A stretch of 64,000 nt of DNA from Devosia riboflavina (GTDB lineage: Bacteria; Pseudomonadota; Alphaproteobacteria; Rhizobiales; Devosiaceae): positions 62,001 through 126,000 of the forward strand of contig NZ_JQGC01000003.1 in NCBI RefSeq assembly GCF_000743575.1, written 5' to 3'. A program made the position numbers and the translations under genes. The notes below the pieces were generated by a model. That model saw only the letters and a program-made list of their open reading frames with translations, was not told the origin of the DNA and did not search any database. This document shows, one piece after another, positions 1 through 64,000 of the stretch; position 1 is the first letter of the stretch, and every line of letters begins with the position of its first letter.

Positions 1-315
1 ATTGTTGATATAGGTGTCGCGGTTGAATGTTTCCGAGACATTCTCGCCGACCGGCAGCTTGGCGACCGACTGCATGGCGGCCTCGATCAGCAGGGTGCGG
101 CCGCCGAACCAGTTGCCGACCGAGCGGGCGGTCGAGGAGGCGACGCTGCGCAGATCAGCTTCGATATCGCTCTCGAGCCGGCGGCTATCGCGCCAGTCCT
201 GATAGAAGGCAAAACTCGCCATGGTGACGAGAACGATGCCGATCGTTGCGATCAGCACCTTGGCGGCGATGCTCGATCGCATAGCGGCCAGTGGATTGGT
301 AATAAAACGGCGCAT
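1..315 (-). CDS. Methyl-accepting chemotaxis protein, N-terminal fragment (cut by window edge)
   Basis: The first 105 codons are inside the window and the frame is open to the left edge. The protein starts MRRFITNPLAAM and has one strong membrane segment at about residues 17-35. A helix rich in Arg, Glu and Asp follows, then SVGNWFGGR near residue 70, which resembles the start of a periplasmic Cache sensor domain. This layout fits a chemoreceptor, but the HAMP and signalling domains lie outside the window, so a Cache-type sensor kinase or cyclase is possible. The start is the first ATG after the terminator region. The gene is read on the same strand as ahcY and sits behind the ahcY terminator. 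Confidence 0.6.
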   Translation of the reverse strand, partial: MRRFITNPLAAMRSSIAAKVLIATIGIVLVTMASFAFYQDWRDSRRLESDIEADLRSVASSTARSVGNWFGGRTLLIEAAMQSVAKLPVGENVSETFNRDTYINN

Positions 316-372
316 GTCGCCCCCGACACTGAAATCTCGGGGGCAACCTGCACGATTAAGGTAAATTTCCGA

Positions 373-400
373 TAAAAAGCCCGCAAAAGCGGGCTTTTTC
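373..400 (-). terminator. Intrinsic terminator behind ahcY
   Basis: Arms AAAAAGCCCGC (374-384) and GCGGGCTTTTT (389-399) pair perfectly around an AAAA loop. The T run lies on both strands, so it can act in both directions. It lies 17 bp past the ahcY stop and separates ahcY from the chemoreceptor gene. Confidence 0.9.
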
Positions 401-416
401 ACGTTCCGACAGGGCT

Positions 417-1820
417 TTAGTAGCGGTATTCGTTCGACTTGAACGGGCCGCTCTCGCTGACGCCGATATATTCGGCCTGAACCTTGCTCAGCTTGGTCAG
501 CTTGGCGCCGAGCTTGGCGAGGTGCAGTTCGGCGACCTTTTCGTCGAGATGCTTGGGCAGCACGTGCACCTTCTTTTCGAGCTTTTCGCCATTGGTCCAG
601 AGTTCGATCTGGGCCAGCGTCTGGTTCGAGAACGAAGCAGACATGACAAAGCTCGGGTGACCCGTGGCATTGCCGAGATTCACGAGGCGACCTTCGGAGA
701 GCAGGATCAGGCGCTTGCCATTGGGCTGTTCGATGAGATCAACCTGCGGCTTGACATTGGTCCACTTGAAGTTGCGCAGGCCCAGCACGTCGATTTCGTT
801 GTCGAAGTGGCCGATATTGCAGACGATGGCCATGTCCTTGAGGTTGCGCATATCGTCGACCATCAGCACGTCGCGGTTGCCCGTGGCCGTGACGACGATG
901 TCGGCGCGGTGCGCAGCGTCCTCGAGGGTAACGACCTCAAAACCTTCCATGGCGGCCTGCAGCGCGCAGATCGGATCGACTTCGGTGACGAGCACGCGGG
1001 CGCCGGCGCCGCGGAGCGATTCAGCCGAACCCTTGCCCACATCGCCATAGCCGCAGACGATGGCGACCTTGCCAGCCAGCATCACGTCGGTGCCGCGACG
1101 GATGGCGTCGACGAGCGATTCGCGGGTGCCGTACTTGTTGTCGAATTTCGACTTGGTGACGGAGTCATTGACGTTGATGGCCGGGAACGGCAGTTCGCCT
1201 TTGGCGTGAAGCTGATAGAGGCGCATCACGCCCGTGGTGGTTTCTTCCGAAACGCCGCGGATCGCGTCCTTGATCTTCCCGAAGAAGCCCGGGGTCTTTT
1301 CGAGGCGACGCTTGATGGTGGCGAAGAAGATTTCCTCTTCCTCATTGCCGGGCTTGGCGAGGACGGAAATGTCCTTCTCGGCCTTGGCGCCGTTGAGGAT
1401 GTACATGGTGGCGTCGCCGCCATCATCGAGGATCATGTTGGGGGTGAGGCCATTGCCCCAATCCATCATGCGGTCGGTAAAATCCCAATATTCTTCCAGC
1501 GTTTCACCCTTGTGGGCGAAGACCGGGATGCCGGCGGCGGCGATGGCGGCTGCGGCATGGTCCTGGGTCGAGAAGATATTGCACGAGACCCAGCGCACTT
1601 CGGCGCCGAGCGCGACCAGCGTCTCGATGAGCACGGCGGTCTGGATGGTCATGTGCAGCGAGCCGGCAATGCGGGCGCCACGCAGCGGCTGGGCCGCGGC
1701 ATATTCCTCGCGGATTGCCATCAGGCCCGGCATTTCGATCTCGGCGATCTGGATTTCCTTGCGGCCGAAATCGGCCAGCGAAATGTCCCTGACCGCGTAA
1801 TCGGTGGCTGGACTGGTCAT
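417..1820 (-). CDS. ahcY: Adenosylhomocysteinase (S-adenosyl-L-homocysteine hydrolase)
   Basis: Cytosolic NAD-dependent enzyme that splits S-adenosylhomocysteine into adenosine and homocysteine, keeping methyltransferases free of product inhibition. The 467-residue length matches the bacterial class with an insertion (here around residues 145-185). Visible marks are SLHMT near residue 55, the DDGGD region near 132, [10 protein letters not shown] near 80, the NAD-binding loop GYGDVGKG at 257-264, and a C-terminus ending KSNEYRY. The ATG is preceded by GGAGACCGAAC, a good ribosome site. In many rhizobia ahcY follows hprK-manX-ptsH; here those genes are about 27 kb away. A candidate operator lies about 70 bp upstream. 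Confidence 0.97.
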
Positions 1821-1890
1821 GTTCGGTCTCCGGATGAGGAATTGGTTGGTCTTCCTATACGCAAGCCGAGGGTCGCATTCAACCGGGGAT

Positions 1891-1906
1891 ATAAAGGTAT
1901 GTTTAT
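1891..1906 (-). promoter_or_regulatory. Candidate operator upstream of ahcY
   Basis: ATAAAGGTATGTTTAT is an interrupted palindrome (ATAAA-N6-TTTAT) about 70 bp upstream of the ahcY start. It sits in a short AT-rich stretch between ahcY and the DUF2937 stop. ArsR-family SahR regulators are known to control ahcY in proteobacteria through AT-rich palindromes. Assigning this site to SahR is an inference from position and symmetry; no sahR gene is in the window. Confidence 0.35.
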
Positions 1907-1909
1907 GTC

Positions 1910-2416
1910 TTATGAACGGTAATAGACGCGGCGCCGCCGAAATGGCAACGCGCAGAAGCGGATGAGGGCGGAAAGGAGGAGATAGCCGACGCCGAAGCCA
2001 GCAGCGGCATAAAAGAGCCCTTCCATGGTGACGGGTACGGCCGGCTGGTAGTTTTCGAGCGTTCGGCGGCCGATCTCGGTATCGAGGAAGGCCGGCAGGT
2101 TCCTGAAACGCTCGATGGGATCGGCGCCCTGGATCTTCTGCAGCGTTTGGCTCAACTGGTCATAGCGCACAAAGGTGCGCTCCATGCTCTCGCCGCGATC
2201 TGCAAGGAAGGTGTCGCTGGAGGCCTGGTAGCGATCAAGCGCCCCGTCCCGATCCAGTCCCGCCTCCTCGGCCGCATGGTCGAAATCGGTGGTAACGATG
2301 CGCAACTCGTCGACGGCCCCGCCCAGGCGCTGGGTATATTGCTGCGCATATTCGGGAAACTGGCTCAGCATCACCGCCAGCCCAACCCCACCGACACTGG
2401 CCAGCATGCGCCGCAT
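1910..2416 (-). CDS. DUF2937 family membrane protein
   Basis: A 168-residue protein with a hydrophobic N-terminus ([19 protein letters not shown]), a long central soluble or coiled region of about 110 residues, and a second membrane segment near residues 130-152 followed by a basic tail ([11 protein letters not shown]). This two-anchor layout with [16 protein letters not shown] near the start fits the DUF2937 family, whose function is unknown. The ATG follows an excellent ribosome site (GGAGGGTGAGAT). It lies 40 bp behind the glycosyltransferase on the same strand, so it may share its transcript. Confidence 0.75.
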
Positions 2417-2456
2417 ATCTCACCCTCCTGCCGCAGCGGGCAGTGTGCCCGAGCCG

Positions 2457-4277
2457 CTATTCGGCGGCAACCTGCCGCCTGCTCGTGTCTGAAACGGGGC
2501 GATGGGCTGTCTTGATCCAATCAAAGGGATTTAGGGTTAAATCAACGAGCGCGCGCAAGGTCGCCCAGGCCACGGCAATCCAATAGACCGGCAGCAAGGC
2601 CTGGAACGGCAGGAGCCGTGTCTGGCCGGTGCGGAAGAGCCCGAGGATGTGAATGGCAAAGGCGATGCCATAGCCGAGGGCAAAGACCGAGAGACAGCTT
2701 GCCGTCCATAGATCGAGCCGCAGCAGGTCGACATGGCCGGTAAAGAAGGCAAAGAGGCAGCTCAGCATGAAGCCGGTATGCAGCAGCGGCGACAGGATCA
2801 TGCCGAAAACCACGATCTCGAACACCAGGAAGCGCCACCAGCCGAGATCGCGAATCAACTGGCCGGGATGACGATTATGGACGAGTACGGTCTGCATCCA
2901 GCCCTTCATCCAGCGTCGTCTCTGCCCCATCCAGACGCGCAGGTTTTCCGGCGCATCCTCAAAAGTCGCGGAACTGCTGGTGCCGCAACTGAGCCGCCGC
3001 CGCGCCAGCCGCACGCCGAGATCGGCATCTTCGGTGACATTGTAGGCGTCCCAGCCGCCGGTCGCGCGGAGGCTCGCAAGGCGGAAATGATTGGAGGTGC
3101 CGCCAAGCGGCATTACCATGCCCCAGCGTCCCAAAGCCGGGAGAAAGACCGAAAAGAGCGCCGCATATTCGCCGGCAAAGAGCGCCGGCAGCGGGCCTTT
3201 TTCGCCATTGGCGATCACCAGCCGCGCCTGGATGCAATGAAGATGCGGCGCGCGACGGAACTGGTTGACGACCTGCCGCAATTGCCCCGGCTCCGGACGA
3301 TCCTCGGCGTCGAAGACGACGACGAATTCGCCCCGGCAGAAGGGCAGCGCGAAATCGAGCGCCTTGGGCTTGGTCAACGGCAGGGCGTGCGGCACTTCCA
3401 CCAGCGAAAAACGCGCATCGCCCAGATGCCGGCGCACCGCGTCCACCGTCCGGGGCGAGCGCTGCTCGACGACAAAAATGATATCGAGCCGATGGGCGGG
3501 ATAATCGAGCGCCATGAGGCCGCGGCAGAGCTGGTCGACCATGTCGGCCTCGTCGCGCAGCGGCACCAGCACCGAATAGAGCGGCAGGTCTTGCGGCTCG
3601 ACCCGCGCTTCGGGGGCAGTGACGCGATTGGGCATGAAGATGGAGGCGAGGCGAATGAGCGCCGGCAGCAGCATCACCGTGGCCCAGGCCGGCATGGCCC
3701 AGGCAGGCGCGAGATAGGGCAGAACCAGCAGCATCGCGACGAGGACCAGCACCAGCGCGCCGAAGGCAAGGCGCACCCCGAGGGTCAATTCAAGGCTGGC
3801 CGTGGCGCGCGGCCAGTGCCGCACCAGCCCCTGCCGCGCCGCGACAAGCAGGTCGGGCGCTGCCTCGGCGGCGAGATATTGGCGCAGGGCCGCGCCGGGC
3901 ACGATGCAGAGCCGCCGGGTCAGCGCCGGATCGGTATCGTAGAGCGCGCCCAGGCGCATGAGCCCGTTGAAGTCGGGCGCCGCATAGGCGACTTCCTCGC
4001 CCAGCGTCGTCGCCCGCACGAAATGCACATCGGCGAGACGCTCGATCCGCGGGGGACCGGCCGAACTGCTGCCGGCGGGAATGACATCGAAATAGGTGAG
4101 CCCAAAAACCGTCGCGCCCCGCTCGAGCGCGGCACCGATATCGATATTGAGCGAGAAGGCGGCATGAAGGAGCGGATCGACTTCGGTCAGCAGCGCTTCT
4201 TCGAGGAGGCGCCTGGCTGTCGCATCGTCGCCGTCCGGCCCGACAATGGCCCGCATGAGCTTGAAGGCGCGCGGCAT
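2457..4277 (-). CDS. Processive family 2 glycosyltransferase (membrane)
   Basis: A 606-residue inner-membrane glycosyltransferase of the cellulose/chitin synthase type, expected to polymerise or transfer sugars from a nucleotide sugar. Residues 1-165 form a soluble region I cannot assign. One or two membrane segments follow (about 168-215), then the GT-A domain with DAED near 322, TEDADL near 413 and the QRRRW motif near 450, then four membrane segments to about residue 590. All catalytic motifs are intact. It starts 10 bp after the luxI stop, which strongly suggests co-transcription and quorum-controlled surface polysaccharide production (inference). No c-di-GMP PilZ domain is visible. The product sugar cannot be read from the sequence. 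Confidence 0.85.
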   Translation of the reverse strand: MPRAFKLMRAIVGPDGDDATARRLLEEALLTEVDPLLHAAFSLNIDIGAALERGATVFGLTYFDVIPAGSSSAGPPRIERLADVHFVRATTLGEEVAYAAPDFNGLMRLGALYDTDPALTRRLCIVPGAALRQYLAAEAAPDLLVAARQGLVRHWPRATASLELTLGVRLAFGALVLVLVAMLLVLPYLAPAWAMPAWATVMLLPALIRLASIFMPNRVTAPEARVEPQDLPLYSVLVPLRDEADMVDQLCRGLMALDYPAHRLDIIFVVEQRSPRTVDAVRRHLGDARFSLVEVPHALPLTKPKALDFALPFCRGEFVVVFDAEDRPEPGQLRQVVNQFRRAPHLHCIQARLVIANGEKGPLPALFAGEYAALFSVFLPALGRWGMVMPLGGTSNHFRLASLRATGGWDAYNVTEDADLGVRLARRRLSCGTSSSATFEDAPENLRVWMGQRRRWMKGWMQTVLVHNRHPGQLIRDLGWWRFLVFEIVVFGMILSPLLHTGFMLSCLFAFFTGHVDLLRLDLWTASCLSVFALGYGIAFAIHILGLFRTGQTRLLPFQALLPVYWIAVAWATLRALVDLTLNPFDWIKTAHRPVSDTSRRQVAAE

Positions 4278-4287
4278 GGCGCTGCCA

Positions 4288-4932
4288 TCAGGCCGTCAGA
4301 ACCCCGCTCTGGCCTCGTCGCAGCGCAGAGGCCGGGATGAGCGCATGGCTCATCCCGGTGGCCCGCCGCACATTGTACAGGGCCTGCTCGGAGACCTCGA
4401 TCCAGGCGGCGACAGTGGCCTTGCCGTCAACCAGGGCTGGTGCTCCGAGCGGGGTAATCCTCCAGCCCACGCTGGTGCCGTGCTCCACCATGGACAGAGA
4501 GGAAACGAAGGTGATGAAGGTAAAGCCCTCGGCAAGGGCATATTCCATCATCGCGCAGAAAAGAGCTGCAGACTCGGGTGCGCGCCGCCGGCCTTCGCGT
4601 CGATCGGGACGAACATAAAAGCGCGTCCAATCGGCCCCAAGCGAGGGGTCGGCGGGGAGGTCTCCAAGCACAAGCCCGTGAAAGACGGTCTGCAGCAAGT
4701 TTGGTCTGTTGAGCGGGGTGATACGCGAGCCGCCAACGAGTTCGTCGCCGTCAGTGAGCAGGATATGGGTTGCGTCCGCATTGTCGAAGTCATCGACATC
4801 GCGCCCATCGGGCCGACGCAGGTCGTTCCACCCCTGAAGATCAACGAAAATCTTGTGACGCAGGCGGTAGTTCTCCTCGAGAAGTGGAGGAGATTCGCCG
4901 CTGATCGGCGCGCGGATGATATGCACTTGCAT
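4288..4932 (-). CDS. luxI: LuxI-type acyl-homoserine-lactone synthase
   Basis: Makes an N-acyl-homoserine lactone from S-adenosylmethionine and an acyl carrier. With the start at MQVHIIRAP the protein has 214 residues, the usual length. Conserved family positions are present: R25 and F29 (RLRHKIFV), W35, D47 and D50 (DDFD), R70 (GGSRIT), F84 and R104. The nearly invariant glutamate at 101 is aspartate (DWTRFYV). I chose the ATG at 4932 because GGGGGCAAGG lies just upstream; an in-frame start 13 codons earlier has no such site. luxR lies upstream on the same strand, and a glycosyltransferase follows after 10 bp. The acyl chain cannot be predicted. Confidence 0.9.
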   Translation of the reverse strand: MQVHIIRAPISGESPPLLEENYRLRHKIFVDLQGWNDLRRPDGRDVDDFDNADATHILLTDGDELVGGSRITPLNRPNLLQTVFHGLVLGDLPADPSLGADWTRFYVRPDRREGRRRAPESAALFCAMMEYALAEGFTFITFVSSLSMVEHGTSVGWRITPLGAPALVDGKATVAAWIEVSEQALYNVRRATGMSHALIPASALRRGQSGVLTA

Positions 4933-5154
4933 TACCTTGCCCCCAAAGCTGCCTGCATCGTTGTCGAGCATTTGGCACGGCGGTCACACGGCTGAAAATC
5001 GGCAAATCTCCCAATAGCCATCCGGTCTTTTCCGGCGAAAATACGCAGCTTTTTTGGGATTTGAGTCGCGGCAGAACGCGCAAAAGCGCCCTCCAACCAG
5101 GCCGACAAAAGGCAAAGGCTTGGATACAGCGCTGAGAGAGTTCCACACTCGATT

Positions 5155-5222
5155 GTCATCCCGGCGAAGGCCAGGATCCATCCCGAGATATCAAGATGGG
5201 CCCCGGCCTTCGCCGGGGTGAC
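5155..5222. repeat. Palindromic repeat, family B (luxR-luxI gap)
   Basis: The unit begins GTCATCCCGGCGAAGGCC and ends GGCCTTCGCCGGGGTGAC, so its ends pair. It lies in the 338-bp gap between luxR and luxI; apart from it I see no gene or clear lux box there. Other copies lie at 18920-19026 and 20638-20744. Confidence 0.85.
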
Positions 5223-5270
5223 AGCCAGGGTGTGATGAGGTCAGACGTGCCGCAGCGTTGCGCGCACGCC

Positions 5271-5987
5271 CTAAAGAACGATCAGCTTCTGGCGAATGGC
5301 TTCCACTACGGTATGGAGGCGATTATTGGTCCCGAGCCGCCGCTGCGCATTTTCGCAATGCTGATTGACCGTCCGGAAACTGAGGCCAGTGATATCGGCG
5401 ATTTCCGAAGCCGTCTTGCCCACCGCGACCCATTTGAGCACTTCGGCCTCGCGCGGGGTGATGAGGCGCCGCGCAGGCGTGCGATCCATGGTGTTGAGGA
5501 AGCGCAGGCGGCCATGGGCATAGAGCGCCAGCATGTGCAATTCGAGGCGCTGCTTTTCGTCGAGCCAATCGGTCCGGCCGACCAGCGAAACCACGCCCTG
5601 CATGCCGCCTTCGAGATGGACCGGCACGCAGAGGCCCTCATCCATGCCGAAATCGCGCGCCTCATCCATGACGCGCCGTGCCGAAAAGTCCTCGGCCCGG
5701 TCATAGGGCGCCGCCGACCAATCGAAGGGCAAGGTGGTGGCAAAGCAGTTGCGCGCCACGGGGTCGACATCGACATAGCCGAGCTTGGTATAGCGTTGAT
5801 ACCACTCGTCATCCCAGCCCGAGAGCAGCACGAAGGGGCGCACGTCCATGCCGCGGTCGGGCAGGCCGGAAATGATAAAGCGTTCAAAGCCATATTCACG
5901 GATGGCGTCGAGCACCACCGCATGAATGCCTTGCTGGCTTTCCTGATTCTGCAGGGCCTCGATCGTCAACATCAGGTCGGCATTCAT
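5271..5987 (-). CDS. luxR: LuxR-type acyl-homoserine-lactone receptor and regulator
   Basis: A 238-residue transcription factor. Residues 15-165 form the autoinducer-binding domain, with the conserved W62, Y66, D75, P76, W90 and G118 in place (GWDDEWYQRY, VDVDP). Residues 172-235 form the LuxR helix-turn-helix (LITPREAEVLKWVAVGKT then GLSFRTVNQH). With these ligand residues present it should bind an acyl-homoserine lactone, most simply the product of the adjacent luxI. The tandem order luxR then luxI on one strand is common. Its target site is not evident. The hslO terminator lies upstream, so luxR probably has its own promoter in 5988-6050. Confidence 0.92.
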   Translation of the reverse strand: MNADLMLTIEALQNQESQQGIHAVVLDAIREYGFERFIISGLPDRGMDVRPFVLLSGWDDEWYQRYTKLGYVDVDPVARNCFATTLPFDWSAAPYDRAEDFSARRVMDEARDFGMDEGLCVPVHLEGGMQGVVSLVGRTDWLDEKQRLELHMLALYAHGRLRFLNTMDRTPARRLITPREAEVLKWVAVGKTASEIADITGLSFRTVNQHCENAQRRLGTNNRLHTVVEAIRQKLIVL

Positions 5988-6055
5988 TTGGATGCAGCTC
6001 CCCCTGCGACCCTTTGTGACACAATTTTGCCGAGGCCCGAAAAAAATTCAAGTCG

Positions 6056-6092
6056 AGCGCCGAAGAATAGATGTCAAATATATCTTCGGCGC
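6056..6092 (-). terminator. Probable terminator behind hslO
   Basis: Arms GCGCCGAAGA (6057-6066) and TCTTCGGCGC (6083-6092) pair perfectly around a 16-nt loop. On the minus strand a T run follows after about 10 nt. It lies 10 bp past the hslO stop. Confidence 0.65.
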
Positions 6093-6101
6093 CCGAACGT
6101 T

Positions 6102-7115
6102 TTAGTGCTTTACCTGGAACTGATGCGGGTTGAACCGGTAGGCAGACGAGCAAAACTCGCAAACCACTTCGATTTCGCCATTGACCGCCATATCCTCGCG
6201 CTCTTCGTCGGAGAAATTATTGGCCAGCATTTCCTCGATCCGGTCGGCCGAGCAGGTGCAGCGCTCTTCGAGCGGCATGGGCGGAAACACGCGCACGCCG
6301 GTCTCGTGATAGAGCCGGAACAAAAGCCGTTCGGGCGACACTTCGGGATCGGCAAGCTCGATGTCCGCAACCGTTGCGAGCATGGAGCGCGCTTCGGCCC
6401 AGCCGTTGGCTTCCTGGAAATTCGGGTCGGTGTTCTCGAAATTGCCGTCGCCCGGCAGGTCGGCCATGCGCACAAGGCCGCCTTCGGGCAGGTGCTGGAT
6501 CAGCATGCCGCCGGCGCGCCAGCGCGGACGATGGTCGCCCTTGACCGACATCTGCGCCACAGCGAGGCGTACCTGGGTTGGGATCTGTTCGGACTGTAGG
6601 AAATAGGTGTGCGCCACCTCTTCGAGGCTGTGCCCGTCGAGTGCCACGATGCCCTGATAGCGCTCGGTATGGGCGCCCTGGTCGATGGTCATGGCCAGGT
6701 GCCCCTTGCCGAGCAGTTCGGCCGGGCTCGTGCGGCCTTCTTCGGCAGCTTTCAGCACCATATCATGGTCGAAGCGGGCATAGCCGCGCATGCCATCGGG
6801 CGCGTCGAAATCGACGACGATGAGGTTCACCGGACCATCGGTCTGGGTCTGGAGGATCAGCCGGCCTTCGAATTTCAACGACGAACCGATGAGCGCAGTC
6901 AGCACCACGGCTTCGCCGAGCAGGCGGGCAACCGGAGCAGGATAATTGTGGCGCGACAGGATGGCGTCGAGCGAGGCACCGAGATGCAGAATGCGGCCAC
7001 GGGTATCGAGCTTTTCGAGGGTGAAGGGCACCACGGCATCGTCGCCGGATTCGGGGCGATCAAGGCCCATGGCGGAAAGGAAGCTGTCAGTCATGGTCGT
7101 CGGTTCCGTGGTCAT
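6102..7115 (-). CDS. hslO: Hsp33 redox-regulated chaperone
   Basis: Cytosolic holdase chaperone switched on by oxidative unfolding. The 337-residue protein carries the zinc-binding cysteine set at its C-terminus: CTC at 286-288 and CEFC at 319-322, the family CXC...CXXC pattern. The N-terminal folding domain includes LIVVDFDAPDGMRGYARF and GHSLEEVAHTYF. A longer frame reaches back into a palindromic repeat, so I chose the ATG at 7115 with GAGAG upstream. argF lies upstream on the same strand, separated by that repeat, so the genes are probably transcribed separately. Confidence 0.95.
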   Translation of the reverse strand: MTTEPTTMTDSFLSAMGLDRPESGDDAVVPFTLEKLDTRGRILHLGASLDAILSRHNYPAPVARLLGEAVVLTALIGSSLKFEGRLILQTQTDGPVNLIVVDFDAPDGMRGYARFDHDMVLKAAEEGRTSPAELLGKGHLAMTIDQGAHTERYQGIVALDGHSLEEVAHTYFLQSEQIPTQVRLAVAQMSVKGDHRPRWRAGGMLIQHLPEGGLVRMADLPGDGNFENTDPNFQEANGWAEARSMLATVADIELADPEVSPERLLFRLYHETGVRVFPPMPLEERCTCSADRIEEMLANNFSDEEREDMAVNGEIEVVCEFCSSAYRFNPHQFQVKH

Positions 7116-7178
7116 TCGGTTACTCTCATCGTGGCGCACTGCCGGGGCCGATACAACCAGCTTCCAGACAAACACGGT

Positions 7179-7242
7179 GTCATTCCCGCGAAGGCGGGAA
7201 CCTCTGTTCCAAAACGGAGGCCCCCGCTTTCGCGGGGGTGAC
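7179..7242. repeat. Palindromic repeat, family A (hslO-argF gap)
   Basis: A 64-bp unit running from GTCATTCCCGCG to CGCGGGGGTGAC, made of two GC hairpins joined by a short AC-rich spacer. Related copies lie at 30263-30326, 51872-51937 and, inside a coding region, 57236-57301. Confidence 0.85.
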
Positions 7243-7276
7243 ATGGTGGTTTGCCGAAATAACGCGAAAAACGCGC

Positions 7277-8209
7277 CTAGTTCGTTTCAACCCCGAAGGC
7301 CCAGCACAAAATGGCTTTCTGGGCGTGGAGGCGATTTTCGGCCTCGTCGAACACTACCGACTGGGGACCGTCGATCACCTCGTCGGTCACCTCGTCGCCG
7401 CGATGGGCGGGCAGGCAGTGCATGAACAGGGCGTCCTTATCAGCCAAGCCCATCAAATTGGTGTTCACCTGATAGGGTTTCAAGACCCGGCGGCGCTCGG
7501 CGGCATCGACGTCACCCATGGACACCCAGGTGTCGGTGATGACGAGATCGGCGCCTTCGACGGCCTCGCGTGGGTCCTCGATCAGCTTGGCATATTTGCC
7601 GGCCCGGGTGATGTCCTGCATCAGGTCCTTTTCCGGGCTATATTCATCCGGGGTCGCAATGGTGAGCTCGCATTCGAAGAGCTCGGCCGCGTTGACCCAG
7701 GAGTGCAGCACATTATTGCTGTCGCCGACCCAGGCGATCTTGGCGCCGCGGATATCGCCGCGGTGCTCTTCGAAGGTCATGAGATCGGCCATGATCTGGC
7801 ACGGATGCGCGCGACGCGTCAGGCCGTTGATCACAGGCACGGTCGCGGCTTCGGAAAGCTCAAGCAGATCGGCGTGGGAAAGAATGCGGATCATGATGGC
7901 ATCGACATAGCGGCTCATCACCTTGGCCGTATCGGCCAGGGTTTCCTCGCGCGAAAGCTGCATTTCCTGGCCGGACAGCATGATGGTCTCGCCGCCAAGC
8001 TGGCGCATGCCCACGTCGAAGGAAACGCGCGTCCGGGTCGACTGGCGCTCAAAGATCATGGCCAGCACCTTGTCCTTGAGGAGCTGTGGCCGGTCGCCAT
8101 CCTTAAGGCGTGCCTTCAGCGCGCCTGCCTGGGAGAGCATGCCGCGCAGTTCGGCATAGGAGAAATCATCGATAGAAAGAAAATGCCTGGGGGTACCGGT
8201 CGTTGACAT
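7277..8209 (-). CDS. argF: Ornithine carbamoyltransferase
   Basis: Arginine biosynthesis: joins carbamoyl phosphate to ornithine to give citrulline in the cytosol. The 310-residue length is standard. The carbamoyl-phosphate loop STRTR is at 57-61, HPCQ at 135-138, the ornithine-side segment DTWVSMG near 226-232, and HCLPAHRG at 264-271 carries the reactive cysteine. It lies 178 bp behind argD on the same strand, the usual alphaproteobacterial argD-argF order, and probably shares its promoter. Confidence 0.97.
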
Positions 8210-8387
8210 GGGCCGGGTTCCTTTGTGACGCTTATGAAATTGGAGCGGCCGCAGCCGCGGTTTTACTCTGCCCTAAGGGCATGTCTCCAGAAAGTGGTTA
8301 ACGCTTTCCGAAGACACGCGACTTAGCGAGGCGGAGGGAACAAACCGCGTCGGCGACGCCCAAAATGATAAAACGTCAACATGACAA

Positions 8388-9587
8388 TCAGCTCGCAGCC
8401 GGCGCCGCAGCCGCTTCCGCCTCAATGGCGTCGAAGGCAGCGGAGATTTTTTCCATGGCCAGCTCGATATCGGCCTCGGAAACGATCAGCGGCGGCAGGA
8501 GGCGCAGCACATTGTCGCCCGCCCCGATGCAGAGGAACTGATGATCATCGCGCAGGCGCGTGACCATATCGCGCGCCGGGGTCGAGAGCTTGATGCCCGA
8601 AAGCAAGCCCTTGCCGCGCAGCTCCAGCACATAGTCCGGATATTTTTGCGCGAGCTGCTGCAGGTGCCAGGAGAGACGCTGGCCCATGGCGTTGACGTTG
8701 TCGATGAAGCCGGGCGCGAGGATCCGGTCGAGCACGGCATTGCCCACGGCCGTCGCCAAGGGATTGCCGCCATAGGTGGAGCCATGCGTGCCGGGCACCA
8801 TGGAAGCGGCGACATCGCCCTTGGCAAGGCAGGCGCCGAGCGGGAAGCCGCCGCCGATGGCCTTGGCCACGGCCACGATATCGGGCGTGATGCCACTCCA
8901 CTCATAGGCAAAGAAGCGGCCGGTACGGCCAAAGCCGCACTGCACTTCGTCGAGAATGAGCAGCATGTCATTGTCGTCGCAGAGCTTGCGCAGGCCCTGC
9001 ATGAATTCACTGGACATGGCGGTCACCCCGCCCTCGCCCTGCACGGGCTCGATGAGGATGGCACACGTCTCAGGCGTGATCAGCGCCTTGACGCTGTCGA
9101 GGTCGCCGGGCTTGGCATGCTTGAAGCCGGGCGCAGCGGGCCCGAAACCCTGCAGATAGTCGGGATTGCCGCCGGCCGCGATGGTGCCGAGCGTGCGGCC
9201 ATGGAAGGAGCCGGAAAAGGCGATCACTTCATAGCGCTCGCCCTGGCCCTTGGCCCAGAAATAATGCCGCGCCGTCTTGATGGCGCATTCGATGGCCTCG
9301 GCACCCGAATTGGTGAAAAAGACCGCATCGGCGAAGGTCGCATCGACCAGCCGCTGGCCGAGCCGTTCCTGCTCGGGAATGGTGAAGGTATTGGCCGTGT
9401 GCCAGACCTTGTCGGCAGCAGCCTTGAGGGCGCTCACCAGATGCGGGTCGCCATGGCCCAAAGCGTTCACCGCCACGCCCGAATGAAAGTCGAGATATTC
9501 TCGTCCATGCTGGTCAAAAAGGCGCATGCCTTCGCCGCGCTCGAACGAAGCTTCGGAACGGGCGTAGGTGGCATAGAGCGCAGACAT
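8388..9587 (-). CDS. argD: Acetylornithine aminotransferase
   Basis: PLP-dependent class III aminotransferase that converts N-acetylglutamate semialdehyde to N-acetylornithine in arginine synthesis. The protein has 399 residues. Visible residues are NSGAEAIE (93-100), SGSFHGRT near 125-132, the PLP-binding aspartate D213 (LILDEVQCGFGRTG) and the Schiff-base lysine K242 (AKAIGGGFPLGA). A longer frame exists, but the ATG at 9587 has a clear ribosome site (AAAGGGGAG). The C-terminus is alanine-rich. argF follows on the same strand; gcrA is divergent. Succinylornithine transaminase is an alternative, but the argF neighbour favours argD. Confidence 0.95.
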   Translation of the reverse strand: MSALYATYARSEASFERGEGMRLFDQHGREYLDFHSGVAVNALGHGDPHLVSALKAAADKVWHTANTFTIPEQERLGQRLVDATFADAVFFTNSGAEAIECAIKTARHYFWAKGQGERYEVIAFSGSFHGRTLGTIAAGGNPDYLQGFGPAAPGFKHAKPGDLDSVKALITPETCAILIEPVQGEGGVTAMSSEFMQGLRKLCDDNDMLLILDEVQCGFGRTGRFFAYEWSGITPDIVAVAKAIGGGFPLGACLAKGDVAASMVPGTHGSTYGGNPLATAVGNAVLDRILAPGFIDNVNAMGQRLSWHLQQLAQKYPDYVLELRGKGLLSGIKLSTPARDMVTRLRDDHQFLCIGAGDNVLRLLPPLIVSEADIELAMEKISAAFDAIEAEAAAAPAAS

Positions 9588-9742
9588 GGATTTCTCCCCT
9601 TTCAGGTTCGGGAGGTGGGATAAAAGCGTGGCAAACCTGCCACACAAATCAAAAACGCTGCTCTGGGGCAGCGCGTTTGGTGGGAAGAAATAGGCGGTTT
9701 TTACCCGTTAAGTCAACGCTCTCGGGCCCAAGTGACTGATTT

Positions 9743-9940
9743 GACTCAAGGATTGTTAGCGTAAAATTAACCACTGATTTTTGGGGGGAAAATGCCCCCG
9801 ACTCTTGATCCCGATTCCTGCGATGTCGTAGTGTCTAACTCGTTGGGGAACACGAGATATCGTGTGGCGGACCCACTCAGCATACGAGCTGTAGAGTCGA
9901 AAAGGCTGCCAGGCCACTTTGGCGGCGTGAGAGAGGATTC
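9743..9940 (+). promoter_or_regulatory. gcrA promoter region: GANTC cluster and CtrA-type site
   Basis: The 357-bp argD-gcrA gap holds five GANTC sites at 9743, 9800, 9813, 9894 and 9936. It also holds TTAG-N7-TTAA at 9756-9770, one base from the CtrA full site, running on into TTAACCAC at 9767. GANTC is the CcrM methylation site that GcrA responds to, and CtrA is known to repress gcrA in Caulobacter. Use of these sites here is inferred from sequence and position. Confidence 0.6.
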
Positions 9941-9950
9941 TAAGTTGACG

Positions 9951-10523
9951 ATGGTTACCGGAACGCAACCCAATGGTTGGACCGACGAGCGGGTGGAGCT
10001 TCTCAAGAAGCTCTGGATGGAAGGCCTGAGCGCCAGCCAGATCGCCGGCGAACTGGGCGAAGGCGTCACCCGCAATGCCGTTATCGGCAAGGTGCACCGT
10101 CTCAAGTTGTCGGCTCGTGCCAAGCCCACCAATACCACGCCGCGGGCGCGCCCAGCGCCGCGCCAGGCGCCGCGCCGTCCTTCCGGCCCCAGCCTTTCCG
10201 CTGGTGTCAGCTCGATGGCTGCCGCTGCCAAGCCGCGTCCGTCGGTGATGCCGCGTCCGCAGGTCATGGGCGCCACGGCCCTCGCCATGTCGCCGCAGAT
10301 GGAAGCCGAGCTCTATGTCGCCCCGGCGACCCAGGAGCTGTTCATTCCCGAGGACAAGCGCCTCTCTCTGCTGCAGCTCAACGAGCACACCTGCAAGTGG
10401 CCGATCGGCGATCCGCTCAGCAAAGATTTTTATTTCTGCGGCCAGCACAGCCTCGAAACCGGCCCCTATTGCGAATTCCACTCGCGCCGGGCCTATCACC
10501 AGATCGACAAGAAGAAGCGCTGA
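9951..10523 (+). CDS. gcrA: GcrA cell-cycle regulator
   Basis: A sigma-70-associated regulator of alphaproteobacterial cell-cycle genes that senses CcrM methylation at GANTC sites. The N-terminal DNA-binding region is plain (WTDERVELLKKLW, then GVTRNAVIGKVHRLKL). A proline/alanine/arginine-rich linker follows, and then a C-terminal region with CKWPIGDP, YFCG and YCEFHS, the conserved cysteine/histidine pattern of the sigma-binding domain. The length is 190 residues from the ATG at 9951. A TTG two codons upstream (9945) is better spaced from GAGAGGAT and may be the real start. Confidence 0.95.
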   Translation: MVTGTQPNGWTDERVELLKKLWMEGLSASQIAGELGEGVTRNAVIGKVHRLKLSARAKPTNTTPRARPAPRQAPRRPSGPSLSAGVSSMAAAAKPRPSVMPRPQVMGATALAMSPQMEAELYVAPATQELFIPEDKRLSLLQLNEHTCKWPIGDPLSKDFYFCGQHSLETGPYCEFHSRRAYHQIDKKKR

Positions 10524-10544
10524 GTTTCGGCAGCTTTCAAAAAC

Positions 10545-10571
10545 AAAGGGCGCCCATCGGGCGCCTTTTTT
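10545..10571 (+). terminator. Intrinsic terminator of gcrA
   Basis: Arms GGCGCCC (10549-10555) and GGGCGCC (10559-10565) flank a three-base loop and run into six T residues. It lies about 25 bp past the gcrA stop. Confidence 0.9.
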
Positions 10572-10621
10572 GTTGGAGACTAGATCAGTTCACGTTCGTT
10601 TTGAAACGGCTCCCGCCGAAA

Positions 10622-10709
10622 CCTCATGGTGAGCCTGTCGAACCACGAGGTCGGGCACACTGAGGGTTGCGTGCCACGACCTCGTCCTTCGACAAGCTCA
10701 GGATGAGGT
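10622..10709. repeat. Palindromic repeat, family F
   Basis: The unit begins CCTCATGGTGAGCCTGTCGA and ends with TTCGACAAGCTCAGGATGAGG-type sequence, so the ends pair imperfectly. Related, longer copies lie at 38977-39099 and 41371-41494. It sits between the gcrA terminator and a small hypothetical gene. Confidence 0.8.
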
Positions 10710-10749
10710 CTACTAGTATTTCCGTTGGTACGTGAAACCCCTAGGGGTT

Positions 10750-11019
10750 TCAGACTGTATCCGAAGCCGGTGCGGGCCGAGCAGGATCGCGCCCTACCAC
10801 GACCGGCAGGCCGTGTCTTTCGGCAATCACCAATCGCCCCATATGGGTCAGTTTCAGCCCGTTCGGCGTGATGGCGGCGAGCCCATGAAAGCAAAGCGCG
10901 CGCTGGATCAACCATTCCACCTGCTTTTGCGGTTCGACCGTCATGGCCAGCAAGACGATATGCTCGGGCAGCGTCAGTTGCGCCCAGCCGACCCGGTCCG
11001 CCTTCTGAAAGAGTGCCAT
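10750..11019 (-). CDS. Small hypothetical protein (89 residues)
   Basis: I do not recognise a family. The protein starts MALFQKADRVGWAQLTLPE and has a helical middle (VLLAMTVEPQKQVEWLIQ) and a short C-terminal tail rich in Ala and Pro. No signal peptide or membrane segment is clear. The ATG at 11019 is chosen because GGAGG lies six bases upstream; a longer frame would run through the ketosynthase terminator and is unlikely. It lies on the same strand as the ketosynthase, but that terminator separates them. Confidence 0.6.
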   Translation of the reverse strand: MALFQKADRVGWAQLTLPEHIVLLAMTVEPQKQVEWLIQRALCFHGLAAITPNGLKLTHMGRLVIAERHGLPVVVGRDPARPAPASDTV

Positions 11020-11112
11020 CTCATCCTCCGCAACAGCGCCAAGATGATTTCCAAACGTGCTGGTGAGCCTGTGGTTGCGCGGCAATTTCGTTTCGGCGGC
11101 ACTGAAAAACAG

Positions 11113-11137
11113 CAAGGGCGCCTCGAGGGCGCCCTTG
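11113..11137 (-). terminator. Terminator of the ketosynthase gene
   Basis: Arms CAAGGGCGCC (11113-11122) and GGCGCCCTTG (11128-11137) pair perfectly around TCGAG. On the minus strand a five-T run follows shortly after, 25-50 bp past the ketosynthase stop. Confidence 0.85.
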
Positions 11138-11162
11138 TTCAATCTCTATTTCCAACCACGCC

Positions 11163-12365
11163 TCAGGCGGCCGAGAAGACCAGCGAGCAGTTGATGCCGC
11201 CAAAGGCAAAGGAATTGCTGATGCCGATCTTGCCGGAGATCGGCTGGGCCGTGTTGGGCACGCAATTGATCGGGTGCATGGCCGGGTCGGGCTCGAGGAA
11301 ATTGATCGTCGGCGGAGCAATGCCCTCGTTCAGTGCCTTGACGGTGACGATGGCCTCCACCGCACCGGCCGCGCCGATCAGATGGCCATGGACCGGCTTG
11401 GTCGAAGACACGGCAAGATTAGGCAGGCTTTCGCCGAAAACCAGCGACAGCGCCTCTGCCTCGGCCACATCATTGGCGATGGTGCCCGTGCCATGCGCAT
11501 TGCAGTAGGCAATGTCGGACGGTGCAAGCTCGGCATCGGCCAGAGCTCGGCTGATTGCCGCGGACGACCGCACGGGATCGGCCCGCAACAGGTCCTTGGC
11601 ATCGCTCGTCGTGCCATAGCCACGCAGCATGCCGACGATGGGCGCGCCGCGCTCCTGCGCCAGATCCAAACGCTCCAGCACCAGGACGCCGGCGCCTTCA
11701 CCCATCATCATGCCGTCGCGACCCTTGGAGAAGGGGCGCTGGGCCGTGGGGGTCAGAACACGCAGCATTTCCCAGGCCAGCATGGACGAGGGAATGACCA
11801 TGGCTTCCGAACCGCCCACAATGGCGCGGTCGACAATGCCGGCGCGGATCAATTGCAGGCCAAGGCCAATCGCCTGGGCCGAAGACGAACAGGCCCCCGC
11901 CGTCGCCAAGAGCGTGCCGGTAATGCCGAAAGCCATTGCGACCTGGCAGGCCGCCGCGTTCGGCATGATTTTTGGGATCGCCATCGGGTCGCCGCGCGTG
12001 CCCGAGGTGAAGGAGCCATACATGGAAGCCGTGGTTTCGATACCGCCAATGCCGGTGCCGATGATCAGCGCAACCCGGTCGCCCCATTCCCGCGGCTCGG
12101 CCCTGGCGGCCTCGATGGCCTCCTTGGCTGCCACGATGGCGAGCGCCGAAAACCGGTCGAGCGTCCGCGCCTGGTTGGGCGTAAAGTGGTCCGCCATGTC
12201 GAAGGGCGCGCGCGCCGCAATTTTCACGTGGCTGCGGGCGAATTCGTCTCCCTCCAGCCGGGAAACCTTGGGGTCGCCATCGCGCGCTGCCTGCCAGAGC
12301 GCATCGACGCCCAGGCCCGCAGCCGTCACACACCCCATGCCGGTAATGGCGACCGCAACGCTCAC
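11163..12365 (-). CDS. Beta-ketoacyl-ACP synthase (FabF/NodE-like)
   Basis: A 400-residue condensing enzyme that extends acyl chains on an acyl carrier protein. The catalytic triad is intact: C159 (TAGACSSSAQ), H291 (NAHGTGT) and H328 with K323 (STKPVHGHLIGAAGA). It starts with GTG and overlaps the upstream acyl-carrier gene by four bases (GTGA), so translation is coupled. A carrier-plus-ketosynthase pair of this kind resembles nodF-nodE and other dedicated fatty-acid sets rather than housekeeping fabF, which normally sits with fabG and acpP. The likely product is an unusual or long-chain acyl group for an envelope lipid or signal (inference). Confidence 0.85.
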   Translation of the reverse strand: MSVAVAITGMGCVTAAGLGVDALWQAARDGDPKVSRLEGDEFARSHVKIAARAPFDMADHFTPNQARTLDRFSALAIVAAKEAIEAARAEPREWGDRVALIIGTGIGGIETTASMYGSFTSGTRGDPMAIPKIMPNAAACQVAMAFGITGTLLATAGACSSSAQAIGLGLQLIRAGIVDRAIVGGSEAMVIPSSMLAWEMLRVLTPTAQRPFSKGRDGMMMGEGAGVLVLERLDLAQERGAPIVGMLRGYGTTSDAKDLLRADPVRSSAAISRALADAELAPSDIAYCNAHGTGTIANDVAEAEALSLVFGESLPNLAVSSTKPVHGHLIGAAGAVEAIVTVKALNEGIAPPTINFLEPDPAMHPINCVPNTAQPISGKIGISNSFAFGGINCSLVFSAA

Positions 12366-12706
12366 TGTGCAGCGCCCCCGGCAGCAGCCTTGGGCGCCGT
12401 CGCGGCCGAAGCCGGCTCGGCGGTCTTGATGCGCGCGACGAGAAGGTCGAGCAGTTCGGACAGCGTATTGACCGTGCTCAACTCGCCGTCGATAGGCAGA
12501 TAGACGCCGTACTTTTCCTCGACGCCCATGAGCAGCATCACCACGTCGAGCGATTCAAAGCCGAGCGAACGGAAACTGGCTTCCGGCACCAGCTTCTCGC
12601 GCTCGACATTGCGTTCGGTCATGATGAGCTGGATGATTTCTTCGCGCAGCACGTCGTCGGACGGCAGGGCGCGGGCGGTAGAAGCGGGGGTACCCGTTTC
12701 GCTCAT
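12362..12706 (-). CDS. Specialised acyl carrier protein
   Basis: A 114-residue carrier with the phosphopantetheine serine at residue 52 in GFESLDVVMLLM; the usual DSL is ESL here. It is longer than housekeeping AcpP (about 78 residues) because of a roughly 17-residue N-terminal lead and an alanine/proline-rich tail of about 20 residues. The ATG follows GAGGAG. It is coupled to the ketosynthase by a four-base overlap, so the two probably act on the same acyl chain. NodF-like or AcpXL-like function is possible; I cannot choose between them. Confidence 0.85.
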   Translation of the reverse strand: MSETGTPASTARALPSDDVLREEIIQLIMTERNVEREKLVPEASFRSLGFESLDVVMLLMGVEEKYGVYLPIDGELSTVNTLSELLDLLVARIKTAEPASAATAPKAAAGGAAQ

Positions 12707-12897
12707 GATAGCTCCTCAAATAAATCCGGCTCAGCCCCAGTTGTGGGAACCGTAAATGCCAAGGACTCAGGCATATATATCAGCGGCAACAAACGCCTCG
12801 ATCACAATACTGTCGCCGGGTGCGTCCACACGGTCAATAGGCTGGTGACGAAGTTACGGCAAGCAGAACTCGGCGCCGTTAGCCGCGAATGCCTCAG

Positions 12898-14052
12898 CTA
12901 TCCGCCCTTTCTAGAAAAAACGCCCGCAAAGGCTTTCTCAGCAAACCGCCGCCCCATGAGCGCATGGACAGCCGCATCCGGATGTAGCTCATCGGGCAAG
13001 GGCTGTAGCGCATTGTCATCGGCGCCATAGAGCTCACGCCCATCGAGATAGCGGATATTTGGATCGCTGAGAGACCTTTGCGCGATGATTTCCTCCATCT
13101 TCTGGCGAATGGAAACAATCGTCAGCTTGCCTCTGGCCACCTCCTCCGCATTGCCCTCGGCACGGAACCGCAGCCGGCCCTCGGCCAAGGCGGCAAAGTC
13201 GAACTGGCAGGGGCCGGGCGTCGTCTCATGGATCGGGCAATAGATCGGGGACACCACCAGCAAGGGCGTATCGGGATGGCCCTCGCGGATCGTATCGAGA
13301 AAACCGTACAGGGCCGGGCCAAAGGCGCGCATCCGCATGAGGTCGGCATTGACGAGATTGATGCCCATCTTGACGCTGATGAGATCAGCCTTGGTGTCGC
13401 GCATGGCCCGCGCCGTGAAGGGATCGAGCAGCGCATTGCCGCCAAAGCCCATATTCACCAGGTCTACCCCACCCAGCGTCGCCGCCACCGCCGGCCAGAT
13501 ACCGGTCGGCGAGGTGGCGTTGGAACCCTGGCTGATGGAACTGCCATGATGGAGCCAGATTTTTCCTGGCGCGACCGGCACAAGATCAGCATCGGCCCGC
13601 AGCGCCACCAACTCAACCATTTCGTCATGCGGCAGCCAGATTTCGACGAGCTTGTCCCGCGTCGGCAGATTTTCGAAGCGCAGCACCTGCACCTCGCCCG
13701 GCTCCAGCACCATGGAGGGCGGCGCCATGCCGATGCGCATCACGCGCCCACCGAGCGCACTTCTTTGCTGGGTCAGTTCGCCATCGATCCTGAGATCAAA
13801 AACCCCATCCGGCCGCGCCGGCATGCCGGTATAGACGCGCTTGGTCGGCAGCACGTCCAGCTCGATCACGCTTGCCGCCGTGCGGAATTTCAACCGGATA
13901 CCCGAAGGCTGCCGCTCGGCCATGGAGAAGCCCGCATCCTCGTTCTGCCGCCGCGCCTTCGCCGGCAGGCGATGCGGCTGCAGGCCCATCTCGGTCCGCT
14001 CCAGCTCCTGCGCGCCGAAAACCAGATCGGCGGTAATGGCAAAATTCTTCAT
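12898..14052 (-). CDS. SGNH/GDSL-type hydrolase (esterase-like)
   Basis: A 384-residue protein. Residues 1-160 look like a beta-rich N-terminal domain (LEPGEVQVLRFENLP). The SGNH domain follows, with HHGSSISQGSNA near 168-179 (nucleophile serine), GFGGNA at 202-207 (block II glycine), MGINLVN (block III asparagine) and DELHPDAAVH near the end (Asp-x-x-His). All four blocks can be seen, so it should be an active esterase or deacetylase; the substrate is unknown. No signal peptide is seen. Its ATG overlaps the stop of the upstream TetR gene by four bases (ATGA), which marks the pair as an operon and this gene as a likely TetR target. Confidence 0.85.
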   Translation of the reverse strand: MKNFAITADLVFGAQELERTEMGLQPHRLPAKARRQNEDAGFSMAERQPSGIRLKFRTAASVIELDVLPTKRVYTGMPARPDGVFDLRIDGELTQQRSALGGRVMRIGMAPPSMVLEPGEVQVLRFENLPTRDKLVEIWLPHDEMVELVALRADADLVPVAPGKIWLHHGSSISQGSNATSPTGIWPAVAATLGGVDLVNMGFGGNALLDPFTARAMRDTKADLISVKMGINLVNADLMRMRAFGPALYGFLDTIREGHPDTPLLVVSPIYCPIHETTPGPCQFDFAALAEGRLRFRAEGNAEEVARGKLTIVSIRQKMEEIIAQRSLSDPNIRYLDGRELYGADDNALQPLPDELHPDAAVHALMGRRFAEKAFAGVFSRKGG

Positions 14053-14618
14053 GTCGTCTTCCAATTCGTGAATGTCACATCGAGCGCATCGAGCCCGCGC
14101 CGCCAGGACTGGCCGGGCTCGGGCTGGCTATGGGCAAAACTGCCGCTGCGCTCGAGCAGCGAAAAACCCAGGAAAAAGGAACCGAGCAGCCGCACGGCAT
14201 GCACCTGATCCGCCTCGGAAAGCTCATAGCCGCGCAGAGCCGCCAGCATGGTCCGCGCCAGCCGCGGGCCACCGCTGCCGGCCGCCTGCTCCGCCGAAAG
14301 CGGAAATCGCGCCGCCTCGAAGAGGCCCGGATGCTCCCCGGCAAAACGCCGATGCGCCTCTGCCAAGGCCACCACGGCCTCTTTCCCCGTGCGGCCCGCC
14401 ACGGCCGCCTCGGCCCATTGGGCCAGGAGGTCGAGCGCCAGCAGGGCGACGCCGGCCTTGAGGTCATCGGAATTGCGCACATGCGCATAAAGGCTGGCGA
14501 GCTTTACATCGAACTGGCGGGCCAGCGCCGCCAGCGTGAGGGCAGAAAATCCCTCGCTATCGGCAAGGACGGCGCCTGCCTGGATCAGCTTTTCCCACGA
14601 AAGTCCCGCGCGCGGCAT
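14049..14618 (-). CDS. TetR/AcrR family transcriptional regulator
   Basis: A 189-residue regulator. The N-terminal helix-turn-helix covers about residues 8-55 (FSALTLAALARQFDVKLASLYAHVRNSDDLK), with the usual recognition helix ending in YAHV. The C-terminal ligand domain has the QVHAVRLLGSFFLGF segment seen in the TetR_C_33/WHG group. It is co-transcribed with the SGNH hydrolase through a four-base overlap, and two palindromes just upstream of its start are its probable operators, so it should repress itself and the hydrolase. The inducer is unknown. Confidence 0.9.
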   Translation of the reverse strand: MPRAGLSWEKLIQAGAVLADSEGFSALTLAALARQFDVKLASLYAHVRNSDDLKAGVALLALDLLAQWAEAAVAGRTGKEAVVALAEAHRRFAGEHPGLFEAARFPLSAEQAAGSGGPRLARTMLAALRGYELSEADQVHAVRLLGSFFLGFSLLERSGSFAHSQPEPGQSWRRGLDALDVTFTNWKTT

Positions 14619-14627
14619 AGCGGCATC

Positions 14628-14661
14628 CTAATGTTATTAGTTTTTTGCCTAATAGCATTAG
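14628..14661 (-). promoter_or_regulatory. Twin palindromic operators upstream of the TetR gene
   Basis: CTAATGTTATTAG (14628-14640) and CTAATAGCATTAG (14649-14661) are both CTAAT-N3-ATTAG palindromes. Their centres are 21 bp apart, two helical turns, so two dimers would bind the same DNA face. They start 10 bp upstream of the tetR ATG. The AT-rich block stands out from the GC-rich surroundings. Confidence 0.8.
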
Positions 14662-14713
14662 TTTTGCCGAAATGGCAAGCGGCTACCGTCCCACCCAACC
14701 GGCGACGAGAATG

Positions 14714-15832
14714 TCAGCGAATGCTGCGATATCCGCCCGCGACGCCATTGGGGGAGAGCACGACCTGCCAGAGGTTGATCTTGCGGGCGCGGAACATGGC
14801 GGCAAAACTCGAGAGGTAGTAGCGCCACATCCGCCGGAACCGCTCGTCATATTTCTCGCCCTGCAGCGCCGGCCAGGCGGCATCGAAATTGTCGCGCCAG
14901 GCCAGCAGTGTCCGGTCGTAATCGGCACCGAAATTATGCCAGTCCTCCATGATAAAATGGCCTTCCAGGGCCCTGCCGATCTGGGTGACCGACGGCAGCA
15001 TGCCATTGGGAAAAATGTATTTTTCGCTCCAGGGATCGCCATGGGTCGTGGACAGATTGCCGCCGATGGTGTGGAGCAAGAAGAGGCCATCGGGCTTGAG
15101 GAGGCGCGCTGCCTTTTCGAAATAGGCGCGATAGTTCTTGTAGCCCACATGTTCGAACATGCCGATCGAAACGATCCGGTCGAACTGCCCGTCGAGCGCC
15201 TGATAGTCGAGAAGCCTGGTTTCGACGGGAAGTCCCCGGCTCCGTTCATTGGCCAGCGCCGCCTGCTCCTTGCTGACGGTGACGCCGAGCCCCGACACGC
15301 CATATCGCTCGGCCGCAAATTTCAGGAACCCGCCCCATCCCGAGCCGATATCGAGGATGTGCATGCCGGGCGCGAGTCCAAGCTTCCGGCAGATAAGGTC
15401 GAGCTTGGCCTCCTGGGCTGCTTCGAGATCGGCAGCATCCTGCCAGTAGCCGCAGGAATAGATCATGCGGCTGTCGAGCATGGCGGCATAGAGATCATTG
15501 CCGATGTCATAGTGCTTTTCCCCGACCTCGGTGACCCGCAGGCGCTGGAGATTGAGCAGGCGCCCCTTGGCGAGGCTCCACATGACGGCCAGATCCTTGG
15601 GGAAAGCATCCTGGATATTGCTGCTGACGAGGCGGAAGAGGAACTCATCGAGCGCCTCCGCATCCCACCAGCCATCCATATAGCTTTCGCCCAGCCCCAG
15701 CGTGCCATCGCGCAACAGCCGCGCCCATAGTCGCTCATTGTGAACCTGCGGCGACCACGGCGCGGGGCCGTTGATTTCCATACCGATGGCCTTGAGCCGG
15801 CCGGTGACGAAGTGCTTGGCAGAACTGGACAT
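14714..15832 (-). CDS. cfa: Cyclopropane-fatty-acyl-phospholipid synthase
   Basis: Transfers a methylene group from S-adenosylmethionine to double bonds of membrane phospholipid acyl chains. The 372 residues compare with 382 in E. coli. The N-terminal Cfa domain includes GLGESYMDGWWDA (46-58); the methyltransferase fold has LDIGSGWGGFLKFA (160-173), GVTVSKEQ and SIGMFEHVGYKNY. C127 in SCGYW is in the expected active-site region. polA is divergent. The enzyme fits the lipid theme of the preceding genes, but it has its own promoter. Confidence 0.95.
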   Translation of the reverse strand: MSSSAKHFVTGRLKAIGMEINGPAPWSPQVHNERLWARLLRDGTLGLGESYMDGWWDAEALDEFLFRLVSSNIQDAFPKDLAVMWSLAKGRLLNLQRLRVTEVGEKHYDIGNDLYAAMLDSRMIYSCGYWQDAADLEAAQEAKLDLICRKLGLAPGMHILDIGSGWGGFLKFAAERYGVSGLGVTVSKEQAALANERSRGLPVETRLLDYQALDGQFDRIVSIGMFEHVGYKNYRAYFEKAARLLKPDGLFLLHTIGGNLSTTHGDPWSEKYIFPNGMLPSVTQIGRALEGHFIMEDWHNFGADYDRTLLAWRDNFDAAWPALQGEKYDERFRRMWRYYLSSFAAMFRARKINLWQVVLSPNGVAGGYRSIR

Positions 15833-15979
15833 GGCAACACCAGAAGGGGTCGGCAGTAGGCCAAGGTTAACTCCATCGTCGATTAACGATCAAGCCCTCG
15901 CACAAGCCACGCAAAATCCGGGTACCCTATTTGTTCCCGACCCTTTAAAGTCCCGCCCGGACTGAAAGGGAATCGTCTC

Positions 15980-18901
15980 ATGCATCTGCTGCTCGTCGAC
16001 GGCTCGGGCTATATTTTCCGCGCCTTCCACGCCTTGCCGCCGCTCAGCCGCAAGTCCGATGGCCTGCCGGTCGGCTGCGTGCAGGGGTTCTGCAACATGC
16101 TGTTCAAGCTGACGCAGGACATGGACGCCGACGAAGCGCCGACCCACATGGCCGTCATCTTCGACGCCAAGGGCAAGACTTTTCGCGACGATTTGTATCC
16201 CGATTATAAAGCCCAACGTCCACCGGCGCCCGAAGAACTGGTTCCGCAATTCCCGCTGACCCGCTCGGCCACCCGCGCCTTTTCCATTCCCTCCATCGAA
16301 ATGGAGGGCTGGGAGGCCGACGACATCATGGCGACCTATGCCTGCATGGCCAAGGAAGCCGGCTGGAAGGTGACCATTGCCTCGTCCGACAAGGACCTGA
16401 TGCAGCTCGTCGAACCCGATGGCTCCATTCGCCTCCTCGACACCATTCCCCGCCCCGGCCAGCCCCCGCTGCGTTGGATCGGCCCCGATGAAGTTTTTAC
16501 AAAATTCGGCGTCACGCCCGACAAGGTCATCGACGTGCAGGCGCTTTGCGGCGACTCTGTCGACAACGTCCCCGGCGTCCCCGGCATCGGTGTCAAAACC
16601 GCCGCCGAGCTCATCAATACCTATGGCAATCTCGAAACCCTCTTGGAGCGCGCCGGCGAGATCAAGCAGAACGCCCGCCGCGAAAAGTTGATCGCCAATG
16701 CCGATCTCGCCCGCATTTCCAAAAAGCTCGTGACGCTCGAACAAAAGGTCCCGGTCGAAATCGACCTCGATGGCCTCATCCGCCAGCCCATGGCGCCCTC
16801 GGCCCTGTTCCCCTTCCTCAAGGCGATGGAATTCGCCACGATCACCAAGCGCCTCGCAACGCTGCTCGAAGCCAATCCCGACGACTTTGAAGCCGATCCC
16901 GAGCTGAAGGCCGGCGGCGAGACCCCGGTCCCCGGCGCTCCGCAAAAATCGAGCTCGCTTTCGGTCGCCAAGGCAAAGCTTGCCGCCAATGTCGTGCCCG
17001 GCTCAGGCCCCGCCCGCTTTGCCGCCGAAGAACATGCCCGCATCAAGGCGATCCCGGTCAATTACGACGACTACGAAATCGTCACCACGCAAGAGCGCCT
17101 CGCCGCCTGGGTCGCAAAGATCCAGGATGTCGGCCTCGTCGCCATCGACACCGAAACCACCGGCCTTGATCCGCAGACAGCCGATCTCGTCGGCATCTGC
17201 CTCTCCACCAAGATCGGCGAAGGCTGCTACATCCCCGTCGGCCACGCCCTTGCCGGCGACCTGCTCTCCGGCGGCGGGCTCGTTGAAGGCCAGCTGCCCA
17301 TTCGCGACGTGCTCGATGCGCTAAAACCGCTCATCGAAAGCGCGGCGATCCTAAAAATCGGCCAGAACGTCAAATATGACATGGAGATCTTCTGGCGCTA
17401 CGGCATCTCCATGGCGCCGATCGACGACACCATGCTCATTTCCTATGCGCTCGATGGCCCGCGCTACAATGGTATGGACGTGCTCGCCGACCATTGGCTC
17501 AGCCACAAGACCATCACCTTTTCCGAGCTTGCCGGCACCGGCAAAGCCCAAAAAACCTTCGACCAGCTCGAAATCCCGGCTGCCGCGCGCTATGCCGCCG
17601 AGGATGCCGACATCACGCTCCGTCTCTGGCATGTCCTCAAACCGCGCCTTGCCGCGGAAAATGCCACGACGCTCTACGAAACCCTCGAACGCCCCCTCGC
17701 CCCGGTGCTTGCCCGCATGGAAGCGCGCGGGATTACCGTCGATCGCCAGATTCTCGCCCGCCTCTCGGGCGATTTCGCCCAGCGCGCCGCCGCCTTCGAG
17801 GCAGAGGCCTATGAACTGGCCGGCGAAAATTTCAATCTCGGCTCGCCCAAACAACTCGGCGACATTTTGTTCGGCAAGATGGGTCTTGAGGGCGGCACCA
17901 AGACCAAGACCGGCGCCTGGTCGACCGGCGCCGACGTTTTGGAAGACCTTGCGGCCAAGGGCATTCCCCTCGCCCGCACCATTGTCGACTGGCGCCAGCT
18001 CACCAAATTGAAGGGCACCTATACCGATGCCCTCCCCACCTATATGAACCAGCGCACCGGCCGCGTGCACACGTCCTATTCGCAGGCCAGCGTCCTCACC
18101 GGGCGCCTCTCCTCCAACGATCCGAACCTCCAAAACATCCCGGTCCGCACCAGCGATGGCCGCAAGATCCGCACCGCCTTCGTCGCCGCGCCGGGCAAGA
18201 CGTTGATCTCGGCCGACTATTCCCAAATTGAACTGCGCGTCCTCGCCCATATCGCCGATATCCAGGCGCTCAAGGACGCCTTCGAGGAAGGTCTCGACAT
18301 TCACGCCATGACGGCCTCGGAAATGTTCAACGTGCCGGTGGAAGGCATGCCAAGCGAAGTGCGCCGCCGCGCCAAGGCGATCAATTTCGGTATCATCTAC
18401 GGCATTTCCGCCTTCGGCCTTGCCAATCAGCTCGGCATCGCCCGCGGCGAAGCCGGCGACTACATCAAAACCTACTTCGAGCGTTTCCCGGGCATTCGCG
18501 ACTATATGGACGCGCAGAAGGTGAAGGTAAAAGCCGACGGCTTCGTCACCACCATCTTTGGCCGCAAGATCCAGTTCCCCAACGCCAATTCCGGCAATCC
18601 CAGCGAACGCAGTTTTGTAGAACGCGCCAGCATCAACGCCCCCATCCAGGGCTCAGCCGCCGACATCATCCGGAGAGCCATGATCCGCATGGAGCCGGAA
18701 CTGAAAAAGGCTGGGGTCGACGCCGACATGCTGCTGCAGGTCCACGACGAACTGATCTTTGAGGTGCCCGAAGGCACGGAAGGTGCAGCGATCCCGGTGA
18801 TCAAGCGCGTGATGGAGAATGCGGCGGAACCAGCCGTGCGGCTAACCGTGCCGATCCAGGTCGACGCTCATGCGGCGAAGAATTGGGATGAGGCGCATTG
18901 A
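15980..18901 (+). CDS. polA: DNA polymerase I
   Basis: A 973-residue repair and Okazaki-fragment polymerase with all three parts. The 5' nuclease covers about 1-300 (LLVDGSGYIFRAFHALP, EGWEADDIMATYA, GDSVDNVPGVPGIGVKTAA). The 3'-5' exonuclease carries the proofreading DTETTG near residues 390-395. The polymerase domain has motif A ADYSQIELR near 745, motif B RRRAKAINFGIIYG near 795 and motif C QVHDELIFE near 920. Nothing appears to be lost. The ATG follows AAAGGGAATCGTCTC. It is divergent from cfa, and a family B repeat lies behind it. Confidence 0.98.
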   Translation: MHLLLVDGSGYIFRAFHALPPLSRKSDGLPVGCVQGFCNMLFKLTQDMDADEAPTHMAVIFDAKGKTFRDDLYPDYKAQRPPAPEELVPQFPLTRSATRAFSIPSIEMEGWEADDIMATYACMAKEAGWKVTIASSDKDLMQLVEPDGSIRLLDTIPRPGQPPLRWIGPDEVFTKFGVTPDKVIDVQALCGDSVDNVPGVPGIGVKTAAELINTYGNLETLLERAGEIKQNARREKLIANADLARISKKLVTLEQKVPVEIDLDGLIRQPMAPSALFPFLKAMEFATITKRLATLLEANPDDFEADPELKAGGETPVPGAPQKSSSLSVAKAKLAANVVPGSGPARFAAEEHARIKAIPVNYDDYEIVTTQERLAAWVAKIQDVGLVAIDTETTGLDPQTADLVGICLSTKIGEGCYIPVGHALAGDLLSGGGLVEGQLPIRDVLDALKPLIESAAILKIGQNVKYDMEIFWRYGISMAPIDDTMLISYALDGPRYNGMDVLADHWLSHKTITFSELAGTGKAQKTFDQLEIPAAARYAAEDADITLRLWHVLKPRLAAENATTLYETLERPLAPVLARMEARGITVDRQILARLSGDFAQRAAAFEAEAYELAGENFNLGSPKQLGDILFGKMGLEGGTKTKTGAWSTGADVLEDLAAKGIPLARTIVDWRQLTKLKGTYTDALPTYMNQRTGRVHTSYSQASVLTGRLSSNDPNLQNIPVRTSDGRKIRTAFVAAPGKTLISADYSQIELRVLAHIADIQALKDAFEEGLDIHAMTASEMFNVPVEGMPSEVRRRAKAINFGIIYGISAFGLANQLGIARGEAGDYIKTYFERFPGIRDYMDAQKVKVKADGFVTTIFGRKIQFPNANSGNPSERSFVERASINAPIQGSAADIIRRAMIRMEPELKKAGVDADMLLQVHDELIFEVPEGTEGAAIPVIKRVMENAAEPAVRLTVPIQVDAHAAKNWDEAH

Positions 18902-18919
18902 CCACCCCACCCACCGACT

Positions 18920-19026
18920 GTCACCCCGGGCTTGGCCCGGGGCCCATCCCCTGCGGACGGTGAGCCTCAAAAGAGTGGCTGGAACCCAATCATCTCAAGT
19001 TGGGCCCCGGCCTTCGCCGGGGTGAC
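18920..19026. repeat. Palindromic repeat, family B (left flank of nuclease islet)
   Basis: A GTCACCCCGGGCTTGGCCC half and a GGCCTTCGCCGGGGTGAC half are joined by about 55 bp. It lies between polA and the nuclease gene. A similar copy at 20638-20744 flanks the other side of the two nuclease genes. Confidence 0.85.
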
Positions 19027-19058
19027 AGCCGGGTGGAGGAAATCCTTGGGGCCAAGCC

Positions 19059-20099
19059 TTATTCGACGTAGGTGCGCACCACATCCTTGATGGCGCCAGC
19101 ACAGTGGTAAATATCCTCTACTCGCTCGATATCGTGCCGAACCCCTTCTTTTTCGGCACCAAACACGGTCACGAACCGCGATTTGCCGTTGAAGTGAAGC
19201 CGAGCAATGGGTTTGCGATTGTTGTCATCGAACAATATGGCGCAATAAGATTGGGCGTCGCGCAGGGCAATACGTGAGACTGGCGCGACTTCCGCCGCAA
19301 TCGCACGAATGATCATGAAGCCCTGAATCTCCTCTTCCGTGGTCTCGATTTTCTTATCGTCCACAGTAGGTATAGCCTCGTCTGCCCCGCCATCGAATGC
19401 AACGTCAATCTTGTGCTTGGCGCGCTGACGGAAAAGATCATCGAAAGCGCGGCGTACGATGGGCTTGAGTTCGTTCACTACGGCACCGGTGAGCTTGCCT
19501 TCATAAAATCCGCGCGCCACCATGCGTACGAATTCCTCGTCGGGCTCGGCCCACTGCGCTTCGATAAAGCTCATCGCCCCGCGGAGATATTTGAGGGATG
19601 AGGCAGCCGCCTGAATGGTCTCGATCTTGAAGTTGGCCTTGTGGAATTTCTCCAGCTCTTTGAGATCGTTGTCGTCATATGACAGAAGATCAAACTTGAA
19701 GAACGGCGCGGCGTCCATCTTGTTGGGCGCTTCAAGGTCGGTGAAAAACCAGATGTGAAGCCCGTTGGTGAGTATGCCAATGTTGGCATCGCAGGTGTGG
19801 AAGTAACGGAACAGTTGGCTGTACTGCGCGTCGCGCAAATTGGTCGAGACCGATTTGGCTTCCACAAGATACTCGATACGATCGCCAATCTTGCAGGCAT
19901 AGTCGATCTTCTCACCCTTCTTGAGACCCACGTCCGCTACATATTCCGGAATTATCTGTGTCGGGTCGAAAACATCGAAGCCTAGAACACGAAGAAAAGG
20001 CATGACGATAGCATTCTTCGTAGCCTCCTCAGTCTGCGCAACTGCCTGGGCACTAATTGCACGCTTCGCCAAGTCGGCGACATCTTCTTTAAATGACAT
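19059..20099 (-). CDS. HsdR-N-like PD-(D/E)XK nuclease-fold protein
   Basis: A 346-residue protein whose first 110 residues resemble the N-terminal nuclease domain of type I restriction R subunits. D66 (EKIDYACK), then E80 and K82 (YLVEAK), then Q92 and Q95 with LFRYF form the catalytic core and following helix. The remainder has a linker with an acidic run (ETTEEEIQGFMI) and a C-terminal alpha/beta domain. No helicase, methylase or specificity gene is near, so it is a stand-alone protein, possibly a defence effector. GGGGGGATTC precedes the ATG. By eye its codons are less GC-rich than its neighbours, which suggests transfer. Confidence 0.8.
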   Translation of the reverse strand: MSFKEDVADLAKRAISAQAVAQTEEATKNAIVMPFLRVLGFDVFDPTQIIPEYVADVGLKKGEKIDYACKIGDRIEYLVEAKSVSTNLRDAQYSQLFRYFHTCDANIGILTNGLHIWFFTDLEAPNKMDAAPFFKFDLLSYDDNDLKELEKFHKANFKIETIQAAASSLKYLRGAMSFIEAQWAEPDEEFVRMVARGFYEGKLTGAVVNELKPIVRRAFDDLFRQRAKHKIDVAFDGGADEAIPTVDDKKIETTEEEIQGFMIIRAIAAEVAPVSRIALRDAQSYCAILFDDNNRKPIARLHFNGKSRFVTVFGAEKEGVRHDIERVEDIYHCAGAIKDVVRTYVE

Positions 20100-20222
20100 T
20101 TGAATCCCCCCAATATTCGAAGCGTAAGGGGAGTTTCAAAGTCTGTAAACTCCTGCGCCGGGGGATGGCTCGTGGGCGAGGTGGCGGCAAGGCAAAGGTA
20201 TGGCTGGGGCGTGTGATGCCCG

Positions 20223-20537
20223 CTAGTACGGCGTATTTTCCGCCGATGCCTGCGGCCCAATGATCTCCCACCATAAATCCCGCCAATTCGGGTTCTGCTC
20301 CTCGATCAGCCGCTCTTTCCAATCGCGATGCCATTTCTTGATCCGCTTTTCGCGAGTAATGGCGAACTCGATATCGTCGTGCGGCTCGAACCAGACGAGC
20401 GTCTTGCAGCCATTGGTCTTGGTGAAGCCGGGCAGAAGCCCCTCGCGATGTTCAGAAGTCCGGCGCAGCAAATCGTTGGTAACGCCTGTATAGAGCGCGC
20501 CATGTTTGCGATTGGCCATAATGTAGACGAAGTACAT
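20223..20537 (-). CDS. GIY-YIG nuclease domain protein
   Basis: A 104-residue single-domain protein of the UvrC-like GIY-YIG superfamily. The core reads YFVYIMANRKHGALYTGVT, with Y5, Y16 and R25 at the expected catalytic positions and a Glu-rich C-terminal helix (EFAITREKRIKKWHRDWKE). Such short proteins are common in proteobacteria and their roles are poorly known. I chose the ATG at 20537 because the conserved domain begins there. It lies 123 bp behind the nuclease-fold gene on the same strand and between two family B repeats. Confidence 0.88.
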   Translation of the reverse strand: MYFVYIMANRKHGALYTGVTNDLLRRTSEHREGLLPGFTKTNGCKTLVWFEPHDDIEFAITREKRIKKWHRDWKERLIEEQNPNWRDLWWEIIGPQASAENTPY

Positions 20538-20637
20538 TCGGCGCCCCCGGCCGCGTAGCTTCACTGGGGCGAGAGTGGCATTGCAAATGTGCCTTGTCAC
20601 GCGGAGGTTTTGACTCGGGCCTCTTCACACTCTCGAT

Positions 20638-20744
20638 GTCACCCCGGCGCAGGCCGGGGCCCATCTCCCGCAATTGGGGAGCCTCGACAGATCGGTGGGG
20701 AGAGTTGGTAACTCAGGATGGGCCCCGGCCTTCGCCGGGGTGAC
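20638..20744. repeat. Palindromic repeat, family B (right flank of nuclease islet)
   Basis: Like the copy at 18920-19026, it opens with GTCACCCCGGCGCAGGCC-type sequence and closes with GGCCTTCGCCGGGGTGAC, around a spacer of about 55 bp. It is in the same orientation as the left copy. Confidence 0.85.
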
Positions 20745-20803
20745 AGCCGGTGGGTGGGTGAGTAAGTGAGCGAGTTGGCGCCCTTAAAGGAGCGCGTACC
20801 CCG

Positions 20804-21094
20804 CTACGCCCCGCCTCGCATCACCTCCGCCGCCCCCATCAGCCGCTCCACGCTCGCCTCGTTCCAGCTCTCCACCGCCTGCCGCGCCGCCGTCTCCCTC
20901 CGCACAAAGGCCTCGATCCGCTCCTGCCCGATTTCATCCAGCAGGTGCCGGATGGGCGACCACATGGCCCAGTGGGGATTAACCATCCGCATGTGCAGGC
21001 GGTCTTCGGTGATATCGAAGGTGACATTGGCCGAGCGCGCCAGGTCGAGAAATTCGGCGATATAGGCGTCGGGCATTGGTTCGGTCGTAGCCAT
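20804..21094 (-). CDS. Hypothetical protein (96 residues)
   Basis: I do not recognise a family. With the start at MATTEPMPDAYIAEFLDLA, after GAGGCAGCCCC, the protein is small, soluble and probably alpha-helical, with MRMVNPHWAMWSPIRHLLDE in the middle and an acidic/basic amphipathic second half (ERIEAFVRRETAARQAVES). No cysteines, signal peptide or membrane segment are present. A longer frame adds 12 codons without a ribosome site. It stands alone between a repeat and a 560-bp gap, so context gives no clue. Confidence 0.6.
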   Translation of the reverse strand: MATTEPMPDAYIAEFLDLARSANVTFDITEDRLHMRMVNPHWAMWSPIRHLLDEIGQERIEAFVRRETAARQAVESWNEASVERLMGAAEVMRGGA

Positions 21095-21393
21095 CGGGGC
21101 TGCCTCGTATTTGATACAAATACAATGCACCTCCGCCGGACCGGCTCCGCAAAGCCAGTTTTATGGTGAATGAAGGGTTAAGCGGCGCGACTTGTCCCGC
21201 TTATCCCCGCCCCTCCCGCGTATTGTATTGTCCTTCGCATCCACCCCGCGCGAGCGGCCTGCAGGCGATCAGTGGCGGGGGGAGCCGGTTGTGGGGAGGT
21301 CGCCTTCCTCATAGGTTCGGGAGTCGGTCCCTCGCGACGAGCGATCAAGAGGCGCTGTGGGCTCTGTCCAAACTTCGAGACGTGCCGCCAGGC

Positions 21394-21514
21394 AAATTCG
21401 CTCCAGTGGAGCGAATTTAGGAGAGAAGGCCATGAAGGCTATGCCTGAATGGCAGGCCTCCGGAGCGGTTATCGCTTCACAAATAAAAAAATTCCGAGGC
21501 GATTGCCGCTCCGG
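21394..21514. repeat. Two strong inverted repeats in a gene-free stretch
   Basis: The gap 21095-21655 holds no convincing gene. Within it, 21394-21418 is a perfect 25-nt palindrome (AAATTCGCTCCA and its complement around one G). At 21460-21475 and 21499-21514, arms CCGGAGCGGTTATCGC and GCGATTGCCGCTCCGG match at 14 of 16 positions around a 23-nt A-rich loop. These may be another palindromic element or a structured leader of the following gene. The rest of the gap shows nothing I can name. Confidence 0.6.
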
Positions 21515-21655
21515 GGTCCGCTCAAAACCGGAAGTCTTGCGACTGTCCGGCGCACAAACCTGTCCAAAGCTTCATTTGCAACCCCGCGCCCCGGCCGCAA
21601 TTCTAGCTTCTGCGGCGCATGACACGCGCCCTGGCCCCAAGAGAAAGTGTCGCCC

Positions 21656-22153
21656 ATGTCCTCCACCACTGTTACCACCGGCTATTCCCGCGCCCAGGTC
21701 ATCATCCATTGGTCGGTCGTCGCCCTCATCCTCTTCCAGTTCTTCTTCCATGACGGCATGGAGACGGCGTTCGATGCGCGCATGGACGGGGAAGGCCCTG
21801 CCGGCAATCCGCTGCCCCACATCATCGCCGGCAGCCTGGTGCTGATCCTTGCCGCCCTGCGCGTCATCATCCGCCTGACGCGCGGCTCGCCGCCGCATCC
21901 TATGGGCCAGCCGGCCATTTTCGGCGTTTTGGCCAATGTCACCCATGGCCTCATCTATCTCCTGCTCTTTGCCATGCCGCTGTCGGGTGCCGTCGCCTGG
22001 TTCGGCGGCATCGAACGGGCAGGCGATATGCATGGCGGGCCGCTGCGCTTTGCCCTCGTCGCCCTTGTCATCGTGCATGTCAGCGGCGCGCTGGTGCAGC
22101 AATTCGTGCTGCGGAGTGGCGTGCTCATGCGCATGCTCAAGCCCGAGAGCTGA
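21656..22153 (+). CDS. Cytochrome b561 family membrane protein
   Basis: A 165-residue four-helix inner-membrane di-haem cytochrome that shuttles electrons between quinol or superoxide and the membrane. Four membrane segments are visible, with haem-ligand histidines in IIHWSVV (helix 1), PHIIAGSLV (helix 2), THGLIYLLL (helix 3) and IVHVSGAL (helix 4). The ATG at 21656 lies nine bases behind AGAGAAA; a GTG three codons earlier is possible. It stands alone, with no partner such as YceI nearby. Confidence 0.9.
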   Translation: MSSTTVTTGYSRAQVIIHWSVVALILFQFFFHDGMETAFDARMDGEGPAGNPLPHIIAGSLVLILAALRVIIRLTRGSPPHPMGQPAIFGVLANVTHGLIYLLLFAMPLSGAVAWFGGIERAGDMHGGPLRFALVALVIVHVSGALVQQFVLRSGVLMRMLKPES

Positions 22154-22195
22154 CCACCATATCTTTTACTCTTGATATATTGACCAGACGAAGCA

Positions 22196-22237
22196 GTACC
22201 TTGGTACAGATTAGCGCCGGACTACGCATTAATACGT
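22196..22237 (+). promoter_or_regulatory. Two small palindromes upstream of the degenerate receiver gene
   Basis: GTACCTTGGTAC (22196-22207) is a perfect inverted repeat around TT. ACGCATTAATACGT (22224-22237) is a near-perfect 14-mer palindrome. They lie 70-110 bp upstream of the next start, in an AT-rich stretch that probably holds its promoter. Which protein binds them is not known. Confidence 0.4.
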
Positions 22238-22303
22238 GATTCAAACAATTTCTGCAAAATAGGTCGGACGATGACTTGAGCAGTTTCTGGGAGGGAACCG
22301 GCC

Positions 22304-22861
22304 ATGATCTTGTCTGATACCACCAATATGCTCGCCGATTGTGGCGCCGTTACTTTCGCGCCCAATGATGTCAGCGCCAGCGCGCTCGGCACGCTGGCCA
22401 CCAAGTTCGGCTTCGGCACGGTGGCGAACTATACCCAGTTCGCCGAGCTGCCGAAAAACCGGCTGACCTATTTCCTGGTCCATGGGCTTTTGCCCGATGG
22501 CGCCAAGCAGCGCATCATCCATGGCCTCAGGAGTTCTGACCACATTTTCCGCCGCTTCGCGCCCATCGTCTGTTTCGTCACCACCGGACCGCGGCATCAG
22601 ATCGTGCCGCTGGTGCAGATGGGGTTCGACGAAGTGCTCTTTGTCAGCGACGGCATTGCCGACATGAGCCACAAGCTCAGCGAGCAATTGCAGCACGAAT
22701 TGCTCTATGTCGAAGCCGAGCACTATTTCGGCCCCGACCGGCGCCGCATCGAGCGGGTCGATCCCAACGATCCGCGCCGCCGCCTCGGCGGCTCCGAATG
22801 CCGCAGGATCCGCGTGGTGCGCGATCCGCGCATGGGCATTTCCACCATGGATGTGGCCTGA
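22304..22861 (+). CDS. Degenerate response-regulator receiver protein
   Basis: A 185-residue protein whose first 130 residues can be laid on a receiver fold: LGTLATKFGF (helix 1), YFLVHGLLPDG (strand 3 and loop), IVCFVTTGPRHQIVPLVQMG (strand 4 and helix 4), then FDEVLFVSDG (strand 5). H60 occupies the place of the phosphoacceptor aspartate, with P64 four residues on as usual, and serine occupies the strand-5 lysine position. It therefore should not be phosphorylated in the normal way. The C-terminal 50 residues are arginine-rich (DRRRIERVDPNDPRRRL). No kinase is adjacent. The fold call is by motif only. Confidence 0.55.
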   Translation: MILSDTTNMLADCGAVTFAPNDVSASALGTLATKFGFGTVANYTQFAELPKNRLTYFLVHGLLPDGAKQRIIHGLRSSDHIFRRFAPIVCFVTTGPRHQIVPLVQMGFDEVLFVSDGIADMSHKLSEQLQHELLYVEAEHYFGPDRRRIERVDPNDPRRRLGGSECRRIRVVRDPRMGISTMDVA

Positions 22862-22864
22862 ATG

Positions 22865-22897
22865 AAAAAGCCCGCAGATCGCTCCGCGGGCTCTTTT
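22865..22897 (+). terminator. Terminator between convergent genes
   Basis: AGCCCGC (22869-22875) pairs with GCGGGCT (22886-22892) around a 10-nt loop, with A and T runs outside, so it can serve both the receiver gene and the convergent ABC exporter gene. Confidence 0.85.
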
Positions 22898-22902
22898 GGA
22901 TT

Positions 22903-24699
<1,797 letters not shown>

Positions 24700-25040
24700 T
24701 TGGCAGTCCGGCCCCGTTCTCCGGCAGCCGGCTCCTCAAAAAGGGCTATGAAAGGCACAAAACTGACCGGGCGAGACAATGACCCTGTCGGGCCGGTCGG
24801 GTCTGCAGAAGGAAAGGAAGAGAGAAAACCGCGGGCGGCTGGCCTAAACGGCGGGCCGCGGTTGGCAGGGACCTAAGGTCGGCCGATGCCAAACGGGGAA
24901 GCGATCATAAATGCTGTCATGCAACGCCTCCCTAGGTTCAAAGAAAATGAAGCGGTGAACGGTTGATAACCAAACCGTTCGCCTTTGCCAATAGGTTTTG
25001 TCACAGAAGAAACGTGTGGTGCCGATGAGGCACAGTGGGG

Positions 25041-25086
25041 CGAGGGGTTCGGCCCCTCAGGCGCGCGTCCTGTTCCGAACCCCTCG
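25041..25086. repeat. 12-bp perfect inverted repeat
   Basis: CGAGGGGTTCGG (25041-25052) and CCGAACCCCTCG (25075-25086) pair perfectly around a 22-nt loop. A second hairpin, CTTCTCCC with GGGGAGAAG, follows near 25107-25131. They fill most of the gap between the ABC exporter start and the 38-residue gene; the rest (24700-25040) shows nothing clear. Confidence 0.6.
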
Positions 25087-25137
25087 TCTGGCGCTGGCGC
25101 GCCGCCTTCTCCCGGTCCCCAGGGGAGAAGGAAAGGG

Positions 25138-25254
25138 TCAGTCGGGCTTCTTGGCGCCCGGGGCATAGATCCCCCGGGTCTGGAATTCGGCATAGGCCAT
25201 GGCGGCGGCGAAGGCGGCAAAGATCGCGACGACGGCAATGATGAGAACGGTCAT
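25138..25254 (-). CDS. 38-residue single-pass membrane protein
   Basis: The frame reads MTVLIIAVVAIFAAFAAAMA followed by YAEFQTRGIY and a short Lys/Pro-rich end, then TGA. One membrane helix fills residues 2-20, and the tail is polar. The start has a textbook ribosome site (GGAGG, eight bases upstream). No family is known to me, but the ribosome site, clean helix and sensible tail support a real gene. It may be a small subunit or regulator of a membrane complex. It is divergent from the M29 aminopeptidase. Confidence 0.7.
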   Translation of the reverse strand: MTVLIIAVVAIFAAFAAAMAYAEFQTRGIYAPGAKKPD

Positions 25255-25414
25255 GGAAAGAGCCTCCAAAGCTGATGGCTTCCATATCCGCCTGTGCCGG
25301 CGCGCCAACCTTGACCCAGATCAACGGATTTTCCGATTTGCGCGGGTGGCGCGCCTCCCATTGGGGCGATAGGCTCGCGGGCAACCGATTCAACGAAAAG
25401 AAGGCTTTGCCCCG

Positions 25415-26656
25415 ATGAGCAATTCCCCCATCGATCCCACCAAACTCGACAAACTCGGCGAAGTGGCGATCAAGGTCGGCCTGCAACTGGCCGAGGGCCA
25501 GGATCTCATCATCACCGCCCCGATGGTCGCCGCCCCGCTGGTGCGCCGCATCACCGAGCATGCCTACAAGGCCGGGGCAGGCCTCGTCACCTCGATCTAT
25601 TCGGACGAGGAGGCGACGCTCGCCCGCTACAAATACGCCAACGACAAGAGTTTTGACCGCGCCGCCGGCTGGCTCTATGCCGGCATGGCCGAGGCCTACA
25701 AGAACAACGCCGCGCGCCTCGCCATTTCGGGCGACAACCCGATGATGCTGGCCGGCCAGGACCCGGAAAAAGTCTCACGCGCCAACCGCGCCAATTCGGC
25801 TGCCTACCGGCCGGCGCTGGAGCTGATCACCGGTTTCGATATCAACTGGAACATCGTCTCCTACCCGACCCCAGCCTGGGCCAAGCTGGTCTTCCCGAAC
25901 GACGCCGAAGACGTCGCGATCACCAAATTGGCCGACGCGATCTTCAAGGCAAGCCGCGTCGATCAGGACGATCCGATCGCCGCCTGGAAGGCCCACAATG
26001 CGAACCTGAAAGCGCGCTGGACCTGGCTCAACGGCAAGAAGTTTTCATCCCTGAAATACAAGGGCCCCGGCACCGATCTCACCATTGGCCTTGCCGATGG
26101 TCACCGCTGGAAGGGCGGCGCTTCGGAAGCCAAGAACGGGGTCACCTGCAACCCCAACATTCCGACCGAGGAAGTGTTCACGACCCCGCATCGCCTGCGC
26201 GTCGAAGGCACGGTGGCGGCGACCAAGCCGCTCTCGCACAACGGCACGCTGATCGAGAACATCCAGGCGCGTTTCGAAGGCGGCGTTCTCGTCGAGCTTA
26301 AAGCCACCAAGGGCCAGGACGTCTTCAACAAGGTCCTGGACACCGACGAAGGCGCGCGTCGCCTCGGCGAAGTGGCCCTCGTGCCGCACTCCTCGCCGAT
26401 CTCGGCCTCGGGGATCCTGTTCTACAACACGCTCTACGACGAAAACGCCTCGTGCCACATCGCCATGGGCCAGTGCTATGCCGACTGCTTTGAGGGCGGC
26501 AAGGAGCTGTCCCAGGACCAGATCTTTGCCCAGGGCGGCAACAAGAGCCTGATCCACATCGACTGGATGATCGGCTCGGACCAGATCGACATCGACGGCG
26601 TCCATGCCGACGGCACGGTCGAACCTGTCATGCGCGGGGGTGAATGGGCGTTCTAA
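25415..26656 (+). CDS. M29 family aminopeptidase
   Basis: A 413-residue cytosolic metallopeptidase of the AmpS/AmpT/PepS group, which removes N-terminal residues from peptides using two metal ions. The metal ligands seen in the family are present: E253 (NIPTEEVFT), E319 (LGEVALV), H348 (SCHIAMGQCY), H381 and D383 (LIHIDWMIG), with Y355 as the catalytic tyrosine. The ATG lies behind AAAAGAAGG. It stands alone, and a family C repeat follows it. Confidence 0.95.
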   Translation: MSNSPIDPTKLDKLGEVAIKVGLQLAEGQDLIITAPMVAAPLVRRITEHAYKAGAGLVTSIYSDEEATLARYKYANDKSFDRAAGWLYAGMAEAYKNNAARLAISGDNPMMLAGQDPEKVSRANRANSAAYRPALELITGFDINWNIVSYPTPAWAKLVFPNDAEDVAITKLADAIFKASRVDQDDPIAAWKAHNANLKARWTWLNGKKFSSLKYKGPGTDLTIGLADGHRWKGGASEAKNGVTCNPNIPTEEVFTTPHRLRVEGTVAATKPLSHNGTLIENIQARFEGGVLVELKATKGQDVFNKVLDTDEGARRLGEVALVPHSSPISASGILFYNTLYDENASCHIAMGQCYADCFEGGKELSQDQIFAQGGNKSLIHIDWMIGSDQIDIDGVHADGTVEPVMRGGEWAF

Positions 26657-26684
26657 GGACGCCCGAGACCCCCACCCACCAAAC

Positions 26685-26767
26685 GTCACCCTCGGGCTTG
26701 ACCCGAGGGCTCTACACTTGTTGCGCCTACTCAAGTTAAGCGTCCTCGGGTCTAGCCCGAGGAAGAC
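26685..26767. repeat. Palindromic repeat, family C
   Basis: GTCACCCTCGGGCTTGACCC opens the unit and a CCTCGGGTCTAGCCCGAGGA-type half closes it. It lies between the convergent aminopeptidase and DUF924 genes. The sister copy is at 28812-28894. Confidence 0.85.
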
Positions 26768-26784
26768 GGCCGGGTGGCGAAAAA

Positions 26785-27330
26785 CTAAAACTTCCGCTCG
26801 GCCTGTTCTTCCATATAGGCCAGCTCTTCCTTGGTGCTCTCGCGCCCAAGCGGCGGATTGCGGAAGGGGAAGCGACCGAAGCGGTCGACCGTTTCGCGGT
26901 GAGCCACGGCATATTTGAGCTGATCCTCATCGCCCAGCGCCTCATAGAGCCGCACCGAGGCTGACTGAATGGCCGCCGATTCCGCGTGCATGAAGGGCAA
27001 ATAAATAAAACCCCGCCGCGGCTGCTCGAATTTCATATCGAGCCCCTGCCCCACCATTTCCTGCGCCAGCACCAAAGCCATCTTGTCCTGCGCGAAGGCG
27101 ATGGGCGAATTGCGGAAGAGCTGGCGCGAAAACTGGTCGAGCACGATGATCTCGGCGAGCCGCCCGGAAGGCTTGGCCCGCCATTCCCAAGCCTCGCCCT
27201 TCGCGACATGGGCATGGGTCTGGCCGAAGACTTCGGCGATCTTGGCGTCGAATTCGGCCTTGCCGGCAAACCAGTCTTCCGGTCCGTGCTCGACGAACCA
27301 GAAATTCAGAACGTCATCTGCAGTGCGCAT
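26785..27330 (-). CDS. DUF924 family protein
   Basis: A 181-residue soluble, alpha-helical protein. The family marks are clear: DDVLNFWFVEHGPEDWF at the start, LAEIIVLDQFSRQLFR in the middle, then FIYLPFMHAES and YAVAHRETVDRFGRFPFRN. These proteins have a TPR-like fold and no known activity. The ATG has GGGGGAAGAC just upstream. It probably shares its transcript with the VOC gene 45 bp upstream on the same strand. Confidence 0.92.
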   Translation of the reverse strand: MRTADDVLNFWFVEHGPEDWFAGKAEFDAKIAEVFGQTHAHVAKGEAWEWRAKPSGRLAEIIVLDQFSRQLFRNSPIAFAQDKMALVLAQEMVGQGLDMKFEQPRRGFIYLPFMHAESAAIQSASVRLYEALGDEDQLKYAVAHRETVDRFGRFPFRNPPLGRESTKEELAYMEEQAERKF

Positions 27331-27375
27331 GTCTTCCCCCTTGCCCAGCTTGAAGCAAAACGCAGCAGAATGGCT

Positions 27376-28299
27376 TTAGTTTGCCAGTTCCACGCGAATG
27401 CGGTTGCCGAAGGGATCCTGCGTTTCGACGCCCTTGTCCAGCCGCTCGATCGGCGCACCCGCCTTTTCTAGCCGGCTGATGACAGCATCAAAGTGCTCGG
27501 CCCCGGGCACGACAATGGTGAACCAGCGCAGGCCCGACGACCCCGCCGGCGGCAGCGCCGCATTGGGCCCCGACCAGATATTGAAGGCGACCGTATGCGG
27601 CATGTAGTCGAGCCCGACATCGCCCATCCCGAAGGAATTGATCAGCAGAAACCCGGCGAAGCCGATGACATCGCGATAAAAATCCATGGCCATGTGCAGG
27701 TCATTCACATGCACATGGATATGCCCAATGCGCGTCCCCGGCGGCATGCGCGTGGCCAGAACCGGCGCGGGTCCGAGTTCACCAAGCAGGCCATCGAGAT
27801 CAATCGGCTCGCGCCCCGAATGCGGCTTGCCGTCCGCCGTCAGCGCATAGGTTTCGCCCTTTTCCGGATCGCCCAGCGATCCGCGCCACGGCGTTTCAAA
27901 AGTGATCTCGATGCCATTGCCGTCAAAATCCCAGAGATAGATGGCCTCGCTGACGAGGTGATCGGTCGGCGAAATTCGCACATTGCGCTGCAGCGCCCGC
28001 ACCGCCATCTGCGCTAGGTCCACCCGCGCCGGCACATGCACGGCGACATGATAGAGCCCGATGCTGCGCGGCACGGCGGGGCGCACGGCCCCGGTCTCGA
28101 GTACGATCAGCACCTTGCCGCCCGCGCCAAGCTCAAGGAGATTCCCCCTCTCGGCGATCAGCTCGAGCCCAACCACATCCTGCCAGATGGCGAGGGCACG
28201 GGCGCGATCGGTCACCGCGATGTGGACCGGCCCCAGCGTCGTGCTGAGCGGCAATTGCGGTTTGGATTTCACCACTGTCTGAACGGATGTGTCGATCAT
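27376..28299 (-). CDS. VOC family (catechol-2,3-dioxygenase-like) protein
   Basis: A 307-residue protein with two vicinal-oxygen-chelate modules, about residues 20-140 and 185-305. Possible metal ligands are H26 (GPVHIAV), H83 (YHVAVHV) and E131 (GNGIEITFE) in the first, and the HIHVHVND segment in the second. The size and the ATRMPPGTRIGHIHVHV joint match CatE-type extradiol dioxygenases. The real substrate is unknown; no aromatic-degradation genes surround it. The ATG follows GGGAGG. Confidence 0.85.
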   Translation of the reverse strand: MIDTSVQTVVKSKPQLPLSTTLGPVHIAVTDRARALAIWQDVVGLELIAERGNLLELGAGGKVLIVLETGAVRPAVPRSIGLYHVAVHVPARVDLAQMAVRALQRNVRISPTDHLVSEAIYLWDFDGNGIEITFETPWRGSLGDPEKGETYALTADGKPHSGREPIDLDGLLGELGPAPVLATRMPPGTRIGHIHVHVNDLHMAMDFYRDVIGFAGFLLINSFGMGDVGLDYMPHTVAFNIWSGPNAALPPAGSSGLRWFTIVVPGAEHFDAVISRLEKAGAPIERLDKGVETQDPFGNRIRVELAN

Positions 28300-28469
28300 G
28301 CCGACCTCCCAAAGGGGCTAAACTTGAATTGACCTCAATCTAGGCCCGCAGCATCGCGACTTCTATGGAAGCCACGGCGAAGGCTTCGTTCGCCCAAACC
28401 GCCCCAATCAGCGATCTTCCTGATGTCGCCAAACCATGCTTTGATCGCCGCCAGCAGAGGAGGGTTGCA

Positions 28470-28793
28470 ATGCTCAGAGGGTTTGCCGTGACGCTGGCCA
28501 TGCTCGCCAGCATGTCGAGTGCATTTGCCAATTGCTATGAAATGATCGGCTGCGACGACAGCGACTATTTCCAGCGCTCGGACCTCAGGCAATTGTCCTG
28601 CCAGTCGCTCTGGGAAGTACGCAACTGGATCTACAAGCAAAACGGCTATTGTTTTTCCACGCAGCGCGCCAAGAACGCCTTCGGCAATGACGGCTGCTGG
28701 ATCACCAATCAGGCCCAGGTAAAACTCAACGCCGTGGAGCGGGAGAACGTGGCAACTATTGCATCCGTGGAGAAATCGCGCGGCTGCAACTAG
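28470..28793 (+). CDS. Small secreted YARHG-domain protein
   Basis: A 107-residue precursor with a clear signal peptide (MLRGFAVTLAMLASMSSAFA, cleavage before NC). The mature part has LRQLSCQSLWEVRNWIYKQN followed by GYCFSTQRAKNAFGNDGCW, which fits the YARHG domain, an extracellular module of unknown role. Six cysteines in the mature part suggest disulfides in the periplasm. The ATG lies seven bases behind GGAGG; a longer upstream frame is not needed. It stands alone. Confidence 0.8.
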   Translation: MLRGFAVTLAMLASMSSAFANCYEMIGCDDSDYFQRSDLRQLSCQSLWEVRNWIYKQNGYCFSTQRAKNAFGNDGCWITNQAQVKLNAVERENVATIASVEKSRGCN

Positions 28794-28811
28794 GCTTCCC
28801 CGCTACAGGCC

Positions 28812-28894
28812 GTCACCCTCGGGCTTGACCCGAGGGCCCTGCACTTGCTGGCAAAACTTGGGTGAAACGTCCTCGGGTCAGGCCCGAGGATGAC
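28812..28894. repeat. Palindromic repeat, family C
   Basis: The same plan as the 26685 copy: GTCACCCTCGGGCTTGACCC at one end and CCCGAGGATGAC at the other. It lies between the convergent YARHG and ptsH genes. Confidence 0.85.
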
Positions 28895-28905
28895 GGTCAG
28901 TGGGC

Positions 28906-29199
28906 TCAAACGCCCTCATTGTCCTCGTCGAAACCATTGTTGACGAGCTCGACAATGGCTTCCAGCGCCTCGCGGGCCTGCTTACCCGTCGCCTGCACCA
29001 AAATGGTCGAGCCCGGCCCGGCGCCGAGCATCATCAGGCCCATGATGGAATTGCCGTTGACCGACTGGCCGTCCTTGATGACGTGCAGCGATGCATCAAA
29101 ACATTCCGCCGTGCGCACGAAGCGCGCCGATGCGCGCGCGTGCAGACCCTTGCGGTTGACGATGGTCAATTGCTGGGCGACGGCACGATCTCCATCCAT
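28906..29199 (-). CDS. ptsH: HPr phosphocarrier of the PTS-Ntr regulatory system
   Basis: A 97-residue phosphocarrier. The active histidine H20 lies in RKGLHARASARF, and the regulatory serine S51 in NGNSIMGLMML is the site for HPr kinase. No sugar permease is near, and alphaproteobacterial HPr of this type works in a regulatory phosphorelay. The ATG at 29199 lies one base past the EIIA stop, so the two genes are translationally linked. The C-terminus is acidic (DEDNEGV). Confidence 0.95.
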   Translation of the reverse strand: MDGDRAVAQQLTIVNRKGLHARASARFVRTAECFDASLHVIKDGQSVNGNSIMGLMMLGAGPGSTILVQATGKQAREALEAIVELVNNGFDEDNEGV

Positions 29200-29200
29200 T

Positions 29201-29605
29201 TCAGGATGCTCCACCAAGGATGGAATTGGCGACCGTAATATACTTGCGGCCCGCTTCCTGCGCGAGAGCCACCGCATCGGCCAGAGCAAGATCGCCGCGC
29301 ACGCGCCCAAGCTTGACCAGCATGGGCAGGTTGACGCCCGCGATCACTTCGACATTGCGGTTCTGCATCACTGAAATCGCCAGGTTCGACGGCGTGCCGC
29401 CGAACATATCGGTGAGAATGATCACGCCATCGCCACTATCGGCGCGGTCGATCGCGGCCAAAATGTCCTCGCGCCGGGTTTCGGCGTTGTCTTCCGGACC
29501 GATGGCGATGGTCTCACACTGTTCCTGGGGTCCAACAACATGTTCGAGCGCCAGCTTGAACTCATCCGCCAGCGCGCCATGCGTCACCAGAACCAACCCG
29601 ATCAT
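29201..29605 (-). CDS. manX: PTS EIIA component, mannose type (regulatory)
   Basis: A 134-residue EIIA-Man family protein that takes phosphate from HPr at H9 (LVLVTHGALADEF). Further family marks are IILTDMFGGTPSNLA and VIAGVNLPMLVKL. It lacks the IIB, IIC and IID partners, as in the rhizobial hprK-manX-ptsH sets, where it serves as an end point of a regulatory relay. GGGGAGAATAC precedes the ATG. Confidence 0.92.
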   Translation of the reverse strand: MIGLVLVTHGALADEFKLALEHVVGPQEQCETIAIGPEDNAETRREDILAAIDRADSGDGVIILTDMFGGTPSNLAISVMQNRNVEVIAGVNLPMLVKLGRVRGDLALADAVALAQEAGRKYITVANSILGGAS

Positions 29606-29747
29606 GTATTCTCCCCAGACGATGGCTGCGTCTTAATCACGGCGCAGCCCCATCCCAGTCCAATAAGCCCCCGCTCCCTGCCTCGGGTGCATTTGGGAGC
29701 GGGCGCCAGTCTTGCCCCCGATGACACTGGTTGCAAGCGATAAATTG

Positions 29748-30215
29748 TCACCCTCCAGAGGGTATAGCGATTGCGCGCAGCGCCTCTTCGATCAAGAGGC
29801 GCTGGTGTTCGATTCCAATCACACCCGCCTGCGGCACCGGGCAACGGGCGATTTCAAGGCCCAAAAGCCTGACTTTGAAATCGTTGTTCTCGGGCATGCG
29901 TTCAAGGGCCGGCACGAGATCGACCACCAGATCGAGCCTTTTGCCACTTTGATAGGGCCGGCTGACAATGCCGTGACCGCGCAGTTCGATGAGCCCGGCA
30001 ATGGTGGAAGGGGTGTGGAGCAGGATGGTTTTGCCATCGTGCTCAATGTCCACTCGATCATCGGAGACGAGTGCGGCATCGCGGTTGCGAGAGGCAAAGA
30101 CATCGAGAAGATAGAGCGCCAGCAGCGATTTTCCGGAGCCGGAGGAGCCACGGATGAGGATACCCTTGCCGTCGAGCAATATCGCGGTTGCGTGGATGTT
30201 TTCTCGGGAGGTCAT
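29748..30215 (-). CDS. hprK: HPr kinase/phosphorylase, short alphaproteobacterial form
   Basis: A 155-residue protein with only the catalytic domain, as is usual in alphaproteobacteria; the N-terminal domain of the Firmicutes enzyme is absent. Walker A GSSGSGKS is at 23-30, followed by ALVSDDRVDI and an IELRGHGIVSR segment matching the family motif. It phosphorylates the HPr serine. It follows chvG by about 200 bp across repeats and precedes manX, the standard rhizobial order. A weak ribosome site leaves the start slightly open. Confidence 0.92.
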   Translation of the reverse strand: MTSRENIHATAILLDGKGILIRGSSGSGKSLLALYLLDVFASRNRDAALVSDDRVDIEHDGKTILLHTPSTIAGLIELRGHGIVSRPYQSGKRLDLVVDLVPALERMPENNDFKVRLLGLEIARCPVPQAGVIGIEHQRLLIEEALRAIAIPSGG

Positions 30216-30262
30216 CGTTGCTGAACCATTCCTAGCTCTGACTCCTTCACTCCTTCCACGAT

Positions 30263-30326
30263 GTCATTCCCGCGAAAGCGGGAACCCCTGTTTCAAAACG
30301 GAGGTCCCCGCTTTCGCGGGGATGAC
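30263..30326. repeat. Palindromic repeat, family A (chvG-hprK gap)
   Basis: A 64-bp unit from GTCATTCCCGCGAAAGCGGG to CGCGGGGATGAC, nearly identical to the copy inside the siderophore permease at 57236-57301. Confidence 0.88.
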
Positions 30327-30355
30327 ACAGCGAGAAATGGAGAGACCGAGCCAAG

Positions 30356-30397
30356 CGCCTCCCTCCCCCTTGTGGGGAGGGAATGAGGGTGGGGGTA
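30356..30397. repeat. Palindromic repeat, family D (single unit)
   Basis: CTCCCTCCCCCTTGTGGGGA with the GGGTGGGGGTA tail. Double, inverted copies of the unit are at 38252-38360, 58316-58420 and 61524-61632. Confidence 0.85.
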
Positions 30398-30421
30398 GCG
30401 GCAAGCACCAATCCCAAAACC

Positions 30422-32206
30422 CTACCGCCGCGTCTTCGGCAGCGACACAGTAAATAGCGCCCCCGAGCGATCCCTCCGGTTCTGCGCCCTGATCGTGCCC
30501 TTGTGCGCATCGACGATCTGCTTGGAAATCGACAGGCCGAGCCCGGAATGATTGCCAAAGCTCTCGGTCTCCGGCCGGTCGGTGTAGAATCGCTGGAAAA
30601 TCCGGCCGACATCGCCGGTAATCCCCGGCCCCTCGTCCATCACCGTCACGACAATCATGTCGGTCTCGGTAGACACCGTCACCGTCACCGTGCCATCGAC
30701 CGGCGAGAAGGACACGGCATTGTCGATGAGATTGGCCAGCACCTGCGCCAGGCGGCTTTCATGCCCGGTGATGACGGTCGAGCCGCGCCCCAGGCGCTTG
30801 CCCATCACCACATTGACCTGCCGGCCCGCCGCCACATCCTTCTGGATGCCGACCATGGCCTCGGCCAGTTTTTCGACATCGACGAGTTCGGCGCTTTCGC
30901 GCGCCAGTTCCGCATCAAGCCGGCTGGCGCTCGAAATATCGGTAATCAGCCGGTCGAGCCGTTTTACGTCATGCTGGATGATGTCATTGAGCCGCTCCCG
31001 GTCTTCCGGCTTCTTGGCCAGCGGCAGCGTTTCCACCGCCGAGCGCAGGGAGGTCAGCGGGTTCTTCAATTCATGCGCCACGTCGGCCGCAAAGCGCTCG
31101 ATGGCTTCGATGCGATTATAAAGCGCATCGGTCATGCGCCGCAGCGCGCCCGAGAGGTGCCCGATTTCGTCGGGGCGGTCTGTCAGGTCCGGAATTTCCG
31201 CACGCGCATTGCCCGCCGTCTGCACCCGCTCGGCCGCCGCCGACAGGCGCCGCATCGGACCGGCAATGGTGCCGGCGAGCAGCAGCGATAGCGCGATCTG
31301 CACCCCCGCCGCGATCAGTGCAATCCGCAAGATGCTCCAGCGCTCCTGCGCCACCACCGAGTCGATATCGCCCGGCGCCGTCGACAGGAGGATGGCCCCG
31401 ACCACGGCGCGGAGGCGCTGCACCGGCACCGCCACCGAAACGACGAGCTGATTGTGCTCGTCGACGCGCACGAAATCGGCCGGCGCGCCCTGCAGGGCCG
31501 AGGCGACTTCGGGATAGCGCGTGCCCTCGTCCGCCCCATATTCCTGATATTTTGAAAAATTGTCGCCCGGCGCCCAGGCGATGAGCGCATTCCACCAATC
31601 GAGCAGGAAGAAATGCTGGGTCTTGGACGTATCGATCTGCTGCCGGATCACCTCGCCCGCGCGCAGGATATTGTCGCTATCGAGAATGAGCAGACCCTGC
31701 TGGTCATAGATGCGCGCCCGCGTCCGTGTCGGCGTGATCAGGTTCCTGAGCAGCGGGGCGACCCGCTCGGGGCTGATCGGAAATTCCAGCGAGGGATCGA
31801 AATAGGAGAGTGGGGAGACATTGCCCGCCTGCAATTCGATCAGGCGATCGGGATTGACCGAGATGACATCGCTGTCGACGGTCGCCGACGCCGCAATGGC
31901 CGCCGCGATGATTTCGCCCTGCACGCGCAGCGATTGCACGCGCGCATCGATGAGGCCGGCGCGCCACTGGTTGAGGTACAGAATCCCAACCACCAGCACG
32001 AGGAGGCCCGCGAGATTGAGCACGATAATGCGGCGCGTCAGGCTCGAAAAAATGGTGAAATCAACAAAGCGCCGCAGCGCTGTGATTACCTGGCCAAGCG
32101 GTTTTAGCGCCATGCGCCAGCCACGCCTGCTCCCTTTTTGCGCGGGAGCAGGTTCAGCGTCCCGCCCGGGACGCGTTCCCTCGACATGAGGATCGATGCT
32201 GGCCAC
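30422..32206 (-). CDS. chvG: ChvG-type sensor histidine kinase
   Basis: A 594-residue membrane kinase. Membrane segments lie near 52-72 and 290-315, flanking a periplasmic sensor of about 210 residues (FDPSLEFPISPERV, YEQ-like segments). HAMP follows (MRRLSAAAERV), then the phosphorylated His in FAADVAHELKNPLTS near 377, and the ATPase boxes LIDNAVSF, DEGPGI and GLGLSISKQI. In rhizobia and Brucella ChvG senses acid or envelope stress and phosphorylates ChvI. It starts with GTG eight bases past chvI, behind AAGGA. Confidence 0.96.
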   Translation of the reverse strand: MASIDPHVEGTRPGRDAEPAPAQKGSRRGWRMALKPLGQVITALRRFVDFTIFSSLTRRIIVLNLAGLLVLVVGILYLNQWRAGLIDARVQSLRVQGEIIAAAIAASATVDSDVISVNPDRLIELQAGNVSPLSYFDPSLEFPISPERVAPLLRNLITPTRTRARIYDQQGLLILDSDNILRAGEVIRQQIDTSKTQHFFLLDWWNALIAWAPGDNFSKYQEYGADEGTRYPEVASALQGAPADFVRVDEHNQLVVSVAVPVQRLRAVVGAILLSTAPGDIDSVVAQERWSILRIALIAAGVQIALSLLLAGTIAGPMRRLSAAAERVQTAGNARAEIPDLTDRPDEIGHLSGALRRMTDALYNRIEAIERFAADVAHELKNPLTSLRSAVETLPLAKKPEDRERLNDIIQHDVKRLDRLITDISSASRLDAELARESAELVDVEKLAEAMVGIQKDVAAGRQVNVVMGKRLGRGSTVITGHESRLAQVLANLIDNAVSFSPVDGTVTVTVSTETDMIVVTVMDEGPGITGDVGRIFQRFYTDRPETESFGNHSGLGLSISKQIVDAHKGTIRAQNRRDRSGALFTVSLPKTRR

Positions 32207-32214
32207 GAAGTTCC

Positions 32215-32931
32215 TTATTGCTCCTTGAAGCGATAGCCGACGCCATAGAGCGTTTCGATCATTTCAAAGTCGTCGTCGGTCGCCTTGAACTTTTTGCGCA
32301 ACCGCTTGATGTGGCTGTCGATGGTGCGATCATCGACATAGACCTGATCGTCATAGGCCGCATCCATCAGCGCATTTCGCGATTTTACCACGCCGGGACG
32401 CAAAGCGAGCGCCTGGAGGATAAGAAATTCGGTGACGGTCAGCGTCACGCGCTGGCCCTTCCACGTGCAAGTGTGGCGCTCTTCATCCATCACCAGCGAG
32501 CCGCGCTCGATCAGCGCCTTGCCCGGTACGGGTTCACCCGCAGGGCCGGCGGCAGCCGAAGGATCGCGCGGGGCGGAACGGCGGAGGATCGCCTTGACGC
32601 GCTCCACCAGCAGGCGCTGGCTGAACGGCTTGGTGATGAAATCGTCGGCGCCCATTTTCAGGCCAAACAGCTCGTCGATTTCCTCGTCCTTGGAGGTGAG
32701 GAAGATCACCGGCACGTCGGACTTCTGGCGCAGGCGCCGCAGCAGTTCCATGCCGTCCATGCGCGGCATCTTGATATCGAGAATGGCGAGATCGGGCTTG
32801 TCGGTGGTCAAGCCTTCGAGGCCCGAGGCCCCGTCGGTATAGGTCGCCACCTGATAGCCTTCCGCCTCGAGGGTGAGGGAAACGGAGGTAAGAATGTTCC
32901 GGTCGTCGTCCACGAGGGCGATCTTTGGCAT
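32215..32931 (-). CDS. chvI: ChvI-type response regulator
   Basis: A 238-residue OmpR-family regulator. The receiver has the acidic pocket DDD at 8-10, phosphoacceptor D52 ([13 protein letters not shown]) and lysine in FITKPFS. An Ala/Pro-rich linker leads to the winged-helix domain ([39 protein letters not shown]). It is partner of the downstream chvG. pckA is divergent, the arrangement seen in Agrobacterium, Sinorhizobium and Brucella. The start is the ATG at [10 protein letters not shown] behind AAAGGCAG. Confidence 0.97.
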
Positions 32932-33171
32932 ATTCTGCCTTTCTATTTGCGACGCTTGCACCTTGCAGGACCAAAGGCCCCTTCAAGCGACGTTGCAGGC
33001 GACAATTACGCGTTAAATAAGGCGGGGCCAAGCCTCTAGCCAGTCCCTCACCCCCTACGAAATACCTGCGACTTCCGTCTTAAGACCGATTTCGGGATGG
33101 TTGGCGGGGGATCGGCCCGCCTATTTTTCTCTCCACCTGCTGCCCCGCGCGGCGCCCGATGGAGACGAAAA

Positions 33172-34764
33172 ATGAGTGATTTGGACCACAACACCCTGCG
33201 CCGGGCTATCGCCGAAGCCGCACTATCACTCAGTGCAAACGCCATTGCCCCCCAACTGGTTGCCGATGCCCTCGCCTATGGTGGCGCCAAACTCACCACC
33301 CATGGCGCCCTTTCGGTCGAAACCGGCGCCTTCACCGGCCGCTCGCCCAAGGACAAGTTCGTGGTTCGCGATGGCCTGACCGAGGAAAAAGTCTGGTGGG
33401 ACAATTCGGGCGCTCTTACGCCCGCCCAGTTCGACCTGCTCCTCAGCGACATCAAGGCGCACCTTGCAGGCCAGGATCTCTACCAGCAGGACCTCCTCGC
33501 CGGGGCCGATCCGCGCCACCAATATGGCGTCACCGTCCTTACCCCCAGCGCCTGGCACGCCCTCTTCATCCGCAATCTGCTCATTCGCCCGGGTGAAGGC
33601 ATTGCCACTTCGGATGCGGCCACGCCCGTGACCATCATCCACGCGCCGCTGTTCACCGCCGACCCGGCCCGCCATGGCACGCGCACCGAAACCGTCATTG
33701 CGCTCGACATGAGCCGCAACGTGGTTCTCATCGGCGGCACGAGCTATGCCGGCGAAATCAAGAAGAGCGTTTTTTCGCTGTTCAATTTCCACGCGCCGGC
33801 GGACGACGTGCTGCCCATGCACTGCTCGGCCAATCTCGGGCCGGATGGAGAAGCCGCGCTCTTCTTCGGCCTTTCGGGTACTGGCAAGACGACGCTGTCC
33901 AATGATCCCGCCCGGCCGCTAATCGGGGACGACGAACATGGCTGGAGCAAAGACGGCGTCTTCAACCTCGAAGGCGGTTGCTACGCCAAGACGGTGAAGC
34001 TCAGCGCGTCGGCCGAGCCCGAAATCTTTACCGCCACCCGCACCTTTGGTACGGTGCTCGAAAACGTCGTGCTCGATGCTAACAGTGTGCCAGCATTTGA
34101 CGACGTATCCCTCACCGAAAACACGCGCGCGGCCTACCCGCTCGACGTGCTGCCCTCGCTTGCCCCCGGCAGCGTCGGCGGCACGCCAAAAACCGTCGTC
34201 TTCCTCACGGCAGACGCTTTCGGCGTCCTCCCGCCGCTTGCAAAGCTCACGCCCGAACAGGCCGTCTACCATTTCCTTTCGGGCTACACCGCCAAGGTTG
34301 CCGGCACCGAACGCGGCGTCACCGAACCGCAGGCGACCTTCTCGGCCTGCTTCGGCGCCCCGTTCATGCCGCTGCACCCGACGGTCTACGGCGACATGCT
34401 GGCCGAGCGCCTGCGTTCGAGCGGCGCCCAGGCGTGGCTCCTCAATACCGGCTGGATCGGCGGCGCCTATGGGGTTGGAAAACGCATTGATATCGCCTCC
34501 ACTCGCCGCCTCCTGACCGCGGCGCTCGACGGCACGCTCGACACTGCCCCGACCCGCGTCGATCCGCTCTTCGGCTTCGCCGTTCCCACTGATGTCGCCG
34601 GTGTCGACCCACGCCTCCTCGACCCGCGCCAGTGCTGGGCCGATACCGACGCCTATGACGTCCAGGCACTCAAGCTCGTCGATCTATTCCGCAATAATTT
34701 CAAGAAGTTCGGCCCCGATGCCGATGCGGAAGCCGGCCCGCAATTATTGCAGGCAGCCGAATAA
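33172..34764 (+). CDS. pckA: Phosphoenolpyruvate carboxykinase (ATP)
   Basis: First committed step of gluconeogenesis: oxaloacetate plus ATP gives phosphoenolpyruvate and CO2. The 530-residue protein shows SPKDKFVV near the start, the PEPCK-specific nucleotide loop [11 protein letters not shown] near 233-243, the metal-binding [10 protein letters not shown] and the [11 protein letters not shown] region near the end. A ribosome site GGAGACGAAAA precedes the ATG at 33172; the longer frame is not needed. It is divergent from chvI, and linkage to PTS-Ntr and ChvG/ChvI is conserved in rhizobia. Confidence 0.97.
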
Positions 34765-34766
34765 AC

Positions 34767-34790
34767 AAAGGGCGCCACTGGCGCCCTTTT
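34767..34790 (+). terminator. Intrinsic terminator of pckA
   Basis: AAAGGGCGCC (34767-34776) and GGCGCCCTTTT (34780-34790) pair around ACT. It lies two bases past the pckA stop and may also serve the convergent cell-wall hydrolase gene. Confidence 0.9.
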
Positions 34791-34811
34791 CGTTTCCCGA
34801 TCGGGAAGAAC

Positions 34812-35717
34812 TCAGTTCGGCGAATAGAAGATGTGCGCCCCGACTTCGGCCACGCGGCTATAGGTATAGGACCAGGACGGGCGGACATTGGTCGTGTGAT
34901 AGAACAGCGCCGAATCCGGAATGGCACCGATTTCTGCGCCGGTCGCATATTCGGCATAGACGTCCTTGGCGAGCGCCACGGAGCGGGCCCAGGCCTGACG
35001 TTCGCCGGGTGCATCGCCGCGGCCATCACAGGCAAAGGTGAACTGGCAGCGGTAGCGGCCATTATTGGCGCCCTGGTAGATCACGCCGCAGAGCGAGGAC
35101 GGATACTTGTCCGAGCGGGCGCGGTTGACGATGACATTGGCAACCGCGAGCTGGCCGGCAGCGCTTTCGCCGCGCGCTTCGTGATAGATGGCCTGGGCAA
35201 GGCAATCGCGCTCGGCATTGGCGACTTCGGCGCGCTTGGCGGTCGGCTGATAGCCGCTGGCCACATAGGCGGCGAGCAGGTCCGGCGTCACGGTCGGCTG
35301 ATGCGTCGGCGCGGCGGGCTTCATGAAACTGTCGATGGCCGAAAGGGCCGTATTACCACCATCGAGCGAACCGCGGGCGATATAGCCCATCAGCATTTCG
35401 GTCGAGAGCGGGGGCTGCACGCCACCCTCGGTCACGTCCACGGCGCGCAACTGCTGCTGGCGCGCGACATAATTGGAAAGGAGCGCATCGGTCAGCTTCT
35501 GCTGGCCCGGAGCCAGCGGCACCATGGTGGCGCCGAGAGCGGGCTGGGCGCGGACCTGAGCGATGGGTGCCGGAATTTCGAGCGGCAGGACGAGGTCGGT
35601 TTCGTTGGCATGGACCATGAGGGGCGAGGCGATCACGCCAACGACGAATGCCGTCGCGGCGAGTGCAGCCACTTTGAAAGCGGCGCGCGAGAACTTATGC
35701 CCCCAGCGTGAAGTCAA
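34812..35717 (-). CDS. SleB/CwlJ-type cell-wall hydrolase
   Basis: A roughly 300-residue envelope protein. A membrane or signal segment (FKVAALAATAFVVGVIASPL) leads to a periplasmic region of about 130 residues. The C-terminal Hydrolase_2 domain follows, with CLAQAIYHEARGES (catalytic Glu), VANVIVNRARSDKYPSSLCG, CQFTFACDG and DSALFYHTTNVRPSW. It should cut peptidoglycan. No ATG starts the frame before the membrane segment; I give the TTG at 35717, but GTG at 35804 and TTG at 35813 are possible. A nine-codon ATG frame with a strong ribosome site (GGAGGTAACGG) ends on this TTG and may couple translation. CtrA-type sites lie upstream. Confidence 0.85.
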   Translation of the reverse strand: MTSRWGHKFSRAAFKVAALAATAFVVGVIASPLMVHANETDLVLPLEIPAPIAQVRAQPALGATMVPLAPGQQKLTDALLSNYVARQQQLRAVDVTEGGVQPPLSTEMLMGYIARGSLDGGNTALSAIDSFMKPAAPTHQPTVTPDLLAAYVASGYQPTAKRAEVANAERDCLAQAIYHEARGESAAGQLAVANVIVNRARSDKYPSSLCGVIYQGANNGRYRCQFTFACDGRGDAPGERQAWARSVALAKDVYAEYATGAEIGAIPDSALFYHTTNVRPSWSYTYSRVAEVGAHIFYSPN

Positions 35718-35849
35718 TGCCCCGTCCTTGCCCCTGAGCCCATCCGTTACCTCCGGCGGGCCTTCTGGTTGGATCGCATTCGCAATCCGTGTTTGCGGGG
35801 GCACCCTAGCCAAGCCCGCAGAGAGATGGAAGCCAAAATTTACGGCTGG

Positions 35850-35885
35850 TTAACCATGCGCCTTAGCTTCTTAAAACACGGTTAA
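35850..35885 (-). promoter_or_regulatory. CtrA-type binding sites upstream of the cell-wall hydrolase
   Basis: TTAA-AACACGG-TTAA (35871-35885) is a perfect CtrA full site (TTAA-N7-TTAA). TTAACCAT (35850-35857) is a CtrA-type half-site beside it. They lie 35-170 bp upstream of the possible starts. The remainder of the gap up to 36082 holds a GATTC (GANTC) at about 35990 and small hairpins but no gene. Confidence 0.6.
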
Positions 35886-36082
35886 TGCGCAAAGCCGATC
35901 TTGAAAACCCATGAAATCCATGGGCTTGCAACGTACTGACCAAAGGTTTTCGGAAAAAATTAGAATTTTATGCGCTTTTTAGCGCGTCTGATTCTTAACA
36001 GACCGATGCGGCGGGATCACAGGTTTCATCCCTGCCGTTAACGTCAAGGCGGGCGCAAAATACGCCCACCCAAGTCTTTTCG

Positions 36083-36745
36083 TCAGTGCGGAAAGGCCGC
36101 TTTGTGGACGTGAACTAGGCTCTCCATCACCGAAATACCAAGCGCCAAAACCTCGTCATTGGGATGGACGAGGTCCGGCACCATCACCGTCTGCATGCCG
36201 GCGGCATGCGCGGCGTGAACGCCGGCAAGGCTATCTTCGAGCGCGAGGCAATTGGCCGGGCTGATCTTCAGCCGGCTCGCCGCCGTCAGATAGGGCTCGG
36301 GATGCGGTTTTGGATGGGTCACATCATCGCGCGTAACGATGGTCTCGAAGAGATCGAGCAGGCCCGCCGCGCTCAGGTGGTGCTGGGCATGCGGGTTTCG
36401 CGACGAGGTCGCGACCGCCGTCGGGATATTGTTGGCATGAAGCGCGGCGATGAAATCATGCACGCCGGGCTTTACCGGCACGCCGCCATGCGAGCGCTCA
36501 CGCATGCTGACGCGGCACTTTTCATCGAAGAGGGCATAGGGAAAACTAACGCCATAGGCTTCGAGCAAGAGTTGGCTCGTGCGCTCATGGCTGCCGCCCA
36601 CCATGGAACGATGGACGTCGTCGGTCATTTCGAAACCGAGGTCAGTGCAGACCTCGAAGACGATGGTCTTGAAGACCGCTTCGGTGTCGAGCAAAGTGCC
36701 GTCCATATCGAAGATGGCGGCCTGAAATGGTGCAAGCTGTATCAT
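36083..36745 (-). CDS. HAD-superfamily phosphatase (phosphoglucomutase/sugar-phosphatase-like)
   Basis: A 220-residue haloacid-dehalogenase protein. Motif I is DMDGTLLDTE with nucleophile D13 and acid D15, motif II VATSSRN, the lysine lies in THPKPHPEPYL, and motif III is LALEDSLAGVHAAHAAGM. A helical cap lies between motifs I and II, so it belongs to subfamily I with beta-phosphoglucomutase, YcjU and sugar phosphatases. The exact substrate cannot be told. The start is the ATG at 36745 just ahead of motif I; longer frames overlap the divergent selO. Divergent spacing is 88 bp. Confidence 0.92.
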   Translation of the reverse strand: MIQLAPFQAAIFDMDGTLLDTEAVFKTIVFEVCTDLGFEMTDDVHRSMVGGSHERTSQLLLEAYGVSFPYALFDEKCRVSMRERSHGGVPVKPGVHDFIAALHANNIPTAVATSSRNPHAQHHLSAAGLLDLFETIVTRDDVTHPKPHPEPYLTAASRLKISPANCLALEDSLAGVHAAHAAGMQTVMVPDLVHPNDEVLALGISVMESLVHVHKAAFPH

Positions 36746-36833
36746 CCGCCATGATATAGGCCGATTTGACCCCGCGCGCCAGACACGAGGGCGCAAGCGA
36801 GCCTTGCAGCACGGGCCGAAACATAGAGCCGAC

Positions 36834-38243
36834 ATGACCCAGTTCATCCCCGCCAAAAGCCATGCCGACCTCGGCCGCGACTTCTTCGATCCTGTGGCAG
36901 CAGCCGATTTTCCCAAGACAATCCTGCGCCATCGCGACCAGCGCTGGGCCGAGCGCATCGGTCTCGGCAACCTGACGGAGGAAGAGTGGCTCAAGCATTT
37001 CGGCCACTTCGACCCCCTGCCCGGTTCGCTGCCCCAGCCCTTGGCGCTTCGCTATCACGGCCATCAGTTCCGCACCTACAATTCCGACCTCGGCGACGGC
37101 CGCGGTTTTTTGTACGCTCAGTGTGTTGACCCTAAGGACGGGCGCCTCCTCGATCTCGCCACCAAGGGTTCCGGCAAGACCCCCTGGTCGCGCGGCGGCG
37201 ATGGGCGCCTGACGCTCAAGGGCGGTGTGCGCGAAGTGCTGGCGACCGAAATGCTCGAGGCGCTTGGCGTCTATACCTCAAAGAGCTTTTCGCTCGTCGA
37301 AACCGGCGAAGAGCTCTATCGCGGCGACGAGCCCTCGCCGACCCGCTCGGCCGTTTTGACCCGCCTCAGCCACAGCCATATCCGCATCGGCACTTTTCAA
37401 CGTCTCGCCTATCTCGAAGACACGGACAATCTCCGTCGCCTCGTCGATTATTCCATCGCCAACTATTATCCGCACCTCACCGGAGCCGCCGATCCGGCCG
37501 CGGCCCTCCTCGAAGCCGTAGTCGAAAAGGTCGCCCTTCTCGGCGCGCAGTGGATCGTTGCCGGCTTTGTCCACGGCGTGCTCAATACCGACAATATCAA
37601 CATAACAGGCGAAAGCTTCGATTACGGCCCCTGGCGCTTCCTGCCGGTCTACGACCCCGATTTTACCGCCGCCTATTTCGACCAAACGGGCCTCTATAGC
37701 TTCGGCCGCCAGCCCGATACGCTCGCCTGGAACCTCACCCGCCTCGCCGAATGCCTGCTGCCGCTCTCGAACATCGAGGCGCTGGAACCAGCCCTCAACA
37801 CGGTCTGGCCTATCTTTCGCACCCAGCTCCCCCTCGCCATGCTCCGCCGCCTCGGCCTCGCGCCCCGCGACGAAGACAGCAACAACGCCTTCGTCACCGC
37901 GCTCTTCGGCTTCCTTTCGGCCAGCAAGGCGCCCTATGAGCAATTCTTCTTCGACTGGCGCGGCGGCGCGCTCAGTGCCGAACGGGCAGCGCGCAGTCCT
38001 GCCGCCGAGTTCTACGCAACCGACGCCTTCCGTCCACTCGCGGATCTCCTCGAAACCTTCGCACCATCAGACGACGTCAATCTCGCCCACCCCTATTTCG
38101 CCCGCGAAAAGCCCCGCACCATGCTGATCGACGAAATGGAAGCTATCTGGACCCCAATCGCCGAACGCGACGACTGGGGGCTCTTTCACAAGACTCTGGG
38201 CGAGATTGCCGAAATGCGCGCGGCCTATGGCGTGAACATCTAG
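36834..38243 (+). CDS. selO: SelO-type protein adenylyltransferase (YdiU/UPF0061)
   Basis: A 469-residue pseudokinase-fold enzyme known in other bacteria to transfer AMP to proteins under oxidative stress. Family marks are YHGHQFRTYNSDLGDGRGFL, the lysine-bearing LATKGSGKTPWSRGGDGRL, VREVLATEMLEALG, then HGVLNTDNINITGESFDYGP with the catalytic aspartate/asparagine pair. The length is at the short end of the family (478 in E. coli), and it lacks the C-terminal selenocysteine tail of eukaryotic forms. Start ATG at 36834. Confidence 0.95.
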   Translation: MTQFIPAKSHADLGRDFFDPVAAADFPKTILRHRDQRWAERIGLGNLTEEEWLKHFGHFDPLPGSLPQPLALRYHGHQFRTYNSDLGDGRGFLYAQCVDPKDGRLLDLATKGSGKTPWSRGGDGRLTLKGGVREVLATEMLEALGVYTSKSFSLVETGEELYRGDEPSPTRSAVLTRLSHSHIRIGTFQRLAYLEDTDNLRRLVDYSIANYYPHLTGAADPAAALLEAVVEKVALLGAQWIVAGFVHGVLNTDNINITGESFDYGPWRFLPVYDPDFTAAYFDQTGLYSFGRQPDTLAWNLTRLAECLLPLSNIEALEPALNTVWPIFRTQLPLAMLRRLGLAPRDEDSNNAFVTALFGFLSASKAPYEQFFFDWRGGALSAERAARSPAAEFYATDAFRPLADLLETFAPSDDVNLAHPYFAREKPRTMLIDEMEAIWTPIAERDDWGLFHKTLGEIAEMRAAYGVNI

Positions 38244-38251
38244 CCGGACAT

Positions 38252-38360
38252 CACCTCCACCCTCATTCCCTCCCCACAAGGGGGAGGGAGGCGCAAGCCT
38301 CAGTCTTCTCGGTTCCTCCGTCTCCCTCCCCCTTGTGGGGAGGGATCAAGGGTGGGGGTA
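38252..38360. repeat. Palindromic repeat, family D (double, inverted)
   Basis: Two D units face each other: ACCCTCATTCCCTCCCCACA at the left and its near-complement with GGGATCAAGGGTGGGGGTA at the right, with about 35 bp between. It fills the selO to carbonic-anhydrase gap. Confidence 0.88.
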
Positions 38361-38411
38361 CCCGCCTCACCGCCAGCCGAGTAGACTGTCGCCAAAACCA
38401 CGGAGGACCCC

Positions 38412-38963
38412 ATGCCCATCTACGCCCTCGACGGGATCACCCCGGAAATCTCCCCCGAGGTCGGCTGGATTGCGCCAACGGCGGTCCTCCTCGGCGATTG
38501 CCATATCGGCCCCGAAGTCGGCATCTGGTTCGGCGTGGTCGCCCGCGGCGATATCGAGCGCATCACCATTGGCGCCCGCTCCAATGTGCAGGAAAACTGC
38601 GTCCTCCACACCGACCAGGGCTTTCCCCTCACCATCGGGGAAAACTGCACCATCGGCCACAGCGCCATCATCCATGGCTGTACCATCGGCAACAACACGC
38701 TGATCGGCATGGGCGCCACGGTGCTCAATGGCGCAAAAATTGGAAAAAATTGCCTCATCGGCGCCAATGCACTCATCACCGAAGGCAAGGAAATCCCCGA
38801 CAATTCCCTCGTCGTCGGCGCCCCCGGCAAGGTTATCCGCACGCTCGACGCCGAAGCCATTTCCGGCCTCACGGCCTCGGCCGATCGCTATGTGAAGAAC
38901 GCCAAGCGCTTTGCCGCGGGTCTTGTGGAAGTGCATCGCCCGGGCGATTTCGACCCGGCCTAG
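38412..38963 (+). CDS. Gamma-class carbonic anhydrase-like hexapeptide protein
   Basis: A 183-residue left-handed beta-helix protein. Hexapeptide turns run from IGPEVGIWFGVV to IGANALITEG. Three histidines in the family zinc positions are present: VLHTDQG, IGHSAIIHG (two). A C-terminal helix follows. It may interconvert CO2 and bicarbonate, but many members (YrdA, PaaY) have other or unproven roles. GGAGGACCCC precedes the ATG. It stands alone between repeats. Confidence 0.92.
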   Translation: MPIYALDGITPEISPEVGWIAPTAVLLGDCHIGPEVGIWFGVVARGDIERITIGARSNVQENCVLHTDQGFPLTIGENCTIGHSAIIHGCTIGNNTLIGMGATVLNGAKIGKNCLIGANALITEGKEIPDNSLVVGAPGKVIRTLDAEAISGLTASADRYVKNAKRFAAGLVEVHRPGDFDPA

Positions 38964-38976
38964 GCGCGTTACCCAG

Positions 38977-39099
38977 TAGACCTATCCTGAGGCGCTCGCT
39001 GCAGGCGAGCCTCGAAGGACGAGGGCGTGGCACGACACCCTCCACGCGCCCGACCTCGTGGTTCGAGGCTACGCTGCGCTTCGCACCTCACCACGAGGT
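38977..39099. repeat. Palindromic repeat, family F (long form)
   Basis: It opens AGACCTATCCTGAGGCGC and closes with CCTCACCACGAGGTC-type sequence. Internal CTCGAAGGACGAGG and CCTCGTGGTTCGAGG pair. It lies between convergent genes and resembles the copy at 41371-41494. Confidence 0.8.
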
Positions 39100-39115
39100 C
39101 TTCGAAATCCAGCAA

Positions 39116-40408
39116 TTATGGCAGCATAACATCCACGCGCAGCCCTTCGCCGGGGCGGCTCTTGATGGAAATCTGCCCGCGATGGCGCTGTACGATGTGC
39201 TTGACGATGGCTAGGCCCAGGCCCGTGCCCTTCTTCTTGCGGCTGGTTTCGACCTCGATGCGGTAAAACCGCTCGGTCATGCGCGGCACGTGCTCGGGCT
39301 CGACGCCCGGACCATGGTCGACGACGCTGACGAGATGCTTGAAGCCGCCGCGATCGACCTTGGTCAGCGACACATCCACCGTCTTGCCCTCGGCGCCATA
39401 TTTGATGGCGTTGTCGACGAGGTTTTCGAACACTTCATAAAGCTGGTTGCGGTCGCCGATCACTGTTACCGGCCCCTCGGGCAGGTCCAGGACCACATCG
39501 AGTTCGGCCGCCTTGGCTTGCGTCTGCAGCCCCTCGCGCACTTCGCGCAAGAGCCCCGCCAGATCCACCGAGCCGGTCGGGCGCACGTGCTGATACATCT
39601 CGATACGCGACAGGCTAAGCAGATCATCGATCAGCCGGCTCATGCGATCGGCCTGGCCGCGCATGATGCCGAGGAATTTTTCGCGCGCCACCGCGTCGCG
39701 GGCCGCGGGGCCAAGCAGGGTATCGATAAAGCCGAGAAGCGAGGCCAGCGGCGTGCGCAATTCGTGGCTGGCATTGGCGATGAAATCGGTGCGCATGGCA
39801 TCGACGCGCTTCAATTCCGTCAGGCTCTGGAAGGTCACCAGCAGGTGCCGGTCGTCTTCCTCCAGCCAATCGCTGCCGGGGCTGCGGATGGGCGCCACGG
39901 TGACGCGATCCCAGGTTTCGCTCGGCAGCGTTTCGTGCAGTTCAAAACTATGCGGCGTTCCGGTGCGCAGCGCGGCGTCCACCGCCGCGACCAGCTCCGG
40001 ATTGCGCATGACAAGGGTAAGCACCTTGCCCTTTTGCACATTGGGATATTGGCTCGCCGCCGCCTGGTTGCGATAGGCTACCGTGCCGCGCCGATCGAGC
40101 ACGAGACAGGCTTCGCCCAAAGCCTCGGCAAAGGCGGCCATGACGTCCTCATCCGGCCCCTGGGGCAGAACGGGAACGGTCGGCGTTTCGACGATCCGCG
40201 TCACCGTGCGCACGGGCATGGGCAGGAAAGCGACGAATGCCAGCGCCACGAGATAGCCGAGCGCGGCAAAATCGGGCCGCAGATTGCCAAAAAGGACCAG
40301 CGCGACAAAAAGGCCGGCGAGCCCCAGGAGGAGCCCGGCATAATTGATGATGCGCGCCAAAATAGCCTGGCCACGCAGCACTGTCTGGGGCGACTGCGAA
40401 TCGTCCAT
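39116..40408 (-). CDS. phoR: PhoR-like sensor histidine kinase
   Basis: A 430-residue inner-membrane kinase. Two membrane segments lie in residues 12-65, a PAS-type domain follows (CLVLDRRGTVAYRNQAAA), then the phosphorylated His in FIANASHELRTPLASLLGF near 215, and the ATPase boxes NLVDNAIKYG, DHGPGV and GLGLAIVKHIV. The His-box region matches PhoR of other alphaproteobacteria, which signals phosphate starvation to PhoB. No pst, phoU or phoB gene is in the window, so it is an orphan here. The ATG at 40408 lacks a clear ribosome site. It is divergent from PPK2 by under 100 bp. Confidence 0.8.
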   Translation of the reverse strand: MDDSQSPQTVLRGQAILARIINYAGLLLGLAGLFVALVLFGNLRPDFAALGYLVALAFVAFLPMPVRTVTRIVETPTVPVLPQGPDEDVMAAFAEALGEACLVLDRRGTVAYRNQAAASQYPNVQKGKVLTLVMRNPELVAAVDAALRTGTPHSFELHETLPSETWDRVTVAPIRSPGSDWLEEDDRHLLVTFQSLTELKRVDAMRTDFIANASHELRTPLASLLGFIDTLLGPAARDAVAREKFLGIMRGQADRMSRLIDDLLSLSRIEMYQHVRPTGSVDLAGLLREVREGLQTQAKAAELDVVLDLPEGPVTVIGDRNQLYEVFENLVDNAIKYGAEGKTVDVSLTKVDRGGFKHLVSVVDHGPGVEPEHVPRMTERFYRIEVETSRKKKGTGLGLAIVKHIVQRHRGQISIKSRPGEGLRVDVMLP

Positions 40409-40495
40409 TTTTGACTGCCGAATCAAGCGCTTGCTCCCGCCTCTTGCGCGGGATCGAAACTTCTAGCACGTTGCTCGTGACAATGGAGCGACAGT

Positions 40496-41350
40496 GTGAG
40501 CGATCCCCTTACTGGCTTTGACATCGACAATCCCGAGCTTCCCTCCGCCATCAAGAAAGCGGCCCTGAAATCGGGCGGCTATCCCTATGACGAGAAGCTC
40601 GATGGCGACGAGTATGACACGCAGCTTTATGCGCTGCAAAAGCAACTCGTGCTGTTGCAGGCTCATATGGCCAAGGCCGGCGAGCGCATCGTGCTCGTCT
40701 TCGAGGGGCGCGATGCCGCCGGCAAGGGCGGTACCATCAAGACGATCCTCGAAAACCTCAATCCGCGCTTTAATCTCATCGCCGCACTGCCCAAGCCGAA
40801 CGACCGCGAGCGCACGCAATGGTATTTTCAGCGCTATATCGACTGGCTGCCGGCCTCAGGCGAAATGGTGCTCTTCGACCGCTCCTGGTACAACCGCGCC
40901 GGCGTCGAGCCGGTCATGGGCTTTTGCACGCCGGAACAGACTGAACTCTTTCTCGACGAAGCCCCGGAATTCGAAAAGCGCCTGACCCGTGACGGCATCC
41001 GACTCTTCAAATTCTGGCTCTCCATCGGCCGCGAAATGCAATTGAAGCGTTTTCACGATCGGCGACACGATCCGCTCAAAACCTGGAAATTGTCGCCCAT
41101 CGATCTCGAAGCGCTCCACAAGTGGGACGACTATTCCAAGGCCAGGGACCGGATGCTGGAGCGCACCGATTGCGCCCATGCCCCCTGGACCGTCATCCGC
41201 GCCAATGACAAGCGCCGGCTGCGGTTGAACGTCATCCGAACTGTGCTCAACGGCTTCGAATATGAGGGCAAGGACAAGAAGGCGATCGGCAAGATCGACG
41301 ACAAGATCGTGCTGAGCGCGGAGCAGTTTTTGCAGATGGATGGGGAGTGA
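40496..41350 (+). CDS. ppk2: Polyphosphate kinase 2
   Basis: A 284-residue kinase that moves phosphate between polyphosphate and nucleoside di- or monophosphates. Walker A EGRDAAGKGGT is at 70-80, the lid segment RERTQWYFQRYIDW near 104-117, and Walker B LFDRSWYNRAG at 126-136. One PPK2 domain is present (class I or III; I cannot say which). The start is GTG, seven bases behind GGAG. Its divergent neighbour is a PhoR-like kinase, so control by phosphate status is plausible. Confidence 0.93.
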   Translation: MSDPLTGFDIDNPELPSAIKKAALKSGGYPYDEKLDGDEYDTQLYALQKQLVLLQAHMAKAGERIVLVFEGRDAAGKGGTIKTILENLNPRFNLIAALPKPNDRERTQWYFQRYIDWLPASGEMVLFDRSWYNRAGVEPVMGFCTPEQTELFLDEAPEFEKRLTRDGIRLFKFWLSIGREMQLKRFHDRRHDPLKTWKLSPIDLEALHKWDDYSKARDRMLERTDCAHAPWTVIRANDKRRLRLNVIRTVLNGFEYEGKDKKAIGKIDDKIVLSAEQFLQMDGE

Positions 41351-41370
41351 GGGGCGCGCTCACCCCCAGT

Positions 41371-41494
41371 AGACCTCACCCTGAGGCGCGAAGCGCAGCG
41401 TAGCCTCGAAGGGCGAGGGCGTGGCACAAAGCCTCCACTCGCCCACCCTCGTGGTTCGAGGCGGCGCCACGCGCCGCACCTCACCATGAGGGTT
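41371..41494. repeat. Palindromic repeat, family F (long form)
   Basis: Plan as at 38977: AGACCTCACCCTGAGGCGCG opens, then GGGCGAGGGCGTGGCAC and its partner CCCTCGTGGTTCGAGG, closing with CCTCACCATGAGG. It lies between convergent ppk2 and kdgK. Confidence 0.8.
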
Positions 41495-41503
41495 CCTAGG
41501 CCC

Positions 41504-42415
41504 TCACTTCAAAAACTTCGGCTCCACCAGCGCACCCTTGTGGCCAATGACCACCCCAGCCACGCGATGCGCCTCTTCCGCCGCCTCGCGGATCGACTTG
41601 CCGTTGAGCCGCGCTGACAGATAGCCGCCATTAAAACTGTCCCCGGCCCCGGTAGCATCCACCACCTTCTCGGCCGGCTTCGGCGAAATCCGCACGCGCT
41701 CACTGGCCGTCGCGATCAGCGCCTCTTTCGCCCCGTCCTTGACCACCACTTCCTCAACACCAAGCTCGAGATAGCGGTCCGCCGTATCGTCCACGCTCTT
41801 GTCACCAAAGAGCGGCGCTTCATCGGTGTGTGTGGGCAAGACGATATCGCAAAGGCTCGCCGCCGCCGTCAGCACCGAAGCCATCACCCGCGGGCTCGAC
41901 CACAAGGCCGGCCGCAGATTGGTATCGAAGGCGATTTTCGCGCCATTATCCCGCGCCTTGACGATAGCCTCGAGCAGCCGCCCGCGCGCCTTGGGCGCCA
42001 GAATGGCGAGGGTAATGCCGGAGAAATAGACAAGGCTCGCGCCTTCCACGGCCTTCTGCAGCGCCGACTTATCATCGGCCAGCAGCTTTGCCGCCGACTG
42101 GTCGCGCCAATAGGTAAAGTGCCGGTCGCCCTTGTCCTGGTGGATCATATAGAGCCCTGGTCGCCGCTCGGGGATCGTACCGATATGGTCGGTCCCGATA
42201 TGGTTATCCTTCAGGAAGCCGCGGATATCGTCGGAGTACCGGTCCTTGCCCAGCGCCGTCACATAGTCGACGTCCCAGCCTTTGCCGAGCAGCGCGCGCA
42301 AATACCAGGCCGTGTTGAGCGTGTCGCCGGCATAGCCCAGGCGATAGGTGCGATCCTCGCCACCGCTCATTTCGATCATGCACTCGCCGATGCTGACGAT
42401 CCGCTTGCCGGCCAT
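41504..42415 (-). CDS. kdgK: 2-dehydro-3-deoxygluconokinase (PfkB family)
   Basis: A 303-residue ribokinase-type sugar kinase that phosphorylates 2-keto-3-deoxygluconate for the lower hexuronate pathway. Marks are the N-terminal substrate segment GYAGDTLNTAWYL, FDTNLRPALW, and the catalytic DATGAGDSFNGG with GAGD near 256-259. The ATG at 42415 is six bases behind GGGAGG and fits better than one two codons earlier that abuts it. Divergence from a fructuronate/mannonate-type dehydrogenase supports the KDG kinase call over other PfkB kinases. Confidence 0.88.
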   Translation of the reverse strand: MAGKRIVSIGECMIEMSGGEDRTYRLGYAGDTLNTAWYLRALLGKGWDVDYVTALGKDRYSDDIRGFLKDNHIGTDHIGTIPERRPGLYMIHQDKGDRHFTYWRDQSAAKLLADDKSALQKAVEGASLVYFSGITLAILAPKARGRLLEAIVKARDNGAKIAFDTNLRPALWSSPRVMASVLTAAASLCDIVLPTHTDEAPLFGDKSVDDTADRYLELGVEEVVVKDGAKEALIATASERVRISPKPAEKVVDATGAGDSFNGGYLSARLNGKSIREAAEEAHRVAGVVIGHKGALVEPKFLK

Positions 42416-42509
42416 GGCCATCCTCCCAATTCCTCCAAAGGCTTATGCCGGGCGCCGCTTGCGCGGACAAGCCTTCAGCCCATAAACAGTGTAGCTAGAG
42501 CCAGGCAGT

Positions 42510-42529
42510 CTTCCATACAAGATTGGAAG
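42510..42529. promoter_or_regulatory. Candidate operator between kdgK and the dehydrogenase
   Basis: CTTCCA-N8-TGGAAG is an inverted repeat in the 154-bp divergent promoter region, about 40 bp from the dehydrogenase start. Its place suits a regulator of both hexuronate genes; no regulator gene is adjacent. Confidence 0.4.
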
Positions 42530-42569
42530 CCACTATGCTCCACCCCGATTTATCTGTCTTGGAGCCGTC

Positions 42570-44042
42570 ATGACCAGCCCGCGCCTCAGCCCCGCCATCC
42601 TTGGCTCCCTCAAGCCGGGCATCGGCGTGCCGAAATATGATCGGGCCAAGGTCACTCCCGGCATCGTGCATCTGGGCATCGGCGCCTTTCACCGTGCGCA
42701 CATGGCCGTCTATGTCGACGATCTCCTCGCCGACGACCCAAGCTGGGGCATTGTCGGCGCCAGCCTCCGCCGCCCCGACACCAAGGAAGCACTGGAACCG
42801 CAGGGCGGCCTCTACACCATCGCCGTCCGCGATGCGGCAGGCACCCATCCGCGCGTCATCGGCTCCATCCTCTCGGTCATGGACGCGAACACCGAGCGCG
42901 ATGCTCTTCTCGACCTGATGGCATCGCCCAATATCCGCGTCGTCTCGCTGACTGTCACCGAAAAAGGCTACTGCCACGATCCGGCGACCGGCGAACTCGA
43001 CCAGAACCATCCCGACGTGGTCCACGACCTCGCCAATCCCGCATCGCCGAAATCGGCCCCCGGCATGCTGGTCGAAGCCCTTGCCCGTCGCAAGGCTGCC
43101 GGCATCGCGCCCTTCACGGTAATGAGCTGCGATAATCTCCCCTCCAATGGCGAGACCGCCAAGCGCATCGTCACCCGCTTCGCCGCCCTCCGCGACGCCG
43201 ATCTCGGCGAATGGGTGAAGTCGGTCGCCTTCCCCTCGACCATGGTCGACCGCATCGTGCCTTCCACGACCGATGCCGACCGCGAGGAAGTAACAAGCCT
43301 GATCGGCGCTGAAGACGCCTGGCCGATCATGACCGAGCCTTTCACCCAGTGGGTGATCGAGGATCATTTCCCGTCCGGCCGCCCCGCCTTTGAAAAGGTC
43401 GGCGGTCAACTGGTGAAAGACGTGGAACCCTTCGAGCACATGAAGCTCAGGATGCTCAATGGCTCGCATTCGACCATGGCCTATCTCGGCTATCTCGGCG
43501 GCTATCAATATATCGCCGAGGTCATGGGCGACCCCGCCTATGTAAAGCTGATCCACGGCCTGATGACCGAAGAGGCCATGCCGACGCTCGACATGCCCGG
43601 CACCGACCTCGGCTTGTATCGCGACCAACTCCTCGAGCGTTTCCGCAATCCCGCGCTAAAACACCGCACCTGGCAGATCGCCATGGATGGTTCGCAAAAG
43701 CTGCCGCAGCGCCTTCTCGGCACCATCCGCGATCGCCTCAAGGCCGGCCAACCGATCACCCGCCTCGCCCTCGGCGTCGCCGCCTGGATGCGCTATGTCA
43801 CCGGCATTGACGAAGAAGGCAACGAGATCGACGTCAGAGATCCGCATGCACTGAAAATGATGGCGATTTCGGCCGATGCCGGGGATGATCCGGTGGCGCT
43901 CTACGAAGGGCTGTCGAGCCTGACGGAGGTTTTTGGGACCGATCTCGCCGAAAACGCCGTGTTCCGCGACACGGTCATCAAGCATCTCGAAAGCCTCTTT
44001 GACGAGGGTGCCAAAGCGACGGTGGCGGAGGTTGTCGGCTGA
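42570..44042 (+). CDS. Mannitol/fructuronate dehydrogenase family oxidoreductase
   Basis: A 490-residue NAD-dependent polyol or uronate dehydrogenase of the long-chain MDR-mannitol family (UxuB, MtlK, Ydfi). Family signs are GIVHLGIGAFHRAHMAVY near 31-48 (nucleotide loop), VSLTVTEKGYC, FTVMSCDNLPSNGE, the catalytic lysine region in VDRIVPSTT/VKDVEPFEHMKLRMLNGSHS, and KHRTWQIAMDGSQKLPQR. Divergence from kdgK makes fructuronate reductase the best guess; mannitol or arabinitol dehydrogenase is also possible. The ATG follows GGAGCCGTC. Confidence 0.85.
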   Translation: MTSPRLSPAILGSLKPGIGVPKYDRAKVTPGIVHLGIGAFHRAHMAVYVDDLLADDPSWGIVGASLRRPDTKEALEPQGGLYTIAVRDAAGTHPRVIGSILSVMDANTERDALLDLMASPNIRVVSLTVTEKGYCHDPATGELDQNHPDVVHDLANPASPKSAPGMLVEALARRKAAGIAPFTVMSCDNLPSNGETAKRIVTRFAALRDADLGEWVKSVAFPSTMVDRIVPSTTDADREEVTSLIGAEDAWPIMTEPFTQWVIEDHFPSGRPAFEKVGGQLVKDVEPFEHMKLRMLNGSHSTMAYLGYLGGYQYIAEVMGDPAYVKLIHGLMTEEAMPTLDMPGTDLGLYRDQLLERFRNPALKHRTWQIAMDGSQKLPQRLLGTIRDRLKAGQPITRLALGVAAWMRYVTGIDEEGNEIDVRDPHALKMMAISADAGDDPVALYEGLSSLTEVFGTDLAENAVFRDTVIKHLESLFDEGAKATVAEVVG

Positions 44043-44056
44043 TCGAGAGCCACCAG

Positions 44057-44210
44057 CCTTCCCCTCGCCCCTTGCGGGAGAGGGACCGACTAATTTGCGT
44101 TCAGCAAATTGGTCAGGGTGAGGGGTATCCCTCCTCCGCAGAGGAGCAGGTGGATAGATCCAATACCCCTCATCCGCCCTTCGGGCACCTTCTCCCGCAA
44201 GGGGAGAAGG
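44057..44210. repeat. Palindromic repeat, family E (CCTTCTCCCG type)
   Basis: Left part CCCCTCGCCCCTTGCGGGAG and right part CTTCTCCCGCAAGGGGAGAA pair across about 120 bp. Nested inside is AATTTGC...GCAAATT near 44090-44111. It fills the gap between convergent genes. Confidence 0.8.
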
Positions 44211-44235
44211 GCGAGCCGGCGGTTGGGAAGGGCCC

Positions 44236-45390
44236 CTAAACCTTCCCCTCCATCGCCCGATCGAAAATCGCCAGCGCCCGCTCCTTGGTCAGTTCCACCG
44301 GGTTGCCCCCCGCCGTGGGATCGACAATCGCCATGTCCCCGATCTTGTCCCGCTGCTCGCCATCGACCTTGAAATCCCGCAGCGTGTGCGGCACTTCCAA
44401 TCGCAGCCGCAGCCCGATCACCGCATGCAGGAACGCATCAAAGCTCGGCGCCAGCCCGATATAGGCCGCCAGCCGCGCGATTTTTCCTTCAATGGCCGAC
44501 TTATTCGCCTGCAGCACATAGGGCATGAAGACGGCATTGGTCATGCCGTGATGCGTATCATAGAGCGCGCCCACCGGATGGCTCAGCGCATGAATCGCCC
44601 CGAGCCCCTTCTGAAACGCCGTCGCCCCCATGGCCGCCGCGCTCATCATGTGGCCGCGCGCCTCGATATCACCGGGATTGGCCGCAACCTTGGGCAGGTT
44701 TTCGAACACCAGCCGAATACCCTCAACCGCGATGCCGTCAGCCAGCGGATGATAGCCCGGCGCACAATAGGCCTCCAGACAGTGCGCCAGCGCATCCATG
44801 CCCGTGCCCACGGTGATGAACTTTGGCATACCCACCGTCAGTTCGGGATCGGCAATGACAACCTTGGGCATCATCAGCGGATGGAAAATCACCTTCTTAG
44901 TATGGGTCGTCTCGTCGGTAATGACGCCCGCGCGCCCCACTTCCGAGCCCGTCCCTGCCGTTGTCGGCACGGCAACGATCGGGAAAATCCCTTTGGGATC
45001 GGCGCGCGTCCACCAGTCGCCGATATCCTCAAAGTCCCACATCGGCCGCGTCTGTCCAGCCATGAAGGCAATCACCTTGGCGGTATCGAGCCCGGACCCA
45101 CCGCCAAAGGCGACGACCCCATCATAGCCGCCCTCGCGCAAAACTTTTATGCCCGCCTCGACATTGGCCGAGATCGGGTTCGGTTTCACGTCTGAGAAAA
45201 GCCCGACCTCGATGCCCCCGGCCTTGAGATCGGCCAATACCTTTTGCGTCACCGGCAGCGCCGCGAGCCCCGCATCGGTCACCAGCAGCGGCTTTTTTAT
45301 CCCCGCCACTTTCAACGCATCGGGCAATTCGGCAATACGCCCCGCCCCGAAGCGGACGGCGGTCGGATAATTCCAGTTGGCTTTGGTCAT
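44236..45390 (-). CDS. Iron-containing alcohol dehydrogenase
   Basis: A 384-residue group III alcohol dehydrogenase. The NAD loop GGGSGLDTAK is at 96-105, PTTAGTGSEV at 142-151, and the iron ligands are D199 and H203 (GMDALAHCLEAY), H267 (GAIHALSHPVG) and H281 (THHGMTN). It should convert a primary alcohol to an aldehyde. GAGGCCAG precedes the ATG. It is the last gene of a minus-strand set with aldehyde dehydrogenase, a glutamine-synthetase-like ligase and a permease; family G repeats lie in two of the gaps. I infer that it oxidises the hydroxyl group of a gamma-glutamylated amino alcohol. Confidence 0.92.
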   Translation of the reverse strand: MTKANWNYPTAVRFGAGRIAELPDALKVAGIKKPLLVTDAGLAALPVTQKVLADLKAGGIEVGLFSDVKPNPISANVEAGIKVLREGGYDGVVAFGGGSGLDTAKVIAFMAGQTRPMWDFEDIGDWWTRADPKGIFPIVAVPTTAGTGSEVGRAGVITDETTHTKKVIFHPLMMPKVVIADPELTVGMPKFITVGTGMDALAHCLEAYCAPGYHPLADGIAVEGIRLVFENLPKVAANPGDIEARGHMMSAAAMGATAFQKGLGAIHALSHPVGALYDTHHGMTNAVFMPYVLQANKSAIEGKIARLAAYIGLAPSFDAFLHAVIGLRLRLEVPHTLRDFKVDGEQRDKIGDMAIVDPTAGGNPVELTKERALAIFDRAMEGKV

Positions 45391-45422
45391 TCTGGCCTCG
45401 TATCCCTGACTAACTCTCCGTC

Positions 45423-45493
45423 GTCATTGCCGGGCTTGTCCCGGCAATCCATCTCACCTCCGCATGGACCACCGGGACAAGCCCCGGTGGTGA
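45423..45493. repeat. Palindromic repeat, family G
   Basis: GTCATTGCCGGGCTTGTCCC opens and GGGACAAGCCCCGGTGGTGAC-type sequence closes. Copies lie at 47005-47075 and 60606-60674. A fragment of family F (GCCTCGAACCACGAGGGC) follows at about 45520-45540. Confidence 0.85.
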
Positions 45494-45546
45494 CGATAGA
45501 ACGGAGAGAAATCCTCACTTGTGCCTCGAACCACGAGGGCCTGGCA

Positions 45547-46929
45547 CTAGACCCGCCGGAGATGAAAACTCTTGGGCTGGGTCAAATTGTGGTAGCCAAT
45601 CTCGCTGAGGCCACCGCCCTTGCCGGTATCCTTCACCCCGGTCCAGACGAGCGCAGGGTCGAGATAGTCGCAACGATTGGCGAAAACCGTACCGGTCTCG
45701 ACCTCGCCGCCGATCCGCCCGGCCGCCGCGATGTCCTCGGTCCAGATCGACGCCGTCAGCCCATAGGGGCTGTCGTTCATCAAGGTAATCGCCTCAGCGT
45801 CGTCTGATACCTTCATGATGCCCACGACCGGCCCAAAGCTCTCCTCGCGCATGACGCTCATCTGGTGATTGACGCCCGTCAGCACTTCCGGCGGCAGATA
45901 AGGCGAGCCCGCCACATCGCGCGCATCGCCCCAGTTGAGATGCCGCTTCGCGCCCCCGCGCACGGCCTCTTCCGTCTGCCCGCGCACATGGTCGGCAAAA
46001 CTGCCCCGTGCCATGGGCCCGACAATGGTTGCAGGATCGAGCGGATCGCCCAGGGTCCAGCCGCGCGCCTGTTCGACAAAGCGCTCGACAAAGCCGTCAT
46101 AGACCTCCGCATGCACATAGATGCGCTCGACCCCGCAGCACGATTGCCCCGAATTGAAAAAGCTGCCGTCGACAAGGTTTTCCGCGGCAAAATCGAGATT
46201 GGCATCGGCTCGGACATAGGCAGGGTCCTTGCCACCGAGCTCAAGGCCCAAAGTGGCAAAAGTCCCGGCCGCTGCCCTCTCGATCCGCCGCCCGCCTTCC
46301 ACCGATCCGGTGAAATTGATGTGGTCGATCTCGCCCGAGCCGACCAGTTTTTCCGTATCCGCATGGCCGAGCACAAGGTTCTGGAAAATCCCCTCCGGCA
46401 ACCCTCCGGCCTTCGCCGCCGCCGAAAAGCGCTCGCCCGCCAGCAGCGTCTGGCTCGCATGTTTCAGCAGCACCGCATTGCCCGCCACCAGCGCCGGCAC
46501 GATGGAATTGACCGCTGTAAGAAACGGATAATTCCAGGGCGCAATGACCAGCACCACGCCCAGCGGTTCATGCGAAATATAGCGCACAAAACCCTCTTTC
46601 GCAGGCCGCATCGACGGCGCCAGGGTCGTCTCGGCAATATCGAGCATATGCCGGCTGCGTTCCTCGACCCCACGCTTTTCCGCCCCAAAGCGGATCGGCC
46701 GGCCCATCTGCCAGGCGAGTTCGGGCACGATTTCGTCGTTCATTGTAAGCAGGGCATCGACCATGCGCCCCACCGCCGCGACGCGTTCGGCCACCGCTAC
46801 CGTGCGCCAGGCCCGCTGCGCTGCCTTGGCCCGGCTCACGGCCGCAGCGATAGCAGCGCCATCCAGCGTCTGCCGCTCGGCAAACACTTTTCCGTTCACG
46901 GGAGAAATGATCTGGACCGTCTCGGTCAT
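45547..46929 (-). CDS. Aldehyde dehydrogenase
   Basis: A 460-residue NAD(P)-dependent aldehyde dehydrogenase. Conserved parts are APWNYPF at 130-136, LLKHAS with K156, the general base E230 in ELGGKDPAYV, and the catalytic cysteine C264 in NSGQSCCG. EESFGPVVGI and PYGLTAS lie towards the end. A longer frame runs back into a palindromic repeat; the ATG at 46929 begins the conserved protein. It lies between the ligase and the alcohol dehydrogenase, so it probably oxidises the aldehyde made by the latter. Confidence 0.94.
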   Translation of the reverse strand: MTETVQIISPVNGKVFAERQTLDGAAIAAAVSRAKAAQRAWRTVAVAERVAAVGRMVDALLTMNDEIVPELAWQMGRPIRFGAEKRGVEERSRHMLDIAETTLAPSMRPAKEGFVRYISHEPLGVVLVIAPWNYPFLTAVNSIVPALVAGNAVLLKHASQTLLAGERFSAAAKAGGLPEGIFQNLVLGHADTEKLVGSGEIDHINFTGSVEGGRRIERAAAGTFATLGLELGGKDPAYVRADANLDFAAENLVDGSFFNSGQSCCGVERIYVHAEVYDGFVERFVEQARGWTLGDPLDPATIVGPMARGSFADHVRGQTEEAVRGGAKRHLNWGDARDVAGSPYLPPEVLTGVNHQMSVMREESFGPVVGIMKVSDDAEAITLMNDSPYGLTASIWTEDIAAAGRIGGEVETGTVFANRCDYLDPALVWTGVKDTGKGGGLSEIGYHNLTQPKSFHLRRV

Positions 46930-47004
46930 GCTTTTATTCCGTTCAAACTTTGTATCATTGCCGGGTGGCTCTCGAGAGAGCCCACCAGCTGCCCCCATTC
47001 CTTC

Positions 47005-47075
47005 GTCACTACCGGGCTTGTCCCGGTAGTCCATGCGGAGGCAAGATGGATTGCCGGGACAAGCCCGGCAATGAC
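47005..47075. repeat. Palindromic repeat, family G
   Basis: GTCACTACCGGGCTTGTCCC and GGGACAAGCCCGGCAATGAC flank a short spacer. It lies between the ligase and aldehyde dehydrogenase genes of the catabolic cluster. Confidence 0.87.
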
Positions 47076-47109
47076 GGCGAACGATGGGTGTTGCTGCAAA
47101 CGGACCTCT

Positions 47110-48468
47110 TCAGCTCCGCTCGAACCCGCGTTTGCGCTCCCAGTCGGTCACGCGGCGATCATATTCGAACTGCTCCCAATTGCCCGTGTGCACATAGTGC
47201 TCCACTACCTCGGCCCCAAAAGCCTCGATGAGCATTTTTGAACCCTGCAGTGCTGCCACCGCATCGCGCAGCGTCTTGTGCACCTCGCGCAGTTTTTCGC
47301 CCGAATAGGCATCGCCCGAAAAGGCAGGCTCCAGCACCAGCTTGTCTTCAATGCCCTTCAACCCCGCAGCCAGCAACGCCGCAAAGGCGAGGTATGGATT
47401 GAGATCGGCGCCACCAATCCGGCACTCAACGCGAACACCCCTAGTGTTTTCTCCGCAGAGTCTAAAACCCGCCGTGCGATTATCGCTGCTCCAGATCGCC
47501 TTGGTCGGCGCAAAAGTGCCGACCTGGAAGCGCTTATAAGAGTTGATATAGGGCGCGAGGAAATAGGTGATGTCGCCGGCATAGGTGAGCAGTCCGGCCA
47601 TAAAATGCTTCATCAGCGCCGACATGCCCAGTTCGTCCTTCTTGTCGACAAACTGATTTTTTCCGTCCTTGGCCAGCGACATGTGAATGTGCGCGGAAGA
47701 CCCGGCGAGGTCGTATGCCCACTTGGCCATGAAGGTGACAGCCTTGCCCTGGCCGAAGGCGATTTCCTTGGTGGCGTTCTTGATGACCACATGCCGATCG
47801 GCCATGGTTAGGGCCTCGGCATAGCGCACATTGATCTCTTCCTGGCCCGGGCCCCATTCGCCCTTGGAATTTTCAACCGGAATGCCGGAGGCGTGCAGCT
47901 GATTGCGCAGCGCCCGCATCACCCCTTCTTCCTTGGTCGTCTGGAAGATGTGGTAGTCCTCGATGTAATAGCCGGCGGCGGTCAGGTTCTGATAACCCTT
48001 GTCATGGGCCGAGCGGAACGTCTCGTCGAAGAGATAGAATTCGAGCTCGCTGGCAAAATTGGCCGAAAGCCCCATGGCCTCCAGCCGCGCCAACTGCTTT
48101 TTCAGAATGCTGCGCGGCGCATGCGGAATGGGCTCGTGATGATGGTGATCGACGAGATCGGCCAGCACCAGCGCCGTGCCCTCCAGCCAGGTACACTTCA
48201 TCAATGTGGACAGATCAGGCTTCATGACGAAGTCGCCATAGCCCTTGCCCCAATTGGCGGCCGCATAGCCGGGCACCGGCTCCATGTCGATATCATCGGC
48301 GAGCAGATAATTGCAGCCATGGGTCTCGTCCATGGCGCCATCGAGGAAGAATTCGGCCTGAAACCGCTTACCGATCAGCCGCCCCTGCATATCGGGAAAG
48401 GCAACGAGCACCGTATCTATCCGCCCTTCGGCGACGTCCTTGCGCAGTGTGTCGAGCGAATAGCCCAC
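47110..48468 (-). CDS. Glutamine-synthetase-like gamma-glutamyl-amine ligase
   Basis: A 452-residue member of the glutamine synthetase fold in the PuuA/GlnT/IpuC group, which joins an amine to the gamma-carboxyl of glutamate with ATP. Metal and substrate segments are SELEFYLFD, EWGPGQEEINVRY, AHIHMSL and IWSSDNRTAGFRL. The C-terminus lacks the adenylylation tyrosine loop of housekeeping GlnA. The start is GTG behind GGGAACAAAAAC. Its setting, next to an ethanolamine-type permease and before aldehyde and alcohol dehydrogenases, points to an amino alcohol rather than putrescine as substrate, because PuuB and PuuD are absent (inference). Confidence 0.88.
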   Translation of the reverse strand: MGYSLDTLRKDVAEGRIDTVLVAFPDMQGRLIGKRFQAEFFLDGAMDETHGCNYLLADDIDMEPVPGYAAANWGKGYGDFVMKPDLSTLMKCTWLEGTALVLADLVDHHHHEPIPHAPRSILKKQLARLEAMGLSANFASELEFYLFDETFRSAHDKGYQNLTAAGYYIEDYHIFQTTKEEGVMRALRNQLHASGIPVENSKGEWGPGQEEINVRYAEALTMADRHVVIKNATKEIAFGQGKAVTFMAKWAYDLAGSSAHIHMSLAKDGKNQFVDKKDELGMSALMKHFMAGLLTYAGDITYFLAPYINSYKRFQVGTFAPTKAIWSSDNRTAGFRLCGENTRGVRVECRIGGADLNPYLAFAALLAAGLKGIEDKLVLEPAFSGDAYSGEKLREVHKTLRDAVAALQGSKMLIEAFGAEVVEHYVHTGNWEQFEYDRRVTDWERKRGFERS

Positions 48469-48522
48469 GTTTTTGTTCCCTCTATTTGTCAGCCCGCCGC
48501 GTCATTGGTGCGCGATGGGGTC

Positions 48523-48553
48523 GGGGCGCCGTTCTCCGCGGCGCCCCTTTTTT
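48523..48553. terminator. Strong hairpin between permease and ligase genes
   Basis: GGGGCGCCG (48523-48531) and CGGCGCCCC (48539-48547) pair perfectly around seven bases. The six-T run (48548-48553) is on the plus strand, so for the minus-strand operon it is more likely an mRNA-stabilising or attenuating hairpin just past the permease stop. Confidence 0.6.
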
Positions 48554-48557
48554 ATGG

Positions 48558-50102
48558 TCAGGCCTTTGGCGCGACCGCCGCGGCCACGGCGGCATCGCCG
48601 CGATGCTCAAGCGCGAACTCTTCTTCGGGCGAGAGGATCAGCTTGTGTCGGCCAACGAGCGCGAAATAGACCACGCCCACCGCACACCAGAGGATCACCC
48701 AGATGACGCCCCGGTAAAAATTCGGGTCCTGCAACTGGTAGAACAGCGTCACCGCCGCGATGATGATGGTCAGCACCGCGCCCGGAACGCCCACCGGCGA
48801 GCGGAACGGCCGCTCGATATTGGGCTGGTTACGCCTGAGGATGATGAAGCTCAGCGCCTGCATGATGTAACTCAGCATGGCGCCGAACACGGCCATATTG
48901 AGCAGTACCGAGCCGATGATGTCGTCGCCAAGCTGCGTTTCGCCCGGTCCGCCGCCACCATTGACGAACCAGATCGCCAGCATGACGACGAGGCCGAGCG
49001 TCGCGCCCGAAATCATCGCCAGATGCGGCGTCTTGTACTTGTCATGCGTCACCGAGAGAGCCGACGGGAAATAGCCGGCGCGGCTCAGCGAATAGACCTG
49101 GCGGCCCTGCGCATAAAGGATGGTGTGGAACGAGGCGATAAGACCGATCAGCGCCACGATGCCGAAGAGCGGCGCAGCAGCATCGCCATAAATAGCGCGG
49201 ATACCGTCCAGAGCCGGTTCAAGCGAAGACCCCAGCGCAAAGCTGCCGACACCCGGAATGGAGGGGTTGAGCAGCACAATGAGGAAGGCCGAAAGCAGCA
49301 GCGTGCAGAAGCCGAGGAGAATACCGCGCGGCAGATCCCGCTTGGGATCGACGGATTCCTCAGCCGCCAGCGGCACCTGCTCGATGGCAAGGAAGAGCCA
49401 GACGGCGAAGGGCAGCGTCGCTAAAACGCCCTGAAACCCAAACGGGAACCACGATCCATTGCCCTCGGGCAATTCGACGGCGCCACCCTCGGGCCCGACA
49501 CCGATATTGAGCGCCCAGCGGCCAAAATCGATATTGGGGAAGGCACTGACCCAGAAGAAGGCAAGGCCCGCCAGCGAAATCAGGGTAACGACCAGCGTCA
49601 CCTTATAGGAAAGCGCCACGCCATAGATGTTGAGCGCGAGGAAGATGATGAAGAACACCACCCAGAGGATGGGGTAATAAGCTGTGTCCAGCCCGGTGAT
49701 CGAGCCGAAATAGCCCGAGATAAAGGTACAGATCACCGCCGGGGTGAGCACATATTCGACGTTCTCGAAGAGCCCCGTGATGAAACCGCCCCATGGCCCC
49801 ATCGACGTACGCGCGAAAGAATAGGCCGCGCCCGTATGCGGCAGCGCCGGGCTCATTTCCGCGATCGAGGAAACGAGGCCCAGATACATGATGGCGATGA
49901 TGGCGGCGGCCACGACCATGCCGCCCCAGCCGCCGGTCATGAAGCCAAAATTCCAGCCGGAAAAATGGCCTGAAATCACGGCGCCCACGCCAAGCGCCCA
50001 AAGCGACCAGATGCCCGCATAGCGCTGCAGCCCTCGCTTTTCGAAATACGACTTGTCTCGTGTCGCGTAAGCGACACTTCCCACCTTCTTGGTATCAGCC
50101 AT
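48558..50102 (-). CDS. APC-family permease, ethanolamine-permease-like
   Basis: A 514-residue inner-membrane transporter with 12 predicted segments. The first two helices read GVGAVISGHFSGWNFGF then GGWGGMVVAAAI, and LPHTGAAYSFARTSMGPWGG follows; this pattern matches the ethanolamine permease branch of the amino acid-polyamine-organocation family. The helix pair around FLAIEQVPLAAEESVDPKRDLPRG is also typical. It probably imports a small amine or amino alcohol. GGGGACAGGGACC precedes the ATG. It lies 42 bp behind the amidohydrolase and 89 bp before the ligase gene. Confidence 0.88.
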   Translation of the reverse strand: MADTKKVGSVAYATRDKSYFEKRGLQRYAGIWSLWALGVGAVISGHFSGWNFGFMTGGWGGMVVAAAIIAIMYLGLVSSIAEMSPALPHTGAAYSFARTSMGPWGGFITGLFENVEYVLTPAVICTFISGYFGSITGLDTAYYPILWVVFFIIFLALNIYGVALSYKVTLVVTLISLAGLAFFWVSAFPNIDFGRWALNIGVGPEGGAVELPEGNGSWFPFGFQGVLATLPFAVWLFLAIEQVPLAAEESVDPKRDLPRGILLGFCTLLLSAFLIVLLNPSIPGVGSFALGSSLEPALDGIRAIYGDAAAPLFGIVALIGLIASFHTILYAQGRQVYSLSRAGYFPSALSVTHDKYKTPHLAMISGATLGLVVMLAIWFVNGGGGPGETQLGDDIIGSVLLNMAVFGAMLSYIMQALSFIILRRNQPNIERPFRSPVGVPGAVLTIIIAAVTLFYQLQDPNFYRGVIWVILWCAVGVVYFALVGRHKLILSPEEEFALEHRGDAAVAAAVAPKA

Positions 50103-50144
50103 GGTCCCTGTCCCCTTGGTTATGCTGAACCCTGTGTGTCCCGC

Positions 50145-50915
50145 CTAATGCGTCCGGGCCTGTTTTCGCGCCTCGCGCGCGTGCTGCAGGCTCCGCGCGA
50201 CAAGGCCAGCCCATTGGCTGACCCCGTCCGGCGAGAGAATTTCGTCGTTACGAATTTCGATCATGGTGGCTTCGAGCCCGCGCCCGTCGCCGTGCTTTTC
50301 AAGCGTTAGGGTCACGCCATTGAGGGCGGCATAGGGCTCGTTCCAGCCGATATTGAGGTCCGGCCGCTCCGCCGCCATGGCATCGCGAAAAGCCTTGGTA
50401 AAGCGCTCGTCCCGCCCATGGATGACACCGATGGGCCAGGGCCGCGCCTTGCCGAGGAAGACCGGGGTAAAGGAATGCATGCAGACCACGATTGTCTCGA
50501 CGCCCGCATGGCGGCGCGCTTCGAGCAGCATGTCGATCGCGCCGTGAAAGGGTCGATGATACTGGGCGATACGATAGTCCCGTTCTTCGGGGGTGATATT
50601 TTCATTGGCCGCAATGCGCGTGCGTTCGGAGAGCGTCCAGATCAGGTCCGGCGCATCGAGGGCGCGATTGCAGTCGATGATAAGGCGCGAGACGGTGGAT
50701 TCCACCAGCGGCGCGTCGAGCAGGTCCGAGAGCACCCGGCTCACCGCCAGCGCACCGGGATCCCAGGCGATATGGCTCAGCCTTTCGCTCGGCGTCAGTC
50801 CGAGATCGCCATAGCGTTCGGGAATGCGGTTGGAAGCATGGTCGCAAAGAATGACGAAGGGCGACGCCCCCCGCGCATTGGTCACCAGAACCGATTTTTG
50901 CGCCTCGCTGTCCAT
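50145..50915 (-). CDS. N-formylglutamate amidohydrolase-like enzyme
   Basis: A 256-residue metallohydrolase of the FGase (HutG-like) family. The family segments are VILCDHASNRIPERYG near 22-37, HIAWDPGALAV near 48-58, SRLIIDCNRALDAPDLI near 76-92 and VCMHSFTPVF near 143-152. No other histidine-utilisation genes are present. As first gene of an operon with permease and gamma-glutamyl ligase, it may instead release glutamate from a gamma-glutamyl amide (inference). AGAGGGAAT precedes the ATG. It is divergent from the RpiR regulator across a 92-bp promoter region. Confidence 0.88.
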   Translation of the reverse strand: MDSEAQKSVLVTNARGASPFVILCDHASNRIPERYGDLGLTPSERLSHIAWDPGALAVSRVLSDLLDAPLVESTVSRLIIDCNRALDAPDLIWTLSERTRIAANENITPEERDYRIAQYHRPFHGAIDMLLEARRHAGVETIVVCMHSFTPVFLGKARPWPIGVIHGRDERFTKAFRDAMAAERPDLNIGWNEPYAALNGVTLTLEKHGDGRGLEATMIEIRNDEILSPDGVSQWAGLVARSLQHAREARKQARTH

Positions 50916-50946
50916 ATTCCCTCTATAGGCAAGCGATCAATTTCTG

Positions 50947-50978
50947 TAACAGTAGTTCCACAAACGAAACTTCTGTCA
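50947..50978. promoter_or_regulatory. Inverted-repeat operator between FGase and RpiR genes
   Basis: TAACAGTAGTTCC (50947-50959) and GAAACTTCTGTCA (50966-50978) are inverted repeats that match at 10 of 13 positions around a six-base spacer. The site is central in the 92-bp divergent gap, 30 bp from each start, so one regulator can control both directions. The RpiR protein encoded next door is the obvious candidate. Confidence 0.7.
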
Positions 50979-51007
50979 ATATTGAAACGCAGGGTTCAGG
51001 AGGAGAA

Positions 51008-51841
51008 ATGGAGGGCAAGACCGTCGCCGCACGGATTCACGACCTCGACGAGCAGTTGACGTCAGCAGGGAGACGGGCGGCGCGCGGGCTTTTGGGCAAT
51101 TATCCGCTGCTCGGCCTTGCCCCCGTCGCCGAGTTCGCCGCAGGTGCCGATGTCAGTGCCGCCACCATTGTGCGCTTCGTCGCCCAATTGGGCTTCAAAT
51201 CCTATCCCGATTTCCAGCGCGCCCTGCGCGAGGAGCTAGAGCAGCGCTCGAAATCGCCGTTGCAGCGCGGCGCCACGCCCGCAGACCATTCGGGCGAAGC
51301 CCCCTATCTCTCGGCCTTCCTCGCCCAATCGGCCCACCGCATGGAAGAGTCGGCGGCGCTAATCTCACCCGGCGAATTCGAAACCGTCTGCCGGCGCCTC
51401 ACCGAAACCAAGCGCAATTGCCACCTGGCCGGCGGCCGTTTTACCGATTTCCTCGCGGGCTATCTCGAAGCCCACCTGCGCCTCATCCGCCCCGGCATTC
51501 GCCGCCTCGATGGACGCCCGGCCACCAGTGCCGACCAGCTCATCGACGTCAAACCCGGCGATCTCGCGATCCTCTTCGACGTCCGCCGCTATGATCCGGC
51601 CATGCTGGAGGTGGCGCGCACCCTCTCGCGCCGCAAGGCCCATATCGTCCTCATCACCGACGAATGGCTCAGCCCCATCGCCCGCCACGCCCGCTATTGC
51701 CTCCCCTGCCGCACAGAAACCGGCCGCACCTGGGACGCCAATGCGGTGCTGCTGGGCCTGGTCGAAGCGATCATCGCGCGGGTGACGGAGCTGGGCTGGC
51801 AGACCGCCAGCGAACGCATTGGGGCGCTGGAAGGGGAGTAA
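51008..51841 (+). CDS. RpiR/MurR family transcriptional regulator
   Basis: A 277-residue regulator. The N-terminal HTH_6 domain covers about residues 10-80 (VAEFAAGADVSAATIVRFVAQLGF then YPDFQRALREEL). The C-terminal SIS domain (about 115-250) includes HLAGGRFTDFLAGYL and VKPGDLAILFDVRRYDP. SIS domains of this group usually bind phosphosugars, but RpiR proteins also control amino acid and amine catabolism. The ATG lies behind AGGAGGAG. It is divergent from the permease-ligase cluster and shares its operator, so it is probably its regulator. Confidence 0.92.
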   Translation: MEGKTVAARIHDLDEQLTSAGRRAARGLLGNYPLLGLAPVAEFAAGADVSAATIVRFVAQLGFKSYPDFQRALREELEQRSKSPLQRGATPADHSGEAPYLSAFLAQSAHRMEESAALISPGEFETVCRRLTETKRNCHLAGGRFTDFLAGYLEAHLRLIRPGIRRLDGRPATSADQLIDVKPGDLAILFDVRRYDPAMLEVARTLSRRKAHIVLITDEWLSPIARHARYCLPCRTETGRTWDANAVLLGLVEAIIARVTELGWQTASERIGALEGE

Positions 51842-51871
51842 GTCTCCTAGAATTCCTCTTCCATCCACCGC

Positions 51872-51937
51872 GTCATTCCCGCGAAAGCAGGAATCTCTCC
51901 TTCGGCACAATGAGATTCCCGCTTTCGTGGGAATGAC
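51872..51937. repeat. Palindromic repeat, family A
   Basis: GTCATTCCCGCGAAAGCAGG opens and CGCTTTCGTGGGAATGAC closes. It lies between the RpiR and amidohydrolase genes. Confidence 0.85.
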
Positions 51938-51988
51938 GCGGTGGTTTGTGCATGCATTTTTCTGCTAGGAGACCCGAGGAGGACGACC

Positions 51989-52819
51989 ATGCGCATAGTA
52001 GACACCCACCTGCACCTCATCTATCCCGACCGGCTTTCCTATCCCTGGCTCGGCAATGCTCCGGCCATCAACAAGCCGTGGAGTGTGGACGCCTATTGGG
52101 CCGAGGCCAAGCCGCTGGGCATCGAGGCGGCGCTCCACATGGAGGTCGATGTCGCCGAGGCCGATATTTTGGCCGAGACCGAATTCGTCCTCGGCCTCCC
52201 CGGCATCATTGGCGCCATCGCCGCCTGCCGTCCCGAAAATCCCGATTTTCCCGCCCAGCTCGAAAAGCTGCTCGCGGTTGGCAAAGGCCGGGTAAAAGGC
52301 CTGCGCCGCATTCTTCACGAAGTGCCCGATGATGTCAGCGCGCCACAACTCTTCGCCGACAATCTGCGCCTTCTCGCCCGACACGGTCTCACCTTCGACC
52401 TCTGCCTCCGCGCCGACCAACTCCATCTGGGCGTCGCGCTGGCGCAAAAAGCCCCGGAAGTGACCTTCATCCTCGACCATTGCGGCAATCCCGACATCAA
52501 TAGCATCGGCCTTGATCCATGGCGGCAAAGCCTGCGCGAGATCGCCGCCCTCCCCAATGTCATGGGCAAGGTTTCTGGCATCGTGAACCACTGCGACCCG
52601 GATTGGACCCCTGAAACCCTCCGCCCCTATGTCGAGCATGTCATCGACAGCTTTGGCTGGGATCGCGTCGTCTGGGGTTCGGATCATCCGGTCGTGACCC
52701 TCACCGGCTCGCTCACAAGCTGGGTCGAAGCCGCGCGCGAAATCGTTGCCGACGAGACGCAGGAAAATCAGGAAAAGCTGTTTTATCGCAATGCCGAGCG
52801 CATCTATCGCCTCGGCTAA
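51989..52819 (+). CDS. Amidohydrolase family protein (lactonase-like, COG3618)
   Basis: A 276-residue TIM-barrel metal hydrolase. It starts MRIVDTHLHLIYPDRLSYPW, with the metal-binding D-x-H-x-H pattern at 5-9; TFILDHCGNPD and VVWGSDHPVVTLTG carry the later histidine and aspartate. Relatives open sugar lactones (L-rhamnono- or L-fucono-lactonase) or hydrolyse 2-pyrone-4,6-dicarboxylate. GAGGAGGACGACC precedes the ATG. A TIM-barrel isomerase follows 82 bp downstream, which suggests a sugar-acid pathway; the substrate is open. Confidence 0.88.
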   Translation: MRIVDTHLHLIYPDRLSYPWLGNAPAINKPWSVDAYWAEAKPLGIEAALHMEVDVAEADILAETEFVLGLPGIIGAIAACRPENPDFPAQLEKLLAVGKGRVKGLRRILHEVPDDVSAPQLFADNLRLLARHGLTFDLCLRADQLHLGVALAQKAPEVTFILDHCGNPDINSIGLDPWRQSLREIAALPNVMGKVSGIVNHCDPDWTPETLRPYVEHVIDSFGWDRVVWGSDHPVVTLTGSLTSWVEAAREIVADETQENQEKLFYRNAERIYRLG

Positions 52820-52901
52820 ACGGTTACAGATATAACAAATTGTATTGCAGCCCCTCCGTGCACATGTGATTCTGCGGCCGGAGGAATTGGGGAGAGACTT
52901 T

Positions 52902-53735
52902 ATGGCCCAGAGTGCTGACCGCATCGCGGTCTCCACCTGGTCGTTGCATCGCCTTTTGGGCACGACCTATCCGCATGATCTGACGACCACCGCCATCGGC
53001 GCCGGAGAAGACACATATGGCGAAGGTAGCGAGTCCTTGCTCGGCCTGCCTTCGGTGCTGGCCAATCACGGCTATCACCGCGTGGAAATCGTCTCCTTCC
53101 ACATGCGCAGCCGCGATTCCATTTATCTCGCCGAGCTCAAAGACCAGCTCGCCCGCGCCGAGGTGACCCTGCAAACCCTGCTGATCGATGCCGGCGACAT
53201 CACCCATCCCGAGCACGGCGCGCGCGATGAAGCCTGGATTGCCGGCTGGCTCGAGGTCGCCAATGAGCTTGGTGCAGAAAATGCCCGCGTCATTGCCGGC
53301 AAGCAAAAACCCACCAGGGCCAATATCGACCACTCCGTCGCAGCCCTCAAACGCCTCGCCGCCGGCAATGCCGGATCATCGGTGCGGCTGGTGACTGAAA
53401 ACTGGTTCGACCTGCTCTCGACCCCGGAAACCGTGCACGAAGTGCTCGACCGGCTCGAAGGCCAGGTTGGCCTTTTGGGCGATTTCGGCAATTGGGGCGG
53501 CGACAGCAAATACGAAGATCTCGCTTCGATCTTCGCTCGCGCCGAGCTCTGCCACGCCAAGGCGAGCTTTGCCCATGGCCAGCTCGACGAGGCCGATTAT
53601 GGCGCCTGCGTGGGTGCGGCCGAAGAAGCCGGCTACAAGGGCCCCTATACGCTGATCTTCGATGCCGACCAGCCGCATGAATGGGCGGGCCTCGCGCTCG
53701 AGCGCGATTTCATCCTCTCGCTCATCGAGGTCTGA
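52902..53735 (+). CDS. Sugar phosphate isomerase/epimerase-like TIM-barrel protein
   Basis: A 277-residue member of the xylose-isomerase-like TIM-barrel group. Strand ends carry likely metal ligands: YHRVEIVSFH near 60, ENWFDLLS near 168, LLGDFGNWGGD near 191 and LCHAKASF near 215, with LIFDADQPHEW near the end. Enzymes of this group isomerise or epimerise keto sugars, or act as endonuclease IV relatives; no DNA-repair marks are seen. GGGGAGAG precedes the ATG at 52902. It follows an amidohydrolase and ends four bases before a diguanylate cyclase gene. Confidence 0.85.
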   Translation: MAQSADRIAVSTWSLHRLLGTTYPHDLTTTAIGAGEDTYGEGSESLLGLPSVLANHGYHRVEIVSFHMRSRDSIYLAELKDQLARAEVTLQTLLIDAGDITHPEHGARDEAWIAGWLEVANELGAENARVIAGKQKPTRANIDHSVAALKRLAAGNAGSSVRLVTENWFDLLSTPETVHEVLDRLEGQVGLLGDFGNWGGDSKYEDLASIFARAELCHAKASFAHGQLDEADYGACVGAAEEAGYKGPYTLIFDADQPHEWAGLALERDFILSLIEV

Positions 53736-53739
53736 GCGC

Positions 53740-55479
53740 ATGAGTCTGGCGCGCACAGCGCAACGGCGCGTCACCCGGCCACGGCGCACCCAGCGCACCG
53801 TGCCGGTGCTGTCGCGCCTTGCCGAGGTGGCGCCGGTCGGCATGCTGGTCACCGGGCTCGACGGCACGGTGCGCTATCTCAATCCCGCCTTTACCCGCCT
53901 TCTCGGCCACAGGATGGAAAGCGGCCAGGATCTCGACGGCTTTGGCCTCATCCACCCCGACGACGCCGGCGCGGCGCGGCAGCATCTGGTGCGCCTCGCG
54001 CGGGGCGAAACTGCCCATTATCGCGGCGAACATCGTCTCCTTCATGCCGATGGCCACCCGATTTGGGTCATGCTGGCCGGGGCGCTCTCGAGCGATGATG
54101 ACGGTCATCCCGATTGCTTGATCCTGCAGGTCACCAGCATCGAATTGCAGAAGCGCGCCGAAGAGGCCCTCGCCTATTCGGAAAGCCGCTGGAACCATGC
54201 GCTGGAAGGCGCGCGGCAGGGCGTCTGGGACCATGATATCCGCCGGGATACGATGTTCTATTCGCGCATGTGGCGAAAGATGCGCGGCATTCCGGCCGAT
54301 GAAGAGGTGGATGGCGACCAGCAGAAATGGTTCCAGCGCATCCATCCTGACGACCTTTCCCAGGTCATGGCCAATGTGCATCGGCAGGACCAGGGCGACG
54401 ACAGTTTTGACGCGCTCGAATATCGCGAACTGACCCGCGACGGACGCTATATCTGGATTCTGAGCCGCGGCCGCCCCGTCGAATGGGACGAGAATGGCGA
54501 ACCCCTACGCACCATCGGCACCGATACCGACATCACCTATTTGAAGACCATCGAGCAGGAACTGGCGGCTGAAAAGGAACGTCTGCGCGTCACCCTGGAG
54601 GCCATTGCCGATGGCATGATCGCCACCGATGCGCAGGGCAGGGTGACCTTCATCAATCCCGCCGCCGAACGCTTTACCGGCTTTTCCGCCGATGAGGCCA
54701 AGGGCCTCTTCGCCGAAACCGTCTTTCCCCTGCGCCATGCCCATTCCGACGAGGCGGCCCCCTGCCCGGCCATGGCCTGCCTCACCCATCGCGAGGCGAT
54801 GGAGGTGGAGGACGAGGTCGTTCTGGTGTCGCGCGATGGCCAGGCGCGCGATATCCGCTGCTCTGCCTCGCCTGTCTTTACACCCGATGGAAAAGTGTCC
54901 GGCGCGGTGCTGGTCTTCCAGGACATTACCCAGAGCCGGGCTTTGCAGCGCCAGCTTGTCCATTCGGCCAGCCACGACGTGCTGACGGACCTGCCCAACC
55001 GTGCTGCCTTCGATGGGGCGCTGAGCGTCGCCATCGGGTCGGCGCGCGATGGGCAGCGCCAGCATTGCCTGCTCTATGTCGATCTCGACCGCTTCAAGCC
55101 GGTCAATGACACAGCCGGCCACGCCGCGGGCGATGCGCTCCTCAAGCAAGTGGCCGATACCATTCGCGGCGCCTGTCGCGGACACGATCTTGCCGCCCGG
55201 CTCGGCGGCGACGAATTCGCCGTGCTGCTCGAAGATTGCCCGCTCGCCAATGGCCGCAAGGTTGCCGAAAAGATCGTCAGGGCCATCGGCGCCCTCGCCT
55301 TTTCCTGGAACGGCCGCCTCTATCGCATCGGCGCCAGCGTCGGCGTCACCGCCATCAAGTCGCGCTCGGAATCGGGCCTTGGCTATCTCGGCGAGGCGGA
55401 TGCGGCCTGCTATGCCGCCAAGGCCGGCGGCCGCGGCCAGGTCGTTTGCTTCTCCGAGATGACAATGGATCAGCCGTAG
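53740..55479 (+). CDS. Diguanylate cyclase with three PAS domains
   Basis: A 579-residue soluble signalling protein. Three PAS modules lie at about 25-135 (MLVTGLDGTVRYLNPAF), 150-285 (GVWDHDIRRDTMFYS, with PAC segment) and 290-405 (GMIATDAQGRVTFINPAAERF). The GGDEF domain (about 410-570) has intact GGDEF at 489-493 and an inhibitory I-site RGHD five residues before it, so it should make c-di-GMP and be product-inhibited. No EAL domain or membrane segment is present. The ATG lies four bases past the isomerase stop, an unusual coupling. Confidence 0.93.
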   Translation: MSLARTAQRRVTRPRRTQRTVPVLSRLAEVAPVGMLVTGLDGTVRYLNPAFTRLLGHRMESGQDLDGFGLIHPDDAGAARQHLVRLARGETAHYRGEHRLLHADGHPIWVMLAGALSSDDDGHPDCLILQVTSIELQKRAEEALAYSESRWNHALEGARQGVWDHDIRRDTMFYSRMWRKMRGIPADEEVDGDQQKWFQRIHPDDLSQVMANVHRQDQGDDSFDALEYRELTRDGRYIWILSRGRPVEWDENGEPLRTIGTDTDITYLKTIEQELAAEKERLRVTLEAIADGMIATDAQGRVTFINPAAERFTGFSADEAKGLFAETVFPLRHAHSDEAAPCPAMACLTHREAMEVEDEVVLVSRDGQARDIRCSASPVFTPDGKVSGAVLVFQDITQSRALQRQLVHSASHDVLTDLPNRAAFDGALSVAIGSARDGQRQHCLLYVDLDRFKPVNDTAGHAAGDALLKQVADTIRGACRGHDLAARLGGDEFAVLLEDCPLANGRKVAEKIVRAIGALAFSWNGRLYRIGASVGVTAIKSRSESGLGYLGEADAACYAAKAGGRGQVVCFSEMTMDQP

Positions 55480-55496
55480 AAGGGGCTGATCCGGGA

Positions 55497-56255
55497 TCAG
55501 CCGTAGTAGACGCTGATCCGCTGCCCGGCGATCTCGTGCACGGCGATATCCATTTCATAGACGGATGAAAGCACGTCGGGCCGGATCATCTCGTCCACCG
55601 ATCCCTGCGCCGCCACCTTGCCATGCTTCATGGCGACGATGTGGGTGGAGTACCAGGAGGCGAAATTGATATCGTGCAGCACCAGCACGACGGTCTTGCC
55701 CAATTCGCTCGCCGCCCGCTGCAGGAGCTTCATCATGCCCATGGCATGCTTCATGTCGAGATTGTTGAGCGGCTCGTCGAGCAGCACATAGTCCGTGTCC
55801 TGGCACAGCACCATGGCCACAAAAGCCCGCTGCCGCTGCCCGCCCGAAAGCTCGTCCAGAAACCGACCCGACAGGGCGGTGAGATCCAGATAGCCGATGG
55901 CCTCGTCGATATGCACCTTGTCATCGGTCGTCAGCCGTCCCTTGGAATAGGGATAGCGCCCGAAGGAGACGAGATCGCGCACCGTCAGGCGCGCGGTCAT
56001 GTGATTGTCTTGCCTGAGGATCGAGAGCCGCCGCGCCAAGACATCGCCCGGCGTCTTGCTGACATCGAGCCCATCCACCGTCACCGAACCCTTGTCCATG
56101 GCCATCAACCGGCTGACCATCGAGAGCAGCGTCGACTTTCCAGCGCCATTAGGCCCGATGATAGAGGTGATACCGCCCCTGGGCAGGCTCAGCGATACCC
56201 CGTCCACCACCGTGCTCTCGCCATAGGATTTGCTGACATCGGAGGTGATGATCAT
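55497..56255 (-). CDS. Siderophore ABC importer, ATPase subunit
   Basis: A 252-residue FepC/YclP-like ATPase. Walker A GPNGAGKST is near 35-43, Q-loop LRQDNHM, signature LSGGQRQR near 136-143, Walker B VLLDEPLNNLD and H-loop VLHDINFA. It powers uptake through the two permeases encoded upstream; its ATG overlaps the stop of the second permease by four bases. DVLSSVYEMDIAVHEIAG near the end fits the catecholate/petrobactin group. It converges on the diguanylate cyclase gene. Confidence 0.94.
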   Translation of the reverse strand: MIITSDVSKSYGESTVVDGVSLSLPRGGITSIIGPNGAGKSTLLSMVSRLMAMDKGSVTVDGLDVSKTPGDVLARRLSILRQDNHMTARLTVRDLVSFGRYPYSKGRLTTDDKVHIDEAIGYLDLTALSGRFLDELSGGQRQRAFVAMVLCQDTDYVLLDEPLNNLDMKHAMGMMKLLQRAASELGKTVVLVLHDINFASWYSTHIVAMKHGKVAAQGSVDEMIRPDVLSSVYEMDIAVHEIAGQRISVYYG

Positions 56256-57328
56256 CGGGCCGATCTCCGCAGCACCAGGACAATGAAAACGAGGCCGCCC
56301 AGAAACTCGATGATGATCGAGAGGGCCGTATCAAAGGCGAAGACGCGCTCAAGCAGGGTCTGTCCACCGACGAGCGCAATGACGCCAAGCAGCACTGCAG
56401 CCGGCAGCACATAAAGATGCTTTGAGTTGCCGATCAGCGAATGTGCCAGCGTCGCGACCAACAGGCCGAAAAATGTGACGGGCCCAACCAGCGCCGTCGA
56501 GACCGACACGAGAATGGCGACCAGCACCAGAATAACTGCCACGGTGCGCTTGTAATCCACCCCAAGATTAATCGCCTGCGCCCGCCCCAGCGAGAGCACG
56601 TCATAGGTGTGCATCAGCCGCCAGCCAACAAAACTGGTGATCGCGACAATGACAGTCGCAATTCCAAGCAGGGTCGGATCGGTCGTCGCAAAAGAGGCAA
56701 AGAGCGTGTCCTGCAACACGTTGAAGGCGCCGGGATCGAGCATGCGCTGCATGAGTTGGGAAAGACTGCGGAACAGGATGCCAAAGACGATGCCGACCAG
56801 CACCAGGAGGTGCAGGCTCCGCTCCTCGCCCAGAAACAGCCAACGGAACAGCAGGAACGAAAACCCGACCATGACGAGCAGTTCGACGACGAACTGGACC
56901 TGGCTATCGATCGACACCAATGCCGAAACACCGAAAAAGAACACGACCGCCGTCTTGATCAGCACATAAAGCGCATCGAACCCCATGATCGAGGGCGTGA
57001 GGATTCGGTTATTGGTGACGGTCTGGAACAGCACGGTGGACACGGCCACCGCATAAGCGACCAGCACCAGCGAAAGCAGTTTCTTGCCGCGGAAGGAGAG
57101 CACGAAACTCCAGCTTCCCTTGGCATCGAGCGTCATGAAAAGGGCAATGGAGAGGAGCGCCAGGGCCGTGAGCGTAATGAGCACCATCGCCGGCCGCGAA
57201 AACCTCTTTCTCTCCGCGCCATCCCCCCGCTCGGTGTCATTCCCGCGAAAGCGGGAACCCCCGTTTGCGGAAACAGAGGTCCCCGCTTTCGCGGGGATGA
57301 CATCGCGGGAGCTGAAATCACCCTGCAT
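56252..57328 (-). CDS. Siderophore ABC importer, permease 2 (with repeat-encoded N-terminal insert)
   Basis: A FecCD-family permease with about nine membrane segments beginning at VLITLTALALLSIALF. The family core needs about 310 residues, but this frame has 358. Residues 10-31 (VIPAKAG...RFRGND) are translated from a family A palindromic repeat that keeps the frame. The ATG at 57328 has GAGGAC upstream and overlaps the previous stop by 11 bases, so translation probably begins before the insert; an ATG at 57187 right before the first helix is the alternative. It pairs with the upstream permease. Confidence 0.9.
   Translation of the reverse strand: MQGDFSSRDVIPAKAGTSVSANGGSRFRGNDTERGDGAERKRFSRPAMVLITLTALALLSIALFMTLDAKGSWSFVLSFRGKKLLSLVLVAYAVAVSTVLFQTVTNNRILTPSIMGFDALYVLIKTAVVFFFGVSALVSIDSQVQFVVELLVMVGFSFLLFRWLFLGEERSLHLLVLVGIVFGILFRSLSQLMQRMLDPGAFNVLQDTLFASFATTDPTLLGIATVIVAITSFVGWRLMHTYDVLSLGRAQAINLGVDYKRTVAVILVLVAILVSVSTALVGPVTFFGLLVATLAHSLIGNSKHLYVLPAAVLLGVIALVGGQTLLERVFAFDTALSIIIEFLGGLVFIVLVLRRSAR
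57236..57301. repeat. Palindromic repeat, family A, inside a coding frame
   Basis: It opens GTCATTCCCGCGAAAGCGGG and closes CGCGGGGATGAC, as in the intergenic copies. It is 66 bp long, 22 codons, and is open on the coding strand, placing a repeat-derived peptide near the permease N-terminus. Confidence 0.88.
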
Positions 57329-58280
57329 GACGCGGCGTCCTCAGCAGCAGATAGAGGAAAACAGCGCTACCCACGACGCCCATGACCACTGCGATCGGGA
57401 TTTCATAGGGGAAGCGGATCAAGCGCCCGACGATATCGCAGGCGAGAACAAAACCCGCCCCACCCACCGCCACCCAAGGCACGGTGCGGCGCATGTTGTC
57501 GCCGACGATCAAGCTGACGAGATTGGGCACGATCAGCCCGAGGAACGGGATCGAGCCCACCGAAACCAGTACCACGGCGCTGACCACGGAAACGATGACG
57601 AGGCCGAGAACCATCACGCGCCGATAGTTGAGCCCGAGATTGGTGGTAAAATCCTTGCCCATGCCGGCAACGGTAAAGCGATCCGCCGCGATATAGGCAA
57701 GAATGCCCCCGGCCAGCCCAAGCCAGAGCAGTTCATAGCGCCCGCGCAAGACGCCCGAAAAATCACCCATGTTCCAGGCGAGCAGCGAGGCCATGAGATT
57801 GGTGCGATAGGCGATGAAGGCGCTCACCGCGCCGATGACGCCGCCAAGCATGATGCCGACCAGCGGCACCAGCAGCACATCGCGCAGCGGCACCGCGCGC
57901 AGGATGCGCAGGAACAGCGCCGTGCCACCCAGCGCAAAGAGCGCCGACACCGCCATCTTGGCCATGAGCGGCCATTCTGGCGCCAGCAGCGTCACAACCA
58001 GAAAACCCAGAGCCGCGGATTCACTCGTGCCCGCCGTCGAGGGTTCGACGAAGCGATTGCGCACGACCATCTGCATGACGAGTCCGGCAATGGCCATGGA
58101 GGCGCCGGCCAGCATCAGGGCAAGGGTGCGCGGCACGCGGCTGATGAAGAAAATTTCCGTGGCGCGCGCATCCGCCGTGCCCGACAGCAAAGCGGGCAGC
58201 GACACATCGCTGACGCCGACAAAGAGGCTGATGAAAGCCAGGACGAGCGTCGCGAGAAAGGCAAGAAGCAGAATGCGCAC
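57318..58280 (-). CDS. Siderophore ABC importer, permease 1
   Basis: A FecCD-family permease of about 320 residues with some nine membrane helices. Family marks are RVPRTLALMLAGASMAIAGL, VEPSTAGTSESAALG, DRFTVAGMGKDFTTNLGLNY and SIPFLGLIVPNLVSLIVGDN. No ATG precedes the first helix; I give the GTG at 58280 (VRILLLAFLATLV), while a GTG at 58322 inside a repeat is also in frame. Its stop overlaps the next permease start. The substrate-binding gene lies upstream across a family D repeat. Confidence 0.88.
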   Translation of the reverse strand: MRILLLAFLATLVLAFISLFVGVSDVSLPALLSGTADARATEIFFISRVPRTLALMLAGASMAIAGLVMQMVVRNRFVEPSTAGTSESAALGFLVVTLLAPEWPLMAKMAVSALFALGGTALFLRILRAVPLRDVLLVPLVGIMLGGVIGAVSAFIAYRTNLMASLLAWNMGDFSGVLRGRYELLWLGLAGGILAYIAADRFTVAGMGKDFTTNLGLNYRRVMVLGLVIVSVVSAVVLVSVGSIPFLGLIVPNLVSLIVGDNMRRTVPWVAVGGAGFVLACDIVGRLIRFPYEIPIAVVMGVVGSAVFLYLLLRTPRHAG

Positions 58281-58315
58281 GGTGGGGCCTAACGCAGGGG
58301 GCAGTGAGTGCCGCT

Positions 58316-58420
58316 CCCCCACCCTTGATCCCTCCCCACAAGGGGGAGGGAGACGATGGACACAAGCATCTCAGCCTGCGCCTCCCTCCCCCTTGTGGGG
58401 AGGGAATGAGGGTGGGGGTA
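58316..58420. repeat. Palindromic repeat, family D (double, inverted)
   Basis: Two facing D units: ACCCTTGATCCCTCCCCACA on the left and CTTGTGGGGAGGGAATGAGG on the right. It separates the siderophore-binding protein gene from its permeases and may thin out downstream expression. Confidence 0.88.
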
Positions 58421-58433
58421 AACGAGCTTCAAG

Positions 58434-59357
58434 TCAGCTATTCAGCCCAGCCAGCACCTGGTCGAGCAGCAGCAGCACGCCCTGGTAGCCGTGCATGGAA
58501 ATGTAAGAAGCCTGCGGATCGACATAGACCACATGGCCTTCCTTGGCGGCGGTCGTCTGGTTGAAGAGCTCGTTGTCGAGCAGCGCGGCAGCAGCACCGG
58601 CGTTTTCACCGGTGCCGGCATCACGGTCGACCACGAACACCCAGTCCGGGTTCACCTCGAGGAGGAATTCGAACGACACGGAGTCGCCGCCGTGATCGCC
58701 ATCCTTCACATTTTCCAGCGCCGAGGGCATGCCCACTTCGTTGTAGATCCAGGAGACGCGCGAATCCGGGCCATAGACGCCGAGCTTGCCGGCATTGGTC
58801 ACGAGCACCAGTGCGTTACCCTTGCCTTCAGCTGCGGCCTTCACTTCAGCGACCTTGGCGTCGAGTGCAGCGTTGAGTTCGCTGGCCTTGGCTTCGAGGC
58901 CAAAGATGTCGCCGAGCGTGGTCATGTTCTTCTTGACGCCATCGACGATGGAGCCGTTGTCGACCGAGAGGTCGATGGTGGGCAAAATATCCTTGGAGGT
59001 GCCGATGGCTTCGCGCGAGCGGGCCGCGATGAAATAGACATCGGCTTCAGCCGCGGCAATGCCTTCAAAATCGGGCTCGAACAGCGAACCGATCTGCAGC
59101 GCATCGGCCGGGATCTTGTCCGCCAGATAAGTTGGAGCATTGGACGACGGCAGGCCGGCAACGGTCACGCCCAGCGCATTGAGATCGTCGAACACGGCCC
59201 AATCCTGCACCAGCACCTTTGCCGGCACACCGGAAAGCGTGGTTTCACCCTGGGCATGGGTGATCACCTTATCCTGGGCAAAAGCCACGGGGGTGAGCAC
59301 GGCGGCAGAGGCAAAAAGAGCCGCGGCGAATGCAGTGGTGCGGAAAAGCGATGTCAC
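58434..59357 (-). CDS. Siderophore ABC importer, substrate-binding protein
   Basis: A roughly 307-residue periplasmic binding protein of the FatB/YclQ/CeuE type. It starts with a signal peptide (TSLFRTTAFAAALFASAAVL, cleavage after VAFA). The mature lobes include VLVQDWAVFDDLNALGV, LFEPDFEGIAAAEADVYFIA, GVYGPDSRVSWIYNEVG and NPDWVFVVDRDAG. There is no lipobox. I chose the GTG at 59357, which begins the signal peptide; an ATG at 59426 would add a non-secretory lead. With the permeases and ATPase it makes a complete ferric-siderophore system, though no outer-membrane receptor is in the window. Confidence 0.9.
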   Translation of the reverse strand: MTSLFRTTAFAAALFASAAVLTPVAFAQDKVITHAQGETTLSGVPAKVLVQDWAVFDDLNALGVTVAGLPSSNAPTYLADKIPADALQIGSLFEPDFEGIAAAEADVYFIAARSREAIGTSKDILPTIDLSVDNGSIVDGVKKNMTTLGDIFGLEAKASELNAALDAKVAEVKAAAEGKGNALVLVTNAGKLGVYGPDSRVSWIYNEVGMPSALENVKDGDHGGDSVSFEFLLEVNPDWVFVVDRDAGTGENAGAAAALLDNELFNQTTAAKEGHVVYVDPQASYISMHGYQGVLLLLDQVLAGLNS

Positions 59358-59538
59358 GGGACGATCCAATCGGTTTGCATCAAGGAACACGCCGCCGAAA
59401 TCCTGACAGCGCTTATCAAGGTTCATAGCCAGCACATTTGGGTGAGTCAAAGGAAAATATGACGCAGGAAGTCAGACTTTTGTCAGATCAGAATCGTCCT
59501 GTTCTGCGCGGTTTACGCGCCCCACAGGCGAAAACGTT

Positions 59539-60450
59539 TCAAATGGAGGGTGCGTAGGTTTCCGAACAGAGCGCAATAAAGCTCTTCATTGCCGCCGATT
59601 GCGGGCTCGACTTGCGGCGAGCCACCAGCAATTGCCGCATGGCCCAGCTTTCGGCCAAAGGCGCACAGACGAGATCGGTGCCGGCAAGCAGATGCAGGCT
59701 CGTCGAGCGCAGGAAACCAATGCCGAAGCCGGCTTCCACCATGCGCACCAGCGCCGGAAAACTTTCCACCCGCAGCGTCTCGGTCAGTTTCTGGCCCTTG
59801 GCCGCCGCCGCTTCGGACAGCAGGCGATCGAGCGAACCGGTATGGTGCACGCTGACCATGGCATAGGGCAGCGCCGCATCGAAGGAGATGGCCTTGCGCG
59901 GCTCGATCTCCTTGGCCAGCGGATGATCGGGCGGCGCCAAAACCCAAACGCGCTCATCCTCGAAGGGCCTGATATCGAAGCGGGCAAAATCGTAATTGTC
60001 CGAAACGATGGCCACATCGGCCCGCCCCTCGTCGAGCGCCAGCAGCGCCTTGGCGGCGCCCATTTCCGCGATGGCGATTTCGATGCCGGGAAACTTTTTG
60101 GCGTAGCGCGCCAGCAGTTCCGGCAGGCGCCCGGTCAGCGCCGATCCCGTCGAAGCCAGCCGCAAACTGCCCCGCAGGCCCGAGCCGAATTCGGCCATGA
60201 CGGCATCGAGATCGGCAATGGCGCGCAAAACCGTGCGGCAACCTTCAGCATAGGCTTCCCCGGCACTGGTCAATTTGACCCCCTGCGCCGAGCGGTCGAA
60301 CAGCACCACGCCAAGCCGCGCCTCGAGATCGGAAACACGCCGGCTGACGGCGGAAGAGGCAATGCCCTCGCGCTCGGCGGCGCGACCAATGGAGCCGGTT
60401 TCAGCCAAAAGCAGGATAAGCCGCGCGGTTACGCTATCGAAAGGTGCCAT
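59539..60450 (-). CDS. LysR family transcriptional regulator
   Basis: A 303-residue regulator. The winged helix-turn-helix occupies residues 1-60 (ARLILLLAETGSIGRAAEREGIASSAVSRRVSDLE). The substrate domain begins at GSLRLASTGSALTGRLPELL and includes LAPPDHPLAKE and the effector-cleft segment VRMVEAGFGIGFL. The ATG at 60450 lies behind GGGGGAGACGAC. Its target is not clear: the TauE-type exporter lies upstream on the same strand, not divergent, and the siderophore operon follows downstream. Confidence 0.93.
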   Translation of the reverse strand: MAPFDSVTARLILLLAETGSIGRAAEREGIASSAVSRRVSDLEARLGVVLFDRSAQGVKLTSAGEAYAEGCRTVLRAIADLDAVMAEFGSGLRGSLRLASTGSALTGRLPELLARYAKKFPGIEIAIAEMGAAKALLALDEGRADVAIVSDNYDFARFDIRPFEDERVWVLAPPDHPLAKEIEPRKAISFDAALPYAMVSVHHTGSLDRLLSEAAAAKGQKLTETLRVESFPALVRMVEAGFGIGFLRSTSLHLLAGTDLVCAPLAESWAMRQLLVARRKSSPQSAAMKSFIALCSETYAPSI

Positions 60451-60605
60451 GTCGTCTCCCCCGCGCACCATAGAGGGCGATTGCGGGAGTTCAAAATGGC
60501 TCTGCGGGTTTTCGGGCATTTGTTGTGCGTAAGCGGGGGGCGATGGCCCCGTTCCACCTCAAAGCGCGGTTCACCGGCCTTGCCATCCCCGATCCACTCG
60601 GGTTC

Positions 60606-60674
60606 GCCACCACCGGCTTGTCCGGTCGTCCATGGGGAGGCGAGATGGATTGCCGGGACAAGCCCGGCAATGAC
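60606..60674. repeat. Palindromic repeat, family G
   Basis: CCACCACCGGCTTGTCCGG opens and GCCGGGACAAGCCCGGCAATGAC-type sequence closes. It lies between the LysR and TauE genes. Confidence 0.8.
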
Positions 60675-60691
60675 GACGCGTTGAGATCGCG

Positions 60692-61438
60692 TTATTGGCC
60701 GCCAGCCAGAGCCAAGAGACCGCGGACAAGATAAAAAAGCCCAATCCCGGTGACGATCCAGCGCGTCCATTTGCGGAAATTGTCGTCGGTCAGGCGCTGC
60801 AGCACGCGGTAGCCGACATTGGTGCCCAAAATCGCAAAGGGCGCGGCGATGAGAGCGATGCTCCAATCACCCGCACTCATGGCCGAGGCCATGGCGCCAT
60901 AGAAGACGATCTTTGCGCCATGCGAGAGCACCTGCGCCGCCGCCTTGGTGGCGATCACGGTGCGGCGGTCCATTTCGGTGCGGATGAAGAAGATGTCGAT
61001 GGTCGGCCCGGCAACGCCCACGGCGAGATTGAGCCCGGAGCCGAAGAAGCCGCAGAGAAAGCCATGCACGGGCTTGCTCGCATCGAGCGCCAGCCAGTCC
61101 TTGGGTATCCAGACGAGGATCGGCATCAGCCCCACGGCAAGACAAACGGTGACGAAATCGGGCGTGTAGCGCACGATGAACAGCAGCGTCGCCGCCGCCA
61201 GCAGCCCGAGGAGAATGGTGCCCAGAATACGCCAGTCGATATATTGGCGGGAAAAGATGGCGCGCGAGCCATTGGCAATGAGCTGGATCACCCCCTGCAC
61301 GGCAATGGCCGTCGCCACCGGCAGCACGGTCATCAGCGCGGCGAGGAGGATCATGCCGCCCGCCATGCCGAAAATCCCCGACAGGATCGAGGTGCAGAAG
61401 GTCGCTAGGGCAATGACGGCGAGGAGCAGCGGGGACAT
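60692..61438 (-). CDS. TauE/SafE family membrane transporter
   Basis: A 248-residue inner-membrane protein with about eight helices, of the family linked to export of sulfite or sulfonates and other anions. The first repeat has FCTSILSGIFGMAGGMILL and the second VHGFLCGFFGSGLNLAVGVAGP, the paired glycine-rich motifs of the family. The ATG at 61438 starts right at the first helix; an ATG at 61459 is possible. The substrate is unknown. Confidence 0.9.
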   Translation of the reverse strand: MSPLLLAVIALATFCTSILSGIFGMAGGMILLAALMTVLPVATAIAVQGVIQLIANGSRAIFSRQYIDWRILGTILLGLLAAATLLFIVRYTPDFVTVCLAVGLMPILVWIPKDWLALDASKPVHGFLCGFFGSGLNLAVGVAGPTIDIFFIRTEMDRRTVIATKAAAQVLSHGAKIVFYGAMASAMSAGDWSIALIAAPFAILGTNVGYRVLQRLTDDNFRKWTRWIVTGIGLFYLVRGLLALAGGQ

Positions 61439-61523
61439 GACATCTTCATGACCGAGCATTTTCCGTCTTGCCAGCAATGCTTGGGCAAGGGGTCATGCCC
61501 GCACCAAACGTCCGCGGTCGCCA

Positions 61524-61632
61524 CCACCCCACCCTCGTTCCCTCCCCATCAAGGGGAGGGAGGCGCAAGCCTCAACCGTCCCAGTTCCATCGTCTCCCTC
61601 CCCCTTGTGGGGAGGGATCAAGGGTGGGGGTA
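61524..61632. repeat. Palindromic repeat, family D (double, inverted)
   Basis: ACCCCACCCTCGTTCCCTCC on the left and GTGGGGAGGGATCAAGGGTG on the right, with GGCGCAAGCCTCAACCGTC between. It lies between the TauE start and the end of the next minus-strand gene. Confidence 0.88.
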
Positions 61633-61650
61633 GCGGGAGTCACGGCCTAA

Positions 61651-62952
61651 CTACAAAACCCCCGGAAAATACTCCGCCATTCCCTTGGCCAAAAACGGCT
61701 TCAACGCCTCGATCCGCACCGAAAACAAGTCGCCATTGCATACCGAAATCGCATGCGGAAAGCCCGACAGGGTGAACATCACGGCATCCCCCGCTTCAAA
61801 GCGTATATCGAGTTGATCGACGATGGCCTGGTCCGTCAGGCACTCCTCCGCCAGTCCCTCGTCGAAGAGATCGGCGGGCACATTGTCCCGCACATAGGCG
61901 ACGAGATCGGCATTCGGCCCCCAGAAGAAGGCATCGGGATTGGCCGCCACCGCCTCGGCATCGGCCACCTCATCGACCGCCCCGCCCCATTGGCGCGGCA
62001 CGAAGGCGGAAAACACCGTCTTGAGATCAATCGGCTTTCCGGTCTCGACGTCAAAATTGTAGCTGTCGATGTGATTATAGGGATGCGCCCCGGTGCACCA
62101 CAGGCTCCCCGATTGCACCCAGCTCACCAGTCTTGGCGAGGCATAGCTCAGCGTCACCAGCTCGCCGTCATAGTCGCCCAGCGTGCCGCCCGTCCCGGTC
62201 ATATATTCGCCCTTGCCATAGGAGGCATAGCGGAAGGCCAGGCAATCGAAGGCTGCAAGGGTCATGCGGCCATGCCGCTCGGCGAGAATGGCATTGACCT
62301 TGTCCACCGGCGAACCATCGGCAAAGCCCGTCACCCGCGGAAAGGCGAATTTCGTGCGCGGATCCACGACATCGCGAAAGCTCGCGCCGCCGAGCGTCTG
62401 TTCCGGCCCCTCCTCAAAGGCCGTTTCGAGGAGGCTCATTTCATAAGGCGCCGCGCTCCAGTTGAGTCCGGCGCCATCCTGGAAACCGAGGGCGGCGGAT
62501 CGATCGTGGAGGCCAAAGGGCGTTGGCACCTCGGACGGGTCGAGGTCGCGCCAGGCGAGCACTTCGAGGGTCAGATCGACGGTTTTAGCCTTGCCGTCCA
62601 GCGCCGCGCGCGTCCCCGTCGCGATATACTCTTCCGGGTCATAGGTCAGCGTCCAGACCGCAGCCAGCGGCGGATCGACCGCATTGCCGGCGTCATCGGT
62701 CCGGCAGGTGGTTTCGTCGCATGGCGCTTCCTCGTGGAGCGTAAAGGCATTGCCCTCCTGCGAAACGGCGAGCAGCGGCACGTCGCCACCGGTATCTTTG
62801 TAGGTATATCGACCCACAACCGGCCCGCTTTTGGCATCGGTCAGTTCAACGAGAATCTCACGCCCATTGAGCGTGCCCATAAAAGTTCTGACCTCGTCGC
62901 CCAGAGCGGGCGTGGCAGCGAACAAAGCGAGCAGAATAGCGGCGTGGCGCAT
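61651..62952 (-). CDS. Secreted protein of unknown function (433 residues)
   Basis: A signal peptide (MRHAAILLALFAATPALG) leads to a mature beta-rich protein. Residues 20-150 look like one domain (FMGTLNGREILVELTDAKSG, VVGRYTYKDTGGDVPLL) and residues 170-430 another, which includes GSLWCTGAHPYNHIDSYNFD, a motif like that of DUF3298/RsiV-type periplasmic domains with conserved AHP and a LSGFPHAISVCNG end. Several cysteines may form disulfides. A GAGGAGATCC ribosome site precedes the ATG. The role is unknown; it lies next to a membrane acyltransferase-like gene on the same strand. Confidence 0.75.
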   Translation of the reverse strand: MRHAAILLALFAATPALGDEVRTFMGTLNGREILVELTDAKSGPVVGRYTYKDTGGDVPLLAVSQEGNAFTLHEEAPCDETTCRTDDAGNAVDPPLAAVWTLTYDPEEYIATGTRAALDGKAKTVDLTLEVLAWRDLDPSEVPTPFGLHDRSAALGFQDGAGLNWSAAPYEMSLLETAFEEGPEQTLGGASFRDVVDPRTKFAFPRVTGFADGSPVDKVNAILAERHGRMTLAAFDCLAFRYASYGKGEYMTGTGGTLGDYDGELVTLSYASPRLVSWVQSGSLWCTGAHPYNHIDSYNFDVETGKPIDLKTVFSAFVPRQWGGAVDEVADAEAVAANPDAFFWGPNADLVAYVRDNVPADLFDEGLAEECLTDQAIVDQLDIRFEAGDAVMFTLSGFPHAISVCNGDLFSVRIEALKPFLAKGMAEYFPGVL

Positions 62953-63007
62953 GGCGGATCTCCTCGCCCTCCATACCATGGCGCCCTGAACCGCGGCTGA
63001 AGATTTG

Positions 63008-64000
63008 TTATTGCGCGGGAGCGTCCAGCAGTTCGGGATAGATCAGCGCCGAACACTGGCGGTTGTTTTCGTCGAGTTTTGTCTGCTGCTCCGGGCTCAG
63101 CACGCCGGTATAGACCGCGTCCCACAGATCGTCCTCGTCGAGCCCTTCGAGCCCGCACTGGCAATAGGTGGTGCACATCTCCGCCGAAGTGCCGGCGCTT
63201 TCACACGTCGATTGGCACGAGCGCAAAAAGTCGGCTTCGCGCAAAGTGTTCTGCGTCCCCAAAAACATGGAGAGCGGCACGATCACCGCCAACAGGATGG
63301 GCTGGTGGATCAAATAGAAGGGCAGGCTCCAGCGCCCCAGAAAGGCAAAGGCGCGCGGCACTTTTCCCTTGGGCTGAATGGTCGCCAGTTTGGGCAGCAG
63401 CGCGACCTTGCCGAGCCGCGTCGCCAGGACACCAATCAGCACCGCCCCGAACCAGGGAAAGACCGGCACGAGATCATTGGTAATGGGCGGCACGACCCAG
63501 AAGCCGAGCCAGGAGAAAATCTTCTCGTCGAAGAGGATATTGGCAAAGAAGAAGGGCGGCAGGATGAAGGCCAGCGCCACCACCGCCACGACCACCACCG
63601 GCACGAAGAGAAACGGCAGCGCCATCAGCATGAAGAGCGCAATGGCATGCAGCACCCCGAAATAGACGAAGCTTTCCGGGAAGGCGATCAGCGTGCCCAC
63701 GGTGATCGCCACTGCCCCACCAAAGGCAAAAAGCCAGCGCCGCCAGAAACTCTTCCAGCGTATCCCCTCGCCATGCCCAAGCACCAGGCCCACACCGACG
63801 AGGAACAAAAAACTGGCAAGGATCGAGCGGGCAAAGAACACCCAGCGCGGGTCGAAACCCACATCGGCCGGCAAGAACCCAAAATACCATAGGTCCCAGC
63901 AGAGGTGGTAAAACGCCATGGCCAGAATGGCGACGCCGCGGGCAATGTCGATAACCGGCAGGCGCTGCCGACTGCTCGGAGACACCTCAGGCTCCAGCAT
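63008..64000 (-). CDS. DUF1624/HGSNAT-like membrane protein with Cys-rich tail
   Basis: A membrane protein of 330 residues if it starts at the ATG at the window edge. Residues 15-255 hold about seven helices and the family signs LPVIDIARGVAILAMAFYHL, LVGVGLVLGHGEG, FGVLHAIALFMLMALP and LGRWSLPFYLIHQPIL, as in heparan-alpha-glucosaminide acetyltransferase-like proteins. The last 65 residues are an unusual soluble tail with a CX3C...CX3CXC cysteine set (CQSTCESAG, MCTTYCQCGLEG) and a final cysteine. The acceptor of any acyl group is unknown. The start cannot be checked because the window ends there. Confidence 0.85.
   Translation of the reverse strand: MLEPEVSPSSRQRLPVIDIARGVAILAMAFYHLCWDLWYFGFLPADVGFDPRWVFFARSILASFLFLVGVGLVLGHGEGIRWKSFWRRWLFAFGGAVAITVGTLIAFPESFVYFGVLHAIALFMLMALPFLFVPVVVVAVVALAFILPPFFFANILFDEKIFSWLGFWVVPPITNDLVPVFPWFGAVLIGVLATRLGKVALLPKLATIQPKGKVPRAFAFLGRWSLPFYLIHQPILLAVIVPLSMFLGTQNTLREADFLRSCQSTCESAGTSAEMCTTYCQCGLEGLDEDDLWDAVYTGVLSPEQQTKLDENNRQCSALIYPELLDAPAQ

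Follow-up and report, generated by a model that had tools for sequence, protein, structure and literature searches.

Six clustered genes of Devosia riboflavina predicted to use ethanolamine nitrogen through gamma-glutamylation

A stretch of 64,000 nucleotides from Devosia riboflavina (contig NZ_JQGC01000003.1, positions 62,001 to 126,000; referred to as the window) carries at 44236-51841 five minus-strand genes and a divergent regulator, for which an initial annotation had suggested a gamma-glutamyl pathway for an amino alcohol. The questions raised by this locus are whether these genes form a single pathway and, if so, for which substrate. We consider, with a probability of roughly 0.9, that they constitute an operon for ethanolamine as a nitrogen source through a gamma-glutamylation route.

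Gene content and the family names of ligase and hydrolase

On the minus strand, the hydrolase gene comes first, followed by the genes of the permease, the ligase, aldehyde dehydrogenase (ALDH), and iron-containing alcohol dehydrogenase (Fe-ADH); the regulator is divergent (Table 1). All six genes named in the initial annotation were present and their Pfam families agreed with it, each scoring above the gathering threshold. On the other hand, none of the six proteins reached an NCBIfam cut-off (for ALDH, among the best 25 of 44 matches), so that the family names, taken at face value, are misleading. The open reading frame of ALDH spans 45547-47034 (-); judging from the start MTETVQ, which is in common with ALDH of a related locus (L038), the gene itself is likely limited to the coordinates in Table 1. 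The palindromic element between the ALDH and ligase genes, with 19 exact copies across the genome, was not specific to the pathway.

Table 1. Features of the locus, with proposed functions (coordinates of the window)
Feature	Coordinates	Strand	Evidence
Iron-containing alcohol dehydrogenase (Fe-ADH), proposed gamma-glutamylethanolamide dehydrogenase	44236..45390	(-)	PF00465 174.5 bits, PF25137 144.1 bits
Aldehyde dehydrogenase (ALDH), proposed gamma-glutamyl-aminoacetaldehyde dehydrogenase	45547..46929	(-)	PF00171 388 bits
Dispersed palindromic element between ALDH and ligase genes	47012..47068	(.)	One of 19 exact genome copies
Glutamine-synthetase-like ligase, proposed ethanolamine gamma-glutamylase	47110..48468	(-)	PF00120 329.6 bits
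APC permease, ethanolamine-permease-like, proposed ethanolamine uptake	48558..50102	(-)	PF13520 121.5 bits
PF05013 hydrolase, proposed gamma-glutamylglycine amidohydrolase	50145..50915	(-)	PF05013 141.8 bits
Divergent promoter region with TTTCAATATTGACA element	50916..51007	(.)	Motif search of intergenic regions
MurR/RpiR-family (RpiR/SIS) regulator	51008..51841	(+)	PF01418 34.7 bits, PF01380 48.9 bits

The ligase scored 242.1 bits against the GlnA equivalog (cut-off 429.15), 242.3 bits against glutamine synthetase (GS) III (cut-off 469.6), and 191 bits against the PuuA-type model NF045547 (cut-off 650), missing all three. Its structural relatives, found by a sequence search of the PDB, were 11zs (E 9.7e-201) and 5dm3 (E 8e-178), the latter of which we take to be the C. 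salexigens ligase. The canonical GS motif GYEAP is changed to GTFAP in the ligase, as well as in 5dm3 and 11zs: Phe319 replaces the flap Glu, presumably Glu327 in the usual GS numbering, and all 81 ligase rows compared, from the 80 related loci and the window, have Phe at this position. A true glutamine synthetase was rejected because the GlnA cut-off was missed by far and the flap Glu is replaced in all of these rows.

The hydrolase scored 25.2 bits against the HutG model TIGR02017 (cut-off 278.75), and N-formylglutamate deformylase was likewise rejected, the curated cut-off being missed by far. The only solved relative found by sequence was 2odf (Atu2144), deposited as a hypothetical protein; since Atu numbers presumably denote A. 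tumefaciens strain C58, we take this to be a C58 protein. Among the three PF05013 proteins of the D. riboflavina genome, a model of the cluster hydrolase gave 436 bits for that of the window, itself a training member (65 sequences: 64 loci and the window), and 34 and 7 bits for the other two. Residues kept in at least 97% of these 65 cluster proteins included His26, Asp81, Asn83, Arg84, His147, and Glu220, a pattern that appears compatible with a zinc amidohydrolase.

From Pfam alone, the ligase would be named a true glutamine synthetase and the hydrolase a deformylase of the HutG type, acting on N-formylglutamate in histidine breakdown, and the locus would consist of unrelated neighbours. This explanation is scarcely credible, since the GlnA and HutG cut-offs were both missed by far, the Glu of GYEAP is changed to Phe in every ligase row, and the linkage is kept across many genera (see below).

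Published ethanolamine pathways and the predicted reactions

The operon MED193_10021-10056 of Phaeobacter sp. MED193 is described as an ethanolamine gamma-glutamylation pathway with every step named; five of its proteins rise on phosphorylethanolamine, and EtoX, which binds ethanolamine with a Kd of 7.9 uM, rises without any phosphate source as well (PMC10132767). As far as that description allows a comparison, by name and order only, Phaeobacter and the window have the same order of RpiR, amidohydrolase, transporter, ligase, ALDH, and alcohol dehydrogenase, and the dehydrogenase for the hydroxyl-oxidation step occupies the same position as Fe-ADH of the window. They differ in the transporter: the TRAP system EtoVWX in Phaeobacter and an APC permease in the window.

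According to PMC10132767, Vetting et al. 2015 (doi 10.1021/bi501388y) demonstrated for C. salexigens and for strain C58 of A. tumefaciens that closely related genes function as a pathway for ethanolamine. On the other hand, PMC9397018, in which PF00120, PF00465, PF00171, and PF05013 are listed for C. salexigens, calls the steps proposed, and PMC6529630 calls the pathway an in silico prediction; in the statements cited, therefore, the C. salexigens route counts as shown in one paper and as predicted or proposed in the others. All four families of this set occur together in the window, in which an APC permease takes the place of the C. salexigens TRAP binder Csal_0678. In Streptomyces coelicolor, the GS-like GlnA4 (SCO1613) is reported as a gamma-glutamylethanolamide synthetase needed for growth with ethanolamine, and SCO1615, of the formylglutamate-amidohydrolase family, was proposed as the hydrolase of the last step (PMC6529630); SCO1611 and SCO1615 appear in the PF00465 and PF05013 rows, respectively, of a table in PMC9397018. 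Compared by description, a GS-like ligase and a formylglutamate-amidohydrolase-family protein are common to the GlnA4 cluster and the window, whereas the gene sets differ, a short-chain dehydrogenase and a glutamine amidotransferase (orf5) being named in the figure legend for the GlnA4 cluster (PMC6529630). The initial annotation had considered a formylglutamate-amidohydrolase-like protein as the final hydrolase to be new; this use had been proposed in 2019 (PMC6529630) and tabulated in 2022 (PMC9397018).

The Agrobacterium loci have an ethanolamine-permease-like protein in the transporter position, as in the window. The operon of A. tumefaciens B6 (L110) contains the same permease type (74% identity) and a hydrolase very like Atu2144 (2odf, E 1.4e-157), and the Agrobacterium hydrolase and regulator are approximately 41% and 33% identical to those of the window, respectively. 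Since these loci have the operon with this APC permease, the TRAP system was not treated as defining the pathway. A literature search found no paper joining Devosia with ethanolamine and glutamyl; as the route has already been published in other bacteria, the Devosia operon is an ordinary further case of a known system.

In the proposed pathway, the APC permease would bring ethanolamine in, and the GS-like ligase would use ATP to link the amino group of ethanolamine to glutamate at the side-chain carboxylate, yielding gamma-glutamylethanolamide. The hydroxyl of this intermediate would be converted to the aldehyde by Fe-ADH and the aldehyde to gamma-glutamylglycine by ALDH; the PF05013 hydrolase would then release glutamate and glycine, by which glutamate would be recycled. 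Because gamma-glutamylglycine and N-formylglutamate are both N-acyl amino acids, the chemistry of the PF05013 family may not have to change for this last step. The initial annotation put forward uptake first, then gamma-glutamylation, oxidation of the alcohol to the aldehyde and on to the acid, and finally hydrolysis; this order matched the published ethanolamine pathway and agreed with comparative genomics, and the predicted chemistry probably applies to the window.

Conservation of the gene set and the transporter slot

In the family-wide search (136 genomes), ligase matches of at least 583 bits (at least 58% identity) were found in 82 genomes by hand count, with one further partial match, and the next matches down stood at 195 bits. 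A contig scan gave 506 ligase relatives, the best 80 of which were examined as loci; among these 80, the closest named relative was a Devosia sp. assembly (L034, ligase 98% identical). In 63 of the 80, referred to as the well-covered loci, the sequence reached 4.5 kb or more beyond the ligase in both directions. In these, with matches counted anywhere in the fetched stretch and not only adjoining the ligase, the PF05013 gene and ALDH were each found in 55, Fe-ADH was found in 59, and RpiR in 40, the last perhaps being an undercount caused by the divergence of RpiR sequences and the tblastn filter. Co-occurrence in related genomes, proposed as a check in the initial annotation, was thus observed for the hydrolase and both dehydrogenases, and the linkage of the six genes exceeds chance and spans many genera.

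The PF05013 gene was absent from the fetched stretch in 8 of the 63 well-covered loci (L082, L083, L085, L086, L089, L096, L101, and L106). Among all 80 loci it was missing from 16, in which the cluster hydrolase model found no match in open reading frames of at least 120 amino acids, and hydrolysis there must have another source or another enzyme. No cluster partner at all was found in L085, L086, L089, and L091 (the stretch of L091 ends just after the ligase), and in L040, L051, L092, and L109 the hydrolase adjoins the ligase with no transporter between. In L041, both dehydrogenases are located approximately 8-9 kb from the ligase, on its other side.

The gene content also bears on a polyamine or simple-amine gamma-glutamyl pathway similar to Puu or Ipu. 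The Puu pathway has a GS-like ligase, ALDH, and a permease, as does the window. However, the score with the PuuA-type model was far below its cut-off (see above), Fe-ADH accompanies the ligase in nearly all well-covered loci, and a Pfam scan of ten proteins found neither an amine oxidase nor a class I amidotransferase family. A Puu-type pathway was therefore rejected on ligase score and gene content, and a Puu- or Ipu-like function is very improbable.

Across the window and the 80 loci (81 rows in all), the slot between the hydrolase and ligase was occupied by an EatP-like APC permease in 38, a TRAP system in 17, and a second APC type in 10; there was no transporter in 15, and 1 row was cut off. 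The permease of the window scored 338.8 bits against the ethanolamine permease TIGR00908, missing the cut-off of 381.75, with the next family listed at 125.7; the second APC type was nearest to TIGR00907, below its cut-off (three proteins scanned: L044, L061, and L102). EtoVWX TRAP was not found in the slot of the window, and the best EtoX relative in the genome was 27% identical. The TRAP form of the operon is represented by L053, with the same gene order as the window. A quick ligase tree gave approximately 18 transporter changes over the 65 rows with a transporter label (leaving out the 15 rows without a transporter and the 1 cut off), a number that is approximate because SH-aLRT was the sole branch support and, of the 78 inner branches, 27 were open. 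Counting only the starred branches of the tree, and setting each type against all remaining rows, EatP still requires at least 9 changes, TRAP at least 8, and the second APC type at least 4; the TRAP forms are interleaved with the APC forms.

These label changes suggested that the enzymes stay together while the importer is swapped, and such repeated exchange within one conserved operon is mildly new. We lean toward the view that, with the enzymes constant, uptake has been exchanged among EatP-like APC, TIGR00907-like APC, and EtoVWX TRAP systems, by which both APC types would be dedicated ethanolamine importers. If true, the TIGR00907-like type would gain ethanolamine import as a function, a role for which we know of no earlier assignment.

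Substrate and regulator

The binding protein of the TRAP system in L053 (the one searched) matched PDB 4uab (E 1.2e-153). This structure is Csal_0678 of C. salexigens with bound ethanolamine, in which Glu220 holds the ligand (PMC12410723); ethanolamine is described as an unusual TRAP ligand in PMC4646407, and likewise in PMC5812351. The Glu matching 4uab chain position 217 was kept in 17 of 17 TRAP loci, a count that leaves out the cut-off fragment L087, and is probably Glu220 under an assumed numbering offset. Since the binder of the TRAP form closely resembles the ethanolamine binder Csal_0678, ethanolamine is the likeliest substrate: the amino alcohol of the initial annotation was retained and, through these relatives in the slot, narrowed to ethanolamine. 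As for the Eut (ethanolamine ammonia-lyase) route, EutB (PF06751) was searched in the D. riboflavina genome and gave no match, with a positive E. coli control.

The families of Fe-ADH and ALDH suit other small alcohols too. The best NCBIfam match of Fe-ADH was 4-hydroxybutyrate dehydrogenase (333.6 of a cut-off of 500 bits), and those of ALDH were succinic semialdehyde and aminobutyraldehyde enzymes, below cut-off (among the best 25 of 44). Together with a permease score below the ethanolamine-permease cut-off, these matches favor the same chemistry with a primary amino alcohol larger than ethanolamine (3-aminopropanol, 4-aminobutanol, or alaninol), from which beta-alanine, GABA, or alanine would be formed. 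In spite of this, such a substrate is improbable, since relatives of the ethanolamine binder occur in the TRAP forms, whose ligases are interspersed among those of the APC forms on the tree. A secondary alcohol, e.g. isopropanolamine, gives a ketone, which ALDH cannot oxidise, and from general chemistry such a compound is unfit as the substrate.

The RpiR gene is divergent to the hydrolase gene in related loci too, and the Phaeobacter operon is likewise drawn with an RpiR gene (PMC10132767); this arrangement suggested that the RpiR regulator probably controls the ethanolamine operon. In an operator search of 46 intergenic regions (the window and 45 loci) with a 12-mer core, on either strand and with at most 2 mismatches, a TTTCA..ATTGACA element (TTTCAATATTGACA) was found in 29, as a raw count. 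The element overlaps a possible -35 box, and it is uncertain whether it corresponds to an operator or to the -35 box.

With ethanolamine as the likely substrate, the six genes in Devosia and its relatives may be named by likely function, beyond the labels of glutamine synthetase and N-formylglutamate amidohydrolase, and, ethanolamine being a piece of membrane lipids, would be tied to the recycling of membrane-lipid nitrogen.

Palindromic elements

The dispersed palindrome CCGGGCTTGTCCCGG..CCGGGACAAGCCCGG, which lies between operon genes, has 19 exact genomic copies in a genome-wide pattern count, vs 0 for a control pattern, and a relative of it is also found inside the operon. An element distinct from this palindrome, of the TCATTCCCGCGAAAGC.. 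type, sits between the RpiR regulator and the next gene.

Features in the window and in one related locus
Feature	Position	Basis
CCGGGCTTGTCCCGG..CCGGGACAAGCCCGG palindrome	47012-47068	
Relative of this palindrome	~45426-45495	
TCATTCCCGCGAAAGC..-type palindrome	~51872-51945	
PF04909 amidohydrolase, then 296-aa protein	51941-53735	Pfam/NCBIfam scans
ORF between ligase and ALDH (related locus L113)	10815-11279 (L113)	

ORFs and extra length between ligase and ALDH

The ORF between the two genes in L113 reads like a PIN-domain toxin when its sequence is judged by eye. The ligase-ALDH gap was ~0.9 kb longer in the related loci L045, L049, L051, L057, and L060; by the same kind of inspection, an ORF in the gap of L049, L057, and L060 looks like a small helix-turn-helix regulator.

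Genes beyond the regulator

The PF04909 amidohydrolase scored 94 of 400 bits with the fuconolactonase model (NCBIfam), and the 296-aa protein following it had no match in Pfam or NCBIfam. Among the 80 related loci (the best 80 of 506 ligase relatives), the pair was found only in L034-L038, and the 296-aa protein additionally in L040.
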